Assembly (NCBI RefSeq): GCF_000373145.1
Contig: NZ_KB890602.1
Span: 276,483 to 340,482, forward strand
Reading direction: 5' to 3'
Length of the DNA: 64,000 bases
Source: Thermus oshimai DSM 12092
GTDB lineage: Bacteria > Deinococcota > Deinococci > Deinococcales > Thermaceae
The notes beneath the pieces were generated by a model. It saw only the letters and a list, made by a program, of their open reading frames with translations, had not been told where the DNA came from and did no database searches. The translations under genes and the position numbers were made by a program. Every line of letters starts with the position of its first letter. The first letter of the stretch is position 1. Positions 1 through 64,000 of this stretch are shown one piece after another.

Positions 1-368
1 GCCGCGCGGAAGAGGACCTCGTGGTACTCGTAGTACCGGCCCTGGTCAGCGGCGCAGGCCGCGGCCTCGCTCGCGCGGATCACCTGGGCCTGGCCGGGGA
101 AGGGGAAGTCGCGGAAGAGGTAGCGGACCTTGCCCGTGTCGATGTACTCCGCCTTGAGCCGGGGCAGGACGTTCAGGGCGTGGTTCTGGCAGTGGGGGCA
201 GAGGTAGTTGGAGAAGTCCACCACGGTTACGGGCGCGTCCTCCCGCCCCAGGGCGAACCGGGCCCCCTGGGCGGGGTCCAAGCCCTTCTGCCCCTTGGGA
301 CCGAAGAAGATCCAACCCAGGGCCAGGAGGGTCAGAAGGGCCACTATAAACGCTATAGCGCGCGGCAT
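1..368 (-). CDS. DsbA/thioredoxin-fold thiol oxidoreductase (C-terminus outside window)
   Basis: Partial gene; it starts at the ATG at 368 and runs off the window start, giving about 122 visible residues. The N-terminus MPRAIAFIVALL leads into one hydrophobic segment (about residues 4-23), a signal anchor or uncleaved signal peptide. A thioredoxin-fold start follows (APVTVVDFSNYLCPHC) with the redox pair CPHC at residues 57-60. The CPHC motif and the downstream DFPFPGQA stretch are typical of the DsbA/DsbG-like 'thioredoxin_4' family, which makes or reshuffles disulfides outside the cytoplasm. The catalytic cis-proline region lies outside the window. The next gene downstream of this one cannot be seen. 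Confidence 0.85.
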   Translation of the reverse strand, partial: MPRAIAFIVALLTLLALGWIFFGPKGQKGLDPAQGARFALGREDAPVTVVDFSNYLCPHCQNHALNVLPRLKAEYIDTGKVRYLFRDFPFPGQAQVIRASEAAACAADQGRYYEYHEVLFRA

Positions 369-401
369 GGCCTTACTTTACCACGCCCTCCATGAGAGGG
401 C

Positions 402-1765
<1,364 letters not shown>

Positions 1766-1766
1766 A

Positions 1767-4373
1767 CTAGCCGAAGAAGTCCTTGAGCTGGTCCTTGGTG
1801 ATGAGGACCTCCCGGGGCTTGGACCCTCGGGCGGGCCCCACGATGCCCATGGCCTCCAGGGCATCCATGAGCTTCCCCGCGCGGGCGTGGCCGATGGAAA
1901 GCCGGCGCTGGAGGCGGCTTACGGAGCCGTACCCTTCCTCCACCACGATCTCCGCCGCCTTCCTCAGGAGGGGGTCGGAGAAGTCCACCTCCCCCGGGCC
2001 CGCCCCTTCGGGCCCTTTGGGGGGCTCAAAGTCCGAGGCGTAGGCCTCGGCGAAGCGGTCCTCAAAGCTCTGCCCCCGGAGGAAGCCCGCAAGCCGGGCC
2101 ACCTCCTCCTCCGAGATGTAGGGCACCTGGAGGCGCACGGGCTTCACCAGCCCCGGCTGGTGGAAGAGCGCGTCCCCCTGGCCGATGAGCTTCTCCGCCC
2201 CCTGGGCGTCCAGGATGGTGCGGGAGTCAAAGCCGCTGGCCACGGCGAAGGCCAGGCGGGCGGGGATGTTCACCTTGATGAGGGAGGTGAGGATGTCCAC
2301 GCTGGGCCTTTGCGTGGCCAGGATGAGGTGCATGCCCGTGGCCCGGCTCATCTGGGCCAGGCGCAGGATGGCCCCCTCCACCTCCTTGGGGGCGGTCATC
2401 ATGAGGTCGGCCAGCTCGTCCACCACGATGACCAGGTAGGGGAGGGCCTCCTCCGGGCCCACCTTGGCGTTGTACTGCTCCAGGTTCCGGGCCCCCACCC
2501 CGCTCATCAGGCGGTAGCGCCGCTCCATGTGGGCCACCGCCCCCTGCAGGACCCCCGCGGCCTCCTCGGGGCTCGTGACCACGGGGCGCACCAGGTGGGG
2601 GATGCCCTCGTAGGGGGTGAGCTCCACCATCTTGGGGTCGATGAGGAGGAGGCGCAGGGTGGTGGGGAGGTGCTTAAAGAGAAGGCTTCCGATGAGGGTG
2701 TTGATGGCCACGCTCTTGCCGCTTCCCGTGGAGCCCGCGATGAGGAGGTGGGGCATCTTGGCGAGGTCGCGCACCCAGATCTCCCCCTCGATGCTCTTCC
2801 CCAGGATGAGGGGCAAAAGGGCCTTGGCGTTTTGGAAGGCGGGGGAAAAGACGGCCTCGGAGAAGCGCACCAGCTCCCGCTTGGGGTTTGGCACCTCCAG
2901 GCCCACGGTGTGCTTCCCGGGGATGGGGGCCTCGATCCGCACCGCCCCCACGGCCAGGGCCCGGGCCAGGTCGTTTTGGAGGCTCTGGATGCGGCTGATC
3001 TTCTCCCCAGGGGCGGGGAGGAGTTCAAAGCGGGTCACGGAGGGCCCCCGGGCGTGGCCCACCACCTCCGCCTGGAGGCCGAAGGTCTTGAGGGTCTCCG
3101 CGATGGCCCGGGCGGTGCGCTGGGCCTCCTCCTCCAGGGCGCGGTTTTTCTCCTTGGGCTCCGGGGGGTCCAGGAGGTCCGGGGAGGGGAGGGCGAGGGC
3201 GGCCGGTTGCGCCACGGGGGGCCTCCTTGTGGGGGTAGGCGGGGGCTCTTTGGGGGCGGGCTCGGGTTCGGGGAAGACCAGGTCCAGGTCCAGGGCCTCT
3301 TCCTGGGTGGTCTCGGGCTCCTTAGGGGCCGGAAGGGTCGGGGGGGCCTGGCCGGTGAGGAGGGCCTGAAGGCCCTCCCGCTCCGCCTCGGGGTGGGCCT
3401 CCAGGAAGTGGAGCCACTCCGAGAGGGCCTGGAAGCGCCCCTTCAGGTCCTCCAAAAGCCCCGCCGCCTCCTCCCAGGCCCCCTTTCGGGCCTCCCGGAG
3501 TTTTAGGCCCACTAGAAGCCCCTTCAGCGTGGGGGTGAGCCTGGGGGGCTGGGCCAGGCTTTCCAGCCGGGCCTTCAGGGCGCGGGCCTCGAGGAAAAGG
3601 GCCGCCCGCCGCTCCTCCAGGGCGTCCCTCAGGGGCCCCTGGCCGGGGAGGGGGGTTTTCAGGCCTTCCAGGAGGGTAAGGAGCTCGGGCAATAGGGGCC
3701 TTTGGTCCTCCTCAAGCCGCTTCCCAAGCTCCGCCACCCGCGCCTCGAGGAACTCCCTAAGGGCCTTTTCCACCTGGGGGAGCTCCGCAGGGGTTAGGCC
3801 CTGGGCCAAGGCCTTGAGGGCGGTGTGCTCGGGGTAGAGCCGGGCCAGGGCGAGGAGCCTTTGCCTGAGGAGGAGGGCTTTGAGGCGGTGGCGCAGGGCC
3901 CGCACCCCCTCCACCCCCTTCCGCACCCCCTGGCCCAGGAGGAAGAAGGGGGGGTGGCCCAGGAAGAGGTCCAGGAGGAGGCTGGCCAGGAGCAGGGGAA
4001 GGAGGAGGCCCAAGCCCCCCGCCCAGGCGAAGAGCCAGGCCCGCACCCCTTCCCCCAGGCGGCCCGACCAGGGCGGGGGCAGGAGGGGGAGGAAGAGGAG
4101 GGTAAAGAGGAGGAGGAAGCCCGCCCCGCGCAGGAAGGGCTTTAGGGGTTTTTCCAGGTAGAGGAGGAGGGCCAGGGCGAAGAGGAGGGGGGAAAGGAGG
4201 TAGGCGGAAAGCCCCAAGGCGCGGTAAAGGCTTTCCTCCAGGAAGGCCCCGATGGCCCCCGTGGGGACCGGCCAGAGGGGGGCGGTGAGGAAAAAGCCCA
4301 GGGCCCCCGCGGCCAGGGCCAGGGCCTCGAGGTCCCGGTTCTTTTTGGCCTTGGTGGAGCCCCGCTTGGCCAT
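1767..4373 (-). CDS. ftsK: FtsK/SpoIIIE-family DNA translocase
   Basis: Septum-anchored DNA pump of 868 residues that moves chromosome ends apart at division. The N-terminus has about four hydrophobic membrane segments within residues 15-140. A charged coiled and Pro/Glu-rich linker runs to about residue 400. The RecA-like motor follows, with Walker A GSTGSGKS at about 547-554 and Walker [12 protein letters not shown] at about 645-652. The C-terminal winged-helix gamma domain ([19 protein letters not shown]...) reads the DNA polarity sequences. It starts at the ATG at 4373, preceded by a TATAAT box 7 nt upstream, which suggests a leaderless mRNA. The speD-like gene and speE follow with 1-2 bp gaps. 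Confidence 0.95.
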
Positions 4374-4386
4374 CAGGGGGATTATA
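4374..4386 (-). promoter_or_regulatory. Leaderless promoter -10 of ftsK
   Basis: On the minus strand TATAAT (4386 to 4381) ends 7 nt before the ftsK ATG. Transcription would begin at or next to the start codon. No good ribosome binding site lies in between. Confidence 0.65.
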
Positions 4387-4390
4387 AAGG

Positions 4391-4413
4391 GAAAACCCCG
4401 CCCTTAAGCGGGG
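4391..4413 (-). terminator. Intrinsic terminator after the ompH gene
   Basis: Minus-strand hairpin CCCCGC / GCGGGG (4396-4401 with 4408-4413) with a 6-nt loop, followed by TTTTC. It lies between the OmpH/Skp gene and ftsK, just upstream of the ftsK -10 box. Confidence 0.7.
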
Positions 4414-4434
4414 GGCTTTCCCTATAGGGCCGGC

Positions 4435-4926
4435 TTAGCGCTTCAGCTCCCGGATCACCGCCTGGGTGAGGTCGGTGTCGTCGTCGGCGTAGACCACCAG
4501 GCCGGACTGGGCGGCCACCTGGCGGCTCATGACCACGGCGAAGCCCTGGGCCTTGGCCACCTTGGCGATGGCCTGGTCCACCTCCTCCAGGATGGGCTTA
4601 AGGACCGCGTCCTGCCTTTCTTGCCACTTCTTCAGGGTGTCCTGGTAGCTCTTGGCCAGGGCCTCGTAGTCCTGCCGCTCCTTGGCCGTGGCCTGCCCGG
4701 CGCGCACCTTCTGGTCCAGGGGCTTCAGCCTCTCCTCCAGGGGGGAGAGCTCCTTCTTGGCCTGGGCCTGGACCTCCTGGACCTTCTTGTAGTCCGGGTG
4801 GGCCTGGACCAGGGCGTTGGCGTCCACGAAGCCGATGCGGGTGGCCACGTTCTTGTTCTGGGCCAGCTGGGGGGTGAGGAGGGTGAGCCCTGCGGCCAGG
4901 AGGGCAAAGAGGGAAAACCGCTTCAT
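4435..4926 (-). CDS. OmpH/Skp-family periplasmic chaperone
   Basis: Protein of 163 residues with a signal peptide (MKRFSLFALLAAGLTLLTPQLAQ) and then the Skp/OmpH fold: a short beta strand (RIGFVDANALVQAHPDYK), long charged helices forming the 'tentacles' (about 50-125, with repeated EVQAQAKKEL and QERQDAVLKPI-type heptads) and a final strand (VVYADDDTDLTQAVI). The family holds unfolded outer-membrane proteins in the periplasm, which fits a diderm such as Thermus. A TAACCT -10-like box ends 7 nt before the ATG. A terminator follows the gene. Confidence 0.88.
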   Translation of the reverse strand: MKRFSLFALLAAGLTLLTPQLAQNKNVATRIGFVDANALVQAHPDYKKVQEVQAQAKKELSPLEERLKPLDQKVRAGQATAKERQDYEALAKSYQDTLKKWQERQDAVLKPILEEVDQAIAKVAKAQGFAVVMSRQVAAQSGLVVYADDDTDLTQAVIRELKR

Positions 4927-4939
4927 GGCAAGGAGGTTA
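4927..4939 (-). promoter_or_regulatory. Leaderless promoter -10 of ompH
   Basis: Minus-strand TAACCT (4939 to 4934) ends 7 nt before the ATG at 4926. It is a weak match to TATAAT but has the spacing seen for other genes in this window. Confidence 0.45.
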
Positions 4940-5025
4940 CCCCTGGGGTGTGAAGGGGAGGTGAGAGAAAGCGCCCTTGCGGCTTAAGCCCAAGGGGCGT
5001 AGGGTAGGGGGCGGGAGGTTTAGGT

Positions 5026-5472
5026 ATGCGCAAAGCCTGGGTTCTTCTCCTTCTTCTCGCCTTAGGAAGCGCGGTTCAGGCCCAGCGGGCGGTCTCCTTC
5101 AGGGTCTCCTTCCCCCCTTCGGGGGCGGGGATTGGGCTTGGCCTCGAGGCCCCCTTGGAGCGGGACACCGCCCTTAGGCTCTACGGGGAGCTCTTTCCCG
5201 GCGGGCCCAGCGTGCTCCTCATGGGGGAGTTCCTCTTCAAGCCGGACCTCGGCCAGCTGGACCGGGACTTGAGGGGGATCCGGCCCTACTTCGGCGGGGG
5301 GCTTGGGGTGAGGGTGCCCAGCGGGGCTAGCCCCGACCTGGGCCTGGGGCTCGCCTTGGGGGTGGAGTTCCTCCTGGAGGCCCGCACGGGGGTGTTCCTG
5401 GAGGGAGCCTACTTCTACCCCTTTGGAGGCGGGCAGGGGGGCCGCCTGGTCCTGGGGGCTAACCTCCGCTAG
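5026..5472 (+). CDS. Small secreted beta-rich protein, probable outer-membrane barrel
   Basis: Protein of 148 residues that I cannot place in a named family. A clear signal peptide (MRKAWVLLLLLALGSAVQAQ) is followed by alternating hydrophobic/Gly-rich strands (GIGLGLEAPLE, VLLMGEFLFKP, IRPYFGGGLGVRVP, LGLGLALGVEFLLEA, GVFLEGAYFYPFGG, GRLVLGANLR). The strands alternate as in a small 8-strand outer-membrane barrel, and the protein ends with a strand. The start is fixed by GGGAGG 8 nt upstream of the ATG. It is divergent from ompH (a periplasmic chaperone for such proteins) and ends before a strong terminator. Confidence 0.75.
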   Translation: MRKAWVLLLLLALGSAVQAQRAVSFRVSFPPSGAGIGLGLEAPLERDTALRLYGELFPGGPSVLLMGEFLFKPDLGQLDRDLRGIRPYFGGGLGVRVPSGASPDLGLGLALGVEFLLEARTGVFLEGAYFYPFGGGQGGRLVLGANLR

Positions 5473-5490
5473 GGGCCTTCCGCCGGTGGC

Positions 5491-5533
5491 CCTGGCCCCG
5501 TCTTCCATACCGGAACGGGGCCAGGACATTTTT
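5491..5533 (+). terminator. Intrinsic terminator
   Basis: Perfect 11-bp stem CCTGGCCCCGT (5491-5501) / ACGGGGCCAGG (5515-5525) with a 13-nt loop, followed by ACATTTTT. It ends the transcript of the small barrel-like protein. Confidence 0.85.
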
Positions 5534-5574
5534 CCCCACCCTTCGGTTTAGACTGGAACCGGAGGTGAATAAGG

Positions 5575-6207
5575 ATGTTCGTGCGGGAATGGATGACCCC
5601 GAACCCCCTCACCGTGGACCCCGATACCCCCGTATTGGAAGCCATCAACCTGTTGAAGCAGAAGGGGTTCCGCCGCCTCCCCGTGGTGAAGGACGGGAAG
5701 CTCATCGGCCTGGTGACGGACAAGGACCTCAAGGACGCCATGCCCTCCAAGGCCACCACCCTCTCCGTGTGGGAGATGAACTACCTCCTCTCCAAGCTCA
5801 CGGTGAAGGAGGTCATGGCCAAGCCCGTGGTCACCGTGGGGGCAGACGAGCCCCTGGAAAAGGCGGCCCTCGTTATGGAGGAAAAGAAGATCGGGGGCCT
5901 ACCGGTGATGGAGGGGGAGAAGCTGGTGGGCATCATCACCGTGACGGACGTCCTCCGGGCCTTCATCGAGGTCCTGGGCCTTAAGATGGGGGGCCTCCGC
6001 ATCACCGTGGACATCCCCGACGTGCCCGGGGCCCTGGCCCAGATGGCCCAGGCTGTCCCCCCGGCCAACATCGTCTCCATCGCCACCGCCAAGCACCTCC
6101 CGGGCTACCAGCGCCTGGTCCTGAGGGTGGTGGGGGAGGGCGTGGAAGGGGTGCCCGACCGGCTTAGGGCTGCGGGGGAGAAGGTGGTGGACGTCCGCCC
6201 CGGTTAG
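5575..6207 (+). CDS. CBS-pair plus ACT domain protein (AcuB-like)
   Basis: Cytoplasmic regulatory protein of 210 residues. Two CBS motifs (about 1-60: MFVREWMTPNPLTV...; about 75-130: VKEVMAKPVVTVGADE... and VGIITVTDVLRAF) form a Bateman nucleotide-binding module. A C-terminal ACT domain (about 138-208, GGLRITVDIPDVPGALAQMAQAV) usually binds a small ligand such as an amino acid. The architecture matches AcuB-type proteins, whose true ligand is not settled. AGGTGAATAAGG precedes the ATG. It is convergent with pheA and overlaps it by 4 bp at the stop codons (TTAG). Confidence 0.85.
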   Translation: MFVREWMTPNPLTVDPDTPVLEAINLLKQKGFRRLPVVKDGKLIGLVTDKDLKDAMPSKATTLSVWEMNYLLSKLTVKEVMAKPVVTVGADEPLEKAALVMEEKKIGGLPVMEGEKLVGIITVTDVLRAFIEVLGLKMGGLRITVDIPDVPGALAQMAQAVPPANIVSIATAKHLPGYQRLVLRVVGEGVEGVPDRLRAAGEKVVDVRPG

Positions 6208-7034
6208 GTGCCGTTCCGGTAGGCCGGGTAGGAGCCCAAGACCTTTAGGAAAGCCGCCCGGCGGAGGAGGGCGAGGAGGGCCTGGGCGGGGCCTGGGTCC
6301 TCCACGTGCCCTTCCAGGTCCAGGTAGAAGAGGTAGCTGAAGGGCTTGTCCCGGCGGGGGCGGGACTCCAGCTTGGTGAGGTTCACCCCCGCCTCGGCGA
6401 AGACGGAAAGGGCCTCCAAAAGCCCCCCGGGCCGGTGGCGCACCGCGAAGACGATGCTGGTCTTGTGGGGGCCCTCGCCCTTGGGGGGTTCCTGGCGGCC
6501 GATGATGAAGAAGCGGGTGTAGTTGTGGGGGTAGTCCTCGATGTTCTCCGCCAGGACCTCCAGGCCGTAAAGCTCCGCCGCCCGCCTCGAGGCGATGGCC
6601 CCCACCCCCGGCTCCGGGGCCTCGGCCAGGGCCTTGGCCGCCCCCGCGGTGTCAAAGACGGGGATGGGGGTGAGGCCCATGCGGGCCAGGAAGCCGTCGC
6701 ACTGGGCCAGGGCCTGGGGGTGGCTTTTCACCGCCTTGAGGCTCCTCAGGTCCGTACCCTTGGGGGCCAGGAGGCAGTGCTCCACCCGGTGGACGATCTC
6801 CCCCACCACGTGGAGGTCGCTTTCCAGGAGGAGGTCATAGGTCTGGTTGATGCTCCCCGCGGTGGTGTTCTCCACCGGCACCACCCCGAGCTCCGCCTCC
6901 CCCCCCTCCACCGCGGCGAAGACCTGGTGGAAGGTGGGGAAGCCCAAAGGGGTGGCCCCGGGGAAGGTCTTGAGCAGGGCCTCCTCGCTGTAGGCCCCCT
7001 CGGTGCCCTGGAAGGCGATCCTCATGTCCTCCAT
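6204..7034 (-). CDS. pheA: Prephenate dehydratase PheA
   Basis: Monofunctional prephenate dehydratase of 276 residues, the phenylalanine branch of aromatic synthesis (prephenate to phenylpyruvate). The catalytic domain spans about 1-185: RIAFQGTEGAYSEEALL, VPVENTTAGSINQTYDLL, and the NYTRFFIIG motif whose Thr is needed for catalysis. A C-terminal ACT domain (about 192-270, with KLESRP) mediates phenylalanine feedback. There is no chorismate mutase domain. The start is either ATG 7034 or ATG 7025 (MRIAFQG); the second fits most homologues, and a GGAGG lies just before it. Confidence 0.93.
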   Translation of the reverse strand: MEDMRIAFQGTEGAYSEEALLKTFPGATPLGFPTFHQVFAAVEGGEAELGVVPVENTTAGSINQTYDLLLESDLHVVGEIVHRVEHCLLAPKGTDLRSLKAVKSHPQALAQCDGFLARMGLTPIPVFDTAGAAKALAEAPEPGVGAIASRRAAELYGLEVLAENIEDYPHNYTRFFIIGRQEPPKGEGPHKTSIVFAVRHRPGGLLEALSVFAEAGVNLTKLESRPRRDKPFSYLFYLDLEGHVEDPGPAQALLALLRRAAFLKVLGSYPAYRNGT

Positions 7035-7056
7035 GGTAAACCCGCCGGGGGGTCTT

Positions 7057-7063
7057 TAGGATA
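7057..7063. promoter_or_regulatory. Overlapping divergent -10 boxes (pheA / response regulator)
   Basis: The 7 bp TAGGATA read TAGGAT on the plus strand and TATCCT on the minus strand. The plus box ends 6 nt before the GTG of the response regulator gene (leaderless spacing). The minus box lies 23 nt before the pheA ATG. I see no strong -35 on either side. Confidence 0.45.
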
Positions 7064-7068
7064 GAGCC

Positions 7069-7809
7069 GTGGCGCGGCTTCTGGTGGTGGACGACGACCC
7101 CAGCATCCGCTACCTCCTGGAGGTGGTCCTCTCCGCGGACGGCCACCAGGTGGTCCTGGCGGACTCCGCCCGTGCGGCCCTGGAGATCCTGAAAAGGGAA
7201 ACCCCGGACCTCATCCTCCTGGATGTCATGATGCCGGAGATGGACGGGCTTACCCTCCTCGGGCGCATCCGGGCGGTGCGCAGGCTTTCCAAGGTGCCCG
7301 TGATCATGCTCACCGGGGGCGGGGCGGAGCTTTCTGGGCCCAGCCGGGCCCTGGGGGCGGACCTTTTCCTGGAAAAGCCCGTGAGCGGGAAGCGGCTCAG
7401 GGAGGCGGTGGGGGCCCTCCTCGCGCGCGAGGGCTACCTCCTGCCCGGGGGGGAGCGGGTGGAAAGCCTCGAGGCGGTGCGGGCCCACCTCCGGCCCCTC
7501 CTCCCCGAGGAGGGGCGTTTCAAGGCCCTTTGGCTCAAGACCCCAAGCCGCCGCGCCCTCCTCGCCAACCTGGTGGCCAAGGGCTGGACGGAAAGCCTCC
7601 TAAGGCGCCTCCTGCCTGGCCCCTACGACCTCTATGACCTCCTGGGCCACCTGGCCTACGGCTGGCCCCTCATCCCCTTGGAGGAGCGGGCCAAGCGGGC
7701 GGAGGAGCCCAGGTTCGCCCCTCTCCTTTCCCGGTACCGCCAACTGGGCCGCCTTCCCTTGGAGGGGGACGGCGAGGTGGAAGCCCTGGCCGCCCTCCTG
7801 TACGCTTGA
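7069..7809 (+). CDS. Orphan response regulator with HsdR-like C-terminal region
   Basis: Protein of 246 residues. Residues 1-122 are a standard receiver: acidic pocket LLVVDDD (8-10), phospho-acceptor Asp in LILLDVMMPEMDG, Thr in VIMLTG and Lys in FLEKPV. The remaining 120 residues are not a usual DNA-binding output. Their pattern (NLVAKGWTESLLRRLL, YDLYDLLGHLAYGWPLIP, LEERAKRA) resembles the EcoEI-type C-terminal domain of type I restriction HsdR subunits; this is my reading and needs a profile search. No histidine kinase gene is near. The GTG start follows a TAGGAT box at leaderless spacing. A FemAB-type gene starts 3 bp downstream. Confidence 0.8.
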   Translation: MARLLVVDDDPSIRYLLEVVLSADGHQVVLADSARAALEILKRETPDLILLDVMMPEMDGLTLLGRIRAVRRLSKVPVIMLTGGGAELSGPSRALGADLFLEKPVSGKRLREAVGALLAREGYLLPGGERVESLEAVRAHLRPLLPEEGRFKALWLKTPSRRALLANLVAKGWTESLLRRLLPGPYDLYDLLGHLAYGWPLIPLEERAKRAEEPRFAPLLSRYRQLGRLPLEGDGEVEALAALLYA

Positions 7810-7812
7810 GGG

Positions 7813-8835
7813 GTGCTCGAGGTCCGAGAGTTCACCGAAGCCCAGGCCTGGAACGAGTTCGTGGCCGCCTTCCCCATCGCCAGCGCCCTCCAGTCCTGGG
7901 GCTGGGGGGAGGTCAAGCGGCTTTCCGGGTGGGTGCCCCTAAGGCTTGGGGTGTACGAGGGGGGGCGCCCCTTGGGGGCGGCCCAGGTCCTCCTTAAGGC
8001 CCTCCCCGGGGGGCTCAGGCTGGCCTACGCCCCCAGGGGGCCGGCCCTCCTACGCCTAGAGGACCTCCCCCGGGTGGCCCGGGCCCTGGCCGGGCGGGTG
8101 AGGGGGACCTACCTTCACCTGGAGCCCGAGGCCGGCCTCCCCGCGGAGCTCCCCCCGCCCGCCTTCCCCGGCCTCCACCCCATAGAGCCCATCCAGCCCG
8201 CCTACTCCCTCTGGCTGGACCTCACCCAGGGGGAGGAGGCCCTCCTAAAGGGCATGAAGGAGATGCACCGAAGGAACGCCCGCCTAGCCCTAAAGCGGGT
8301 GGCCCTTTCCGTGGAGGGGGAGGAGGGCTTTCCCGAGTTCTTCCGCCTCTTTGAGGAGACAAACCGGCGCGCCAAGCTCCTCCAGCACAGCGAGGCCTAC
8401 TACCGCGCGGTCCTCAAGGAGATGAACCAGCCCTTGGGGGAGGCCTTCCTCGCCCTGGCGCGGAAGGAGGGGGAGGCCTTGGCCGCGGGGCTTTTCGTGG
8501 CCTTCGCGGGAAAGGTGGACTACCTCTATGGGGGAAGCAGCCGCAAGCACCCCGAGGCCAAGGCCCCCATGGGGATGCACCTGGCCGCCATCCGCCACGC
8601 CCTGGCCCGGGGGTATGGGGTGTACGACCTCTGGGGGGTGCCCCGCACCCCGGAGGGGAGCCACGCGGAGGGGATCCACCGCTTCAAGGAGGGGTTTGGG
8701 GGAAGGCGGGTCCAGTTCCCCGCCTACGCCTACCCCCTTTCCCCCCTCTTCCGCCCCCTAACCCTCCTCCTCCGCCTGCGCAAGACCTGGACCAACCTCC
8801 GGGTGCGGGGGAATCCCCGGGACGTTTTGGGCTAG
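7813..8835 (+). CDS. FemAB/FemX-family peptidoglycan bridge aminoacyltransferase
   Basis: Protein of 340 residues with the duplicated GNAT fold of Fem transferases: first half with VAAFPIASALQSWGWGEVKR, second half with MHRRNARLALKRV, FRLFEETNRRAK, YLYGGSSRKHPEAKAPMGMHL and YDLWGVPRT. The family adds amino acids from aminoacyl-tRNA to the stem peptide of lipid II. Thermus peptidoglycan has a Gly-Gly bridge, so glycine transfer is the likely reaction (inference). The GTG start is 3 bp after the response-regulator stop, so the two are probably cotranscribed. Confidence 0.85.
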   Translation: MLEVREFTEAQAWNEFVAAFPIASALQSWGWGEVKRLSGWVPLRLGVYEGGRPLGAAQVLLKALPGGLRLAYAPRGPALLRLEDLPRVARALAGRVRGTYLHLEPEAGLPAELPPPAFPGLHPIEPIQPAYSLWLDLTQGEEALLKGMKEMHRRNARLALKRVALSVEGEEGFPEFFRLFEETNRRAKLLQHSEAYYRAVLKEMNQPLGEAFLALARKEGEALAAGLFVAFAGKVDYLYGGSSRKHPEAKAPMGMHLAAIRHALARGYGVYDLWGVPRTPEGSHAEGIHRFKEGFGGRRVQFPAYAYPLSPLFRPLTLLLRLRKTWTNLRVRGNPRDVLG

Positions 8836-8875
8836 GCGTCATCTTTCTCAAAGGCCATGGGCTAAGGTGTAAGGC

Positions 8876-9427
8876 GTGTGGCGCTACCTCCTCCTTCTCC
8901 TCCCCTTGGCCCTCCTTCCCCTCCTCCTCCGGGGAGCGCCCCCCGAGGGGGAGGAGGGTGGGGGGGTGCGGCTTTACGGGGTGGAGTTCTACCTCTTCCC
9001 CGAGGAGGAGGGGGTGGAGTGGCGCTTCCAGGCGGAGGAGATGCGGGAGGAGGGCGGGGCCTTCCGCATCCTGGGGGGGCTTAAGGGGGAGCGGTACGTG
9101 GGGGGGCGGCTGGACCTGAGGCTTTCCGCCCCTGAGGTGGTGGTGGACCCCGGGGACAACCTCCGGGCCCCTTACGCCCAGGTGGAGATCCTAAAGGGTT
9201 GCTACCGCCTGGAGCTCTCCCGCCCGGGGCTTGGGGAGGTCCTCATCCGCCAGGAGGAGGGCTTTTTGGCCCCCTGGGTGCGGATAGAGGCCCCCAACCT
9301 CCGGGGGGAGGCCTGGAACTTCCGCTCGGACTTCGGGCTGAACCGCCTCGAGGCGGAGCGCCCCAGCTTTGAGTTCCCCGCCGGGGGGGCCTTTGGCCCC
9401 TGCACCGTGGAAGGAGGCGAAGGATGA
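8876..9427 (+). CDS. LptC-like membrane-anchored envelope protein
   Basis: Protein of 183 residues with a single N-terminal hydrophobic anchor (residues 2-19) and then a beta-rich region (VRLYGVEFYLFPEEEGVEWRF, GGRLDLRLSAPEVVVDPGDNLRAPYAQVEI). One N-terminal helix plus a beta-jellyroll resembles LptC, the inner-membrane link of the Lpt bridge. A lone Cys sits near 108. The GTG start follows TAAGGT by 7 nt. It overlaps the next OstA-like gene (ATGA). No LptB/F/G genes are in view, so the transport role is an inference from fold and neighbours. Confidence 0.65.
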   Translation: MWRYLLLLLPLALLPLLLRGAPPEGEEGGGVRLYGVEFYLFPEEEGVEWRFQAEEMREEGGAFRILGGLKGERYVGGRLDLRLSAPEVVVDPGDNLRAPYAQVEILKGCYRLELSRPGLGEVLIRQEEGFLAPWVRIEAPNLRGEAWNFRSDFGLNRLEAERPSFEFPAGGAFGPCTVEGGEG

Positions 9428-10284
9428 AGAAAACCCTATTGTTCCTCGGCGTCTTGGGCTTGGCCCTCGCGGCCAGCAACGTGCGGGTGATCCAGGTGGA
9501 GGGGGGAAGGCTTTCCGGGGACCTGCGCTTCGGCCCCTGGACCTTTGAGGGCGGGGTGAAGGGCCGGGTGAAGGACTTGGCCATCGAGGCCCCCCGGGCC
9601 ACCCTCACCGCCCCCAAGGGCAAGACCATGCAGGAGGCGGAAGGGGAACGGGAGGCCCGGTTTGAGGGGGGGGTCCTGGTCCGCCGGGGCCGGGTGGAGG
9701 CCAAAGGCCCCACGTTGGTCTACCGGGAGAAGACGGGGGAAGGGGAGCTTTTGGGCCCCGCGGAGATGCGCCAGGCCCCACGGCCCGGGGAGGACCCGGT
9801 GGAGGTCACGGCCAGCCGCATGACCTTCCAGGTGGACACGGACACCTCCACCAGCGAAAACGCCCTCCTCAAAAGCGGCAACCAGGAGGGGCGGGCGGGC
9901 TTCGTCTACTACGAGGAGGAAAAGGGCCTCGCGGTCTTCACCGACCCCAAGGAGGTGGTCCTCACCCGCAAGCGCCGGGACGGGGACCTCATCATCCGGG
10001 CCAAGGAGGTGCGGAGCCTTACCGGCCCCAAGAAGCTCATCGCCACCGGGGGGGTGCGCCTGGTGGACGGGGACCTGGTGACCGTGGGGGAGAGCCTCTA
10101 CTACGACGACACCACCGGGGAGGCCCTCGTCCTGGGCCGGCCGGCGGTGAGCGAGAACAAGAAGGAGGGCTTTAAGCTCTCGGGGGCCACCCTCCTCCAC
10201 AACGTGAACCGCCACCAGGTGCGGGTCTACGGCCGGCCCTTCCAGCTTCCCCTTGCCGAGTTCAAGAAGCTTGGGGAGAAGTAG
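9424..10284 (+). CDS. LptA/OstA-like periplasmic protein
   Basis: Protein of 286 residues with a signal peptide (MKKTLLFLGVLGLALA|AS). The rest is a chain of beta strands with OstA-type repeats: [105 protein letters not shown]. Alternating 'EA..L.Y....' and 'GGV...' units are the mark of the OstA/LptA domain, which shields lipid chains crossing the periplasm. It overlaps the LptC-like gene by 4 bp and abuts the next OstA-like gene. Confidence 0.75.
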   Translation: MKKTLLFLGVLGLALAASNVRVIQVEGGRLSGDLRFGPWTFEGGVKGRVKDLAIEAPRATLTAPKGKTMQEAEGEREARFEGGVLVRRGRVEAKGPTLVYREKTGEGELLGPAEMRQAPRPGEDPVEVTASRMTFQVDTDTSTSENALLKSGNQEGRAGFVYYEEEKGLAVFTDPKEVVLTRKRRDGDLIIRAKEVRSLTGPKKLIATGGVRLVDGDLVTVGESLYYDDTTGEALVLGRPAVSENKKEGFKLSGATLLHNVNRHQVRVYGRPFQLPLAEFKKLGEK

Positions 10285-11196
10285 GTGCGCATAGCGGCCT
10301 TCCTCCTTCTCCTGGCCTTTTTGGCCTTGGCCCAGGAGGTCTTCCGCCCGGAGGTGGAGCTCGTCCGCAAGGAGAAGCGGGTGGTGGCCTCGGTGAGCGG
10401 GGAGGAGGAAAGCCTCTTCTACGCCGATTACGGGGACCTCCACCGGGGGCCTTTGCTCGCTTTGGAGGAGGGCCGGGTCCAGGTGGGGGAAAGGGCCTTC
10501 TTCCGCGACGGGGGAAGCCTTCTGGAGGAGGGCCTACGGGTGGGGGAGGAGGTGGAGGCCGCCTACAACCCGGACCTGGAGCGGGAGGGCCTCCCCTACC
10601 TCATGCGCCTAAGGCGGGCGAGGGGAGAGGGGGCGCGCTACCTCCGCCTGGTCCTCTTTGACCCGAAGGGGGTGGAGGTGCGCATCGGGGAGGACCTCCT
10701 GGCCCAAGGCCCCCTGGCGGTGGTGGAGCGGGGCGGGGTGGAGGAGCTTTACCTAAGCGGGGGGGAGGCCCGCTACCGGGAGGAGGGCTGGCTGGAGCTT
10801 AAGCCCCTTCCGGGGACGGTGGCCGTGCGGCAGGGGGCGGTGCGGGTGGAGGGGAAGGCCCTCCGCTACCAGAACGAGACGGGGGAGGCCCTTTTGGAGG
10901 GCCCCCTATCCCTTAGGCGTGAGGGGGAGAAGCCCCTCGAGGGCCGGGCGGAGGGGCTCCGCTACCTCCTGGACGAGGACCGGCTCTGGCTTTTTGGGGT
11001 GGAGTTCCGCCAGGGGGGGAGGACCACCAAGGCCGAACGGGCCCTCCTCCGGGAGAAGGAGGGCTACGCCTACCTCTACGGGAACGTGGAGAGCCGGGAC
11101 GAGAAGGGCTTCCTAAAGGGCGAGCGGGTCCTCTACGCCCTGAGGACGGGGGAGGCCCTCGTCCTCGGCAAGGTGGCGGGGGAGTTCAGGGAGTGA
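10285..11196 (+). CDS. Second OstA-like secreted protein
   Basis: Protein of 303 residues starting at the GTG immediately after the previous stop. It has a signal peptide ([17 protein letters not shown]) and a beta-strand-rich body with OstA-like units near the C-terminus: [84 protein letters not shown]. Homology to the preceding gene is visible only as shared motif rhythm ([13 protein letters not shown]), so a paralogous role in the same envelope pathway is inferred. The 3' end overlaps the convergent ABC ATPase gene by 11 bp. Confidence 0.7.
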
Positions 11197-12676
11197 CCCC
11201 GGCCATGAGGAGGCCCAGGCGCGCTTCCGTGGCCTCCTCGGGGGCCACCTCCCCCACCACCCGCCCCTCGTACATGACCAGGATGCGGTCGGAAAGGGCC
11301 AGGATCTCGTTCAGGTCCGCGGAGACCAAAAGGACCGCCAGGCCCCGGTCCCGGGCCTCCACCAGGGCCCGGTGGATGAACTCAATGGCCCCCACGTCCA
11401 CCCCCCGGGTGGGCTGGGCGGCGATGAGGAGCTTGGGGCCCCGGAGGAGCTCCCGCCCCACCACGATCTTCTGCTGGTTGCCCCCGGAGAAGCGCCGGGC
11501 GGAAAGGGCCGTGGAGCGGGGCCGCACGTCAAAGCTTTCCACCAGCCTCCGGGCGTGGGCCTCCATGGCCCCGTCGTCCAGGAAGCCCAGGAAGCCCCGG
11601 AAGGGCCTCTCCTGCTGGTCCCCCAGGATGGCGTTTTCCTTCACGGAGAAGTCCAGGACCAGGCCCCGGGCCAGGCGGTCTTCGGGGATGTGGCTCACCC
11701 CTAGGGCCCGCACCTTGCGGGCGGAGGGGGGAAGGGGCTGGCCCAGGAAGCGCACCACCCCCTGGTGGGGCCGGAGGCCGGCGAGGGCCTCCACCAGCTC
11801 CGTCTGCCCGTTCCCCTCCACCCCCGCCACCCCCACGATCTCCCCGGCCCGCACCCCAAAGCTCACCCCCTTAAGGCGCGGGGGGGCGGCGAGGCCCTCC
11901 ACCTCCAAGACGGTCTCCCCAGGGTGGGCGGGGGCCTTTTCCACCCTTAGGACCACCTCCCGGCCCACCATCATCCGGGCCAGGGCCTCGAGGGTGGTCC
12001 CCTCCTTGGGCACCGTGCCCACCACCCGCCCGTCCCGGATGACCGTGATGCGGTCGGAGACCTCCAGCACCTCCTTGAGCTTGTGGCTGATGAAGATGGC
12101 CGCGTTCCCCTGGGCCACGTAGGCCCTTAGGAAGCGGAAAAGCTCCTCCGCCTCCTGGGGGGTTAAGACCGCGGTGGGCTCGTCCAGGATGAGGATCCGG
12201 GCCTCGCGGTAAAGGGCCTTCAGGATCTCCACCCGCTGCTGCACCCCCACGGGGAGGTTCTCCACCCGCTCGTCCAAGGGCACCTGGAAGCCCAGCCGGT
12301 CCATAAGGGCCTGGGCCTTCCTGCGGGCCGCGTCCAGGTCCAGGTGGAGGGGGCTTCCGGGCTCGAGGCCCAGGACCAGGTTCTCCAGCACGGTAAAGGG
12401 CTCCACCAGCATGAAGTGCTGGTGGACCATGCCGATCCCCGCCCGGATGGCGTCCATGGGGCTTTTGGGCCGGTAGGGCCTCCCGTCCACCCACATCTCC
12501 CCGCGGTCTGGGGGCTGGAGGCCGTAGACGATCTTCATCAGGGTGGACTTCCCCGCCCCGTTTTCCCCCACCAGGGCCAGGACCTCCCCCCAGTGGAGGT
12601 CCAGGCTGATGCGGTCGTTGGCCAGGACCAGGGGAAAGCGCTTGGTGATGTCCTTAAGGACCAGGGCCTTCTCCAC
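11186..12676 (-). CDS. Nucleoside/simple-sugar ABC transporter ATPase (YufO/RbsA-type, two NBDs)
   Basis: Fused double nucleotide-binding protein of about 496 residues. NBD1 has Walker A GENGAGKS, signature [11 protein letters not shown] and Walker [17 protein letters not shown]2 has a degenerate Walker A (GVEGNGQTE), signature FSGGNQQK and the [16 protein letters not shown] variant where AAQ replaces DEP; this pattern is characteristic of the BMP-linked nucleoside importers. Start: a TATACT box ends 6 nt before GTG 12676, which makes that GTG the probable start rather than the TTG at 12682. The BMP binding protein gene is directly upstream. No permease genes follow; the next gene is convergent. 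Confidence 0.9.
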
Positions 12677-12688
12677 CCCCAAAGTATA
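12677..12688 (-). promoter_or_regulatory. Leaderless promoter -10 of the ABC ATPase
   Basis: Minus-strand TATACT (12688 to 12683) ends 6 nt before GTG 12676. It lies just past the hairpin that follows the binding-protein gene, so the ATPase can be transcribed on its own. Confidence 0.6.
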
Positions 12689-12719
12689 CCCCCCACCGTG
12701 GGAAGGCCCACGGCGGGGG
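12689..12719 (-). terminator. Hairpin between BMP gene and ABC ATPase
   Basis: Perfect 7-bp stem CCGTGGG (12696-12702) / CCCACGG (12707-12713) with a 4-nt loop, extended beyond one mismatch by runs of C and G. No T-run follows, so it may stabilise the binding-protein mRNA or give partial termination, as is common between binding-protein and ATPase genes. Confidence 0.6.
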
Positions 12720-12731
12720 CGCCGTTAGGGC

Positions 12732-13856
<1,125 letters not shown>

Positions 13857-13869
13857 GCTCACCTCCATA

Positions 13870-13894
13870 CGGCAGTCTGCCGCCATGCATTATA
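13870..13894 (-). promoter_or_regulatory. BMP promoter with palindrome at the transcription start
   Basis: Minus-strand TATAAT at 13894 to 13889, followed by the 13-bp palindrome CGGCAG-T-CTGCCG (13870-13882) that sits where transcription should begin, then the GGAGG site. The palindrome could be an operator or a 5' mRNA hairpin. Confidence 0.55.
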
Positions 13895-13902
13895 CCCGGG
13901 CG

Positions 13903-16721
<2,819 letters not shown>

Positions 16722-16728
16722 CCCCTAG

Positions 16729-16734
16729 AGTCTA
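16729..16734 (-). promoter_or_regulatory. Leaderless promoter -10 of thyX
   Basis: Minus-strand TAGACT (16734 to 16729) ends 7 nt before the thyX ATG at 16721. Confidence 0.6.
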
Positions 16735-16762
16735 CGCCCTTGGCCTTCTCCCCCAAAAGGCG

Positions 16763-16801
16763 TAGGATGAAAAGGCTAGGCGCCCTGCGCCCTTCGGAGT
16801 C
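16763..16801 (+). promoter_or_regulatory. trpBA promoter and short leader
   Basis: A TAGGAT -10 (16763-16768) is followed by a leader of about 30 nt holding a hairpin GGCGC-CCT-GCGCC (16779-16791) and a GGAGT ribosome binding site ending 3 nt before the trpB ATG. There is no room for a Trp-codon leader peptide, so classical attenuation is unlikely. Confidence 0.5.
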
Positions 16802-16804
16802 CAT

Positions 16805-19937
<3,133 letters not shown>

Positions 19938-19973
19938 GCTACACCCCTTTCCCGGGGGGAGGGTGGCCTCCGG

Positions 19974-19979
19974 TAAAAT
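19974..19979 (+). promoter_or_regulatory. Leaderless promoter -10
   Basis: TAAAAT ends 6 nt before the ATG at 19986 and is one of the few AT-rich spots here. Confidence 0.55.
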
Positions 19980-19985
19980 CGGGGC

Positions 19986-20471
19986 ATGGAGCTTAAGCTG
20001 ATTCCCATTGAGAAGCCGGAGAACCTGAACGTCATCCTGGGGCAGGCCCACTTCATCAAGACCGTGGAGGACCTGCACGAGGCCCTGGTGACCGCGGTGC
20101 CGGGGATCCGCTTTGGCCTGGCCTTCTCCGAGGCCAGCGGCAAGCGCCTCATCCGCCGCTCGGGCACGGACGAGGCCCTTACTGAGCTTGCGGTGCGGAA
20201 CCTCCTGAACCTGGCCGCGGGGCACACCTTCCTCATCGTGCTGGGGGAGGGGTTTTACCCCATCAACGTCCTGCACGCGGTCAAGGCCTGCCCCGAGGTG
20301 GTGCGCATCTTCGCCGCCACCGCCAACCCCCTAAAGGTGGTGGTGGCGGAGGAGGGGGAGCAGCGGGCCATCCTGGGGGTCATGGACGGCTTCAAGCCCT
20401 TAGGGGTGGAGGACGAGGCCGAGGTGGCCTGGCGGAAGGACCTCTTAAGGCGCTTTGGGTATAAGCTCTAA
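19986..20471 (+). CDS. Adenosine-specific kinase family protein (Adenosine_kin, PF04008-type)
   Basis: Small protein of 161 residues of the archaeal/thermophile family annotated as adenosine-specific kinase or AMP-binding protein. Recognisable blocks are NLNVILGQAHFIKTVEDLHEAL, FGLAFSEASGKRLIRRSG, AAGHTFLIVLG, GFYPINVLHAVKACPEVVRIFAATANPL and RAILGVMDGFKP. The structure of family members is known but the physiological reaction is poorly defined, so the name should be read as a family label. It has its own leaderless promoter and ends at copy A of the conserved hairpin element. Confidence 0.85.
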   Translation: MELKLIPIEKPENLNVILGQAHFIKTVEDLHEALVTAVPGIRFGLAFSEASGKRLIRRSGTDEALTELAVRNLLNLAAGHTFLIVLGEGFYPINVLHAVKACPEVVRIFAATANPLKVVVAEEGEQRAILGVMDGFKPLGVEDEAEVAWRKDLLRRFGYKL

Positions 20472-20509
20472 GTGCCCCACCGAAGCTTGCGCTTCGGTGG
20501 GGGCCCCAG
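20472..20509 (+). repeat. Conserved post-stop hairpin element, copy A
   Basis: Directly after the stop codon: perfect 12-bp stem CCCCACCGAAGC (20475-20486) / GCTTCGGTGGGG (20491-20502) with TTGC loop, then GCCCCAGA. Copies B (59849) and C (62721) have the same design and the same position relative to a stop codon. No T-run follows; it may act as a terminator or 3'-end stabiliser. Confidence 0.8.
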
Positions 20510-20584
20510 AAAGAACATCCAGCACGCCTTTCCTACGGGTCCCGTGGGGGTTTTCAACACCGGGGCGCTTGGCCTTTTGGGGTG

Positions 20585-20600
20585 AAAGCCCCGATGGGGC
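20585..20600 (-). terminator. Intrinsic terminator of the class III aminotransferase gene
   Basis: Minus-strand hairpin GCCCC-ATC-GGGGC (20588-20600) followed by TTTC, 2 bp after the aminotransferase stop. Between it and copy A (20510-20584) there is only the palindrome ACGGGTCCCGT and no gene. Confidence 0.65.
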
Positions 20601-20602
20601 GT

Positions 20603-21901
20603 TTAGAGGGCGCGGAAGACGGCCTCGAGGATCTCCAGCCCCATGGCCGCCTCCTCCGCCTTGAGCACCAGGGGCGGGGCGATGCGGAGCGCGGAGGGCC
20701 CCGCGGGGAGGAGGAGAAGCCCCTTATGGAAGGCGAGCTCCACCGCCTTGTCCCGGAGATCGGGCCGCTCCTCCTTTGGGCTTCCGAAGTCCAGCCCGAT
20801 CATGAGCCCCCGGCCCCGCACGTCCCCCAGGAAGGGAAAGCGGGCCTGCAGGGCCCTAAGCTCCCCTAGGAGGAAGGCCCCCACCCGGGCGGCGTTTTCC
20901 ATAAGGCCCCCCTCCAGGAGGTCCAGGGTGGCGAGGGCCGCGGCCGCAGAGACCGCCTGGCCCCCGAAGGTGGTGCCGTGGGCCCCCGGGCGCCAGCTCC
21001 CGAGCTCCTCCCGGAAGAGGACGGCGCTTAAGGGGTAGCCCGAGGCCAGGCCCTTGGCCAGGACGTAAATGTCCGCCTCCACCCCCTCGTGCTCCAGGGC
21101 GAAGAACCGCCCCGTGCGCCCCGCGCCCGTCTGGACCTCGTCCGCCACCAGGAGGATGCCGTGCCGCTCCAGGAGGGCCTTCAGCTTGGGGATGAAGCCC
21201 GGAGGGGGCACCACGTACCCCCCTTCCCCCTGGATGGGCTCGAGGAAAAGCGCGGCCACCTCCTCCGGGGGTAAGACGGTGCGGAAGAGGTGCTCCAGGT
21301 GGGCGAGGACCGCCTCCCCCACCTCCTCCGGCCGGGCCCCTAGGGGTGGGCGGAAGGGGTTGGGGAAGGGGAGGTGGACCACCCCGGGGAGGAGGGGGGC
21401 GAACCCTTTGCGGTACTTGGACTGGCTGGCGGTGAGGGAAAGCGCCCCCAGGCTTCTCCCGTGGAAGGCCCCGGTGAAGGCCAGGAGGTAGGGGCGGCCC
21501 GTGTGGTGGCGCACCAGCTTGATGGCCGCCTCTATCCCCTCCGTCCCCGAGTTGCCGAAGAAGACCCTATACCGCCCCCCGAGCTTTTCCGAAAGCCGCT
21601 CCGCCAGGGTGAGGGTGGGGTCGTGGGTGAAGTCGGAGAAGCACACGTGGGCGAAGCGCTCCGCCTGGGCCCGCACCGCCTCCAGCACCTTGGGGTGGGC
21701 GTAGCCCGTGGTGTTCACCGCGATGCCCGCCATGAAGTCCAGGAAGACGTTCCCGTCCACGTCCTCCAGGAAGGCCCCTTCCCCCCGCGCGGGGACGAAG
21801 GGGTAAGGGCGGACGTAGGAGGGGGAGAGGACCCTCTCCCCCCGCTCCAGCATGGCCTTGGCCTTGGGCCCCGGCAGGGGTGTTCTCACTTCCGGTCGCA
21901 T
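20603..21901 (-). CDS. Class III PLP aminotransferase (4-aminobutyrate/ornithine-type)
   Basis: Protein of 432 residues of the GabT/ArgD/OAT fold. It shows FLDFMAGIAVNTTGYAHPKV, FFGNSGTEGIEAAIKL (PLP phosphate), FTGAFHGRSLGALSLT, VADEVQTGAGRTGRFF with the PLP Asp, and Schiff-base Lys in YVLAKGLASGYPLSA. The length and the long N-terminus match archaeal-type 4-aminobutyrate aminotransferases better than ArgD. The exact substrate cannot be read from sequence; some relatives are amino-acid racemases. It has a TAGACT leaderless promoter, and the nearby aldehyde and glutamate dehydrogenases suggest amino-acid catabolism. Confidence 0.88.
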   Translation of the reverse strand: MRPEVRTPLPGPKAKAMLERGERVLSPSYVRPYPFVPARGEGAFLEDVDGNVFLDFMAGIAVNTTGYAHPKVLEAVRAQAERFAHVCFSDFTHDPTLTLAERLSEKLGGRYRVFFGNSGTEGIEAAIKLVRHHTGRPYLLAFTGAFHGRSLGALSLTASQSKYRKGFAPLLPGVVHLPFPNPFRPPLGARPEEVGEAVLAHLEHLFRTVLPPEEVAALFLEPIQGEGGYVVPPPGFIPKLKALLERHGILLVADEVQTGAGRTGRFFALEHEGVEADIYVLAKGLASGYPLSAVLFREELGSWRPGAHGTTFGGQAVSAAAALATLDLLEGGLMENAARVGAFLLGELRALQARFPFLGDVRGRGLMIGLDFGSPKEERPDLRDKAVELAFHKGLLLLPAGPSALRIAPPLVLKAEEAAMGLEILEAVFRAL

Positions 21902-21907
21902 GGGAGG

Positions 21908-21933
21908 AGTCTACCAGGAAGGGAACCTTCCCT
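21908..21933 (-). promoter_or_regulatory. Aminotransferase promoter with spacer palindrome
   Basis: Minus-strand TAGACT (21913 to 21908) ends 6 nt before the ATG at 21901. In the presumed -35/-10 spacer lies the palindrome AGGGAA-CC-TTCCCT (21920-21933), partly overlapped by CCTGCAGG, a possible operator. The AT-rich stretch 21940-21987 beyond it separates this gene from the Nudix gene. Confidence 0.5.
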
Positions 21934-21987
21934 GCAGGGGATTTTTATGCGCAGGCCCCGCGGTTTCATTCCGGGCTTTGGATTTTA

Positions 21988-22536
21988 TTAAAGAAGATCC
22001 AGCTTTAAGAGGTGGGGCCGGGCGTAGAAGAGGGTGAGGGCGGTGGAGGCGTCCTGGATCTCCCCCCCTTCCAGAAGGGCGTAGGCCTCCTTTAGGGGAA
22101 GCTCCACCACCTCCAGTAGCTCCCCGTCCTCCAGCCTGGGCTCCGCCACCACCCGGGCCTCCAGGGCCAGAAAGGGGTGGAAGACCACCGCGGTGAAGGA
22201 GGGCTGGGGGTGGAAGGGGGGAAGGGGGATAAGGCCCCCCGCCTCCGCCCCCACCTCCTCCAGAAGCTCCCGGCGGGCGGCCTCCTCGGGGCTTTCCCCC
22301 GCGTCCACCTTCCCCGCGGGGACCTCGAGGAGAAACTTCCCCGTGGGGTGGCGGTACTGGCGGATGAAAAGCCCCGTGCCCCTTGGGGTGACGGGCAGGA
22401 CGAAGCTCGCCGCCACCGGCCCCGGGCGGTAGATGTAGGTGAGCTCCCGCCCGGTGTGGGTCCTAACCCGCTCCCGGACGAGCCGCACGGGCTCGGAAAG
22501 GAGCTCTTCCAGTTCCAGGCGCTCCCAGGGGCTCAT
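21988..22536 (-). CDS. Nudix hydrolase, ADP-ribose pyrophosphatase-like
   Basis: Protein of 182 residues with a complete Nudix box GKVDAGESPEEAARRELLEEVG (GX5EX7REUXEEXGU), preceded by the typical ADPRase segment FIRQYRHPTGKFLLEVPAG. A proline downstream of the box (PFHPQPSFTAVVFHPFLA) favours ADP-ribose or a similar dinucleotide as substrate. It overlaps the upstream YqeY gene by 4 bp (ATGA), so they are cotranslated. Confidence 0.88.
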   Translation of the reverse strand: MSPWERLELEELLSEPVRLVRERVRTHTGRELTYIYRPGPVAASFVLPVTPRGTGLFIRQYRHPTGKFLLEVPAGKVDAGESPEEAARRELLEEVGAEAGGLIPLPPFHPQPSFTAVVFHPFLALEARVVAEPRLEDGELLEVVELPLKEAYALLEGGEIQDASTALTLFYARPHLLKLDLL

Positions 22537-22913
22537 CGCATCTTCTCTATGACCCGCCGCACCTTGTCCCCGGGGGCCTTGGGGCCTAGGGCCTTGGTCA
22601 CCACCCCGATGGCCGCCAGGGGGTTTTTGAACTGGGAAAGGTCCAGGTTTTCCCGGATCCAGGCCTCGATCTCCTCCTCCGTCATCTCCTTGGGGAGGAA
22701 GCGGTCCAAGAACTCCACCTCAAAGGCGTTCCCCTGCTCCAGGGCGATCTCCTTGAGGGCCTTTAGGACCTTCACCGCCTCCTCGTCGGGGAGGGGCTTG
22801 CCGTCCCCTTTCCGGTCCAGCTCCGCCTTCACCACCCGGGCGAAGTCCAGGGTCTTCTGGTCCCGGGCCTTCATGGCCTCCTTGATGGCCTCCTTGATGG
22901 CCTCGTAGATCAT
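22533..22913 (-). CDS. GatB/YqeY domain protein
   Basis: Stand-alone YqeY-type protein of 126 residues, the helical domain also found as the C-terminal tRNA-binding tail of GatB. It shows AIKEAMKARDQKTLDFARVVKAEL, the DEEAVKVLKALKEIAL linker, FLDRFLPKEMTEEEIEAWI and a C-terminal KALGPKAPGDKVRRVIEKM. The small-protein form probably contacts tRNA; its role is unknown. It is more lysine-rich than its neighbours. Followed by Nudix (4-bp overlap). Confidence 0.88.
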   Translation of the reverse strand: MIYEAIKEAIKEAMKARDQKTLDFARVVKAELDRKGDGKPLPDEEAVKVLKALKEIALEQGNAFEVEFLDRFLPKEMTEEEIEAWIRENLDLSQFKNPLAAIGVVTKALGPKAPGDKVRRVIEKMR

Positions 22914-22923
22914 CCCCTTCAGT

Positions 22924-23760
22924 CTACCCCTTGCGGCCCGAGAGGTAGACGCCCAGGGCCACCAAGAGGAGGCCCGGGAGGTCCCAGGCCCCAGGGGCCT
23001 CCCCCAGGAGAAGGGAGAAGGCCAGGGCCGGGGTGAGGTTCAGGAGGGGGGCCACCTGGCTTGCGGGGTAGCGCCCCAGCACCCTGGCCCAGAGGGTGAA
23101 GGCCAGGAAGGCGCCCCCGAGGGCGGTGTAGAGGAGGGCCCCCCAGGCGGAAGGGGAGGCCTGGGGGAAGGGGGTGAGGAGGGCCGCGGGTAAGAGAAGG
23201 AGGCTTCCTAGGAGCATGCTGGCCGCGGTGACCTCCAGGGGGGTCCGCCTCTGGACGGCCAGGGTAACCCCCACGCTGTAAACCCCCCAGAGGAGGGCGG
23301 CCCCCACCAGGAGGAAGTCCCCCAGGAGCCGGCCTGGGGCCCCTCCCTGGACCCCGTGCCCCAGGGCCAGCAGGACCACCCCGCTTCCCGAAAGGAGGAG
23401 GCCCAGGAGGACGGGCCGTTTTAAGGGTTTTCGGAAGAAGAGGCTGTAGGCCAAGGCGGTGGCCAGGGGGTAGACCGCGGCCACCGCGGCCATGTCCGAG
23501 GCCGGGGCCAGCCGGGCCCCGGAGAAGAAGACCAGGTTGAAAAGGGCCACCCCGCTCACCGCGAGGAACAGGGTCTCCCCCCAGGGCCTCAAGGGGGGCA
23601 GGCGCCGGAGGAGGGGGAGGAAGAGGACCACCGCCAGGGCGAAGCGCAGGAAAGACCCCCACTCCGGGGGGATCTCCCGCATGGCGGCCCTCGAGGCCAC
23701 CACGTTCAGGGCCCAGAGGAGGGGAGGGAGGTAGACCAAGGGGTCCCGGTGGGGGGGCAT
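22924..23760 (-). CDS. EamA/DMT-family transporter
   Basis: Inner-membrane protein of 278 residues with ten predicted hydrophobic helices in two EamA repeats (LPPLLWALNVVASRAAMREIPPEWGSFLRFALAVVLF opens the first; LLWGVYSVGVTLAVQRRTPLEVTAASMLLGSLLLLP the second). The family exports amino acids or other metabolites; the substrate is unknown. Its TATAGT box ends 6 nt before the ATG (leaderless). It is divergent from the aldehyde dehydrogenase. Confidence 0.88.
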   Translation of the reverse strand: MPPHRDPLVYLPPLLWALNVVASRAAMREIPPEWGSFLRFALAVVLFLPLLRRLPPLRPWGETLFLAVSGVALFNLVFFSGARLAPASDMAAVAAVYPLATALAYSLFFRKPLKRPVLLGLLLSGSGVVLLALGHGVQGGAPGRLLGDFLLVGAALLWGVYSVGVTLAVQRRTPLEVTAASMLLGSLLLLPAALLTPFPQASPSAWGALLYTALGGAFLAFTLWARVLGRYPASQVAPLLNLTPALAFSLLLGEAPGAWDLPGLLLVALGVYLSGRKG

Positions 23761-23766
23761 GCCCCG

Positions 23767-23797
23767 ACTATACCGGGGTAGAATTCTTTCCGGAGGT
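23767..23797. promoter_or_regulatory. Divergent promoters: DMT transporter / aldehyde dehydrogenase
   Basis: Minus strand: TATAGT (23772 to 23767) ends 6 nt before ATG 23760. Plus strand: TAGAAT (23779-23784) followed by GGAGGT (23792-23797), 5 nt before ATG 23803. One gene is leaderless and the other leadered from a 42-bp gap. Confidence 0.6.
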
Positions 23798-23802
23798 CAG
23801 TC

Positions 23803-25395
23803 ATGCAAGCTTTTCCCAGCAAGTACGGCAACGCCCTGGAGTTCGGGCACCTCATCGCCGGGGAGGAGGTCTTTGAGGGGCAGGTCCTGGAGCGGAGAAA
23901 CCCTTCGGACCGGGAAGACCTCATCGCCCGCTTCCCCGAAGGCACCAAGGACACCCTGAGGCGGGCCGCCCTGGCGGCGCGGGAGGCCTTTGAGGCCTGG
24001 TCCCGCACCCCGGCCCCCATCCGGGGCCAGGTCCTCTTCAACCTGGCCAAGATCCTGGAGCGGGAAAAGCCCACCCTCACCCGGCTCATGGTGCGGGAGG
24101 TGGGGAAGACCCCCAAGGAGGCCGCGGGGGACGTGCAGGAGGCCATAGACACCGCGGTCTTCTTCGCCTCGGAAGGGCGGAGGCTCTACGGCCAGACCGT
24201 GCCCAGCGAGATGCGGGACAAGGAGCTCTTCACCTTCCGCAGGCCCCTCGGGGTGGTGGGGATGATCACCGCGGGCAACTTCCCCATCGCCGTACCCAGC
24301 TGGAAGCTCATCCCTGCGGTCCTCACCGGGAACGCGGTGGTCTGGAAGCCCTCCGACGACTCCCCCACCCTCTCCTACCTCTTCGTGAAGCTCTTTGAGG
24401 AGGCGGGCCTGCCCCCTGGGGTCATCAACCTGGTCTTTGGCGGCGGGAAGGACTCCACGGGCCAGTGGCTGGTGGAGCTCATGGACGAGGGGCTTTTCCA
24501 GAAGTTCGCCTTCACCGGGAGCACCAAGGTGGGGCGCTGGATCGGGGAGGTGGCGGGGCGGAACCTCATAAGGCCCACCCTCGAGCTCGGCGGAAAGAAC
24601 CCCCTGGTGGTCATGCGGGACGCCGATCTGGACCTGGCGGTGGAGGGGGCCTGGTGGAGCGCCTTCGCCACCGGGGGCCAGCGGTGCACCTCCGCGGGGA
24701 ACATCCTGGTGGACGCCCCCATCTACGAGGAGTTCAAAAGACGCTTCCTGGAGAGGGTGGAGGCCACCTGGGTGGGCAACCCCCTCCTCCACCCCGAGGT
24801 GACCTACGGCCCCTTCATCAACGAAAGGCTTTTTGAGCGCTGGCTGGAGCACTACGCCTGGGGGGAGAAGGAGGGGGCGGTCCTCCTCTATGGCCGGGGG
24901 CGGATCACCCGGGAGAACCCCTACCCCCATTTCCTGGGGGACCCCGAGGCGGGGCTTTTTGGCTGGCCCACGGTCTGGGAGGCCCGGCCGGGGATGCGCC
25001 AGTTTGAGGAGGAGATCTTCGGCCCCACCATCAACCTGGTGAAGGTGGACGGGATTGAGGAGGCCATCCGGGTGGCCAACAGCACCCCCTACGGCCTTTC
25101 CAGCGCCATCTACACCAACCACCGCCACTGGGCCTACCTCTTCAAGGTGGGCATCCGGGCGGGGATGACCAGCATCAACAACACCACCGTGGGGGCGGAG
25201 GCCCACCTGCCCTTCGGCGGGGTGAAGGCCAGCGGCAACGGGGCCCGGGAGTCGGGGATCTGGGTCATAGAGGAGTACACCTACTGGCACGCGGTGAACG
25301 AGGAGTACTCGGGCCGGCTGCAGCTTGCGCAGATGGACACCGGCTACATCAGCCCCAAGGCCCCCACCCCCTGGGGGGAGGTGCTGGGGTTTTAA
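23803..25395 (+). CDS. NAD(P)+-dependent aldehyde dehydrogenase (ALDHTt-type)
   Basis: Oxidises aldehydes to acids. The 530 residues have PWNF-equivalent MITAGNFPIAVPSWKLIPAV, nucleotide loop FTGSTKVGR, catalytic Glu in TLELGGKNP and catalytic Cys295 in GGQRCTSAGN. The C-terminus is about 30 residues longer than usual (LQLAQMDTGYISPKAPTPWGEVLGF). The thermophilic ALDHTt of T. thermophilus has this length, Cys295 and an extended C-terminal arm reported to cover the active-site entrance, so this is its orthologue. GGAGGT fixes the start. A terminator separates it from gdhA. Confidence 0.92.
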   Translation: MQAFPSKYGNALEFGHLIAGEEVFEGQVLERRNPSDREDLIARFPEGTKDTLRRAALAAREAFEAWSRTPAPIRGQVLFNLAKILEREKPTLTRLMVREVGKTPKEAAGDVQEAIDTAVFFASEGRRLYGQTVPSEMRDKELFTFRRPLGVVGMITAGNFPIAVPSWKLIPAVLTGNAVVWKPSDDSPTLSYLFVKLFEEAGLPPGVINLVFGGGKDSTGQWLVELMDEGLFQKFAFTGSTKVGRWIGEVAGRNLIRPTLELGGKNPLVVMRDADLDLAVEGAWWSAFATGGQRCTSAGNILVDAPIYEEFKRRFLERVEATWVGNPLLHPEVTYGPFINERLFERWLEHYAWGEKEGAVLLYGRGRITRENPYPHFLGDPEAGLFGWPTVWEARPGMRQFEEEIFGPTINLVKVDGIEEAIRVANSTPYGLSSAIYTNHRHWAYLFKVGIRAGMTSINNTTVGAEAHLPFGGVKASGNGARESGIWVIEEYTYWHAVNEEYSGRLQLAQMDTGYISPKAPTPWGEVLGF

Positions 25396-25409
25396 GGAGT
25401 CCTCGCGGC

Positions 25410-25450
25410 AGGGGACCCCTCGTCGCCCCAAGGACAGGGGTCCCCTTTGG
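25410..25450 (+). terminator. Intrinsic terminator after the aldehyde dehydrogenase
   Basis: Inverted repeat AGGGGACCCCT (25410-25420) / AGGGGTCCCCT (25436-25446), 11 bp, 15-nt loop, then TTGG. Each arm is itself nearly palindromic. Confidence 0.7.
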
Positions 25451-25456
25451 GGGGCG

Positions 25457-25462
25457 TATAAT
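25457..25462 (+). promoter_or_regulatory. gdhAB promoter -10
   Basis: Consensus TATAAT, 16 nt before the gdhA ATG at 25479. The leader would be only about 10 nt and has no Shine-Dalgarno. Confidence 0.6.
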
Positions 25463-25478
25463 CCTTAGCGGTGATGCT

Positions 25479-26738
25479 ATGGGAATCCCCGCCTACCGGC
25501 CCCCGGAGGACCCGGGGCTTTGGGACGTGTATTTGGAGTGGCTGGAGCGGGCCCTCAAGGTAGGGCAGGTGCACCCCACCACCCTCGAGTACCTGGCCCA
25601 CCCCAAGAGGCTCGTCACCGTTTCCCTGCCCGTGGTGATGGACGACGGGAAGGTGCGCTTTTTCCAGGGCTTTAGGGTGGTGCACGACATCGCCCGGGGG
25701 CCCGCCAAGGGGGGGGTGCGCTACCACCCCCGCGTGACCCTGGGCCAGACCGCGGGCCTGGCCGCCTGGATGACCTTCAAGGCCGCGGTGTGGGACCTCC
25801 CCTTCGGGGGGGCCGCGGGGGGCGTGGCCGTGGACCCCAAGGCCCTCTCCGGGCGGGAACTTGAGCGTCTGACCCGCCGCTACACCGCGGAGCTCATCGG
25901 CCTCATCGGCCCGGACGTGGACATCCTGGGGCCGGACCTGGGCACGGACCAAAAGGTCATGGCCTGGATCATGGACACCTACTCCATGACCGTGGGCTCC
26001 ACCGTGCCCGGGGTGGTCACGGGCAAGCCCCACGCCCTGGGGGGCTCTGAGGGGCGGGACGAGGCCGCGGGGTTTGGGGTGGCCCTGGTGCTCAAGGAGG
26101 TGGCCGAGCGGAGGGGCCTGCCCCTACGGGGGGCCCGGGTGGCCCTCCAGGGCTTCGGCCAGGTGGGGGCGGGCTTCGCCCTGAAGGCGGAGGCGCTGGG
26201 CCTTAAGGTGGTGGCCGTCTCCACCGGGCGGGGGGCCATGTACCGGGAGGAGGGCCTTCCCGTGAGGGAGGTTCTCGCCCACTACGAGGCCACGGGGGAC
26301 CTACCCCAGTACGACCTTCCCCCGGAGGAGCTCTTCGCCCTCCCCGTGGACTACCTGGTCCTGGCGGCCCACGAGGGGGCGCTGGACGGGGAGGGGGCGC
26401 GGGCGGTGCGGGCCAAGGCGGTCCTCGAGGCCGCCAACTTCGGCCTCACCCTGGAGGCCGAGGCCCACCTCCTGGGGCGGGGGGTGCTGGTGGTCCCCGA
26501 CCTCCTCACGGGGGGCGGGGGGCTTCTGGCGAGCTATTTGGAGTGGGTCCAGGACCTCAACATGTTCTTCTGGACCCGGGAAGAGGTGGAGGCGCACTTC
26601 GCCCGCAAGGTGGAGGCCACGGTGGGGGAGGTGCTTTCCGAGGCGGAAGGGAGGGGCCTGGACCTGCGCATGGCCGCGCTCTGCCTGGCCCTCAAGCGTT
26701 TGGACGAGGCCACCAGGCTTCGGGGGGTTTACCCTTAA
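25479..26738 (+). CDS. gdhA: Glutamate dehydrogenase-like regulatory subunit GdhA
   Basis: Protein of 419 residues of the hexameric glutamate dehydrogenase family, but probably not catalytic. The substrate-binding segment [11 protein letters not shown] is intact, yet the catalytic-lysine motif GG-x-K-GG reads GGAAGG, with Ala113 where GdhB has Lys114. Thermus GDH is known to be a hetero-oligomer of a regulatory GdhA and a catalytic GdhB, activated by leucine; the lost lysine agrees with that. The Rossmann domain (VALQGFGQVGAGFA) is present. gdhB follows after 13 bp. Confidence 0.92.
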   Translation: MGIPAYRPPEDPGLWDVYLEWLERALKVGQVHPTTLEYLAHPKRLVTVSLPVVMDDGKVRFFQGFRVVHDIARGPAKGGVRYHPRVTLGQTAGLAAWMTFKAAVWDLPFGGAAGGVAVDPKALSGRELERLTRRYTAELIGLIGPDVDILGPDLGTDQKVMAWIMDTYSMTVGSTVPGVVTGKPHALGGSEGRDEAAGFGVALVLKEVAERRGLPLRGARVALQGFGQVGAGFALKAEALGLKVVAVSTGRGAMYREEGLPVREVLAHYEATGDLPQYDLPPEELFALPVDYLVLAAHEGALDGEGARAVRAKAVLEAANFGLTLEAEAHLLGRGVLVVPDLLTGGGGLLASYLEWVQDLNMFFWTREEVEAHFARKVEATVGEVLSEAEGRGLDLRMAALCLALKRLDEATRLRGVYP

Positions 26739-26751
26739 AAGGACCTAAGCT

Positions 26752-28026
26752 ATGAAGAGCGAACCGCTTTCCTACTTGGGTAAGGACGACGGACCTTGGC
26801 GCATCTTCACGGAGCAGGTGGACCGGGTGGTCCCCTACCTGGGGCGGCTTGCCCCCTTGGCGGAAAGCCTCAAGCGGCCCAAGCGCATCCTGGTGGTGGA
26901 CGTGCCCATCCACCTGGACGACGGCACCGTGGCCTACTTTGAGGGCTACCGGGTCCACCACAACACCGCCCGCGGCCCGGCCAAGGGGGGGGTGCGCTAC
27001 CACCCCCAGGTCACCCTCTCCGAGGTCATGGCCCTGGCCGCCTGGATGACCATCAAAAACGCCGCGGTGGGCCTGCCCTACGGGGGGGGTAAGGGGGGGA
27101 TCCGGGTGGACCCCAAGAAGCTTTCCGTGAGGGAGCTTGAGCGCTTAACCCGCCGCTACACCTCGGAAGTGGGCATCCTCCTGGGCCCGGACCGGGACAT
27201 CCCCGCCCCCGACGTGAACACCGGGGAGCGGGAGATGGCCTGGATGATGGACACCTTCTCCATGAACGTGGGCCGCACCGTGCCCGGGGTGGTCACGGGG
27301 AAGCCCATCGCCCTAGGGGGCTCTCTGGGCCGGAGGGACGCCACCGGGCGGGGGGTCTTCGTCACCGCCGCCGCGGCCGCGGCCAAGATCGGCCTCCCCA
27401 TTGAGGGGAGCCGGGTGGCCATCCAGGGCTTCGGCAACGTGGGGAACGCCGCGGCCCGCATCTTCCACGACCACGGGGCCAAGGTGGTGGCCGTCCAGGA
27501 CGCCACGGGCACGGTCTACCGCGAGGAGGGGATAGACCCCTACGACCTCCTCCGCCACGTGGCCGAGACCGGGGGGGTGCGGGGCTACCCCAAGGCCGAG
27601 CCCCTGCCGAACCCCGAGTTCTGGGCCCTGCCCGTGGAGTTCCTCATCCCCGCGGCCCTCGAGGCCCAGATCACCGAGCACAACGCCTGGCGCATCCAGG
27701 CCAGGATCATTGCCGAGGGGGCCAACGGCCCCACCACCCCCGCCGCGGACGACATCCTGCAGGAAAAGGGCGTTTTGGTGGTGCCGGATGTCATCGCCAA
27801 CGCGGGCGGGGTCACGGTGAGCTACTTTGAGTGGGTGCAGGACTTCAACTCCTACTTCTGGTCCGAGGAGGAGATCAACGCCCGCCTGGAGAAGGTCCTG
27901 CGGAACGCCTTTGAGGCGGTGTGGCAGGTGGCGGAGGAGAAGCGGATCCCCTTGCGCACCGCCGCCTACGTGGTGGCCGCCACCCGGGTCCTGGAGGCCC
28001 GGGCCCTTCGGGGGCTTTACCCCTAG
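26752..28026 (+). CDS. gdhB: Catalytic glutamate dehydrogenase GdhB
   Basis: Interconverts glutamate and 2-oxoglutarate plus ammonia with NAD(P)+. The 424 residues hold [15 protein letters not shown], conserved Lys in [19 protein letters not shown] with catalytic Lys114, the [18 protein letters not shown] motif, and the dinucleotide fold [17 protein letters not shown]. About half its residues match GdhA, so the pair arose by duplication. Follows gdhA in the same operon; a GNAT gene starts 3 bp later. Confidence 0.95.
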
Positions 28027-28029
28027 CCC

Positions 28030-28560
28030 ATGCGCCCGGACTGGCCCCGCTTTGGCCGCGTGACCCTGAAGCCCATGGCCGAGGGGCTTTCCGAGGAGGA
28101 GTGGCGGGGCCTTTACGACACCTTTCGCGACCCCGAGGTGGCGGAGTGGAACGGGGCGAGCCCCCTAAAGACCCCCTTTTGGCTCTTCAAGCGCTTTGTA
28201 TTGGCGGAGAACCGCCGCAAGGACCGCCTGGCCTTCGTCATCCTGGACGAGGAAGGGGCCTATGTGGGCACCCTGGAGCTCTACAACCTCACCCCGGAGG
28301 AGGCCACCCTGGGCATCCTCCTCAAGCGGGAGCGCTGGGGCCAGGGCTACGGCACGGAGGCGGTGCGGGCGGCTTTGGCCTACGCCTTCGGCCCCTTGGG
28401 GCTTAAGCGGGTGCGCCTCCGCACCTTTGCCCACAACCTCCGCGCCCGCCGGGCCTTCCTGAAGGCCGGCTTCCGGGAGGTGGGGGAAAGCCCCGGGCCC
28501 CGGGGCCAGCGGGACGTGCACATGGAGGTAAGGCGTGAGGATTTTAGCCCCCAGGCTTAG
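28030..28560 (+). CDS. GNAT-family N-acetyltransferase (RimJ/RimL-like)
   Basis: Protein of 176 residues with the acetyl-CoA fold: RLAFVILDEEGAYVGTLELYNL, the pyrophosphate loop KRERWGQGYGTEAVRAALAYAF (Q/RxxGxG/A), LKRVRLRTFAHNLRARRAFLKAGFREVG. The layout resembles RimJ/RimL-type enzymes that acetylate protein N-termini or small amines; the substrate is unknown. Its 3' end holds the ribosome binding site and first 26 nt of the next gene. Confidence 0.88.
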   Translation: MRPDWPRFGRVTLKPMAEGLSEEEWRGLYDTFRDPEVAEWNGASPLKTPFWLFKRFVLAENRRKDRLAFVILDEEGAYVGTLELYNLTPEEATLGILLKRERWGQGYGTEAVRAALAYAFGPLGLKRVRLRTFAHNLRARRAFLKAGFREVGESPGPRGQRDVHMEVRREDFSPQA

Positions 28561-29422
28561 GGAAGAGGTCTTCGCCCTCCTCCCCGAGGGGGTGGAGGTG
28601 CGCTTCCTGGACGAGCCCTGGCCTAAGGGAGCGGACCTCTTCATCCCCCCCTTCGGCCAGGAAGAGGTGGTGCGGAAGGTGTTTGCGGAGGTGGAGGTGC
28701 GGGTGGTCCAGACCCTCTCCGCGGGGGTGGACTGGATCCTGCCCCTTCTCCCGCCGGGGGTGACCCTCTGCGACGGTTCGGGGATCCACGACGCCCCGGT
28801 GGCGGAGTGGGTGGTCATGGCCCTCCTGGCCCTCCTCAAGGACCTGCCGGGCTTCCTGGAGGCAAAGAAGGAAGGGCGCTGGGCCCCGAAGCGGCTTGAG
28901 GACCTCGAGGGCAAGACCGTCCTCCTCCTGGGCTACGGTTCCATCGGCCGGGCGGTGGAGGCCAGGCTTAGGCCCTTCGGGGTGGAGGTCCTCCCCGTGG
29001 CCAAGCACGCCCGGCCCGGGGTCTACACCCCCAAGGACCTCCCCCACCTCCTTCCCCAGGCGGACGCGGTGGTCCTCCTCCTCCCCCTCACCCCCGAGAC
29101 CCAGAAAGCAGTGGACCAGGCCTTCCTGGAGCGGATGAAGCCGGGGGCCCTCCTGGTGAACGCGGGCCGGGGCGGCCTGGTGGACACCGAGGCCCTCCTT
29201 AAGGCCCTGGAGGCGGGCCGGGTGCGGGCGGCTTTGGACGTGACGGACCCCGAGCCCCTCCCCGAGGGCCACCCCCTGTGGGCCAGGGCCCAGCTCCTCA
29301 CCCCCCACGTGGCCGGGCTTTCCGAGGGCTTCACCCGCCGGGCGGCCCGGTTTTTGGCGGAGCAGGTGGGGCGCTACCTCCGGGGGGAGCCCCTTCTTAA
29401 CGTGGTGCAGGAGGGGTACTGA
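28535..29422 (+). CDS. D-2-hydroxyacid dehydrogenase family protein
   Basis: Protein of 295 residues, shorter than most members. The NAD fold is intact (TVLLLGYGSIGRAVEARL) and so is the catalytic triad: Arg in LVNAGRGGLVDTEAL, Glu in DVTDPEPLPEGHPLW, His in LLTPHVAGLSEGFTRRA. The substrate domain is compact. The natural 2-oxo acid is unknown. It starts at GTG 28535 with GGAGGT 5 nt upstream, inside the GNAT gene (26-nt overlap). The next gene starts in its stop codon (TGATG). Confidence 0.88.
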   Translation: MRILAPRLREEVFALLPEGVEVRFLDEPWPKGADLFIPPFGQEEVVRKVFAEVEVRVVQTLSAGVDWILPLLPPGVTLCDGSGIHDAPVAEWVVMALLALLKDLPGFLEAKKEGRWAPKRLEDLEGKTVLLLGYGSIGRAVEARLRPFGVEVLPVAKHARPGVYTPKDLPHLLPQADAVVLLLPLTPETQKAVDQAFLERMKPGALLVNAGRGGLVDTEALLKALEAGRVRAALDVTDPEPLPEGHPLWARAQLLTPHVAGLSEGFTRRAARFLAEQVGRYLRGEPLLNVVQEGY

Positions 29423-29643
29423 TGGTGGTGATCCTCCACGGGGACCTGAGGCGCTTTGGGGAGCGGCTGGAGGTGGAGGCCAGAACCCCCCTGGAGGCCC
29501 TAAGGAAGCTCGGCATCCCCCTGGAGGAGGTTTGGCTTTTGGCGGTGGGGGATAGGCCGGTGGAGCCGGAAGAGGAGGTGGAGGGCCCCCTCGAGGTCTA
29601 CCCTCCGGTGGCGGGGGGTGGTATACTTTTCTTCCTGCCCTGA
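29422..29643 (+). CDS. MoaD/ThiS-like ubiquitin-fold protein with a tail after the Gly-Gly
   Basis: Protein of 73 residues of the beta-grasp sulfur-carrier superfamily: VVILHGDLRRFGERLEVEA, TPLEALRKLGIPLEEVWLLAVGDRPVEPEEEVEG, then the signature end LEVYPPVAGG. MoaD, ThiS and TtuB stop right at this Gly-Gly, whose carboxyl is activated; here GILFFLP follows. Activation would therefore need tail removal, or the protein does not work as a carrier. The DNA encoding the tail also carries a TATACT promoter box for the next gene. The start overlaps the previous stop (TGATG). Confidence 0.75.
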   Translation: MVVILHGDLRRFGERLEVEARTPLEALRKLGIPLEEVWLLAVGDRPVEPEEEVEGPLEVYPPVAGGGILFFLP

Positions 29644-29700
29644 GGCAGGCGGCGCACAAGGGGGGAGCCGGACGCCCACCCCGCGTAGAAAGGAGCGAAG
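29622..29700 (+). promoter_or_regulatory. Promoter and leader of the DHS-like gene
   Basis: TATACT (29622-29627) lies inside the end of the MoaD-like gene. The leader of about 70 nt contains a hairpin CCTGCC-CTGA-GGCAGG (29634-29649) over that gene's stop codon and ends in AAAGGAGCGAAG before the ATG. Confidence 0.5.
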
Positions 29701-30723
29701 ATGGATAAGAAAACCCTCCTCTCTACGCCCGTGGAGCCCATTGACATCAAGGCCTTCGACGCCGGGCCCATCCTCGAGGCCATGGGCAAGACGGCCTTCC
29801 AGGCCAGGAACCTCCACCGCGCGGCGGAGATCTACCTGAAGATGCTCCAGGACGACTGCGCGGTGATCCTCACCCTGGCGGGGAGCCTGGTCTCGGCCGG
29901 GCAGGGCCTCATCGTCCACGACCTCATCCGCAAAGGGCTGGTGGACGCCATCGTGGCCACGGGGGCCAACATCGTGGACCAGGACTTCTTTGAGGCCCTG
30001 GGCCACCGCCACTACCAGGGGGACCCCAAGGCCGACGACGAGACCCTAAGGCGGCTCTGGATTGACCGCATCTACGACACCTACATTGACGAGGCCGAGC
30101 TCCGGCACACGGACTACACCATCGCCGAGATCGCGGACAGCCTCCCGCCCCGCCCCTACTCCAGCCGGGAGTTCATCTGGCACATGGGCCGGTATCTGGC
30201 CGAGCGGGGCCTGGGGGAGAAGAGCATCGTGCGGGCCGCCTACGAGGAGGGGGTCCCCATCTTCGTCCCCGCCTTCTCCGACTCCTCCGCGGGCTTCGGC
30301 CTGGTCTACCACCAGGTGAAAAACCCCAAGGCCCACGTGACCATAGACTCCGTGGCCGACTTCCGGGAGCTCACGGAGATCAAGCTCAAGGCCGGCACCA
30401 CGGGCCTGGTCATGCTGGGGGGCGGGGTGCCCAAGAACTTCGCCCAGGACATCGTGGTGGCGGCGGAGGTCCTCGGCCACGAGGTGGAGATGCACAAGTA
30501 CGCTATCCAGATCACCGTGGCCGACGAGCGGGACGGGGGGCTTTCGGGCTCCACCCTCTCCGAGGCCCAAAGCTGGGGCAAGGTGGACGCGGCCCTTTCC
30601 CAGATGGTCTTCGCCGAGGCCACCCTGGCCTTCCCCCTCCTCGCCTCCTACGTCTACCACCGGGCCCCCGCGCGGGCCAAGCGGCGCTACGCCGACCTCT
30701 TCTCCGTAGAGGTCCCCGCCTAA
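29701..30723 (+). CDS. Deoxyhypusine-synthase-like protein
   Basis: Protein of 340 residues clearly homologous to eukaryotic/archaeal deoxyhypusine synthase, which moves the aminobutyl group of spermidine to a lysine of eIF5A. Conserved blocks are LTLAGSLVSAGQGLIVHDLI, VATGANIVDQDFFEALGH, VPIFVPAFSDSSAGFGLVYH, TTGLVMLGGGVPKNF, AIQITVADERDGGLSGSTLSEAQSWGK and the imine-forming Lys in SWGK. Bacteria lack eIF5A, so the acceptor is probably a free amine such as putrescine, giving homospermidine (inference), or an unknown protein. Thermus makes many unusual polyamines, which fits. Confidence 0.88.
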   Translation: MDKKTLLSTPVEPIDIKAFDAGPILEAMGKTAFQARNLHRAAEIYLKMLQDDCAVILTLAGSLVSAGQGLIVHDLIRKGLVDAIVATGANIVDQDFFEALGHRHYQGDPKADDETLRRLWIDRIYDTYIDEAELRHTDYTIAEIADSLPPRPYSSREFIWHMGRYLAERGLGEKSIVRAAYEEGVPIFVPAFSDSSAGFGLVYHQVKNPKAHVTIDSVADFRELTEIKLKAGTTGLVMLGGGVPKNFAQDIVVAAEVLGHEVEMHKYAIQITVADERDGGLSGSTLSEAQSWGKVDAALSQMVFAEATLAFPLLASYVYHRAPARAKRRYADLFSVEVPA

Positions 30724-30733
30724 GCCCGGCTTT

Positions 30734-30767
30734 CCCCCCGGGGGGTGGCGGTCCCCCCGGGGGGTTT
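30734..30767 (+). repeat. Tandem CCCCCCGGGGGG palindromes after the DHS-like gene
   Basis: Two identical 12-bp palindromes (30734-30745 and 30753-30764) separated by TGGCGGT, then TTT. C6 of one copy can pair with G6 of the other, giving a terminator-like stem in the 61-bp gap before the next gene. Confidence 0.6.
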
Positions 30768-30784
30768 GCTAGACTCTTCGGCAA

Positions 30785-33553
30785 ATGCCCGAGGAGCTGC
30801 GCGCGTATCTTAGGGAGCGTTTTTCCGTCCAGGGTCCCCTTTCCCCCGGGCGGTTTGAAGCGGAGCTCGCCAAGCGGGTGGGAAGCCCGGCCAAGCGGGC
30901 CCCCCTCCTCCGGGCCTGGCGGGCCTACCTGGGGGGCGGGGGGAAGGAGGCGGTGCGAAGTTTTTACCGCGAGGTCCTAAAGGTGCCCCGGGGGGAGGCC
31001 CTGGTGTACGGGATGCACCTTCCTTTTATGGAGTTCTACGCGGAGGCGGTGCCGGAAAGGGTGGAGGGGCGGGTGCTGGAGGTGGGGCCCTTCACGGGGG
31101 CTTTGGTGGGCTACCTCCAGAGCAAACGGCCCGACCTCTCCTGGCACGCCTTGGAGGGGGTGGAGGAGGCCTACCGCCTGGGGCAGGAGCGGGTGCCCGG
31201 GGTGGTCTGGCACCTGGGCTGGGGGGAGGAGGCGGAGCTTCCCCCCTTTGACACCCTCCTGCTCCTCTCCGTCTTCCCCGAGGGGTACCTGGGGGAGGTG
31301 GAGGGCCGGCTGGAGCCGGAGGAGTTTTGGGACCGCTTCCAGTTCTTCCCCCGCATCGCCGCCCTGGCCCGCCTCCTCCGCCCGGGGGGGCTTCTCGTCT
31401 ACGGCCACGGGCCTTTCCTGGGCAAGTGCCCCGAGGGGGTGGAGGAGGGCCTTAGGCGCCTGGGCTTTTACGGGGTGGAGCGGGTGGGGGAGGGGGAGTA
31501 CGTCCTGGTGCTCGCCCGCAGGCCCGAGACCCTGGCCCTGGAAAGGGCGGAGGCGGCGCGGGAGGAGGCCCAGGAGGAGCGGGTGCCCGTCCTGGCCTCC
31601 GGGGGTTACCCCTTGGAGGAGGCCCGGGCCCTTCTGGAGGCCGGGCGGTACGCGGAGGTCCTGGCCCTTCTCCCCGAGGAGACCCCGCCGGGGGCCCGGG
31701 AAGCGGCGTACCTGAGGGGCCGGGCCCTCTTCGCCCTCTCCCGCTTTGCCGAGGCGGAGGAGGCCTTCCGCGAGGCCCTTTCCGAGGAGGCGGAGGACTA
31801 CAGGGCCTTGGCCCTGGTGGAGCTTGGGGACTACCAGCGGGCCCTGCCGCGCCTCGAGGGCCTGGCCGTGCGCGGGGGGCGGTACCGGCTCTATTTGGGC
31901 CGGGCCTACCTGGGCCTGGGGCGCTACGCGGACGCCCTCCGGCAGTTCGTGGAGTCGGGCCTCCCCGAGGCGGAGCTCTACATCCAAGACACCCTGGAGC
32001 GCATCGCCGAGCGCATGCGCCGCTTCGCCCGGGAAGGGGAGTGGAGCGAGGTGAGCCGCCGGGCGGAGTTCGTGGAGGACCTCTCCCCTAGGCTCCTCAC
32101 CCGGGAGATCCTCCGGCTTGGGCTTAGGGCGGCCCTCCTTCAGGGGCTTTTCGCCCGGGCGGAGCGCTACGCCCGCCGCCTGGCCGACCTGGACGAGCCC
32201 GAGGGTTTCTTGGGCCTGGCCCTTTCCGCCCTTAGGGTCCGGAGCCCCCTGGAGCTTCGGGGCCAGGAGGACCTTAAGGGGGTGGAGCCCTACCTCACCG
32301 AAGCCCTGGCCCGCGCCGAAACCCCGGAGGCCCTCCTCCTCCTGGGGATGCTCCGGGAAAGGGAGGGGCGCTACCGGGAGGCCCTTTACCTCCTGGAAAA
32401 GGCGGCGGGCCGGGGGGAAGGGGAGGTGGCGGGCCTGGCCTACCACCACCTGGCCCAGGTGAAAAGGGCCCTGAGGCGCCCCCTCAAGGAGGTCTTGGGG
32501 GACCACAAGCGGGCCCACGCCCTAAGGGCCTACCCCGCCCCCTTCCTCTTCCGCCTGGCCCAGGAGGCCCTGGAGGGGGGGGAGGAGGTGCTGGCCCGGG
32601 AGCTCCTCTCCCGGGCCCGGGACGCGGGGCTTGGGGCGGTGGAGGAGGAGGACCTCTTGGGGCTTTTAACGCTCCTGGAACGGCTGGAGGGCCCCTGGGC
32701 CGCCTTCAGCGTCCTCTACGGGGCCCTGGCCAAGACCCCCCACCCCCCCTTGGAGCTCCTCGCCCTGGCCTACCGGCTTTCCCGCTCCTTCCGGGAGAGC
32801 CTCGAGGCCGAGGCGGTGCGGGGCCAGTACCTGGCGGCCCTCTACGGGGCGGGGCGGCTTGGCGAGGCGGAGGCCCTGCTCCTTTCCGAGCTGCAAAGCC
32901 GCCCCCAGGCCCTGGAGGTCCTCTTTGACCTGGCGGAGCTCTACGAGCGCAAGGGGGCCTGGGCCAAGGCGGCGGAGGCCTGGCAGAAGGCCCTGGAGGT
33001 GGCCTTCTACCGGGAAAAGGACCTGGACCTGGCCCGGGAGATCCTGAAAAACCTCCTCTTCCTGAGGCCCCAGGACGAGAGCCTGGCCCTCTACCTGGAG
33101 GAGCTAAAGGCGGTGCGGGAGGGCCTAAAGGCCTTGGGGGAGGAGGCCCGCCCCCTGCCCGAGGCCCCCAGGGAGCTTCTGGAGGAGGACCTCCCCCGCT
33201 TCCACGGGGAGCACCTTTTGGTGGTGGGGGGGCACACCCAGCTCCGCAGCCGCCTCCTCCCCTTCCTGGAGGAGCGGGGGCTAAGGGTGGACTGGTTTGA
33301 CGCGGACAGCGTGGGCGTGGGGCGGGAGTCCTTGAGGCGCATCCAGACCCGCCTGGAGAAGGCCCACGGCCTCATGATCGTCTCCAGCTACGTGGGGCAC
33401 GACCTTTCCGAGCCGGTGCGGGCCCAGGCGGAGGCCTTGGGGGTGCCGGTCTACATCATCCCCGGGCGGGCCCGCGGGGTGACGGGGTTCTTAAGGGCCC
33501 TCAAGGACTTCGCCCCCGAGGTCTTCAAGCGGGCCCTCAAGGGGGTACAGTAG
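30785..33553 (+). CDS. Methyltransferase-fold / TPR / DUF2325-like fusion protein
   Basis: Protein of 922 residues with three parts. Residues 1-250 look like a class I SAM-dependent methyltransferase (RVLEVGPFTGALVGYL, DTLLLLSVFPEGYLGE, ARLLRPGGLLVYGHGP). Residues 270-790 are at least a dozen TPR-like helical repeats (ARALLEAGRYAEVLALLP, YLRGRALFALSRFAEAEEAF, and so on). Residues 815-920 match the DUF2325 pattern (HLLVVGGHTQLRSRLLPFLEERG, ESLRRIQTRLEKAHGLMIVSSYVGHDL, PVYIIPGRARGVTGFL). I know of no standard protein with this order. There is no signal peptide, so it is cytoplasmic. A TAGACT box lies 9 nt before the ATG; mqnD follows 4 bp after. Confidence 0.8.
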   Translation: MPEELRAYLRERFSVQGPLSPGRFEAELAKRVGSPAKRAPLLRAWRAYLGGGGKEAVRSFYREVLKVPRGEALVYGMHLPFMEFYAEAVPERVEGRVLEVGPFTGALVGYLQSKRPDLSWHALEGVEEAYRLGQERVPGVVWHLGWGEEAELPPFDTLLLLSVFPEGYLGEVEGRLEPEEFWDRFQFFPRIAALARLLRPGGLLVYGHGPFLGKCPEGVEEGLRRLGFYGVERVGEGEYVLVLARRPETLALERAEAAREEAQEERVPVLASGGYPLEEARALLEAGRYAEVLALLPEETPPGAREAAYLRGRALFALSRFAEAEEAFREALSEEAEDYRALALVELGDYQRALPRLEGLAVRGGRYRLYLGRAYLGLGRYADALRQFVESGLPEAELYIQDTLERIAERMRRFAREGEWSEVSRRAEFVEDLSPRLLTREILRLGLRAALLQGLFARAERYARRLADLDEPEGFLGLALSALRVRSPLELRGQEDLKGVEPYLTEALARAETPEALLLLGMLREREGRYREALYLLEKAAGRGEGEVAGLAYHHLAQVKRALRRPLKEVLGDHKRAHALRAYPAPFLFRLAQEALEGGEEVLARELLSRARDAGLGAVEEEDLLGLLTLLERLEGPWAAFSVLYGALAKTPHPPLELLALAYRLSRSFRESLEAEAVRGQYLAALYGAGRLGEAEALLLSELQSRPQALEVLFDLAELYERKGAWAKAAEAWQKALEVAFYREKDLDLAREILKNLLFLRPQDESLALYLEELKAVREGLKALGEEARPLPEAPRELLEEDLPRFHGEHLLVVGGHTQLRSRLLPFLEERGLRVDWFDADSVGVGRESLRRIQTRLEKAHGLMIVSSYVGHDLSEPVRAQAEALGVPVYIIPGRARGVTGFLRALKDFAPEVFKRALKGVQ

Positions 33554-33557
33554 GGGC

Positions 33558-34367
33558 ATGGAGTTCGGTTTTTCTCCCTGCCCCAACGACACCTTCATCT
33601 TCTACGCCCTGGTGCACGGCCTGGTGCCAAGCCCCGTCCCCGTGGAGCCCGTCTTGGAGGACGTGGAAACCCTAAACCGCTGGGCCCTGGAAGGGCGGCT
33701 TCCCCTTACTAAGCTCTCCTACGCGGCCTTCGGCCGGGTGCGGGACCGGTACGTGGCCCTACGGAGCGGGGGGGCCTTGGGCCGGGGGGTGGGGCCTCTA
33801 GTGGTGGCCAGGGGGCCCCTTCGGAGCCTAAAGGGGGCCCGTGTGGCCATCCCCGGGCGGAACACCACCGCCTTCCTCCTCCTTTCCCTTTACGGGGAGG
33901 GGTTTGAGCCGGTGGAGGTGCGCTACGACCGGATCCTGCCCCTGGTGGCGGAGGGAGCGGTGGAGGCGGGGCTCATCATCCACGAAAGCCGCTTCACCTA
34001 CCCCCAGTACGGCCTCGCCAAGGTGGTGGACCTAGGGGAGTGGTGGGAAGGGGAGACGGGCCTTCCCCTCCCCTTGGGGGCCATCCTGGCCCGGCGGGAC
34101 CTGGGGGAGGACCTCATCCGGGCCCTGGACCTTGCGGTAAGGGCCAGCCTGGAGTACGCCTGGGCCCACCCGGAGGAGGTCCTCCCGTACCTCAAGGCCC
34201 ACGCCCAGGAGCTTTCCGAGGAGGTCATCTGGGCCCATGTGCATACCTATGTGAACCCCTTCAGCCTGGACGTGGGGGCGGAAGGGGAGGAGGCGGTGCG
34301 GCGCTTCTTCCAGGAGGCGGAGGCCCGGGGCCTCCTCCCGCCCTCCCCCCACCCCCCTTTCCTATAG
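33558..34367 (+). CDS. mqnD: 1,4-dihydroxy-6-naphthoate synthase MqnD
   Basis: Futalosine-pathway enzyme that cuts cyclic dehypoxanthinyl futalosine, the product of MqnC. The 269 residues have the periplasmic-binding-protein-like fold of the structurally known Thermus MqnD: GFSPCPNDTFIFYALVHGL at the start, TKLSYAAFGRV, ARVAIPGRNTTAFLLLSLYG, AGLIIHESRFTYPQYGL with the active-site His and GLPLPLGAILARRDL. It is probably cotranscribed with the TPR fusion upstream and the Crp/Fnr gene downstream. Confidence 0.95.
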   Translation: MEFGFSPCPNDTFIFYALVHGLVPSPVPVEPVLEDVETLNRWALEGRLPLTKLSYAAFGRVRDRYVALRSGGALGRGVGPLVVARGPLRSLKGARVAIPGRNTTAFLLLSLYGEGFEPVEVRYDRILPLVAEGAVEAGLIIHESRFTYPQYGLAKVVDLGEWWEGETGLPLPLGAILARRDLGEDLIRALDLAVRASLEYAWAHPEEVLPYLKAHAQELSEEVIWAHVHTYVNPFSLDVGAEGEEAVRRFFQEAEARGLLPPSPHPPFL

Positions 34368-34377
34368 ACTGTGGGGT

Positions 34378-34992
34378 ATGTTCCAGGGTTTGGGCCTCGA
34401 GGCCAGGCGGGAGGCGGCCCGGGTCTTCCAGCCCCTTCGGGTGCGGCGGGGGGAGGTCCTCTACCGGGAGGGGGACCCCGCGGACGGGGTCTACCTGGTG
34501 CGGCAGGGCCTGGTCTGGCTCCACGCCGAGGAGGGGGAAGGCCTCACCTTGAGCCTTCTCGGCCCGGGGGACCTCTTCGGGGAGGAGGCCCTGGTGGGGG
34601 GGCTTCGCCGGGGCCTTTCCGCCCAGGCCCTGGCCTACACCGAGCTCCTCTTCGGGGAGAGGAAGGAGGTGGAGGCCCTAAGGGCCCGCTTCCCCGAGGT
34701 GAACGCCTTTCTGCTGGAAGCCCTTTATAAACGCCTCAAAGCCATGGAGGCGCGCTTCTTTGAGCTCCGCTTCCCCGTGGCCCAGCGCCTGGCCCGCCTC
34801 CTCCTCCGCCTGGGGGCGGAGGGGGAGGTCCTCTTCTCCCACCAGGACCTGGCCCGCATGGTGGGGGCCACCCGGGAGACGGTGACCAAGCTCCTGGGGG
34901 AGTGGGCCTTGGCGGGGGTATTGGACCTGGGCTACCGCCGGCTGGAGATCAAGGACCGGGAGGCCCTTGCCCGGTTGGCGGAGGCGCTATAA
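34378..34992 (+). CDS. Crp/Fnr-family transcription regulator
   Basis: Regulator of 204 residues. The N-terminal cyclic-nucleotide-binding-like domain (about 1-115) has VRRGEVLYREGDPADGVYLVRQG and LLGPGDLFGEEALVGGLRRG. The segment FGEEALVGGLRRG lacks the Arg-Ser pair that binds cAMP in CRP, so another or no ligand is likely. There are no N-terminal Fe-S cysteines as in FNR. A long dimer helix follows and a winged HTH with recognition helix region ATRETVTKLLGEWALAGV. T. thermophilus has a Crp/Fnr paralogue next to mqnD, and this appears to be its orthologue. Confidence 0.9.
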   Translation: MFQGLGLEARREAARVFQPLRVRRGEVLYREGDPADGVYLVRQGLVWLHAEEGEGLTLSLLGPGDLFGEEALVGGLRRGLSAQALAYTELLFGERKEVEALRARFPEVNAFLLEALYKRLKAMEARFFELRFPVAQRLARLLLRLGAEGEVLFSHQDLARMVGATRETVTKLLGEWALAGVLDLGYRRLEIKDREALARLAEAL

Positions 34993-35002
34993 GGTTTGTA
35001 GC

Positions 35003-36448
35003 ATGCAGGACCTCGCCGCTCGCCTTGGCCTGCCCTCGGGGGAAGAGGCCCTACGGGCCCGCCTGGGGCGGAGGGGCCACCCGGGGCTCCTTCCCGCCTT
35101 TTCCGCCTACCTCCGCCGCCTGGGGGCGCCTTCCTCGGTCCTGGAGGCCCTTAGGCGCCTGGAGGTGGGCGCGGTGGTGGCGGGCCAGCAGGCGGGGCTT
35201 TTGGGCGGCCCCGCCCTCACCTTCTACAAGGCCCACACCGCCCTGCGCCTGGCGGAGGGGGTGGGGGCGGCGGGGGTCTTCTGGATTGCCTCCCAGGACC
35301 ACGACGTGGAGGAGGTGCGCCACCTCCACCTCCTCCGGGAGGAGCGCCTCGAAACCCTCTCCCTTCCCCTTCCCCCCCTGCCCGCGGGGCGCCTTCCCCT
35401 GGCCCCCTACCGGGAGGCCCTGCGGGCCTTCCTGGGCCCTTGGGCGGAGGAGGAGCGGGTGGCCTGGGCCCTGGAGGCCGAGACCCTTTCGGAGTTCTTC
35501 GCCCGGGTCCTCCTGGCCTTCCTGGGGGAGCGGGGCCTCCTCCCCTTTGACCCCATGGCCCCCGAGCTTGCCCCCCTCTTCCTCCCCGCCCTGGAGCGGG
35601 AGCTGGAAGACCCTTTGGGGAGCGCCCAGGCCATCAACCGGGAGGCGGAGCGCCTTAGGGCCTTAGGGGAAAAGCCCGCCCTGATGCGCAAGCCGGGGGC
35701 CACCAACCTCTTCCTGGAAACCGATGCCCGCCGCCTCCTCCACTACCAGGGGGGGCTTTTCACCGACGGGGTGCGCACCTACACCCGCAAGGCCCTCTGG
35801 GAGCTGGCCCAGGCGGACCCTTCCCGCCTCACCCCCGCCGCGGGGCTCAGGCCGGTGTTCCAGGACCTGGTCCTCCCCACCGCGGGGTTCGTGGTGGGGC
35901 CCAACGAGCTCCGCTACGTGGCCGAGCTTTCCGAGGTGTACGCCCTCTATGGCCTCTCCATGCCCGCCCTGTTCCAGAGGCTTAGGGCCCTGGTACTGGA
36001 GCCCCCGGTGGCCCGCATCCTGGGGAAGTACGGCCTAGACCCCTGGGCCTTTTTGGAGGAGGGGGAGGGGGCCTTCTTGAGGGCCGTGGGGGGGCGGCTT
36101 CAGGCCTTCGCCCGCTTTGAGGAGCGCCTCCGCCGCCTCCTCTCCGAGGCCGAGGCCCTGGCGGAGGAGGCGGGAGCCCTGGACCCTACCCTAAAGCGCC
36201 CCCTCCTCCGCTTCCGGGCCCGCCTGGGGGGAGAGGGGGAGCGGCTTCTCCGGAAGGCCCTAAGGGCCAGGCTCCAGGGGGACGGGGTCCTTTGGGCCCA
36301 TCTGGAGCGGCTTAAGCGCCACCTCCTCCCCTTGGGCCTTCCCCAGGAGCGGGTCTTCCCCTTTCTCCAGTACGCCCTCCGCCACCCCGTGGCCCTAAAG
36401 CGCCTGGAGGAGGCCCCGGCTTTGGGGCGGGCCCTCCTTTACCTCTAG
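35003..36448 (+). CDS. bshC: Bacillithiol biosynthesis cysteine-adding enzyme BshC
   Basis: Putative cysteine ligase of the last step of bacillithiol synthesis (481 residues from ATG 35003). The family core is clear: VVAGQQAGLLGGPALTFYKAHTALRLAE, FWIASQDHDVEEVRHL, KPGATNLFLETDARRLLHY, LRPVFQDLVLPTAGFVVGPNELRYVAELSEVYALYGL. A long coiled-coil insertion occupies about 350-420. An upstream in-frame ATG (34967) lies inside the Crp/Fnr gene and is less likely; TATAAG ends 9 nt before ATG 35003. bshA and bshB are not in the window. Confidence 0.88.
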   Translation: MQDLAARLGLPSGEEALRARLGRRGHPGLLPAFSAYLRRLGAPSSVLEALRRLEVGAVVAGQQAGLLGGPALTFYKAHTALRLAEGVGAAGVFWIASQDHDVEEVRHLHLLREERLETLSLPLPPLPAGRLPLAPYREALRAFLGPWAEEERVAWALEAETLSEFFARVLLAFLGERGLLPFDPMAPELAPLFLPALERELEDPLGSAQAINREAERLRALGEKPALMRKPGATNLFLETDARRLLHYQGGLFTDGVRTYTRKALWELAQADPSRLTPAAGLRPVFQDLVLPTAGFVVGPNELRYVAELSEVYALYGLSMPALFQRLRALVLEPPVARILGKYGLDPWAFLEEGEGAFLRAVGGRLQAFARFEERLRRLLSEAEALAEEAGALDPTLKRPLLRFRARLGGEGERLLRKALRARLQGDGVLWAHLERLKRHLLPLGLPQERVFPFLQYALRHPVALKRLEEAPALGRALLYL

Positions 36449-36480
36449 GGCCCGGGCGGGGTAGGCTAGACCCAAGGTCT

Positions 36481-37509
36481 ATGAAGCGCCTCCTGGCCCT
36501 CCTCCTTCTCCTCCCCTGGGCCTTGGCCCAGGGCCTCACCCTGCGGGTCCTCCTCAAGGAGGTGCCCCTGGGGGAGGCCCTCCGCCTGGACCTGCCCTCG
36601 GGGCGGGTTCTGGCCAAGGGGGTGGAGGGCGGGGTGGTGGTGGACGGGAGGCTCTTCCCGAGCTTCCTTCACCCCGGCCCCACCTTCGCCCTGGACGGCA
36701 CCCCCTACCGGGGCGGGCTCCTCCTCCTCCCTCAAGGGGAGAAGGTGATGGCGGTGAACGCCGTGGACCTGGAGGACTACCTCCTCGGGGTCCTCCCCGG
36801 GGAGATGCCCCCCTCCTTCCCCCTGGAGGCCCTGAAGGCCCAGGCCGTTTTGGCCCGCACCTTCGCGGTGAACCGCCTAAGCCCCTCCGCCCCCTACGAC
36901 CTCTGCGCCACGGAGGCCTGCCAGGTCTACCGGGGCCTCTCCGCGGAAACCCCCAGGCACAAGGAGGCGGTCCTCGCCACCCGGGGCCTGGTGGTGAGCT
37001 ACGGGGGGAGGGCCATCTCCGCCCTGTACCACGCGGACTCCGGGGGCATGACCGCGGGGAGCGAGGAGGTCTTCCAGAAGGCCCTTCCCTACCTTCGCCC
37101 CCGGGAAGACCCCTTTTCCGATGGGCCTAAAAGCCGGTGGACGGTGGACCTCACCCCGGAAAGGGTGGCGGCCGCCCTCCGGGCCTACGGCCTCGCCCCC
37201 CGCACCCTCGAGCCCCCGGAGGTCCTGGCCCTCACCCCCTCGGGGCGGGTGGGGCGGCTTTCCGCCCTGGGGGTGGTGGTGGAAGGCCCCCTGGCCCAGC
37301 GGGTGGTGCGGGCCATGGGCCTCCCCTCGGCCCTGGTGCGCTTTGAGGGCTGGCGGGCCTTGGGCCGGGGGGCCGGGCACGGGGTGGGGATGAGCCAGTG
37401 GGGGGCCAAGGGCATGGCGGAGCGGGGCTTTGAGTTTCGGGAGATCCTGGGCCACTACTTCCCGGGGACCTTCCTCTCCGACCTGGTGGTCCGGGCCGGC
37501 CTTCCCTGA
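36481..37509 (+). CDS. SpoIID/LytB-domain secreted protein
   Basis: Exported protein of 342 residues with a signal peptide (MKRLLALLLLLPWALAQ). The SpoIID domain spans about 90-335: VNAVDLEDYLLGVLPGEMPPSFPLEALKAQAVLARTFAV, YHADSGGMTAGSEEVF, PYLRPREDPF, and the closing GAGHGVGMSQWGAKGMAERGFEFREILGHYFPG. SpoIID is a peptidoglycan lytic transglycosylase that acts on denuded glycan; Thermus does not sporulate, so a wall-remodelling role is likely. The next gene starts in its stop codon. Confidence 0.9.
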   Translation: MKRLLALLLLLPWALAQGLTLRVLLKEVPLGEALRLDLPSGRVLAKGVEGGVVVDGRLFPSFLHPGPTFALDGTPYRGGLLLLPQGEKVMAVNAVDLEDYLLGVLPGEMPPSFPLEALKAQAVLARTFAVNRLSPSAPYDLCATEACQVYRGLSAETPRHKEAVLATRGLVVSYGGRAISALYHADSGGMTAGSEEVFQKALPYLRPREDPFSDGPKSRWTVDLTPERVAAALRAYGLAPRTLEPPEVLALTPSGRVGRLSALGVVVEGPLAQRVVRAMGLPSALVRFEGWRALGRGAGHGVGMSQWGAKGMAERGFEFREILGHYFPGTFLSDLVVRAGLP

Positions 37510-37967
37510 TGCTCCTCCCCACCCCCATCGGCCCCCTTTGGCTAGAGACCACCCCCTTGGGGGTGCGCCGCCTCGTCCCCACCCTTTTCCCCCAGGGCCG
37601 GGAGGCGGAAGGCCCCCTGGCGGAAAGGGTGGCGGAGGCGGTGGCCCGCTACTTCCAGGGGGAAAGGCCCGACTTCCTGGACCTCCCCCTGGACTACACC
37701 GGCCTTTCCCCGGCCCGGGTGGCGGTGTACGAGTGGACCCGCAGGATCCCTTACGGCAAGACGGAAAGCTACGGGGCCGTGGCCCGGGCCCTGGGCCTTG
37801 CCCCTAGGGCCGTGGGGGCGGCCCTCAGGGCCTCGCCCTTTTTCCTCCTGGTCCCCGCCCACCGGGTGGTCCACGCGGACGGCCGCCTTGGGGGCTTCGC
37901 CGGGCAGGAAGGGCTTAAGGCCTGGCTCCTCCGGTTTGAGGGCCTACACCTCCTGCCAGACCGCTAG
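37509..37967 (+). CDS. Alkyltransferase-like protein (ATL, MGMT homologue without Cys)
   Basis: Protein of 152 residues homologous to O6-methylguanine-DNA methyltransferase. The DNA-binding HTH (SPARVAVYEWTRRIPYGKTESYGAVARALGLAPRAVGAALRASP) is present. The reactive PCHR motif reads PAHR with Ala117 in place of Cys, so it cannot take up alkyl groups. ATL proteins bind alkylguanine, flip it and hand it to nucleotide excision repair; a T. thermophilus ATL is reported to interact with NER proteins. The start overlaps the spoIID stop (TGATG). Its 3' end overlaps the convergent GH13 gene by 24 bp. Confidence 0.93.
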   Translation: MLLPTPIGPLWLETTPLGVRRLVPTLFPQGREAEGPLAERVAEAVARYFQGERPDFLDLPLDYTGLSPARVAVYEWTRRIPYGKTESYGAVARALGLAPRAVGAALRASPFFLLVPAHRVVHADGRLGGFAGQEGLKAWLLRFEGLHLLPDR

Positions 37968-39371
37968 GGAAAAGGGGGGAAGCTCCGGGCCGCAAAGCCT
38001 TCCTCCTTGGGGGTGGCAGACCGCCCCCGAGAGGAGGTCCACCGCCGCCCCACCCCGGGGGAAGTGGCCGTGGAGGGGGAGGTCCTGGAGGAAGGGCCTG
38101 TCCGTGGCGTTCACCACCACCAGGTAGGGTCCCCGGGCGAAGGCCAGGTGGCCGTCTTGGGCGTAGATGCGGGTGTAGGGGGCGCTCTTCAAGAGGGGGT
38201 GGGCCTTCCTGAGGGCGGCCATGCGCCTTATGGCCTCCCGGATCTCCCCCTTCCAGCGGGCCTCGTCCCACACCATCCCTCCCCGGTTTTCGGGGTCATG
38301 GCCCCCTTCCATGCCGATCTCCTCCCCGTAGTAGACCGTGGGGTTGCCGGGGAGGAGGAAGAGGAGGGAAAGGGCGAGCCTGGCCCGGGCCACCTCCCCC
38401 CGGAGGAGGGTGAGGAGGCGGGGGGTGTCGTGGGAGGTGAGGAGGTTCATCTGGGCGGTGACCGCCTCCCAGGGGTAGCGGCGGAAGAGGTCCTCGAGGC
38501 GGTGGCTGAAGGCCAGGGCCTGGAGGGGCTCTATCCGCCCAAGCCCCGAGCGGGTGGCGAGCTCCCGGTCCAGGGCCTCCCCCCCCACGAAGCCCAGGAC
38601 GGCCCGCCCCAGGGGGTAGTTCATGGTGGCGTCAAAGAGGTCCCCCCTTAGCCAAAGGTCGGCCTCCTCCCAGATCTCCCCTACGATGTAGGCCTCGGGG
38701 TTTGCCCCCTTGACCCGCCTGCGGAACTCCCGCCAGAACTCGAGGTCCTGAATCTCGTTGGGCACGTCCAGCCGCCAGCCGTCCGCCCCGAAGCGGATCC
38801 AGTGCTCGGCCACCTTAAGGAGGTAGGCCCGCACCTCGGGGGTTTCCACCTTGAGCTTGGGAAGCTCGGGGTTCCCCCACCAGGCCTCGTAGTTGGGGGA
38901 GCTCCCGTAGGCGTTTAGGGGAAAGCCCTTCACGTAGTACCAGTCCCGGTAGGGGCTTTCCGGCCCGTTTTCCAGAAGGTGCTGGAAGGCGAAAAACCCC
39001 CGGCCCGTGTGGTTGAAGACCCCGTCCAGGATGACCCTCACCCCGTGGGCGTGGGCCACCTCCAAAAGGTGCCTTAAGGCCCCGTTCCCCCCGAGAAGGG
39101 GGTCCACCTGGAAGTAGTCCACGGTATGGTAGCGGTGGTTGGCGGTGGAGGCGAAGACGGGGTTCAGGTAGATGGCCTCCACCCCTAACTCCAGGAGGTA
39201 GGGGAGCTTCTCCGCCACACCAAAGAGCGTCCCCCCCTTGAACCCCCTTAGGGTGGGGGGCGCCTCCCAGGGCTCTAAGGGCCCCGTGGGGGCGGGGGGT
39301 GCGGGGGGTCCAGCGCGGAAGAAGCGGTCGGGAAAGATCTGGTAGAAAAAGGCGCCTTGATACCAAGCCAC
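37944..39371 (-). CDS. GH13 alpha-glycosidase (neopullulanase/cyclomaltodextrinase-like)
   Basis: Intracellular starch-type hydrolase of about 475 residues, without signal peptide. Family-13 motifs are complete: FYQIFPDRFF, LDGVFNHTG, DGWRLDVPNE with the nucleophile Asp, IVGEIWEE with the acid/base Glu, and LTSHDTPR with the third Asp. The N-terminal starch-binding domain of typical neopullulanases is missing; the protein begins with the catalytic barrel. A TAGGCT box ends 7 nt before GTG 39371, so I take that as the start; an upstream ATG (39410) would lie before the transcription start. It is divergent from gmk. Confidence 0.9.
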   Translation of the reverse strand: MAWYQGAFFYQIFPDRFFRAGPPAPPAPTGPLEPWEAPPTLRGFKGGTLFGVAEKLPYLLELGVEAIYLNPVFASTANHRYHTVDYFQVDPLLGGNGALRHLLEVAHAHGVRVILDGVFNHTGRGFFAFQHLLENGPESPYRDWYYVKGFPLNAYGSSPNYEAWWGNPELPKLKVETPEVRAYLLKVAEHWIRFGADGWRLDVPNEIQDLEFWREFRRRVKGANPEAYIVGEIWEEADLWLRGDLFDATMNYPLGRAVLGFVGGEALDRELATRSGLGRIEPLQALAFSHRLEDLFRRYPWEAVTAQMNLLTSHDTPRLLTLLRGEVARARLALSLLFLLPGNPTVYYGEEIGMEGGHDPENRGGMVWDEARWKGEIREAIRRMAALRKAHPLLKSAPYTRIYAQDGHLAFARGPYLVVVNATDRPFLQDLPLHGHFPRGGAAVDLLSGAVCHPQGGRLCGPELPPFSLAVWQEV

Positions 39372-39378
39372 GCCCCTA

Positions 39379-39384
39379 AGCCTA
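39379..39384 (-). promoter_or_regulatory. Leaderless promoter -10 of the GH13 gene
   Basis: Minus-strand TAGGCT ends 7 nt before GTG 39371. It decides the start codon of the gene. Confidence 0.55.
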
Positions 39385-39442
39385 CCACGGGAAGAAGGTG
39401 CCCAGATCACAAAAATCCTTGCCCGGATGGAGGGGGGTCTGG

Positions 39443-39448
39443 TATCCT
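39443..39448 (+). promoter_or_regulatory. gmk operon promoter -10
   Basis: TATCCT ends 6 nt before GTG 39455 (in frame with gmk) and 15 nt before ATG 39464. The spacing suggests that GTG 39455 may be a leaderless start adding three residues. Confidence 0.5.
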
Positions 39449-39463
39449 CCCGGGGTGAAGGGT

Positions 39464-40126
39464 ATGCGGGGCCGCCTCTTCGTCATGACCGGGGCCAGCG
39501 GGGTGGGCAAGGGCACGGTGCGGGCCAAGGTGCTGGAGCGCACCCGCCTCTTCTACTCCATCTCCATGACCACCCGCCCCCCCCGCCCGGGGGAGCGGCA
39601 CGGGGTGGACTACTACTTCGTGGACCGGCCCGCCTTTGAGCGGCTCATCGCCGAGGACGGCTTTCTGGAGTACGCAGAGTACGTGGGCCACCTCTACGGC
39701 ACCCCCAAGGCCCCCGTGGAGCGGGCCCTTGCCCGCGGGGAGGACGTCCTTTTGGAGATTGAGGTCCAGGGGGCCCTGCAGGTGAAGGCAAAGGTGCCGG
39801 AGGCCATCCTCATCTTCCTCCTTCCCCCCTCCCTCTCCGAGCTCAAAAGGCGCCTGGTCCTCCGGGGCCAGGACCCCCCGGAGAAGATCGCCAAGCGCCT
39901 GGCCCGGGCGGAGGAGGAGATCCGAAACGCCCACCTCTTTGACTACGTGGTGGTGAACGATGTGCTGGAAAAGGCGGTGGGGGATTTCCTGGCCATCCTC
40001 ACCGCCGAAAGGCGAAGGACCCCCAGGATGCAGGCCCACCTGGAGGAGGCCCTGCGCAAGGACCCCCTTTTGGAAGAGGAACTGGACGAGATCCTAAGGA
40101 GGAGCCATGGCGGAACCGGGCATTGA
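39464..40126 (+). CDS. gmk: Guanylate kinase Gmk
   Basis: Phosphorylates GMP to GDP. The 220 residues have P-loop [35 protein letters not shown] (GMP binding), [28 protein letters not shown] and the lid [21 protein letters not shown]. The start ATG 39464 (MRGRLFVM) matches homologues; GTG 39455 is an alternative. It is first in the gmk-rpoZ-coaBC-argR run, and its last 20 nt overlap rpoZ. Confidence 0.96.
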
Positions 40127-40409
40127 CAAGCTGTTTGGCATGGTGGATTCCAAGTACCGGCTCACGGTGGTGGTGGCCAAACGGGCCCAGCAGCTTTTGC
40201 GCTACCGCTTCAAAAACACCGTCCTCGCCCCGGAGGAAAGGCCTAAGATGCGCACCCTGGAAGGGGTCTTTGACGACCCCAACCCCGTGACCTGGGCCAT
40301 GAAGGAGCTCCTCACCGGCCGGCTGGTCTTCGGGGAAGGCCTTTTGGACGAGGACCGGCTCCAGAAGGAGCTGGACAAGCTCTACCCCGTAGAGGCGGAA
40401 GGGGCCTAG
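40107..40409 (+). CDS. rpoZ: RNA polymerase omega subunit RpoZ
   Basis: Omega subunit of 100 residues, which stabilises beta-prime in RNA polymerase. It starts with [31 protein letters not shown], the conserved helix pair, followed by the long Thermus-type extension ([32 protein letters not shown]). AAGGAGGAG precedes the ATG inside gmk. The gmk-rpoZ order is widely conserved. Confidence 0.97.
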
Positions 40410-40410
40410 C

Positions 40411-41616
40411 ATGGCCCGGGTCCTGGTGGCCGTCACCGGGGGGGTGGCCGCCATAAAGGCCCCCCACCTCCTGCGCCTCCTCAAGCGGGCGGGGCACGAG
40501 GTGCGGGTCCTCGCCACCCCCAGGGCCTTGGAGTTCGTCACCCCCCTTTCCCTGGCGGTGGCCGCGGGGGGGGAGGTGGCCACGGAGGAGGCCTGGTTCC
40601 GGCCGGACGGGCGGGCCTTGCACATCGACCTGGCCCGCTTCGCCGATCTGGTCCTGGTGGCCCCGGCCACCGCGGACGCCCTGGCCAAGGCCGCCTTGGG
40701 CCTGGCGGATGACCTCCTCTCCGCCACCCTCCTGGCGGGGCCTAAGCGGGTGGCCTGGGCCCCGGCCATGAACGAGGCCATGTGGCTCGCCCCCCAGACC
40801 CAGGGCCACGTGGAGCGGCTTAAGGCCCTGGGCCACGCCTTCTTCGGCCCGGGCCATGGCCCCTTGGCCGCGGAAGGGGAGGGGGAGGGGTGGGGGCGGA
40901 TGCTGGAGCCCGAGGAGCTTTTGGAGAGGGTCCGGGCCCTTCTCACCCCCAAGGACCTTTCCGGCCTAAAGCTCCTGGTTTCCGCCGGCCCCACCCGGGA
41001 GTACCTGGACCCGGTGCGCTTCCTCTCCAACCCCTCCTCCGGCCGCATGGGCTACGCTCTGGCCGAGGCCGCCCGGGACCGGGGGGCGGAGGTGGTCCTG
41101 GTCTCGGGCCCCACCTGCCTCCAAGACCCTTGGGGGATGGAGGTGGTGCGGGTGGAAAGCGCCCTGGAGATGCGCGCGGCCATCCTGGAGCGTTACCCCC
41201 ATCTCCAGGCGGTGGTCATGGCCGCGGCGGTGGCCGACTACCGCCCCGCGGAGGTCCACCGGGACAAGGAGCCCAAAACAGGGGAGGAGAAGACCCTCCG
41301 CCTCCTCCCGAACCCCGACATCCTGAAGGAGCTGGGCGCAAACAAGGGCAACCGGGTGCTGGTGGGCTTCGCCATGGAGACCCGGGAAGGCCTCCATCGG
41401 GCCAAGGAGAAGCTCCTGCGCAAGAACCTGGACCTCATCGCCCTGAACTACGTGGGGCGGGAGGGGGTGGGGTTCGGCTCGGAGGAGAACGAGGTGGTCC
41501 TCCTGAGCCGGACGGGGGAGGTGGAGGAGCTTTCCCGCCGGCCCAAGCGGGAGGTGGCCCACCGCATTCTGGACTGGGTTAAACTCTTCTGGAAGGAATA
41601 TGGCCATGCGCAGTAG
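40411..41616 (+). CDS. coaBC: Bifunctional phosphopantothenoylcysteine decarboxylase/synthetase CoaBC
   Basis: Two coenzyme A steps in one protein of 401 residues. CoaC (1-185) is the flavodoxin-like decarboxylase, with [17 protein letters not shown] and the active-site motif APAMNEAMW. CoaB (186-401) couples cysteine to phosphopantothenate, with [44 protein letters not shown] and [14 protein letters not shown]. The start is 1 bp after the rpoZ stop; argR overlaps its 3' end by 17 bp. Confidence 0.96.
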
Positions 41617-42064
41617 GGCAGAGCGGCTTCGCGCCATCCAGGAAATCGTCAGCAAGGAGGAGATCAGCACCCAGAAGGAGCTGGTGGAAAAGCTCCGCCA
41701 GCGGGGGTTTGAGGTGACCCAGGCCACGGTGAGCCGGGACATCGCCCGGCTCCACCTGGTCCGGGTGGCCCTGGGGAAGGGGCGGCACAAGTACGCCCTG
41801 GCCCCCATTGAGCTCCAGGAGGACGTATACGAGGAGCTTAAGCGCCGCTTCAAGGAGTTCGTGCGGGACGTGGACCGGGGGGGGAACATCCTGGTGGTGA
41901 AGACCCTCGAGGGCCACGCCTCCGGCATCGCCTTCCTCCTGGACCGCCTGCGCCGGGACGACCTGGTGGGCACCTTGGCGGGGGACGACACCATCTTGGT
42001 GGTGGCCCGGGACGAGAAGGCCGCGGAAGCCCTAGAAGAGGAGCTCGGGGGGCTTTTGGTTTAG
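41600..42064 (+). CDS. argR: Arginine repressor ArgR
   Basis: Regulator of arginine metabolism, 154 residues (152 if ATG 41606, which is better spaced from GGAAGG, is used). The N-terminal winged HTH has [34 protein letters not shown]. The C-terminal hexamerisation and arginine-binding domain has [24 protein letters not shown] and [15 protein letters not shown]. It overlaps coaBC by 17 bp. Confidence 0.93.
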
Positions 42065-42086
42065 GGGCCTTTTCCGCTGGGGACAC

Positions 42087-42695
42087 GTGGAGTTTCTGGT
42101 CAAGTCCTTCGTCACCCTTTTCGTGGTCATGGACCCCGTGGGGCTGGTGCCCGTCTTTCTGGCCCTGGCGGGGCACTACCCCCCTGAGAAGCAGGCCCGG
42201 ATCGCCCGCAAGGCGGTCCTGGTGGCGGGGGGGCTTCTCGTCTTTTTCTTTTTCTTCGGGCGGGGGCTTCTGGAGTACCTGGGCATCAGCTTTGAGGCCC
42301 TGAAGGTGGCGGGGGGGCTTCTCCTCTTCAAGATCGCCACGGAGATGGTCTTCGGCCACCACGAGCGGGAGACGGAGGAGGAGGCAAAGGAGGCCCTTGC
42401 GCGCTCGGACATCTCCGTCTTCCCCCTGGCCATCCCCCTCATCGCCGGCCCCGGGGCCCTGGCGAGCCTCCTCATCCTGGGGGCGGAGGCCCGGGGGGTG
42501 CCCTTCGGGGCCTTTTCCGTCCTCCTCACCGCCTTTCTGGTCCTCCTCCTGGCCTACCTCTTCCTGAGGGGGGCTTCCGTGGTGCGCCGGGCCCTCGGGC
42601 GCACGGGGGTCAACGTGGTGACCCGGGTCTTAGGGATCCTCCTCGCCGCCTTGGCGGTGCAGTACGTGGCGGATGGGGTGAAGGCCCTCCTTTAA
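42087..42695 (+). CDS. MarC/UPF0056-family membrane protein
   Basis: Inner-membrane protein of 202 residues with six hydrophobic helices and the family motifs VMDPVGLVPVFLALA, FGRGLLEYLGISFEALKVAGGLLLFKIATEMVFG and FPLAIPLIAGPGALASLLIL. MarC proteins were once linked to multiple antibiotic resistance, but that role has been withdrawn and function is unknown. The GTG start is 22 bp after argR. Confidence 0.88.
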   Translation: MEFLVKSFVTLFVVMDPVGLVPVFLALAGHYPPEKQARIARKAVLVAGGLLVFFFFFGRGLLEYLGISFEALKVAGGLLLFKIATEMVFGHHERETEEEAKEALARSDISVFPLAIPLIAGPGALASLLILGAEARGVPFGAFSVLLTAFLVLLLAYLFLRGASVVRRALGRTGVNVVTRVLGILLAALAVQYVADGVKALL

Positions 42696-42723
42696 GGGCC
42701 CCCCAAGCGCCTTTTCGGACCGC

Positions 42724-42738
42724 GCGGGGACGCCCCGC
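42724..42738. terminator. Bidirectional hairpin between marC and carboxylase gene
   Basis: GCGGGG-ACG-CCCCGC (42724-42738) in the 46-bp gap between two convergent genes, each ending just outside it. No long T-run on either side. Confidence 0.5.
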
Positions 42739-42741
42739 CGC

Positions 42742-44415
42742 TTAGACCTGGAACACCCCCACCCGGAAGGGCTCCCTCTCCGGGTTCAGGGCGCAGGCCT
42801 CGAGGCTCTTGATGAGCCACTTCCGGGTCTCGTGGGGGAGGACGATCCCGTCCACCCAAAGCCTGGCCGCGGCGTAGCGGGGGTCTAAGGTTTCCTCGTA
42901 GCGGCCCTTGATGCGCTCGTACAGCTCTTTAAGCTCCTCGTCCGAGGGCTCCTTCCCCTGGCGTTTGAGCTTTTCCACCTCCAGCTCCAAAAGGGTCTTC
43001 GCCGCCTGGGCCCCGCCCATGACCGCGTACTTGGCGCTGGGCCAGGCGTAGATGAACCGGGGCCCGTAGGCCTTCCCCGCCAGGGCGTAGTTCCCCGCGC
43101 CGAAGGAGCCCCCCAGGATGAGGGTGATCTTGGGGACGGTGGAGTTGGAAACCGCGTTCACCAGCTTGGCCCCCCGGCGGATGATCCCCGCCTGCTCGGA
43201 CTCCTTCCCCACCATGAACCCGGTCACGTCCTGGAGGAAGAGGAGGGGGATGCCCATCTGGTTCACGTCCAGGATGAACCGGGCCGCCTTGTCCGCGGCC
43301 TCGGCGTAGATGACCCCGCCCACCTCAATCCGCCCCTTTTTCTTGAGGATGAGGCGCTGGTTCCCCACGATGCCCACGGGGAAGCCCCCGATGCGGGCGA
43401 AGCCCGTGACCAGGGTCTCCCCGTACCCCCCCTTGTACTCCAGAAACTCCGAGCCGTCCACGAGGCGGGCGATGACCTCCCTTAGGTCGTAGGGCCGCGC
43501 GCCCGTGGGGTCCACCAGGCCGTAGAGGTCCTCCGCGGGGTAAAGGGGTTCTTTGGGCTCCTTCCTTCCCTCGGCCCAGGGGGCAAGCTGTGGGGGCGGG
43601 TAGAGCTCGGCCAGCTTGCGGATGCGCTCCAGCGCGGCCTCGTCCGTGGGCTCGTAGAAGTCCACCGTGCCCGAGACCTCGTGGTGCATCCGGGCCCCCC
43701 CAAGCTCCTCCGAGGACACCTCCTGCCCGATGGCCGCCTTCACCAACGCAGGCCCCGCCAGATAAAGCCCGCTCCCCTCGGTCATGATGAGGACGTCGGT
43801 CATCACCGGGAGGTAGGCCCCCCCGGCCACGCAGTTCCCCATGATGGCCGAGATCTGGGGGATGCCTAGGGCGCTCATGCGGGCATTGAGGTAGAAGATG
43901 CGCCCGAAGTCGTCCTGGTCGGGGAAGACCTCGTCCTGTAAGGGCAGGAAGACCCCGGCGGAGTCCACCAGATAGACCGTGGGGATGCGGTTTTCCAGGG
44001 CCATGGTCTGGGCCCGGATGACCTTCTTGGCGGTGATGGGGAAGAAGGCCCCCGCCTTCACCGTGGCGTCGTTGGCGATGATCATCCAGTCCCGCCCCGC
44101 GATCCGGCCGAGGCCCGCCACCACGCCCCCCGCCGGGGCCCCACCCCACTCCTCGTACATCCCCCATCCGGCGAAGGCCATGAGCTCGTAGAACTCCGTC
44201 CCCGGGTCTATGAGCCTCTGGATCCGTTCCCGGGCGGTGAGGCGGCCCTTTTGGTGCTGGCGCTCCACCGCCCGTTTTCCCCCGCCTTCCCGCACCTTCT
44301 CCAGGCTTTCCCTGAACGCCCGCACCAGGGCCACCCAGGCGTCCTTGTTGGCCTTGTACTGGGCGCTTTCCCGGTCCTTAAGGTGGGTTTCCAGCACGGC
44401 CTTGGGGAGGTCCAT
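42742..44415 (-). CDS. Acyl-CoA carboxylase carboxyltransferase (MccB-like)
   Basis: Biotin-dependent carboxyltransferase beta subunit of 557 residues with two crotonase-like halves. The motifs KGRLTARERIQRLIDPGTEFYEL, MIIANDATVKAGAFFPITAKKVIRAQ, VYLVDSAGVFLPLQDEVFPDQDDFGRIFY and SAIMGNCVAGGAYLPVM are closest to methylcrotonyl-CoA carboxylase (leucine degradation); the second half holds LFLQDVTGFMVGKESEQAGIIRRGAKL and GGSFGAGNYALAGKAYGPRF. The biotinylated alpha subunit is not in this window. The promoter is TAGACA - 17 bp - TATACT, with the -10 6 nt before the ATG. Confidence 0.9.
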   Translation of the reverse strand: MDLPKAVLETHLKDRESAQYKANKDAWVALVRAFRESLEKVREGGGKRAVERQHQKGRLTARERIQRLIDPGTEFYELMAFAGWGMYEEWGGAPAGGVVAGLGRIAGRDWMIIANDATVKAGAFFPITAKKVIRAQTMALENRIPTVYLVDSAGVFLPLQDEVFPDQDDFGRIFYLNARMSALGIPQISAIMGNCVAGGAYLPVMTDVLIMTEGSGLYLAGPALVKAAIGQEVSSEELGGARMHHEVSGTVDFYEPTDEAALERIRKLAELYPPPQLAPWAEGRKEPKEPLYPAEDLYGLVDPTGARPYDLREVIARLVDGSEFLEYKGGYGETLVTGFARIGGFPVGIVGNQRLILKKKGRIEVGGVIYAEAADKAARFILDVNQMGIPLLFLQDVTGFMVGKESEQAGIIRRGAKLVNAVSNSTVPKITLILGGSFGAGNYALAGKAYGPRFIYAWPSAKYAVMGGAQAAKTLLELEVEKLKRQGKEPSDEELKELYERIKGRYEETLDPRYAAARLWVDGIVLPHETRKWLIKSLEACALNPEREPFRVGVFQV

Positions 44416-44421
44416 GGCTAA

Positions 44422-44450
44422 AGTATAACGTTTTTTCGCTTTTATGTCTA
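44422..44450 (-). promoter_or_regulatory. Full sigma-A type promoter of the carboxylase gene (leaderless)
   Basis: Minus strand: -35 TAGACA (44450 to 44445), 17-bp spacer, -10 TATACT (44427 to 44422), then 6 nt to the ATG. It is the clearest promoter in the window and sits in an AT-rich patch at the rnhA 3' end. Confidence 0.75.
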
Positions 44451-44933
44451 AAAGCGTTTCCCCTGGGTGCAGGCCACCTTCCGGGCCTTGGCCTCCTCCG
44501 CCCTCCGCCTCGCCTCCCGGTCCACCCGTTCGTTCTCGGGGTGGCCGCTGTGCCCCTCCACCCAGTGGAAGCGCACCTCGTGCCCCTCCATGGCCTCTAG
44601 GAGGGCCTGCCAGAGGTCCTGGTTCTTCACGGGCTTGCCCTCCCCCGTGCGCCAGCCCCGCTTCCGCCAGCCCTCGAGCCAGCCCTCGGTGAAGGCGTTT
44701 TTGAGGTAGTGGCTATCCGTGTAGAGGTCCACCCGGCAGGGCTCTTTGAGCGCCCTTAGCCCCTCCACCGCCGCGGTGAGCTCCATGCGGTTGTTGGTGG
44801 TGCAGGGCTCGTCCCCCGAGAGGAGCTTCTCCCGCTCCCCGTACCGCAAAAGGGCCGCCCACCCCCCGGGGCCGGGGTTGCCCAGGCAGGCGCCGTCGGT
44901 GAAAAGCTCCACCGCTTTCAGGTCCTTTTCCAT
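44448..44933 (-). CDS. rnhA: Ribonuclease HI
   Basis: Cuts the RNA strand of RNA-DNA hybrids. The protein has 161 residues from ATG 44933. The catalytic acids are visible: Asp in [21 protein letters not shown], Glu in [12 protein letters not shown], Asp in LYTDSHYL and Asp in [11 protein letters not shown]. The basic handle [24 protein letters not shown] is present. The start is 4 bp after the MFS stop, with AAGGGG and a TAAGAT box just upstream. Confidence 0.95.
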
Positions 44934-44937
44934 CCCC

Positions 44938-46053
44938 TTACATCTTACGGGGCCGGCCCAGGAGGAAGAGGAGGAGGAAGGCGAGAAGGGCTCCCCATAC
45001 CGGAAGCGCGGGGTCCAGCCGCCCGAAGACCCCCGCCCCCAGGCCCCCGAGGGCCCCCGCCCCGTAGAGGAGGGCCCTAAGCCCGGCAAGGGCCGCGGCC
45101 AGGCCCTCCTCTGGCAGGCGCTCCCCCCTTAAGGCCCGCAGGCGGGCGCTCAGGAGGCCCACGCCCAGGCCGTAGAGGGGGAAGGCGGGGAGGAGAAGGG
45201 GGAAGGGGAGGAGGAACCCCCCTGCGGCCAGAGCTAGGGCTAGGGGCAGGGGCCGGGCCAGGCCCGGGGGGAGCCTGCCCGCGAGGAGGCCTCCCAGGGC
45301 GTAGCCCAGGTCCTCGAGGGCCAGGAGGAGGCCGAAGAGGGCTTCGGGCGCCCCCGATCGGAGGATGAGGAGGCCGAGGAGGGCCGTGGCCAGGGCGTGG
45401 CCCAGCTGGAAGAGGAGGGAGAGGAGGAGGTAGGGGCGGAGGGGCGGGTGGGCCAGGAGGGCCCGGAGGCCCGCCCGGAGGGAGGCCCGGGGAACAGGGC
45501 CGCGGGAATGCGCCTCCTGGGGGAGGTGGGGGAGGGCGGAGGTCAGGAGGAAGAGGGCCAGGAGGAGCACCCCTGCCGCCCCCAGGTAGGGCAGGGCGGG
45601 GTGGAGGAGGAGGAGAAGGGGCCCCAGGGGCCAGCCTAGAAGCCCTCCTAGGTTCCAGGCGGCGTAGAGGAGGCCGGTCTCCCGCTGGAGGCGTTCCCTT
45701 TGGAAGCGCACCTGGTAGGCGTCCCAGGCCACCACCCCCAGGTCCGTGGCCACCATGATGGGGTAGGCCCAGAGGACGAGGAGGGCGGCCTCCCGGGGGA
45801 GGAGGGGGAGGGGCAGCCAGAGGAGGGCCCGGAGGAGGCGGAGGGCCAGGAGGCCCCGGCGGGGGCCCACCCGGTCCAGCCAGGGGCTCAGGAGGAGGAG
45901 GGGCCCCAAGGTGAGGTAGCCCAGGGCCCCAAAGGCCCCCACCCAGAAGGCTTCCCCGGTGCGGGCGATCTCCAGGCTCAGGGCACCGAAGCCCAGGGCG
46001 GCCCCCAGGTCCCCTAGGGCCTCGGGGAGGTAAGCCTTGGGGAGGGCCCTCAC
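44938..46053 (-). CDS. MFS transporter (second of a pair)
   Basis: Membrane protein of about 371 residues with 10-12 hydrophobic helices and the MFS-like loop [22 protein letters not shown] between helices 2 and 3. No substrate-specific motif is recognisable. I take GTG 46053 as start: it overlaps the stop of the other MFS gene (GTGA), so the two are translationally coupled. rnhA follows. Confidence 0.8.
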
Positions 46054-47186
46054 CTTGGCCCTCCGTAGCGGGCAAAAGCCGCCAGCCCCAAGAGGCCGAG
46101 CCCCGCGAGGAGGAAGGGGAGGGAGAGGCTCTGGTCCGCCAGGAGGCCCCCGAGGAGGGGGCCCAGGGGGGCGAGGAGGCCGGTGAGGAAGAGGAACCCC
46201 CCCGCCACCCGGCCCCGAAGCTCCGGGGGGGCCTCCCCCAGGCGGACCGCGCCGGCCACCGCGGAGAAGGCCGCCCCACCCATGCCGGAGAGGAGGAGAA
46301 AGGCGGCGAGGAAGGGCCAAGAGGGCAGGAGGGCCACTCCGAGGAGGCCCAGGGCCGAGGCCAATAGGGCCCAGGCCAGGGTGGCCTTCCGGCCCAGCCG
46401 GGCTAGGGCGGGGCCCACCAGAAGCCCCCCTAGGGCCCCCCCCAGGCTGAGGGCGCTTCCCAAAAGGCCGAGGACCCAGGGCGCCGCCCCTAGGCCCCGC
46501 AGGACCAAAAAGGGGAGGAGGCCCGCCAGGAGGGCGTGGGCCAGGTCCAAGGCGCCCTCCAGGAGGAGCAGGGGGCGGAGGAGGGGGCTTTGCCAGAGGA
46601 AGCGGAGCCCCGCTAGGCTACCCCCCGTGGCCGGACGGGGGATAGGGGAGGCAAGGGGCAGGGCCCGGTAGGAGGCGGCGGCGAGGAGGAGAAGCCCCCC
46701 TCCCAGGCCCAGGGCGAGGGTCTGGGAGCGGCTGAAAAGGAGGCCCGACAGGAAGTCCGAGAGGAGGTCGGCGGCGGTGTAGGCAGCGTGGAGCCTTCCC
46801 CGAGCCCGGGCCAGGGCCTCCTGGGGGAGGAGGTCGGCGAGGAGGGCGCCCGCGGCCACCAGGCGCAAGGCCTCGAGGGCGGCGAAGAGGAAGCCCGCCA
46901 GGTAAAGGGGAAGGAGGGGGGGCGAGGGGAGGAGGGCCAGGACCCCGAGGGTGAGGAGGGCCTGCCCTAGGGCGGAAAGGCCCAGGAGAGGGCCTCTGGG
47001 CCAGCGGTCCGAGAGGAGGCCCGCCAGGAGGGCGAAGAAGGGCTCCGCCGCGAGGCGGGCCCCCAGGGCCAGGGCCGCCCCCGAGGGGCTGGGGGCCACA
47101 AGGGCGGCTAGGGCCCCATGGGCGAAGTAGAAAAACCCCGCCCCAAAGAGGCGGAAGGCCTCAAGGGCGAGGATTAAGTTTACCAT
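46050..47186 (-). CDS. MFS transporter (first of a pair)
   Basis: Membrane protein of about 378 residues with roughly 12 hydrophobic helices. The MFS signature is recognisable in LLAGLLSDRWPRGPLLGLSALGQAL (helix 2-3 loop) and VGPALARLGRKATLAWALLASALG (helix 8-9 loop). The layout resembles enterobactin-exporter/EntS-like or drug-type MFS proteins, but the substrate is unknown. The start is ATG 47186 (MVNLILALEAFRL), 2 bp after the stop of the beta-propeller gene. Confidence 0.82.
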   Translation of the reverse strand: MVNLILALEAFRLFGAGFFYFAHGALAALVAPSPSGAALALGARLAAEPFFALLAGLLSDRWPRGPLLGLSALGQALLTLGVLALLPSPPLLPLYLAGFLFAALEALRLVAAGALLADLLPQEALARARGRLHAAYTAADLLSDFLSGLLFSRSQTLALGLGGGLLLLAAASYRALPLASPIPRPATGGSLAGLRFLWQSPLLRPLLLLEGALDLAHALLAGLLPFLVLRGLGAAPWVLGLLGSALSLGGALGGLLVGPALARLGRKATLAWALLASALGLLGVALLPSWPFLAAFLLLSGMGGAAFSAVAGAVRLGEAPPELRGRVAGGFLFLTGLLAPLGPLLGGLLADQSLSLPFLLAGLGLLGLAAFARYGGPR

Positions 47187-47188
47187 CT

Positions 47189-48160
47189 CTAGCTTACCAC
47201 GCCTTCCACCTTCCAGACAACGCCGTTCGTCGGAGAGCAAACAAACATCGTCTGTCCATCGGGGCTAAACCGAACGCAACTAGGGGAAGGTAAGTTCGTA
47301 ACTACTGGGGGGTCAAAGGAGTATGCCCTTACTTCTTTGGGATCTATAGCTAAGACGGATCCAGTTGCAGGTTGGGAAACGTAGAGAAAACCGTTGTAAG
47401 GATGACCAATGATCCCTCCCATGTTGTCAAGATCAAAAGCAATTGTGTACTTTTTTGCTACTTCTGGCAACTCCTGTGGACCTTCCTGTACCGGAAAGGC
47501 AATTATTCTTCCAAGGCTGGAGACAGCCAAAATCAATACACCTTTCTCACCCGGTAGGAAGGTGGTCCATGATTTTTTGCTGCACTGACTTGCATAAACA
47601 CTCCATTCTTCTGGCCAACTCCAAGGTGGTGTGAAGCCCTCTGTACCTCTAGACCTCCTGCTAAGAATCTGAGTCAGAAAAGGCAAAGCCTTCCCATTAC
47701 TGATTTCGCTGACCTGCCCTACGACATCTTCCAAGGCTCTCTTTTCGCCTGAAGAAACTACAAAAACCCTATAGCTACCCTCTGTGGGAACACTTGTAAT
47801 GCTATATGGCCGAATGAGGCCTTCACAAAAGACGGGGGCTTTAGAAGCAGGTCCTCCGGAGGAGATATCAAGTATCCGTCCACCCCAAAACTCGGAAATG
47901 AGGAGTCGCCCGTCTGGTAGAGGGCACATGCTAGAGGGCCCCTCCAAACCCCAAGCGAAGGGCTTGGCCTCCTCCATGTCCCCGCCCTTGGTGATGTTCT
48001 TGACCTTCCCCGTGGTGCGCTCCACCACAAGAAGCCGCCCGTCTGGAGCCCACTCCATATGGGTGGGTGCGTGCAGGTTCCAGGCGAAAGGCCGAACATG
48101 GACCCTGCGGGTCCGGCCGCCAACCTTGACCTCTTGCACCTCCTTGATCACCCTCACCAC
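47189..48160 (-). CDS. Beta-propeller (NHL/SMP-30-like) protein of low GC
   Basis: Protein of 323 residues without signal peptide. It is built of repeated propeller blades: HMEWAPDGRLLVVERTTGKVKNI, SMCPLPDGRLLISEFWGGRILDI, PYSITSVPTEGSYRVFVVSSGE, GGIIGHPYNGFLYVSQPATGSVLAIDP, CVRFSPDGQTMFVCSPTNGVVWKVEG. The family is NHL or gluconolactonase-like; no catalytic set is evident. The last two thirds (47200-47930) are near half AT with A/T-ending codons, while the first 70 codons look Thermus-like. Such a mosaic points to recent transfer. The GTG start at 48160 follows AAGGAAGGG. MFS genes follow. Confidence 0.75.
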   Translation of the reverse strand: MVRVIKEVQEVKVGGRTRRVHVRPFAWNLHAPTHMEWAPDGRLLVVERTTGKVKNITKGGDMEEAKPFAWGLEGPSSMCPLPDGRLLISEFWGGRILDISSGGPASKAPVFCEGLIRPYSITSVPTEGSYRVFVVSSGEKRALEDVVGQVSEISNGKALPFLTQILSRRSRGTEGFTPPWSWPEEWSVYASQCSKKSWTTFLPGEKGVLILAVSSLGRIIAFPVQEGPQELPEVAKKYTIAFDLDNMGGIIGHPYNGFLYVSQPATGSVLAIDPKEVRAYSFDPPVVTNLPSPSCVRFSPDGQTMFVCSPTNGVVWKVEGVVS

Positions 48161-48401
48161 CCCTTCCTTAGGGTTGCCCTTACCCTAGCACGGGCCACGT
48201 CACGCCCGCGTCACTCACAAATCTCTTATGGAGTGGCCCTTGCGTGACGCAAGGGTGATGTTCTCCGGTGCATTCTCAAAGCATGGGCTTCCTTTGGTGG
48301 CTCATCCTTTGGGCCGGAGGGATTGTTCCCCAGTGCCTTGCCCCCCACTGCCCGCCTTTGTGAAGGGTGTCCTTCCGGGTGCGGAGAAAGGCTTCGGGTT
48401 T
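48161..48401. promoter_or_regulatory. Intergenic region with 19-bp palindrome and GTGACG repeats
   Basis: No gene is visible in these 241 bp. A perfect palindrome CCCTTGCGT-G-ACGCAAGGG lies at 48237-48255. On the minus strand GTGACG occurs twice, 10 bp apart, at 48199-48214, and the palindrome holds a third copy of the GTGACGC core. The arrangement upstream of the propeller gene looks like an operator. TTGTGA (48220 to 48215, minus) is a possible -35 but no good -10 is spaced to it. The composition is less GC-rich than the surroundings. Confidence 0.5.
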
Positions 48402-49856
48402 CTACAGGCCCCACTCCCTTCTGAGCCGCGCCACCCGCGCCCGGGCGATGGGGTGGCGGGGGTCTTCGGGGGGCAGGGCCTCGAGGAGGGCCTCCCACAC
48501 CTCCAGGTCCTCCCCCAACCGCTCCGCCAGGAGGAAGAGGAGGTCCGTCCCGCCCCGGGCGAGGACCGCGGCCTTGAGGGCTTCCTCCAGATCTGCCCTC
48601 AGGGCCTCCACCCCCGGGGCGGTGCTTTCCGGGAGGAGGGGGCCCCGGTAGAGGGCCAGGGCCCCCTTTAGGTCTCCCCGGCCTAAGGCCGCCCTTAGGT
48701 CCAGGAAATCGGCCCCCAAAGGCCCTTCCAGGCGGTAGGGCCGGCTCCCCACGGGAAGCCCCCGGGCCCGGAGGCGGGCCACCTCCATGCGCACCGCCCC
48801 CAGGTGCGCCTCACCGTAAAGGGCTTCCGAGAGGGCCTCCCCAGAAAGGCCCTCGGGGTGGACCAGGAGGAGGGCCAAGACCTCCGCCTGGCGGAGGGGA
48901 AGGGGCGCTTCCCCAAGGCGCGGGGGCCCGCCTAGGGCCCAGAGGTAAGGGGCCTTGGGGCCTTCCCGCCAGAGGGCCCTCCGGCCCCTCGAGGAGAGGG
49001 CCCCCAGGAGGGGGTGCTCCGTTCCCAGGAAGAGGAGGGCCCGGAGGGCTTCTTCCGCAGCCTCCTCCAGAAGAAGGGGCAGGGTTTGGGCCACCCGTTC
49101 CCGTTCCTCCTGGAGGAGCCCGAAGGCGAGGTCCAGGAGGGCCTTGGGCAGCCCTTCCCGGGCCCAGGGCCGGGCGGCCTGGAGGAGGGGGAGGGCTTCC
49201 GCCCTAAGGAGGCGCACCCCGGCGGGGGCCAGGTAGGGGAGGCTCGCGGGCGGGGCTTCCGCCACCGCCTTTTGGAAGTAGGCCTGGGCCGCGCCCTCCT
49301 CCCCCTGGAGGAGGCGGAGGTGGGCCATGAGGAAGCGGGCGTAGAGGGCGGGGCCCTCCTCCAGGGCCAGGGGCTCCGCCAGGCGGAGGAGATGGGGCAG
49401 GGGCGGCTCCTCCTCCGCCAGGAGGCTGAGCCAGGCCCATTCCAGGGCGGCGTAGGGGCTTGGGCTTTGGAGGCGGGCCAGGGCGGCGTAGGCCAGGGCC
49501 TCCCGGAAGCGGCCCAGGCGGCGGAGGGTGCGGGCCAGGGCCCGGGCGAGGAGGGCTTTGGCCTTGGGGTCTGCCGCGCGGTGGAAGGCCTCCTCCAGGG
49601 CGGGGAGGCCCTGGCGGGGGGGCAGGGCCAGGCCCAGGTGGTAGAGGGTGAGGGGGGTCTGGGCCCGCCGGGCGGCCTCCAGGGCCAGGGCCCGGTAGCT
49701 CCCGGGGTCTCCCTGCCGGAGGCGGAGGAAGCCCAGCAGGGCTAGGCGCTCGGCCTCCTCCGCTCCCTCCCGGGGGGTTTGGAGGAGGGCCAGGGCCTCC
49801 CTATCCTGCCCCCTTTCTAGGAAGGTTAGGGCAGGGGCTAGGGGTGCGGGGTCCAT
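48402..49856 (-). CDS. TPR protein with C-terminal winged-helix/BTAD-like (SARP-like) module
   Basis: Protein of 484 residues. Residues 1-300 are Ala/Leu-rich TPR-like repeats (ALTFLERGQDREALALLQ, LALLGFLRLRQGDPGSYRALALEAARRAQ, and so on). Residues 310-395 look like an OmpR/SARP winged helix (PLRQAEVLALLLVHPEGLSGEALSEALYGEAHLGAVRMEVARLRARGL). The rest resembles a BTAD helical domain (LRAALGRGDLKGALALYRGPLLPES, EALRADLEEALK). SARP regulators normally have DNA-binding and BTAD first and TPR last; here the order is inverted. It starts 3 bp after the VOC gene, in the GYD-VOC-regulator operon. Confidence 0.7.
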   Translation of the reverse strand: MDPAPLAPALTFLERGQDREALALLQTPREGAEEAERLALLGFLRLRQGDPGSYRALALEAARRAQTPLTLYHLGLALPPRQGLPALEEAFHRAADPKAKALLARALARTLRRLGRFREALAYAALARLQSPSPYAALEWAWLSLLAEEEPPLPHLLRLAEPLALEEGPALYARFLMAHLRLLQGEEGAAQAYFQKAVAEAPPASLPYLAPAGVRLLRAEALPLLQAARPWAREGLPKALLDLAFGLLQEERERVAQTLPLLLEEAAEEALRALLFLGTEHPLLGALSSRGRRALWREGPKAPYLWALGGPPRLGEAPLPLRQAEVLALLLVHPEGLSGEALSEALYGEAHLGAVRMEVARLRARGLPVGSRPYRLEGPLGADFLDLRAALGRGDLKGALALYRGPLLPESTAPGVEALRADLEEALKAAVLARGGTDLLFLLAERLGEDLEVWEALLEALPPEDPRHPIARARVARLRREWGL

Positions 49857-49859
49857 GGC

Positions 49860-50240
49860 CTACTCCAGGCCCCAGATCCCCGCCGGGGCCAGCTCCACCA
49901 GGTTCCCCGCGGGGTCTAGGGTGTAGAGGCTCTTCCCCTTGGGCCACTCCGCCCACCAGACGGGAAACCCCGCCGCCTCCAGGCGCCTCGCCCAAAGGGA
50001 AAGCTCTTCCTCCGCCACCCGGAAGGCCACGTGCACGCTTCCCCTGGCCCCATGGGGGGGAAGGGTTTCCTCCTTTTCCGTGAGGGCGGGGTTGAAGACC
50101 AGAAAGACCCCCCGCCCCGCCCGGAAGAAGGCGTGCCGGGGGGGCTTGAACTGGAAGCAGGGAAGGCCCAAAACCCCCTCGTAGAAGGCCCGGGCGGCCT
50201 CCAGGTCCTCGGCGTAAACGCAGGTTTCCAGGACGTCCAC
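49860..50240 (-). CDS. VOC-family (glyoxalase/bleomycin-resistance fold) protein
   Basis: Single VOC module pair of 126 residues: TCVYAEDLEAARAFYEGVLGLPCF, RAGRGVFLVFNP, GSVHVAFRVAEEELSLWARRLEAAGFPV, KSLYTLDPAGNLVELAP. Potential metal ligands (His in SVHVAF, Glu in LVEL) are present, as in metal-dependent members, but the substrate is unknown. The GTG start at 50240 overlaps the stop of the GYD gene (TAGTG). Confidence 0.85.
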   Translation of the reverse strand: MDVLETCVYAEDLEAARAFYEGVLGLPCFQFKPPRHAFFRAGRGVFLVFNPALTEKEETLPPHGARGSVHVAFRVAEEELSLWARRLEAAGFPVWWAEWPKGKSLYTLDPAGNLVELAPAGIWGLE

Positions 50241-50527
50241 TACTTCAGGCGGGCGATGAGCTCGGCCACGGGGATGGCCTCCAGGGTGGTGGTCTTCACG
50301 CTTCCCCTCGAGGCCAGGTGGAGCATGGCCCGGGCCACGCTGGCCGCGTCCTCCGCCTCCACGATGTTCACGAAGTCGTAGGGCCCCAGCACGGCGTACT
50401 GGGCCACCACCTTCACCCCGAAGTCCCGCTCCAGCTCCCCGTTCACCTCCTTGATGCGCTCGGGGTTCTTGATGAGGGTCTCGGCCCCCTCGTCCGTGAG
50501 GGTGCTGAGGACGATAAAGGTGGGCAT
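50240..50527 (-). CDS. GYD-domain protein
   Basis: Protein of 95 residues of the GYD family (ferredoxin-like fold, unknown function): PTFIVLSTLTDEGAETLIKNPERI, VVAQYAVLGPYDFVNIVEAED where LGPYD replaces the family's LGxYD, and SRGSVKTTTLEAIPVAELIARL. A TAGACT box (50554 to 50549) and a strong GGAAAGGAGGT lie upstream of the ATG. It is first gene of an operon with the VOC protein and the TPR/SARP-like regulator. Confidence 0.9.
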   Translation of the reverse strand: MPTFIVLSTLTDEGAETLIKNPERIKEVNGELERDFGVKVVAQYAVLGPYDFVNIVEAEDAASVARAMLHLASRGSVKTTTLEAIPVAELIARLK

Positions 50528-50630
50528 CTTTGACCTCCTTTCCCCTCCAGTCTACCGCGATCCCCCTCAAAAAGGCCTAAGCCTCGGCGAACCCTGGGAC
50601 GCGAAGGCCCCTGCCCAGGCGGAAGCTTCG

Positions 50631-50699
50631 CTAAAGCTCCACCCCCGCGTAGACCTCCTCCAGCGAAAGGGGCCTTAGGAGGCGCGCCGCCTCGCCCAT
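50631..50699 (-). CDS. Possible 22-residue micro-ORF coupled to guaA
   Basis: [22 protein letters not shown] begins in the guaA stop codon (TGATG) and ends at TAG. The stretch is amphipathic and uses Thermus-like codons. Whether it is translated is unknown; it could be chance in a GC-rich strand. The rest of 50528-50698 holds the GYD promoter and nothing else that I can see. Confidence 0.25.
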   Translation of the reverse strand: MGEAARLLRPLSLEEVYAGVEL

Positions 50700-52210
50700 C
50701 ACTCCCATTCTATGGTGGCCGGGGGCTTGGCGGTGATGTCGTAGACCACCCGGCCCACCTCGGGCACCTTCTGGGTGATGCGCCTTGCGGCCTCGTCCAG
50801 GAACTCCAGGGGAAGCCGGGCCCAGTCCGCGGTCATGAAGTCCTCCGTGGTCACCGCCCGGAGGGCGAGCACATGGCCGTAGCGCCGCTCGTCCCCCGCC
50901 ACCCCCACGCTCCTTAGGGGGGTGAGGACCGCCAGGGCCTGGGCCACCTGGTCGTACAGGCCCCACTCCTTGAGGAGGCTCGTGAAGAGGTCGTCCGCCC
51001 TCCTTAAGATCTCCAGCCTTTCTTCCGTCACCTCCCCCAGGATGCGCACCGCCAGGCCCGGCCCCGGGAAGGGGTGGCGGAGGCGGAGGGGGTCGGGGAG
51101 GCCTAGGAGGAGGGCGAGCTCCCGCACCTCGTCCTTGAAGAGGAGGCGGAAGGGCTCCAGGAGCTCAAACCCCAGGTCTTCGGGAAGCCCCCCCACGTTG
51201 TGGTGGCTCTTGATCTTGGCGGCCCCCTTCTCCCCCGCGGACTCGATCACGTCCGGGTACAGGGTCCCCTGGGCGAGGAAGCGGAAAGGCCCTTGGGACC
51301 TGGCCACCTCCCGGAAGACCTCCACGAAGGTGTGGCCGATGCGGCGCCGCTTCTCCTCGGGGTCCTCCACCCCCTTGAGGGCCTTTAGGAAGCGCGCCTT
51401 GGCGTCCACCACCAGGAGGTTCACCCCAAGGGCCCTTAAGGCCCCTTCCACCTCCTCCCGTTCCCCCAGGCGCAGGAGGCCATGGTCCACGAAGACCGCC
51501 AGGTGGTCCACCCCGCTTTTGGCCAGGAGGAGGGCCAGGGTGCTGGAGTCCACGCCGCCCGAGACCGCAAGGAGCACCCTTTCCCCGCCCACCCGTTCCT
51601 GAACCCCCCTAAGGAGCTCCTCCAGGATGTGCTCCGGGGTCCAGTCCCGCCGCACCCCCGCCACTTCCAGGAAGTTTTCCAGGATCTGCATCCCCTTGGG
51701 GGTGTGGGCCACCTCGGGGTGGAACTGGACCCCGAAGGTGCGCCCGTCCTTCCCCTCTATGGCCGCCACGGGGTTCTCCTCCGTGCGGGCGGCCACCTTG
51801 AAGCCCGGAGGGAGCTCGGTGACCGCGTCCTGGTGGCTCATCCACACCTGGACCTCCCCCCCAAGGCCCCGGAAGAGGGGGCCCTCGTGGGCGGTGAGGA
51901 GGGCCTTGCCGTACTCCGCCCGGCCGGCCCGCTCCACCTTGCCCCCGTAGGCCTGGGCCAGAAGCTGCATCCCGTAGCAGATGCCAAGGAGCGGAAGGCC
52001 CGCTTCCCAAAGACTGGGGTCGGGCCTAGGGGCGTCCTCCTCGTACACGCTCCTGGGCCCTCCGGAAAGGATGATCGCCTGGGGCCGGTGCTTGGCGATC
52101 TCCTCCCAGGGGGTGTCCCCCGGGAGGATGAGGGAGAAGGCCCTAAGCTCCCTAAGCCTCCTGGCGATGAGCCTCGTGTACTGGGAGCCGAAGTCCAAGA
52201 CCACCACCAT
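50699..52210 (-). CDS. guaA: GMP synthase (glutamine-hydrolysing) GuaA
   Basis: Converts XMP to GMP. The 503 residues contain the class I glutamine amidotransferase domain (1-190), with nucleophile Cys in [15 protein letters not shown] and His/Glu in [11 protein letters not shown]. The ATP pyrophosphatase follows, with P-loop [12 protein letters not shown], and then the dimerisation domain ending in [14 protein letters not shown], the expected C-terminus. TAAACT ends 7 nt before the ATG (leaderless). It is divergent from luxS. Confidence 0.98.
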
Positions 52211-52217
52211 AGCCCGC

Positions 52218-52234
52218 AGTTTACCCTTTAGGAT
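52218..52234. promoter_or_regulatory. Divergent leaderless -10 boxes: guaA / luxS
   Basis: Minus TAAACT (52223 to 52218) ends 7 nt before the guaA ATG. Plus TAGGAT (52229-52234) ends 8 nt before the luxS ATG. Both promoters fit in a 32-bp gap, so initiation at one probably excludes the other. Confidence 0.55.
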
Positions 52235-52242
52235 GGGGGTAT

Positions 52243-52695
52243 ATGCCGGAGGTGGAGAGCTTCAACCTGGACCACACCAAGGTGCGGGCCCCTTACGTGC
52301 GCCTGGCGGGGCGGAAGGCGGTGGGGGGCGGGGTGGTGGAGAAGTACGACCTGAGGCTCGCCCAGCCCAACCGGGAGGCCATCCCCACGGCCGCCCTCCA
52401 CACCCTCGAGCACCTCCTCGCGGGGTACCTCAGGGCGCACCTCCCCGGGGTCATCGACCTCTCCCCCATGGGCTGCCGCACCGGGTTCTACCTGGTGGCG
52501 GAAGGGCCCATAGGGGAAGAGGCGGTGCTGGAGGCTTTCAGGAAGGCCCTGGAGGACGTGCTCCGCCACCAAGGGGAGATCCCCGGGGCCTCCTTCCGCG
52601 CGTGCGGCAACTACCGGGACCACGACCTAAAGGGGGCCAAGGCCTGGGCCCAACGGGTCCTGGAGGCGGGCCTAAAGGTCCAGCCCACCCCATGA
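52243..52695 (+). CDS. luxS: S-ribosylhomocysteine lyase LuxS
   Basis: Cuts S-ribosylhomocysteine to homocysteine and DPD, the AI-2 precursor. The 150 residues have [15 protein letters not shown], metal ligands in [14 protein letters not shown], catalytic Cys in [11 protein letters not shown], and [10 protein letters not shown] with the third ligand. It overlaps the nucleosidase gene (ATGA), which makes its substrate, so the pair forms the complete SAH-recycling route. Confidence 0.97.
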
Positions 52696-53354
52696 AGGCC
52701 TTCTTCGCCGCGGAAGCCCAGGAGGCGGAAGCCCTCCGGGAGGCCTTAGGGGCTTCGGAGCCCCTTTCCGGCCCCCTCCCCCTGCACCGGGGGGAGGGGG
52801 TCTTGGTGGCCGAGACGGGGGTGGGGAAGGCGGCGGCCGCTCTCGCCGTGGCCCACGTCCTCACCCGCTTTCCCATAGAGGAGGCCTACTTCCTGGGGGT
52901 GGCGGGGGCCCTGGACCCATCCCTAAAAGCCCTGGACCTTCTCCTGGCGGAAGGCGCGGTGCAGTGGGACGTGGACCTCACTCCCTTCGGCCGGGCGAAG
53001 GGGGAGACCGCCTTCGGGGTGCGCCTTTTCCCCTCGGACCCCCGCCTTCTCCAAAAGGCCAAGGAGGCGGCCAGCCGCCTGGGCCTCCCCCACCGCCTGG
53101 GGGTGGTGGCCACGGGGGACCGCTTCCTGGCCGACCGGAAGGAGGCGGAGCGCCTCCGGGCGGAGTTTGGGGCCCACGCGGTGGAGATGGAAGGGGCGGC
53201 GGCCCTCTTCGCCGCCTGGCGCTTCGGGGTGCCCATGGCCCTGGTGCGGGCGGTGACGGACGGGGCGGGGGAGGGGGCGGAAGGGGATTTCAGCGCCTTC
53301 CTGAAGGCGGCCTCGAGGCGCCTCGGCCTCCTGGCCCAAGCCCTCCTATACTGA
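52692..53354 (+). CDS. mtnN: 5'-methylthioadenosine/S-adenosylhomocysteine nucleosidase (MTAN)
   Basis: Nucleosidase of 220 residues from ATG 52692. Family blocks are FFAAEAQEAEALREAL, VLVAETGVGKAAAALAVAHVL, VATGDRFLADRK, AVEMEGAAALFAAW and catalytic Asp in VRAVTDGAGEGA. The coupling to luxS argues for SAH/MTA hydrolysis. Futalosine hydrolase (MqnB) is a close relative, and futalosine cleavage cannot be excluded since the pathway is present. MTA is also the by-product of SpeE. Confidence 0.88.
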   Translation: MKAFFAAEAQEAEALREALGASEPLSGPLPLHRGEGVLVAETGVGKAAAALAVAHVLTRFPIEEAYFLGVAGALDPSLKALDLLLAEGAVQWDVDLTPFGRAKGETAFGVRLFPSDPRLLQKAKEAASRLGLPHRLGVVATGDRFLADRKEAERLRAEFGAHAVEMEGAAALFAAWRFGVPMALVRAVTDGAGEGAEGDFSAFLKAASRRLGLLAQALLY

Positions 53355-53366
53355 AAGGGGGAGGCC

Positions 53367-54290
53367 ATGGAAATCCGCATCTTTTCGGGGAACGCCCACC
53401 CCGACCTGGCCCGGCGCGTGGCCGAGGCCCTCGGGGTGCCCTTGGGGAAGGCCCTGGTGGAGCGCTTTCCCGACGGGGAGGTGAGGGTGCGGCTTCTGGA
53501 AAGCGTGCGCGGGGAGGACGTCTACCTCATCCAGCCCACCTCGCCCCCGGTGAACGACCACCTCATGGAGCTCCTCCTCCTGGCGGACGCGGCCCGCAGG
53601 AGCTCGGCGGCGCGCATCAACGCCGTCATCCCCTACTTCGGCTACGCCCGCCAGGACAAGCAGACGGAAGGCCGCGAGCCCATCAGCGCCAAGCTGGTGG
53701 CGAGCCTCCTGGAGCGGGTGGGGGTGGAAAGGGTTATCGCCATAGACCTCCACGCCCCCCAGATCCAGGGCTTCTTTGACATCCCCGTGGACCACCTCTC
53801 CGCGGTGCGCCTCTTCGCCCGCTACCTGAGGGAAAGGGGCCTGGTGGAGGGGTCGGTGGTGGTCTCCCCCGACGCGGGCCGGGCGGAGGAGGCGAGGAGG
53901 CTTGCGGAACGCCTCGGCCTCCCCTTCGCCATGCTGGCCAAGCGCCGGCACGGCCCTTCGGAAACCTCCGTGACCTACGTGATCGGGGAGGTGGCGGGCC
54001 TGAGGCCCCTTATCGTGGACGACATCGTCTCCACCGGGGGGACCATCCGCCGGGGGGTGGAGGCCCTCCTCCAGGCGGGGGCGCGGCCCGAAGCCATCGT
54101 CCTCGCCACCCACCCCGTCCTGGTGGGCCCTGCGCGGGAGAACCTTGCCCACCCCGCCATCCGGGAGGTGGTCTTCACCGACACCATCCCCTTGCGGGAT
54201 GGGGGCTATACGGTCCTCTCCACCGCGGAACTCCTGGCCCAGGCCATCCGCCACGTGCACACCAACCAGTCCGTGAGCGCCCTCATCTAG
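53367..54290 (+). CDS. prs: Ribose-phosphate pyrophosphokinase Prs
   Basis: Makes PRPP from ribose 5-phosphate and ATP. The 307 residues have IFSGNAHPDLARRVAE, VERFPDGEVRVRL, YFGYARQDKQTEGREPISAKLVA (ATP/Mg), IDLHAPQIQGFFDIPVDHL, VVSPDAGR and the PRPP loop LIVDDIVSTGGTIRRG. It is slightly shorter than the usual 315 at the C-terminus. GGGGGAGG precedes the ATG, 12 bp after mtnN. Confidence 0.96.
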   Translation: MEIRIFSGNAHPDLARRVAEALGVPLGKALVERFPDGEVRVRLLESVRGEDVYLIQPTSPPVNDHLMELLLLADAARRSSAARINAVIPYFGYARQDKQTEGREPISAKLVASLLERVGVERVIAIDLHAPQIQGFFDIPVDHLSAVRLFARYLRERGLVEGSVVVSPDAGRAEEARRLAERLGLPFAMLAKRRHGPSETSVTYVIGEVAGLRPLIVDDIVSTGGTIRRGVEALLQAGARPEAIVLATHPVLVGPARENLAHPAIREVVFTDTIPLRDGGYTVLSTAELLAQAIRHVHTNQSVSALI

Positions 54291-54298
54291 GGTTGTGG

Positions 54299-54304
54299 TA
54301 CACT
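54299..54304 (+). promoter_or_regulatory. rplY promoter -10
   Basis: TACACT, 37 nt before the rplY ATG. The leader ends in AGGGAGGAG, so this mRNA has a normal ribosome binding site. Confidence 0.4.
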
Positions 54305-54341
54305 TTTCTCCGTGTGCCCCTTGGGGGGCTAGGGAGGAGCC

Positions 54342-54956
54342 ATGGAGTATCGTCTGAAAGCCTACTACCGCGAGGGGGAGAAGCCTGCCGCCTTGAGGCG
54401 GGCGGGGAAGCTCCCCGGGGTGATGTACAACAAGGCCCTGAACAAGAAGGTGTACGTGGAGCTCTCCGAGTTTGACCGGGTGTTCCGCCAGGCCTCCATC
54501 CACCACGTCATCGTCCTGGAGCTCCCCGATGGGGAACTGCCCACCCTGGTGCGCCAGGTGAACTTGGACAAGCGCAAGCGCCGCCCCGAGCACGTGGACT
54601 TCTACGTCCTCTCCGACGAGCCGGTGGAGATGTACATCCCCTTGCGCTTTGTGGGGACCCCCGTGGGCGTGCGGGAGGGCGGGGTGCTCCAGGAGGTGCA
54701 CCGGGACATCCTGGTGCGGGTTTCCCCCAGGAACATCCCCGAGTTCATTGAGGTGGACGTTTCCGGCCTCGGCATCGGGGACAGCCTCCACGCCGCCGAC
54801 CTGAAGCTTCCCGAGGGGGTGAAGCTGGCGGTGAGCCCCGAGGAGACCATCGCCGCGGTGGTGCCCCCGGAGGACGTGGAGAAGCTGGCCGCGGAGGCCC
54901 AGGAGGTCCCCGCCGAGCCCGAGGTCATCAAGAAGGGGAAGAAGGAGGAGGAGTAG
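54342..54956 (+). CDS. rplY: 50S ribosomal protein L25 (TL5/CTC type)
   Basis: 5S rRNA-binding protein of 204 residues. The N-terminal L25 domain (1-93: EYRLKAYYREGEKPAALRRAGKLPGVMYN, QVNLDKRKRRPEHVDFYVL) is followed by the CTC beta domain (94-185: IPLRFVGTPVGVREGGVLQEVHRDILVRVSPRNIPEFIEVDVSGL) and an acidic/basic tail ending KKGKKEEE. The two-domain form matches Thermus TL5. It is followed by a terminator. Confidence 0.97.
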   Translation: MEYRLKAYYREGEKPAALRRAGKLPGVMYNKALNKKVYVELSEFDRVFRQASIHHVIVLELPDGELPTLVRQVNLDKRKRRPEHVDFYVLSDEPVEMYIPLRFVGTPVGVREGGVLQEVHRDILVRVSPRNIPEFIEVDVSGLGIGDSLHAADLKLPEGVKLAVSPEETIAAVVPPEDVEKLAAEAQEVPAEPEVIKKGKKEEE

Positions 54957-54994
54957 CCCAAGCGCCCCAAAGGAAGGGGTGCTTAGGCCCTTCC

Positions 54995-55027
54995 AAAGCC
55001 TCCCGGAGACCTCCGGGGGCTTTCCTT
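54995..55027 (+). terminator. Intrinsic terminator after rplY
   Basis: Stem AAAGCCTCCCGGAG / CTCCGGGGGCTTT (54995-55008 with 55011-55023, one bulge) with a 2-nt loop, followed by CCTTT. It directly precedes the GGAGGCGGGG of pth. Confidence 0.75.
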
Positions 55028-55039
55028 TAGGAGGCGGGG

Positions 55040-55603
55040 ATGTTTTTGGTGGTGGGCCAGGGGAATCCGGGGCCGGAGTACGCCCATACCCGGCACAACG
55101 TGGGCTTCATGGTCCTGGACCGGCTGGGCCTCCCCTTTCGCAGGAAGGGGGAGGCCCTCCTGGCGGAAGGGACGGTGGGGGAGGAGAAGGGGTTTTTCCT
55201 CAAGCCCCTCACCTACTACAACCTCACCGGCCAGGTGGTGGCCCCCCTGGCCCGCTTTTACAAGATCCCTCCCGAACGCATCCTGGTGGTTCATGACGAG
55301 ATGGACCTCCCTCTGGGCCGCCTGCGCCTAAAGGCCGGGGGGCGGCCTGCGGGAAACCGGGGGGTGGCCTCCATCGGGGAGGCCCTGGGCACCTGGGCCT
55401 TTCACCGCCTCAGGATCGGCATCGGCAAGCCCCCCCGCCCGGAGGAGGGCGCGGCCTACGTGCTGTCCCCCTTCCGCGAGGAGGAAAGGCCCCTGGTGGA
55501 AAGGGTGCTGGAGGTGGCCAAGGAGGCGGTGCTCTGCTGGGCGGAGCGGGGCCTCCTCCCTTGCGCGGACCGCTTTAACGGCCTGGACCTCCGCCTGGGG
55601 TAA
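55040..55603 (+). CDS. pth: Peptidyl-tRNA hydrolase Pth
   Basis: Frees tRNA from peptidyl-tRNA that has dropped off ribosomes. The 187 residues show VVGQGNPGPEYAHTRHNVGFMVLDRL with catalytic His, FFLKPLTYYNLTGQVV, VVHDEMDLPLGRLRLKAGGRPAGNRGVASI with catalytic Asp, and RLRIGIGKP. The family's usual GGxxGHNGL reads GGRPAGNRGV; GH is replaced, but the overall active site remains. GGAGGCGGGG precedes the ATG. Confidence 0.95.
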   Translation: MFLVVGQGNPGPEYAHTRHNVGFMVLDRLGLPFRRKGEALLAEGTVGEEKGFFLKPLTYYNLTGQVVAPLARFYKIPPERILVVHDEMDLPLGRLRLKAGGRPAGNRGVASIGEALGTWAFHRLRIGIGKPPRPEEGAAYVLSPFREEERPLVERVLEVAKEAVLCWAERGLLPCADRFNGLDLRLG

Positions 55604-58416
<2,813 letters not shown>

Positions 58417-58489
58417 GGTCAACCTCCTTTCCCCATGGTAACGCCTGGAGCGGGGAGGGACTGGGGCCTGTGGTATCCTTCTAGCCGCG

Positions 58490-59848
58490 ATGGGGGGCAT
58501 GGGGGTCCTGGAGGCCCTACACCACGGCGACTACGAGACGGCCATAGAGGCCCTTACCCGGAAGGCCCTCTTCGGCCGGAAGGAGGAGGCCAAGGAGGCC
58601 CTTCTCCTCCTGGCCGAGGTCCACAGCCTCTACGGGGAGGAGGGCCTGGAGCGGGCCCACCAGGCCCTGGAGGAGGCCTACGAGCTTGGGGGGGTGGAGC
58701 ACCTGCCCCTTTACCGGGCCCTTCTGGCCGAGCTTCTGGCCCTCGAGGGCCGCTCGGAGCGGGAGGTCCTCCCCCTTTTCCTCCCCACGGAGGACCCCCG
58801 GGCCCGCTACCACCAGGCCCAGGCCCTCTTCTACCTGGGCCGGTTTGAGGAGGTCCTAAGGACCCTGAAGGAGGGCCTTCCCGCCTTCCTGGCCTGGCGG
58901 GCGGAGGGGCTTAAGGGCAGGGCCTTGGAGCGCCTGGGGCGCTTTGGGGAGGCCGCCCTTGCCTACGAGGAGGGGGCGGGGATCGCCCTGGGCCTCGAGC
59001 GCTACTGGCTCCTTCTGGACGCGGCCGCCATGTGGCTGGAGGCGGGGGAGGGCGAAAGGGCCCTTCTGGCCTTGAAGGAGGCGGAGGAGGCGGTGGGGGA
59101 GGAGGGCCCGGAGGACGGGGCCACCCGCCACTACCTCCTGGCCCGGGCCCACCTCCTCCTGGGGAACCCCACCCTGGCCCTGGAGGCCATCGGGAAGGCC
59201 CTGGAGCTGGAGGAGGAAAGCGGCCACAGGGCCTACGGCACCCCCTTGGTGAAGGGCCAGGCCCTCCTCCAGCTTGGGCGCTACGCGGAGGCCATGGAGA
59301 GCTTCCGGGAGGCCCTAAGGCGGGCGGAGCCCGGGGAGAGGCCCTACGTGCTCCACGAGATGGGGGTGGCGGCCTTGGACCAGGGGGCCTACCTCGAGGC
59401 CGAGGAGCACCTCCGGGCCCTTCTGAAGGAGGAGGGCTACCCCTACCGGGCCTCCGCCCGGGCGGACCTGGCCGAGGCCCTGTACCGCCAGGGCCGCTAC
59501 GGGGAGGCGGAGGAGGAGGCAAGGAGGGCCATAGCGGAAGGGGCCTTGGCCCAGGGGGAGCTGGTGCTCGGGCACATCGCCTACGACCTCATGCACCTGG
59601 AGGAGGCCCTGGAGCACTACCGGCGCGCGGCGGAGGCCGCGGACGAAGGGAGCCGAGACTGGACCGCGGCCCAGGAGATGGTGGTGGACACCCTGGCCCA
59701 GCTGGGCTACCGCCACCCCGAGGAGATGGTGGCCAGGGCCCAGGCCGTTCTCCCGTACCTCCACCCCACGGACGAGTGGCACGCGACCCTTTCCGCCTAC
59801 CTGGAGCGGGCCCGGGCCCTGCTCCAGGGGGGGAGGCGGTTGAACTAA
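58490..59848 (+). CDS. TPR-repeat protein
   Basis: Cytoplasmic protein of 452 residues made almost wholly of TPR-like helix pairs: [138 protein letters not shown]. No other domain and no signal peptide are visible. It is probably a scaffold with unknown partners. Two ATGs (58490, 58499) are possible. TATCCT lies 10 nt before the first. It ends at copy B of the hairpin element. Confidence 0.82.
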
Positions 59849-59886
59849 GTACCCCCCCGAAGCCAACGCTTCGCCGGGGGCCCCAG
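59849..59886 (+). repeat. Conserved post-stop hairpin element, copy B
   Basis: Begins with GTAC directly after the stop codon. The inner stem CGAAGC (59858-59863) / GCTTCG (59868-59873) has a CAAC loop; the outer stem C4/G4 is separated by two mismatches; then GGGGCCCCAG. It is degenerate compared with copies A and C. The rest of the gap to the next gene (59887-59909) is unremarkable. Confidence 0.75.
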
Positions 59887-59909
59887 GAAAAAGGTCTAGG
59901 GCGCCTGTC

Positions 59910-60944
59910 CTAGGTCCCTCCCCTCAAGGGGGCGAGGGCCTTTAGGACCTCCTGGCTCCTTAAGGGCTTGGGTAGGTGCAGGACCCTGAGGGGCCGGAAG
60001 AGGAGGCCCGGGGGGGTTTCGCTCACCAGGTAGAGGGAGGCGAGCCGCCCTTCGGGCAGGGCCCGGATGCGGCGGGCGGCCTCCAAGGCCCTTTCCCCCT
60101 GGAGGATGATGCCCTTGGGCCTTTCCTTGAGGAGGCGCAGGGCCATCTCCAGGTCCTTGGCAAGCTGTACGCGGAAGCGGTGGGCCTCCAGGAGGTAGAG
60201 GAGAAGCCTCCGCACCACCCCGCTTTCCGCCAGAACCAGGACCAAGGGGTCCTCGGGGGCCAGGGCGGAGGGGCGGATGAGCCCCCGGCCCAGAAGCTCG
60301 TAGAGGAGGTGGTAGACCTCCTCCTCGGGGAGGCCGGAGAGGAGGGCCACGCTCCGGGCCCGCCGCACCCCGTCCAGCTGCTCCAGCACCGCCCAGGCCT
60401 CGGGGGTGAGGGGGTGGCGGGTGGGGTCGCCGGAAAGCTGGAAGACCGCGTCCGGGTCCACCTGGCCCCGGCGCCACTCGTCCAGCCTGCGGGCCGCCTC
60501 CATGAGGGCCGCGCCCGTATCCAGGGTCTCGGGCAGGGCCACCTGGCTTCCCTCGGTGAAGGGCTCGGCCAGGATCTCCCCCTCCTTTTCCCCAAGAAGG
60601 GTGGCCAGGGCCTCCAGGACCTGGGCCCAGAGGGCCTCCTTGAGCTCCTCCTCCCCGATGAGCCCGAGCTCCAGGGCCAGGGCCCCCAAGGGGGTGCCCG
60701 GGTTCTCCCGCCCCTGGCGCTCCACCAGCTCCTGCACCTCTTCCAAGGAGAGGTGGCCGAGCCGCACCAGGTACTCCCCCAGGTGGGGCCCCGGCTCCGT
60801 GCGGGCGTAGAGGATGCGCCCCCCGAGGAGGTGGACCCGGCCGTAAATCCTCCCCTGGAAGGTGACCACCGCGTTCTTGCGGTTCGCTTCCAGGGCTTTT
60901 AGGAGTTCGCCCAGGTCCAGCTCTTCCAGGGTGGCCCGGATCAT
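59910..60944 (-). CDS. DUF4388 (PATAN-like) protein with degenerate receiver-like C-terminus
   Basis: Protein of 344 residues. The N-terminal DUF4388 domain (1-140) has [44 protein letters not shown] and [23 protein letters not shown] middle helical winged part (150-235) includes [37 protein letters not shown]. The C-terminal 105 residues follow a receiver fold ([40 protein letters not shown]) but have Glu-Ser instead of the Asp pair and GIILQGE instead of the phospho-Asp strand, so it cannot be phosphorylated normally. ruvB ends upstream with a 4-bp overlap. Confidence 0.8.
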
Positions 60945-61915
60945 GGCTCTAAGAGGGGCTCCACCGGTGGGGGGAAGCCCAGGTGGCGGTAGGCCTTCTC
61001 CGTGGCCATGCGGCCCCTGGGGGTGCGTTTTAGAAGGCCTTGCTGGATGAGGTAGGGCTCGTAGACCTCCTCCAGGGTGCCCGGGTCTTCCGAGAGGGCG
61101 GTGGCCAGGGTGGAAAGCCCCACCGGCCCCCCGCCGAAGCGGAGGATGAGGACCTCCAGGATCTCCCGGTCCCGCCGTTCCAGGCCCAGCTCGTCCAGGC
61201 CCAAGGCCTCGAGGGCGAGGAGGGCCCTTTCCCGGGTGATGGTCTCCTCCTTCGCCACCTGGGCGAAGTCCCGCACCCGGCGGAAAAGCCTTTTGGCGAT
61301 GCGCATGGTGCCCCGGCTCCGGCGGGCGATCTCCAGGGCGGCCTCCTCCGTGATGCCCACCCCGAGAAGGCGGGCGTCCCGCCGGATCCCTTCCGAAAGC
61401 TCCTCCAGGCTGTAGTACTCCAGGTGCTCCACGATGCCGAAGCGGCTCCTTAGGGGCGCGGTGATGAGGCCCGGGCGGGTGGTGGCCCCGATGAGGGTGA
61501 AGCGGGGGAGGTCCAGCCTTATGCTCCTCGCCGCCGGCCCCTGGCCGATGACGATGTCCATGCGGAACTCCTCCATGGCGGGGTAGAGGTGCTCCTCCGC
61601 CTGGCGGCTTAGGCGGTGGATCTCGTCGATGAAGAGGATGTCCCCCTCCTCCAGGGTGTTGGCCAGGATGGCCGCCAGGTCCCCCGGCTTCTCAATGGCC
61701 GGCCCCGAGGTGATGTGGAGCTTGACCCCCAGTTCATGGGCGATGACGTGGGCCAGGGTGGTCTTCCCCAGGCCCGGGGGGCCGAAGAGGAGGAGGTGCT
61801 CTAGGGGTTCGCCCCGGGCTTTGGCGGCTTCCAGGTAGACCCTGAGCTTCTCCTTGAGCCGCCTCTGCCCCACGTACTCGTCTAGGGTTTTGGGCCTTAG
61901 GGTGAGGTCGTCCAC
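60941..61915 (-). CDS. ruvB: Holliday junction branch-migration ATPase RuvB
   Basis: AAA+ motor that moves Holliday junctions with RuvA. The 324 residues show [27 protein letters not shown], Walker [19 protein letters not shown], Walker [17 protein letters not shown], sensor [21 protein letters not shown] with the arginine finger, and the C-terminal winged helix [38 protein letters not shown]. The downstream DUF4388 gene overlaps it by 4 bp. Confidence 0.98.
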
Positions 61916-61922
61916 GCCCCCT

Positions 61923-61928
61923 TATGAT
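61923..61928 (+). promoter_or_regulatory. Leaderless promoter -10 of panB
   Basis: TATGAT ends 6 nt before GTG 61935. It sets the panB start; in-frame upstream codons lie inside ruvB. Confidence 0.6.
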
Positions 61929-61934
61929 AGACCC

Positions 61935-62720
61935 GTGCGCAGGACGGTGAAGGAGTTCCGCCACGCCAAGGGGAAGCGCCTCGTGTACCTCACGGCCTAC
62001 GACTACCCCACGGCCCGCCTGGCGGAGGAGGCGGGGGTGGACGCCATCCTGGTGGGGGACTCCCTGGGGATGGTGGTCCTGGGCTACCCCTCCACGGTGC
62101 CCGTGACCCTGGAGGAGATCCTCCACCACACCAAGGCCGCCCGCCGGGGGGCTCCGGAGACCTTTTTGGTGGCCGACCTTCCCTACCTCTCCTACGCCAC
62201 CTTGGACCGGGCCCTTTCCGCCGCGGAAAGGCTTCTGAAAGAGGGCGGGGCGGACGCGGTGAAGCTGGAGGGGGGCGAGGAGGTGGCGGAGATCGTCCAG
62301 GGGCTCACCCGGGCCGGGGTGCCGGTGATGGGCCACGTGGGCCTCACCCCCCAGACGGCAAGCCAGCTTGGGGGGTTTAAGCTCCAGGGGAAGCGCCCCG
62401 AGGAGGCGGAGCGGATCCTTAAAGGGGCCTTGGCCCTCGAGGCCGCCGGGGCCTACGGGGTGGTCCTGGAGATGGTCCCGGCCCTTCTCGCCAAGGAGAT
62501 CACGGAGCGGCTTTCGGTGCACACCGTGGGCATAGGGGCCGGGCCCCACACCGACGCCCAGGTGCTGGTCTTCCACGACGCGGTGGGGCTTTACGGCGAG
62601 TTCAAGCCCCGCTTCGTCAAGCGCTACCTGGAGGGGGGGAAGCTCATCCGGGAGGCCCTCCAGCGTTACGCGGAGGAGGTGCGCCAGGGGGTGTTCCCAG
62701 GGGAGGAGCACAGCTTTTAG
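61935..62720 (+). CDS. panB: 3-methyl-2-oxobutanoate hydroxymethyltransferase PanB
   Basis: First committed step of pantothenate synthesis (ketopantoate from 2-oxoisovalerate), feeding the same CoA route as coaBC. TIM barrel of 261 residues from GTG 61935: LTAYDYPTARLAEEAGVDAILVGDSLGMVVLGYPSTVPVTL, DAVKLEGGEEVAEIV, VMGHVGLTPQTASQLGGFKLQGK, VGIGAGPHTDAQVLVFHDAVGL. Metal-binding Asp and catalytic Glu (VLEMVPA) are present. It ends at copy C of the hairpin element. Confidence 0.96.
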   Translation: MRRTVKEFRHAKGKRLVYLTAYDYPTARLAEEAGVDAILVGDSLGMVVLGYPSTVPVTLEEILHHTKAARRGAPETFLVADLPYLSYATLDRALSAAERLLKEGGADAVKLEGGEEVAEIVQGLTRAGVPVMGHVGLTPQTASQLGGFKLQGKRPEEAERILKGALALEAAGAYGVVLEMVPALLAKEITERLSVHTVGIGAGPHTDAQVLVFHDAVGLYGEFKPRFVKRYLEGGKLIREALQRYAEEVRQGVFPGEEHSF

Positions 62721-62758
62721 GTACCCCGCCGAAGCTTGCGCTTCGGCGGGGGCCCCAG
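62721..62758 (+). repeat. Conserved post-stop hairpin element, copy C
   Basis: Directly after the panB stop: perfect 12-bp stem CCCCGCCGAAGC (62724-62735) / GCTTCGGCGGGG (62740-62751), TTGC loop, then GCCCCAGA. Compared with copy A one A-T pair is changed to G-C on both arms, so the pairing is preserved. Confidence 0.8.
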
Positions 62759-62792
62759 AAGGCTGTCGGCACGCTGGGCGCCCGAGGGGGGT

Positions 62793-62798
62793 TACAAT
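62793..62798 (+). promoter_or_regulatory. Promoter -10 of the pseudouridine synthase gene
   Basis: TACAAT ends 8 nt before GTG 62807 (leaderless spacing). GTG 62810 is an alternative start codon. Confidence 0.55.
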
Positions 62799-62806
62799 GG
62801 GTCTTC

Positions 62807-63721
62807 GTGGTGCGCTTTCGTAAAGAAGGCGTCCGGCTGGACCAGGCCGTGGCCGAGGCCCTAGGGGTGAGCCGGGCCCGGGCCCAGGCCTGGATCGCCG
62901 AGGGCCGGGTGCGGGTGGGGGAGAAGGTGGTGGAAAAGCCCGCCTACCGGCTTAGGGGGGAGGAGGTCCTGGTGGAGCCCCCGGAGGAGAAGCCCATGGT
63001 GGTGCCGGAGGACCTCTCCATCCCCGTCCTCTACGAGGACGAGGACATGCTGGTCCTGAATAAGCCCCCGGGCCTCCTCACCCACCCGGCCCCCGGGGTC
63101 TACACGGGCACGGTGGTGAACGCCCTTCTGGGCCGGTACTACGAGGTGGAGGAGGCCGAACCCCCTGAACGGGTGCGCCCCGGCATCGTCCACCGCCTGG
63201 ACAAGGACACCAGCGGGGTCCTGGTGGTGGCCAAGCACGGGGGGGCCCTCGAGGCCCTGGCCCGGGCCTTCCGCGACCGCCTGGTCTTCAAGCGCTACCT
63301 GGCCCTCACCGAGGGCCACCCCAAGGAGGGGACCCTCATCGCCCCCATCGGCCGCCACCCGGTGGAGCGGCACCGGATGCACGTGGGGGGGATCGCCGCC
63401 CGGTACGCGGAGACGGACATCGCCCTTCTCGCCACCCAGGGGCCCTACGCCCTGGTGGAGGCCCGGCCCCACACCGGGCGCACCCACCAGATCCGGGTGC
63501 ACCTGAAGCACCTCCGCGCCCCCATCCTGGGGGATGAGCTCTACGGGAGGAAAAGCCCCCACATCCCCCGCCAGGCCCTCCACGCCTACGAGCTCCGCCT
63601 GCCCCACCCCCGCACGGGGCGCATCCTGGAGTTCCGGGCCCCCGTTCCTCAGGACATGGTCCGGGCCTGGGAGGCCCTGGGGGGGGTGTGGCCGGAAGGG
63701 CTGGTGCTGGAGCCTTCTTAA
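62807..63721 (+). CDS. rluD: RluA/RluD-family pseudouridine synthase
   Basis: Pseudouridine synthase of 304 residues, probably acting on 23S rRNA. An S4 RNA-binding domain (residues 1-70: RLDQAVAEALGVSRARAQAWIAEGRVRVGEKVVEKPAYRLRGEEVLV) is followed by the catalytic domain with LYEDEDMLVLNKPPGLLTHP, catalytic Asp in PGIVHRLDKDTSGVLVVAK, and RPHTGRTHQIRVHL. The order S4 plus HRLDKDTSG matches RluD. The stop shares TTAA with convergent lysN. Confidence 0.92.
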   Translation: MVRFRKEGVRLDQAVAEALGVSRARAQAWIAEGRVRVGEKVVEKPAYRLRGEEVLVEPPEEKPMVVPEDLSIPVLYEDEDMLVLNKPPGLLTHPAPGVYTGTVVNALLGRYYEVEEAEPPERVRPGIVHRLDKDTSGVLVVAKHGGALEALARAFRDRLVFKRYLALTEGHPKEGTLIAPIGRHPVERHRMHVGGIAARYAETDIALLATQGPYALVEARPHTGRTHQIRVHLKHLRAPILGDELYGRKSPHIPRQALHAYELRLPHPRTGRILEFRAPVPQDMVRAWEALGGVWPEGLVLEPS

Positions 63722-64000
63722 CGGGCTCTTAGGGGCAGAAGGCTCTCCAGGGCCCGGGCAAGCCGCTTAACCCCCTCCTGGATCCGCGCCCGGTCCATGG
63801 TGGCGTAGGAGAGCCTTAGGGTGTTCTCCCCGCCCCCGTTTGCGAAGAAGGGCCCTCCGGGCACGAAGGCCACCCCTTCGGCGATGGCCTTTTGGAATAG
63901 CTCCTCCGAAGAAACCCCCTCGGGGAGCTCCATCCACACGAACATCCCACCCTGGGGCCGGGTGTAGCGCACCCCTTGGGGCATGGCGCTGTCCAGGGCC
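63718..64000 (-). CDS. lysN: 2-aminoadipate aminotransferase LysN (3' part only)
   Basis: C-terminal 93 or so residues of a fold-type I aminotransferase; the 5' end lies beyond the window. RYTRPQGGMFVWMELPEG, AFVPGGPFFANGGGENTLRLSYATMDRARI and the final helix match Thermus LysN almost continuously. LysN transaminates 2-oxoadipate in the LysW-dependent lysine pathway of Thermus. The PLP lysine is outside the window. Convergent with rluD (4-bp stop overlap). Confidence 0.85.
   Translation of the reverse strand, partial: ALDSAMPQGVRYTRPQGGMFVWMELPEGVSSEELFQKAIAEGVAFVPGGPFFANGGGENTLRLSYATMDRARIQEGVKRLARALESLLPLRAR

Follow-up and report, generated by a model that had tools for sequence, protein, structure and literature searches.

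Proteins of the CheR-TPR type carry a methyltransferase followed by TPR repeats, in arrays that are frequently of 2 repeats (PMC3447774), and in one of them, FrzF, the TPR domain restricts which glutamate gets methylated (PMC2535941). The domain DUF2325 is found in Campylobacter cj1384c, a gene that is regulated by Fur/PerR and lies beside katA (PMC9426514, PMC4491227), and whose product has 7 cysteines (PMC9426514). Here, we describe a gene of Thermus oshimai DSM 12092, located in a stretch of 64,000 nucleotides (the window), whose product joins a predicted methyltransferase head, a TPR array and a DUF2325 tail (Table 1). The exact bounds of its open reading frame (30785-33553, plus strand, 922 amino acids) were confirmed, and a search of its own genome found a single copy. 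An earlier note on this DNA had proposed the three-part anatomy, which Pfam, AlphaFold and Foldseek bear out; its label 'giant' is too strong for 922 amino acids. We looked for the two findings that would speak against this anatomy, a head lacking a SAM pocket and a tail that does not match DUF2325, and found instead a SAM-type pocket in the head and a DUF2325 match in the tail. No signal peptide or membrane segment was evident when the 922-residue sequence was read by eye. An antisense open reading frame over 30977-32518 (513 amino acids) was taken as a GC-codon artefact because conservation lies in the sense frame.

Table 1. Positions within the window of the gene, the modules of its product and the adjoining elements.
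Feature	Position	Strand	Evidence
Whole methyltransferase-TPR-DUF2325 gene, 922 aa	30785..33553	+	ORF list, Pfam, ortholog search, full-length AlphaFold model
N-terminal helical part of head, residues 1-88, five helices	30785..31048	+	AlphaFold model; dN/dS 0.14
Class I SAM-methyltransferase core, residues 89-250 (predicted)	31049..31534	+	Pfam, profile search, AlphaFold, Foldseek, alignment
Core motifs: motif I VLEVGPFTG (97-105), acidic 124, D156, invariant YxHGPFLGK (206-214)	within 31049..31534	+	alignment
Flexible linker, residues 251-276	31535..31612	+	pLDDT about 31-38 over 251-270; dN/dS 0.63 for 251-272
TPR superhelix, residues 277-784, about 29 helices	31613..33136	+	Pfam TPR, full-length model, Foldseek
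Disordered linker, residues 785-805	33137..33199	+	pLDDT about 36
Divergent DUF2325, residues 806-920 (Pfam match 811-907), alternating beta-alpha	33200..33544	+	Pfam, alignment, dN/dS 0.12, low-confidence model
-10-like element TAGACT, 9 nt before ATG, probable leaderless promoter	30770..30775	+	TGGTANACT or a close form of it in Thermus orthologs
mqnD (menaquinone biosynthesis), downstream neighbour	33558..34367	+	Pfam VitK2_biosynth; neighbourhood comparison

Judged by model and alignment, the head is a class I SAM-methyltransferase fold with intact SAM-site motifs, from which methyltransferase activity is predicted. All structure predictions used the sequences of the window, T. arciformis and M. 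granaticius only, that is, shallow alignments of three rows. The model of residues 1-250 (mean pLDDT 85, pTM 0.86) has five N-terminal helices followed by the complete class I methyltransferase strand order in a seven-stranded Rossmann-like fold (strands 96-100, 119-124, 141-144, 155-161, 198-208, 229-234 and 240-245). Its best Foldseek matches are SAM methyltransferases or near relatives (SibL, BchU, Rv2258c, DsyB, PrmA and PrmC; E from 2.6e-10), and a profile search against the PDB returned PrmC/HemK and other methyltransferases, with PrmC as the best (8e-5). Methyltransf_12 was matched by 22 of 24 orthologous heads and Methyltransf_25 by 21 (Pfam; best 1.5e-6). The features of the class are in place: the seven-stranded fold, the motif I loop and the acidic residue ending strand 2. 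In an alignment of 49 sequences, motif I reads [VIA]LE[VI]G[AP][FY][TS]G, with the pattern E99-x-G101-x-[FY]103-x-G105 in all 49; E99, G101, G105 and D156 never vary, and position 124 always carries D or E. Little or no variation is seen at E71, H78, W142, H143, Y206, H208 and K214, as would be expected of an active pocket. Two of these, H208 and K214, are invariant and lie in the loop that follows strand 5, where they may serve in catalysis or contact the substrate. After strand 4, most sequences have LLSVxPEG (160-167) and not the NPPY of known amide/DNA methylases, nor did the head show any recognisable catalytic signature of a known kind.

The TPR assignment of the middle region passes the Pfam cut-offs (TPR_1 40.6 bits against 27.8, TPR_2 35.3 against 27 and TPR_16 37.2 against 32.7), with the best matches at residues 280-391 and near 685-757, while residues 400-680 are TPR-like mostly by structure only. 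In the full-length model, about 29 consecutive helices form a continuous solenoid over 277-784, with high confidence over most of its length, and the Foldseek matches of this model are TPR superhelices (CTR9, OGT, SPINDLY, APC/C subunits, SKI3 and designed TPRs). Many polar residues of the superhelix are invariant among the 49 sequences.

By its sequence, the tail is a divergent, cysteine-free DUF2325. Against a Pfam gathering threshold of 33.6 bits (PF10087), it scores 28.8 bits in the whole-protein scan, which is below the threshold, and 34.1 bits as an isolated domain, which passes it; orthologs reach up to 40.5 bits. The tail keeps GG815-816 after strand 1 and H872 of the SH-type motif (here GH872), and the HDG-like motif of canonical DUF2325 is replaced by D-W-[FY]-D-x-D. 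No cysteine was found in the tail of any of the 49 sequences. Since neither the HDG-like motif nor cysteines are universal in the DUF2325 family, their absence does not exclude membership. The tail is modelled as a beta-alpha arrangement with four strands at low confidence (pLDDT about 50), partly because of the three-row alignment, and the profile search found no solved DUF2325 structure, its best match (E 0.07) being at chance level. Neither plasmids nor phages yielded a relative of the tail when searched.

A phylum-wide search found full or fragmentary orthologs in 55 of 111 Deinococcota genomes, one gene per genome: 48 of the 50 genomes of Thermus's own family (f1) and, in the sister family f4, 7 genomes from genera g12 and g13. 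Genus g14, also of f4, and the remaining Deinococcota families in this set have no ortholog, and three further weak matches were TPR-only. In the same 111 genomes the DUF2325 model gave 54 matches, each at the methyltransferase-TPR-DUF2325 gene. The T. arciformis ortholog is 81% identical to that of the window. Four copies (L051, L052, L040 and L047, of genomes G052, G060, G031 and G041) have apparent frameshifts or internal stops, which may be sequencing errors or decay. Comparing synonymous with non-synonymous change over 386 pairs, we obtained median dN/dS values of 0.14 for the N-terminal helices, 0.19 for the methyltransferase, 0.63 for the linker, 0.24, 0.18 and 0.29 for the successive thirds of the solenoid and 0.12 for the tail. 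On these ratios, all three modules are under purifying selection, the tail most strictly. The observation of one three-module gene under purifying selection is confirmed.

In Thermus, the gene order is a deoxyhypusine-synthase-like gene, the methyltransferase-TPR-DUF2325 gene, mqnD, CRP and bshC. In f4, the gene is preceded by glutamate dehydrogenases, GNAT and 2-hydroxyacid dehydrogenase, which is a layout that Thermus shares, and it is followed by transketolase; EF-P lies near it in g13. Upstream of the gene in genus g4, to which M. granaticius belongs, the scanned locus carries 5-oxoprolinase genes and a TRAP transporter. The comparison found no neighbour common to all genera, so the context names no client. 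Deoxyhypusine-synthase-like genes recur near the gene in different genera (29701-30723 in the window, L044:7920-8894 and L048:10257-11384); they are distant paralogs (27-28% identity), and the Thermus one matches the 1,9-bis(guanidino)-5-aza-nonane synthase model. Downstream, 34378-34992 encodes a CRP/FNR-family regulator that, judged by place and name, is probably orthologous to TTHA1567 of T. thermophilus, which two papers count among four CRP/FNR factors. From the numbering relative to TTHA1567, we infer that the HB8 ortholog of the methyltransferase-TPR-DUF2325 gene is TTHA1569, of which no mention was found in the open-access literature; neighbouring locus tags likewise gave nothing on the gene.

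A generic consensus scan found no promoter upstream of the gene. Across the Thermus orthologs, TGGTANACT or a close form of it ends 8-9 nt before the ATG, with no Shine-Dalgarno, which suggests a leaderless transcript that starts at the gene and runs into mqnD. Such a transcript would account for the short gap to mqnD, with no need to invoke a functional tie to quinones. The interval 30724-30784 holds a GC-rich inverted repeat (CCCCCCGGGGGG-type) and then TTTGCTAGACT just before the ATG, and is probably the terminator of the upstream gene together with the leaderless promoter.

In a sample of 390 genomes, the DUF2325 model found matches in 22 that lie outside Deinococcota. In those examined, DUF2325 is either standalone (about 105 amino acids) or C-terminal in long proteins, after coiled coils or unidentified regions, and no methyltransferase or TPR domain was found with it. 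One weak match (L093) was dismissed as spurious, its sequence reading as a dehydrogenase. Standalone DUF2325 genes (L095-L106) occur near Fur and, twice, flavodoxin, with FeoB a few kb away. Together with the regulation of cj1384c, these neighbours suggest that canonical DUF2325 members have a role connected with redox or iron; whether this role carries over to the cysteine-free tail of the methyltransferase-TPR protein is uncertain. Two genera also have a further gene accompanying DUF2325: that at L102:2279-3031 matches DUF3793 and stands with an HD-domain gene as well (HD was tested in L102 only), and that at L105:1323-2069 is similar to it in length and sequence start.

Taking these data together, we tentatively favour, at somewhat less than an even chance, a cytosolic methyltransferase of OGT/SPINDLY-like design, in which the TPR array would capture a protein client and the DUF2325 tail would gate activity. 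The N-terminal class I domain would bind SAM, and the TPR superhelix would capture a conserved client, either a protein or a complex, and present it to the head. The flexibly tethered C-terminal DUF2325 would use its invariant His, Asp and Arg to bind a small ligand or metal, and would thereby gate or adjust methyltransferase activity; the tail model being of low confidence, such a site is guessed at from conservation. We infer a catalytic head, a protein substrate, its choice by the TPR array and regulation by DUF2325. OGT and SPINDLY, as Foldseek neighbours, and the site restriction exerted by the FrzF TPR domain are precedents that make client recruitment by the TPR array plausible by analogy, although such arrays could just as well serve to build complexes and deliver nothing to an active site. 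It is tempting to speculate further on a bacterial OGT-like logic, in which a single housekeeping methyltransferase of Thermus's family, with protein clients selected by its superhelical TPR array, would be switched by a DUF2325 sensor of iron/redox-linked origin; we consider this distinctly unlikely.

Several other readings have to be weighed against the TPR-recruited protein methyltransferase. The head could be a pseudo-methyltransferase that senses SAM/SAH or binds nothing, leaving the TPR array and DUF2325 to do the work of an assembly platform. In keeping with this, the window head, taken alone, has no Pfam methyltransferase match, there is no middle Gly in its motif I, which has the form GPFTG seen in 3 of the 49 sequences, and conservation is higher in the tail (dN/dS 0.12) than in the methyltransferase core (0.19). 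However, F/Y at the usual middle Gly also occurs in solved SAM-dependent O-methyltransferases (LEVGVFTGYS, IEIGTFTGYS; the probe was a generic, hand-typed motif-I stretch) and is therefore no sign of a dead enzyme, and none of the 49 sequences has lost the acidic residue 124, D156 or the pocket residues, so that we regard this scaffold as unlikely, though worth keeping in view. We give about the same modest weight to a small-molecule or polymer methyltransferase held by its TPR array in a multi-enzyme or envelope-associated complex. The top Foldseek matches of the head are indeed mostly small-molecule methyltransferases (SibL, BchU, DsyB and RedM), but they reflect a common core, with an rmsd above 5 A for most of them, and biosynthetic neighbours conserved across genera are absent. 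To our knowledge, small-molecule methyltransferases rarely carry 500-residue TPR arrays.

The two remaining readings are far less probable. The earlier note correctly gave the gap to mqnD as 4 bp and suggested from it that the protein may act on membrane or quinone-related proteins; the spacing, and probably one transcript, are what this proposal has in its favour in Thermus. Nevertheless, mqnD adjoins the gene only in Thermus and the neighbouring genus g5, and it is not adjacent in g2, g3, g4 or the sister family, in which conservation of the gene is no weaker and its neighbours are transketolase/EF-P, 5-oxoprolinase or unrelated genes. With adjacency confined to two genera, we rejected the link to quinones, and we consider such an action together with MqnD highly improbable. 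Hardly credible at all is a CheR-TPR chemoreceptor methyltransferase: the order of modules, methyltransferase then TPR, is the same (PMC3447774), but the CheR Pfam model matched none of 24 heads, which led us to reject CheR membership, no chemosensory genes surround the gene, and the known arrays, frequently of 2 repeats (PMC3447774), were never met with DUF2325.

Here, DUF2325, a domain with no known function, is covalently tied to a predicted enzyme and a putative client-binding scaffold. Thermophilic proteins are easily crystallised and Thermus thermophilus has laboratory genetics, so the function of both DUF2325 and the enzyme is directly testable. The DUF2325 genes near Fur, flavodoxin and FeoB provide a lead for the function of the domain that fits the iron/peroxide regulation of cj1384c. 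If the TPR array does pick the clients of methylation, the OGT/SPINDLY design would extend to bacterial protein methylation.

The claim that no described system has this order of modules holds in part. A methyltransferase followed by TPR has precedents in the CheR-TPR proteins FrzF and WspC (PMC2535941, PMC3447774), whereas the added DUF2325 was not found described in the open-access literature. The same applies to the whole combination of a non-CheR head, a 500-residue TPR superhelix and a DUF2325 tail in the open literature, subscription papers being outside the search. Like FrzF and WspC, the Thermus protein has an N-terminal class I SAM methyltransferase and then TPR; unlike them, its head is not CheR by Pfam, its array is far longer, and it has a DUF2325 tail and no chemosensory context. 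PrmC/HemK is the best profile match among solved structures, and PrmA is among the Foldseek matches, but the match to PrmC is confined to the sequence from motif I to about strand 3, and PrmC membership was rejected as (N/D)PPY is absent after strand 4. With other DUF2325 (PF10087) proteins, such as Cj1384, the tail shares the GG after strand 1, the SH-type motif and the C-terminal place in a long protein; those proteins are standalone or follow coiled coils or unidentified N-terminal regions, often with cysteines, whereas the Thermus tail has none. Finally, OGT and SPINDLY, the Foldseek neighbours of the whole model, also fuse a long TPR superhelix to a protein-modifying transferase. They transfer glycosyl or fucosyl groups with a catalytic part that follows the TPR, while the Thermus methyltransferase stands before it.
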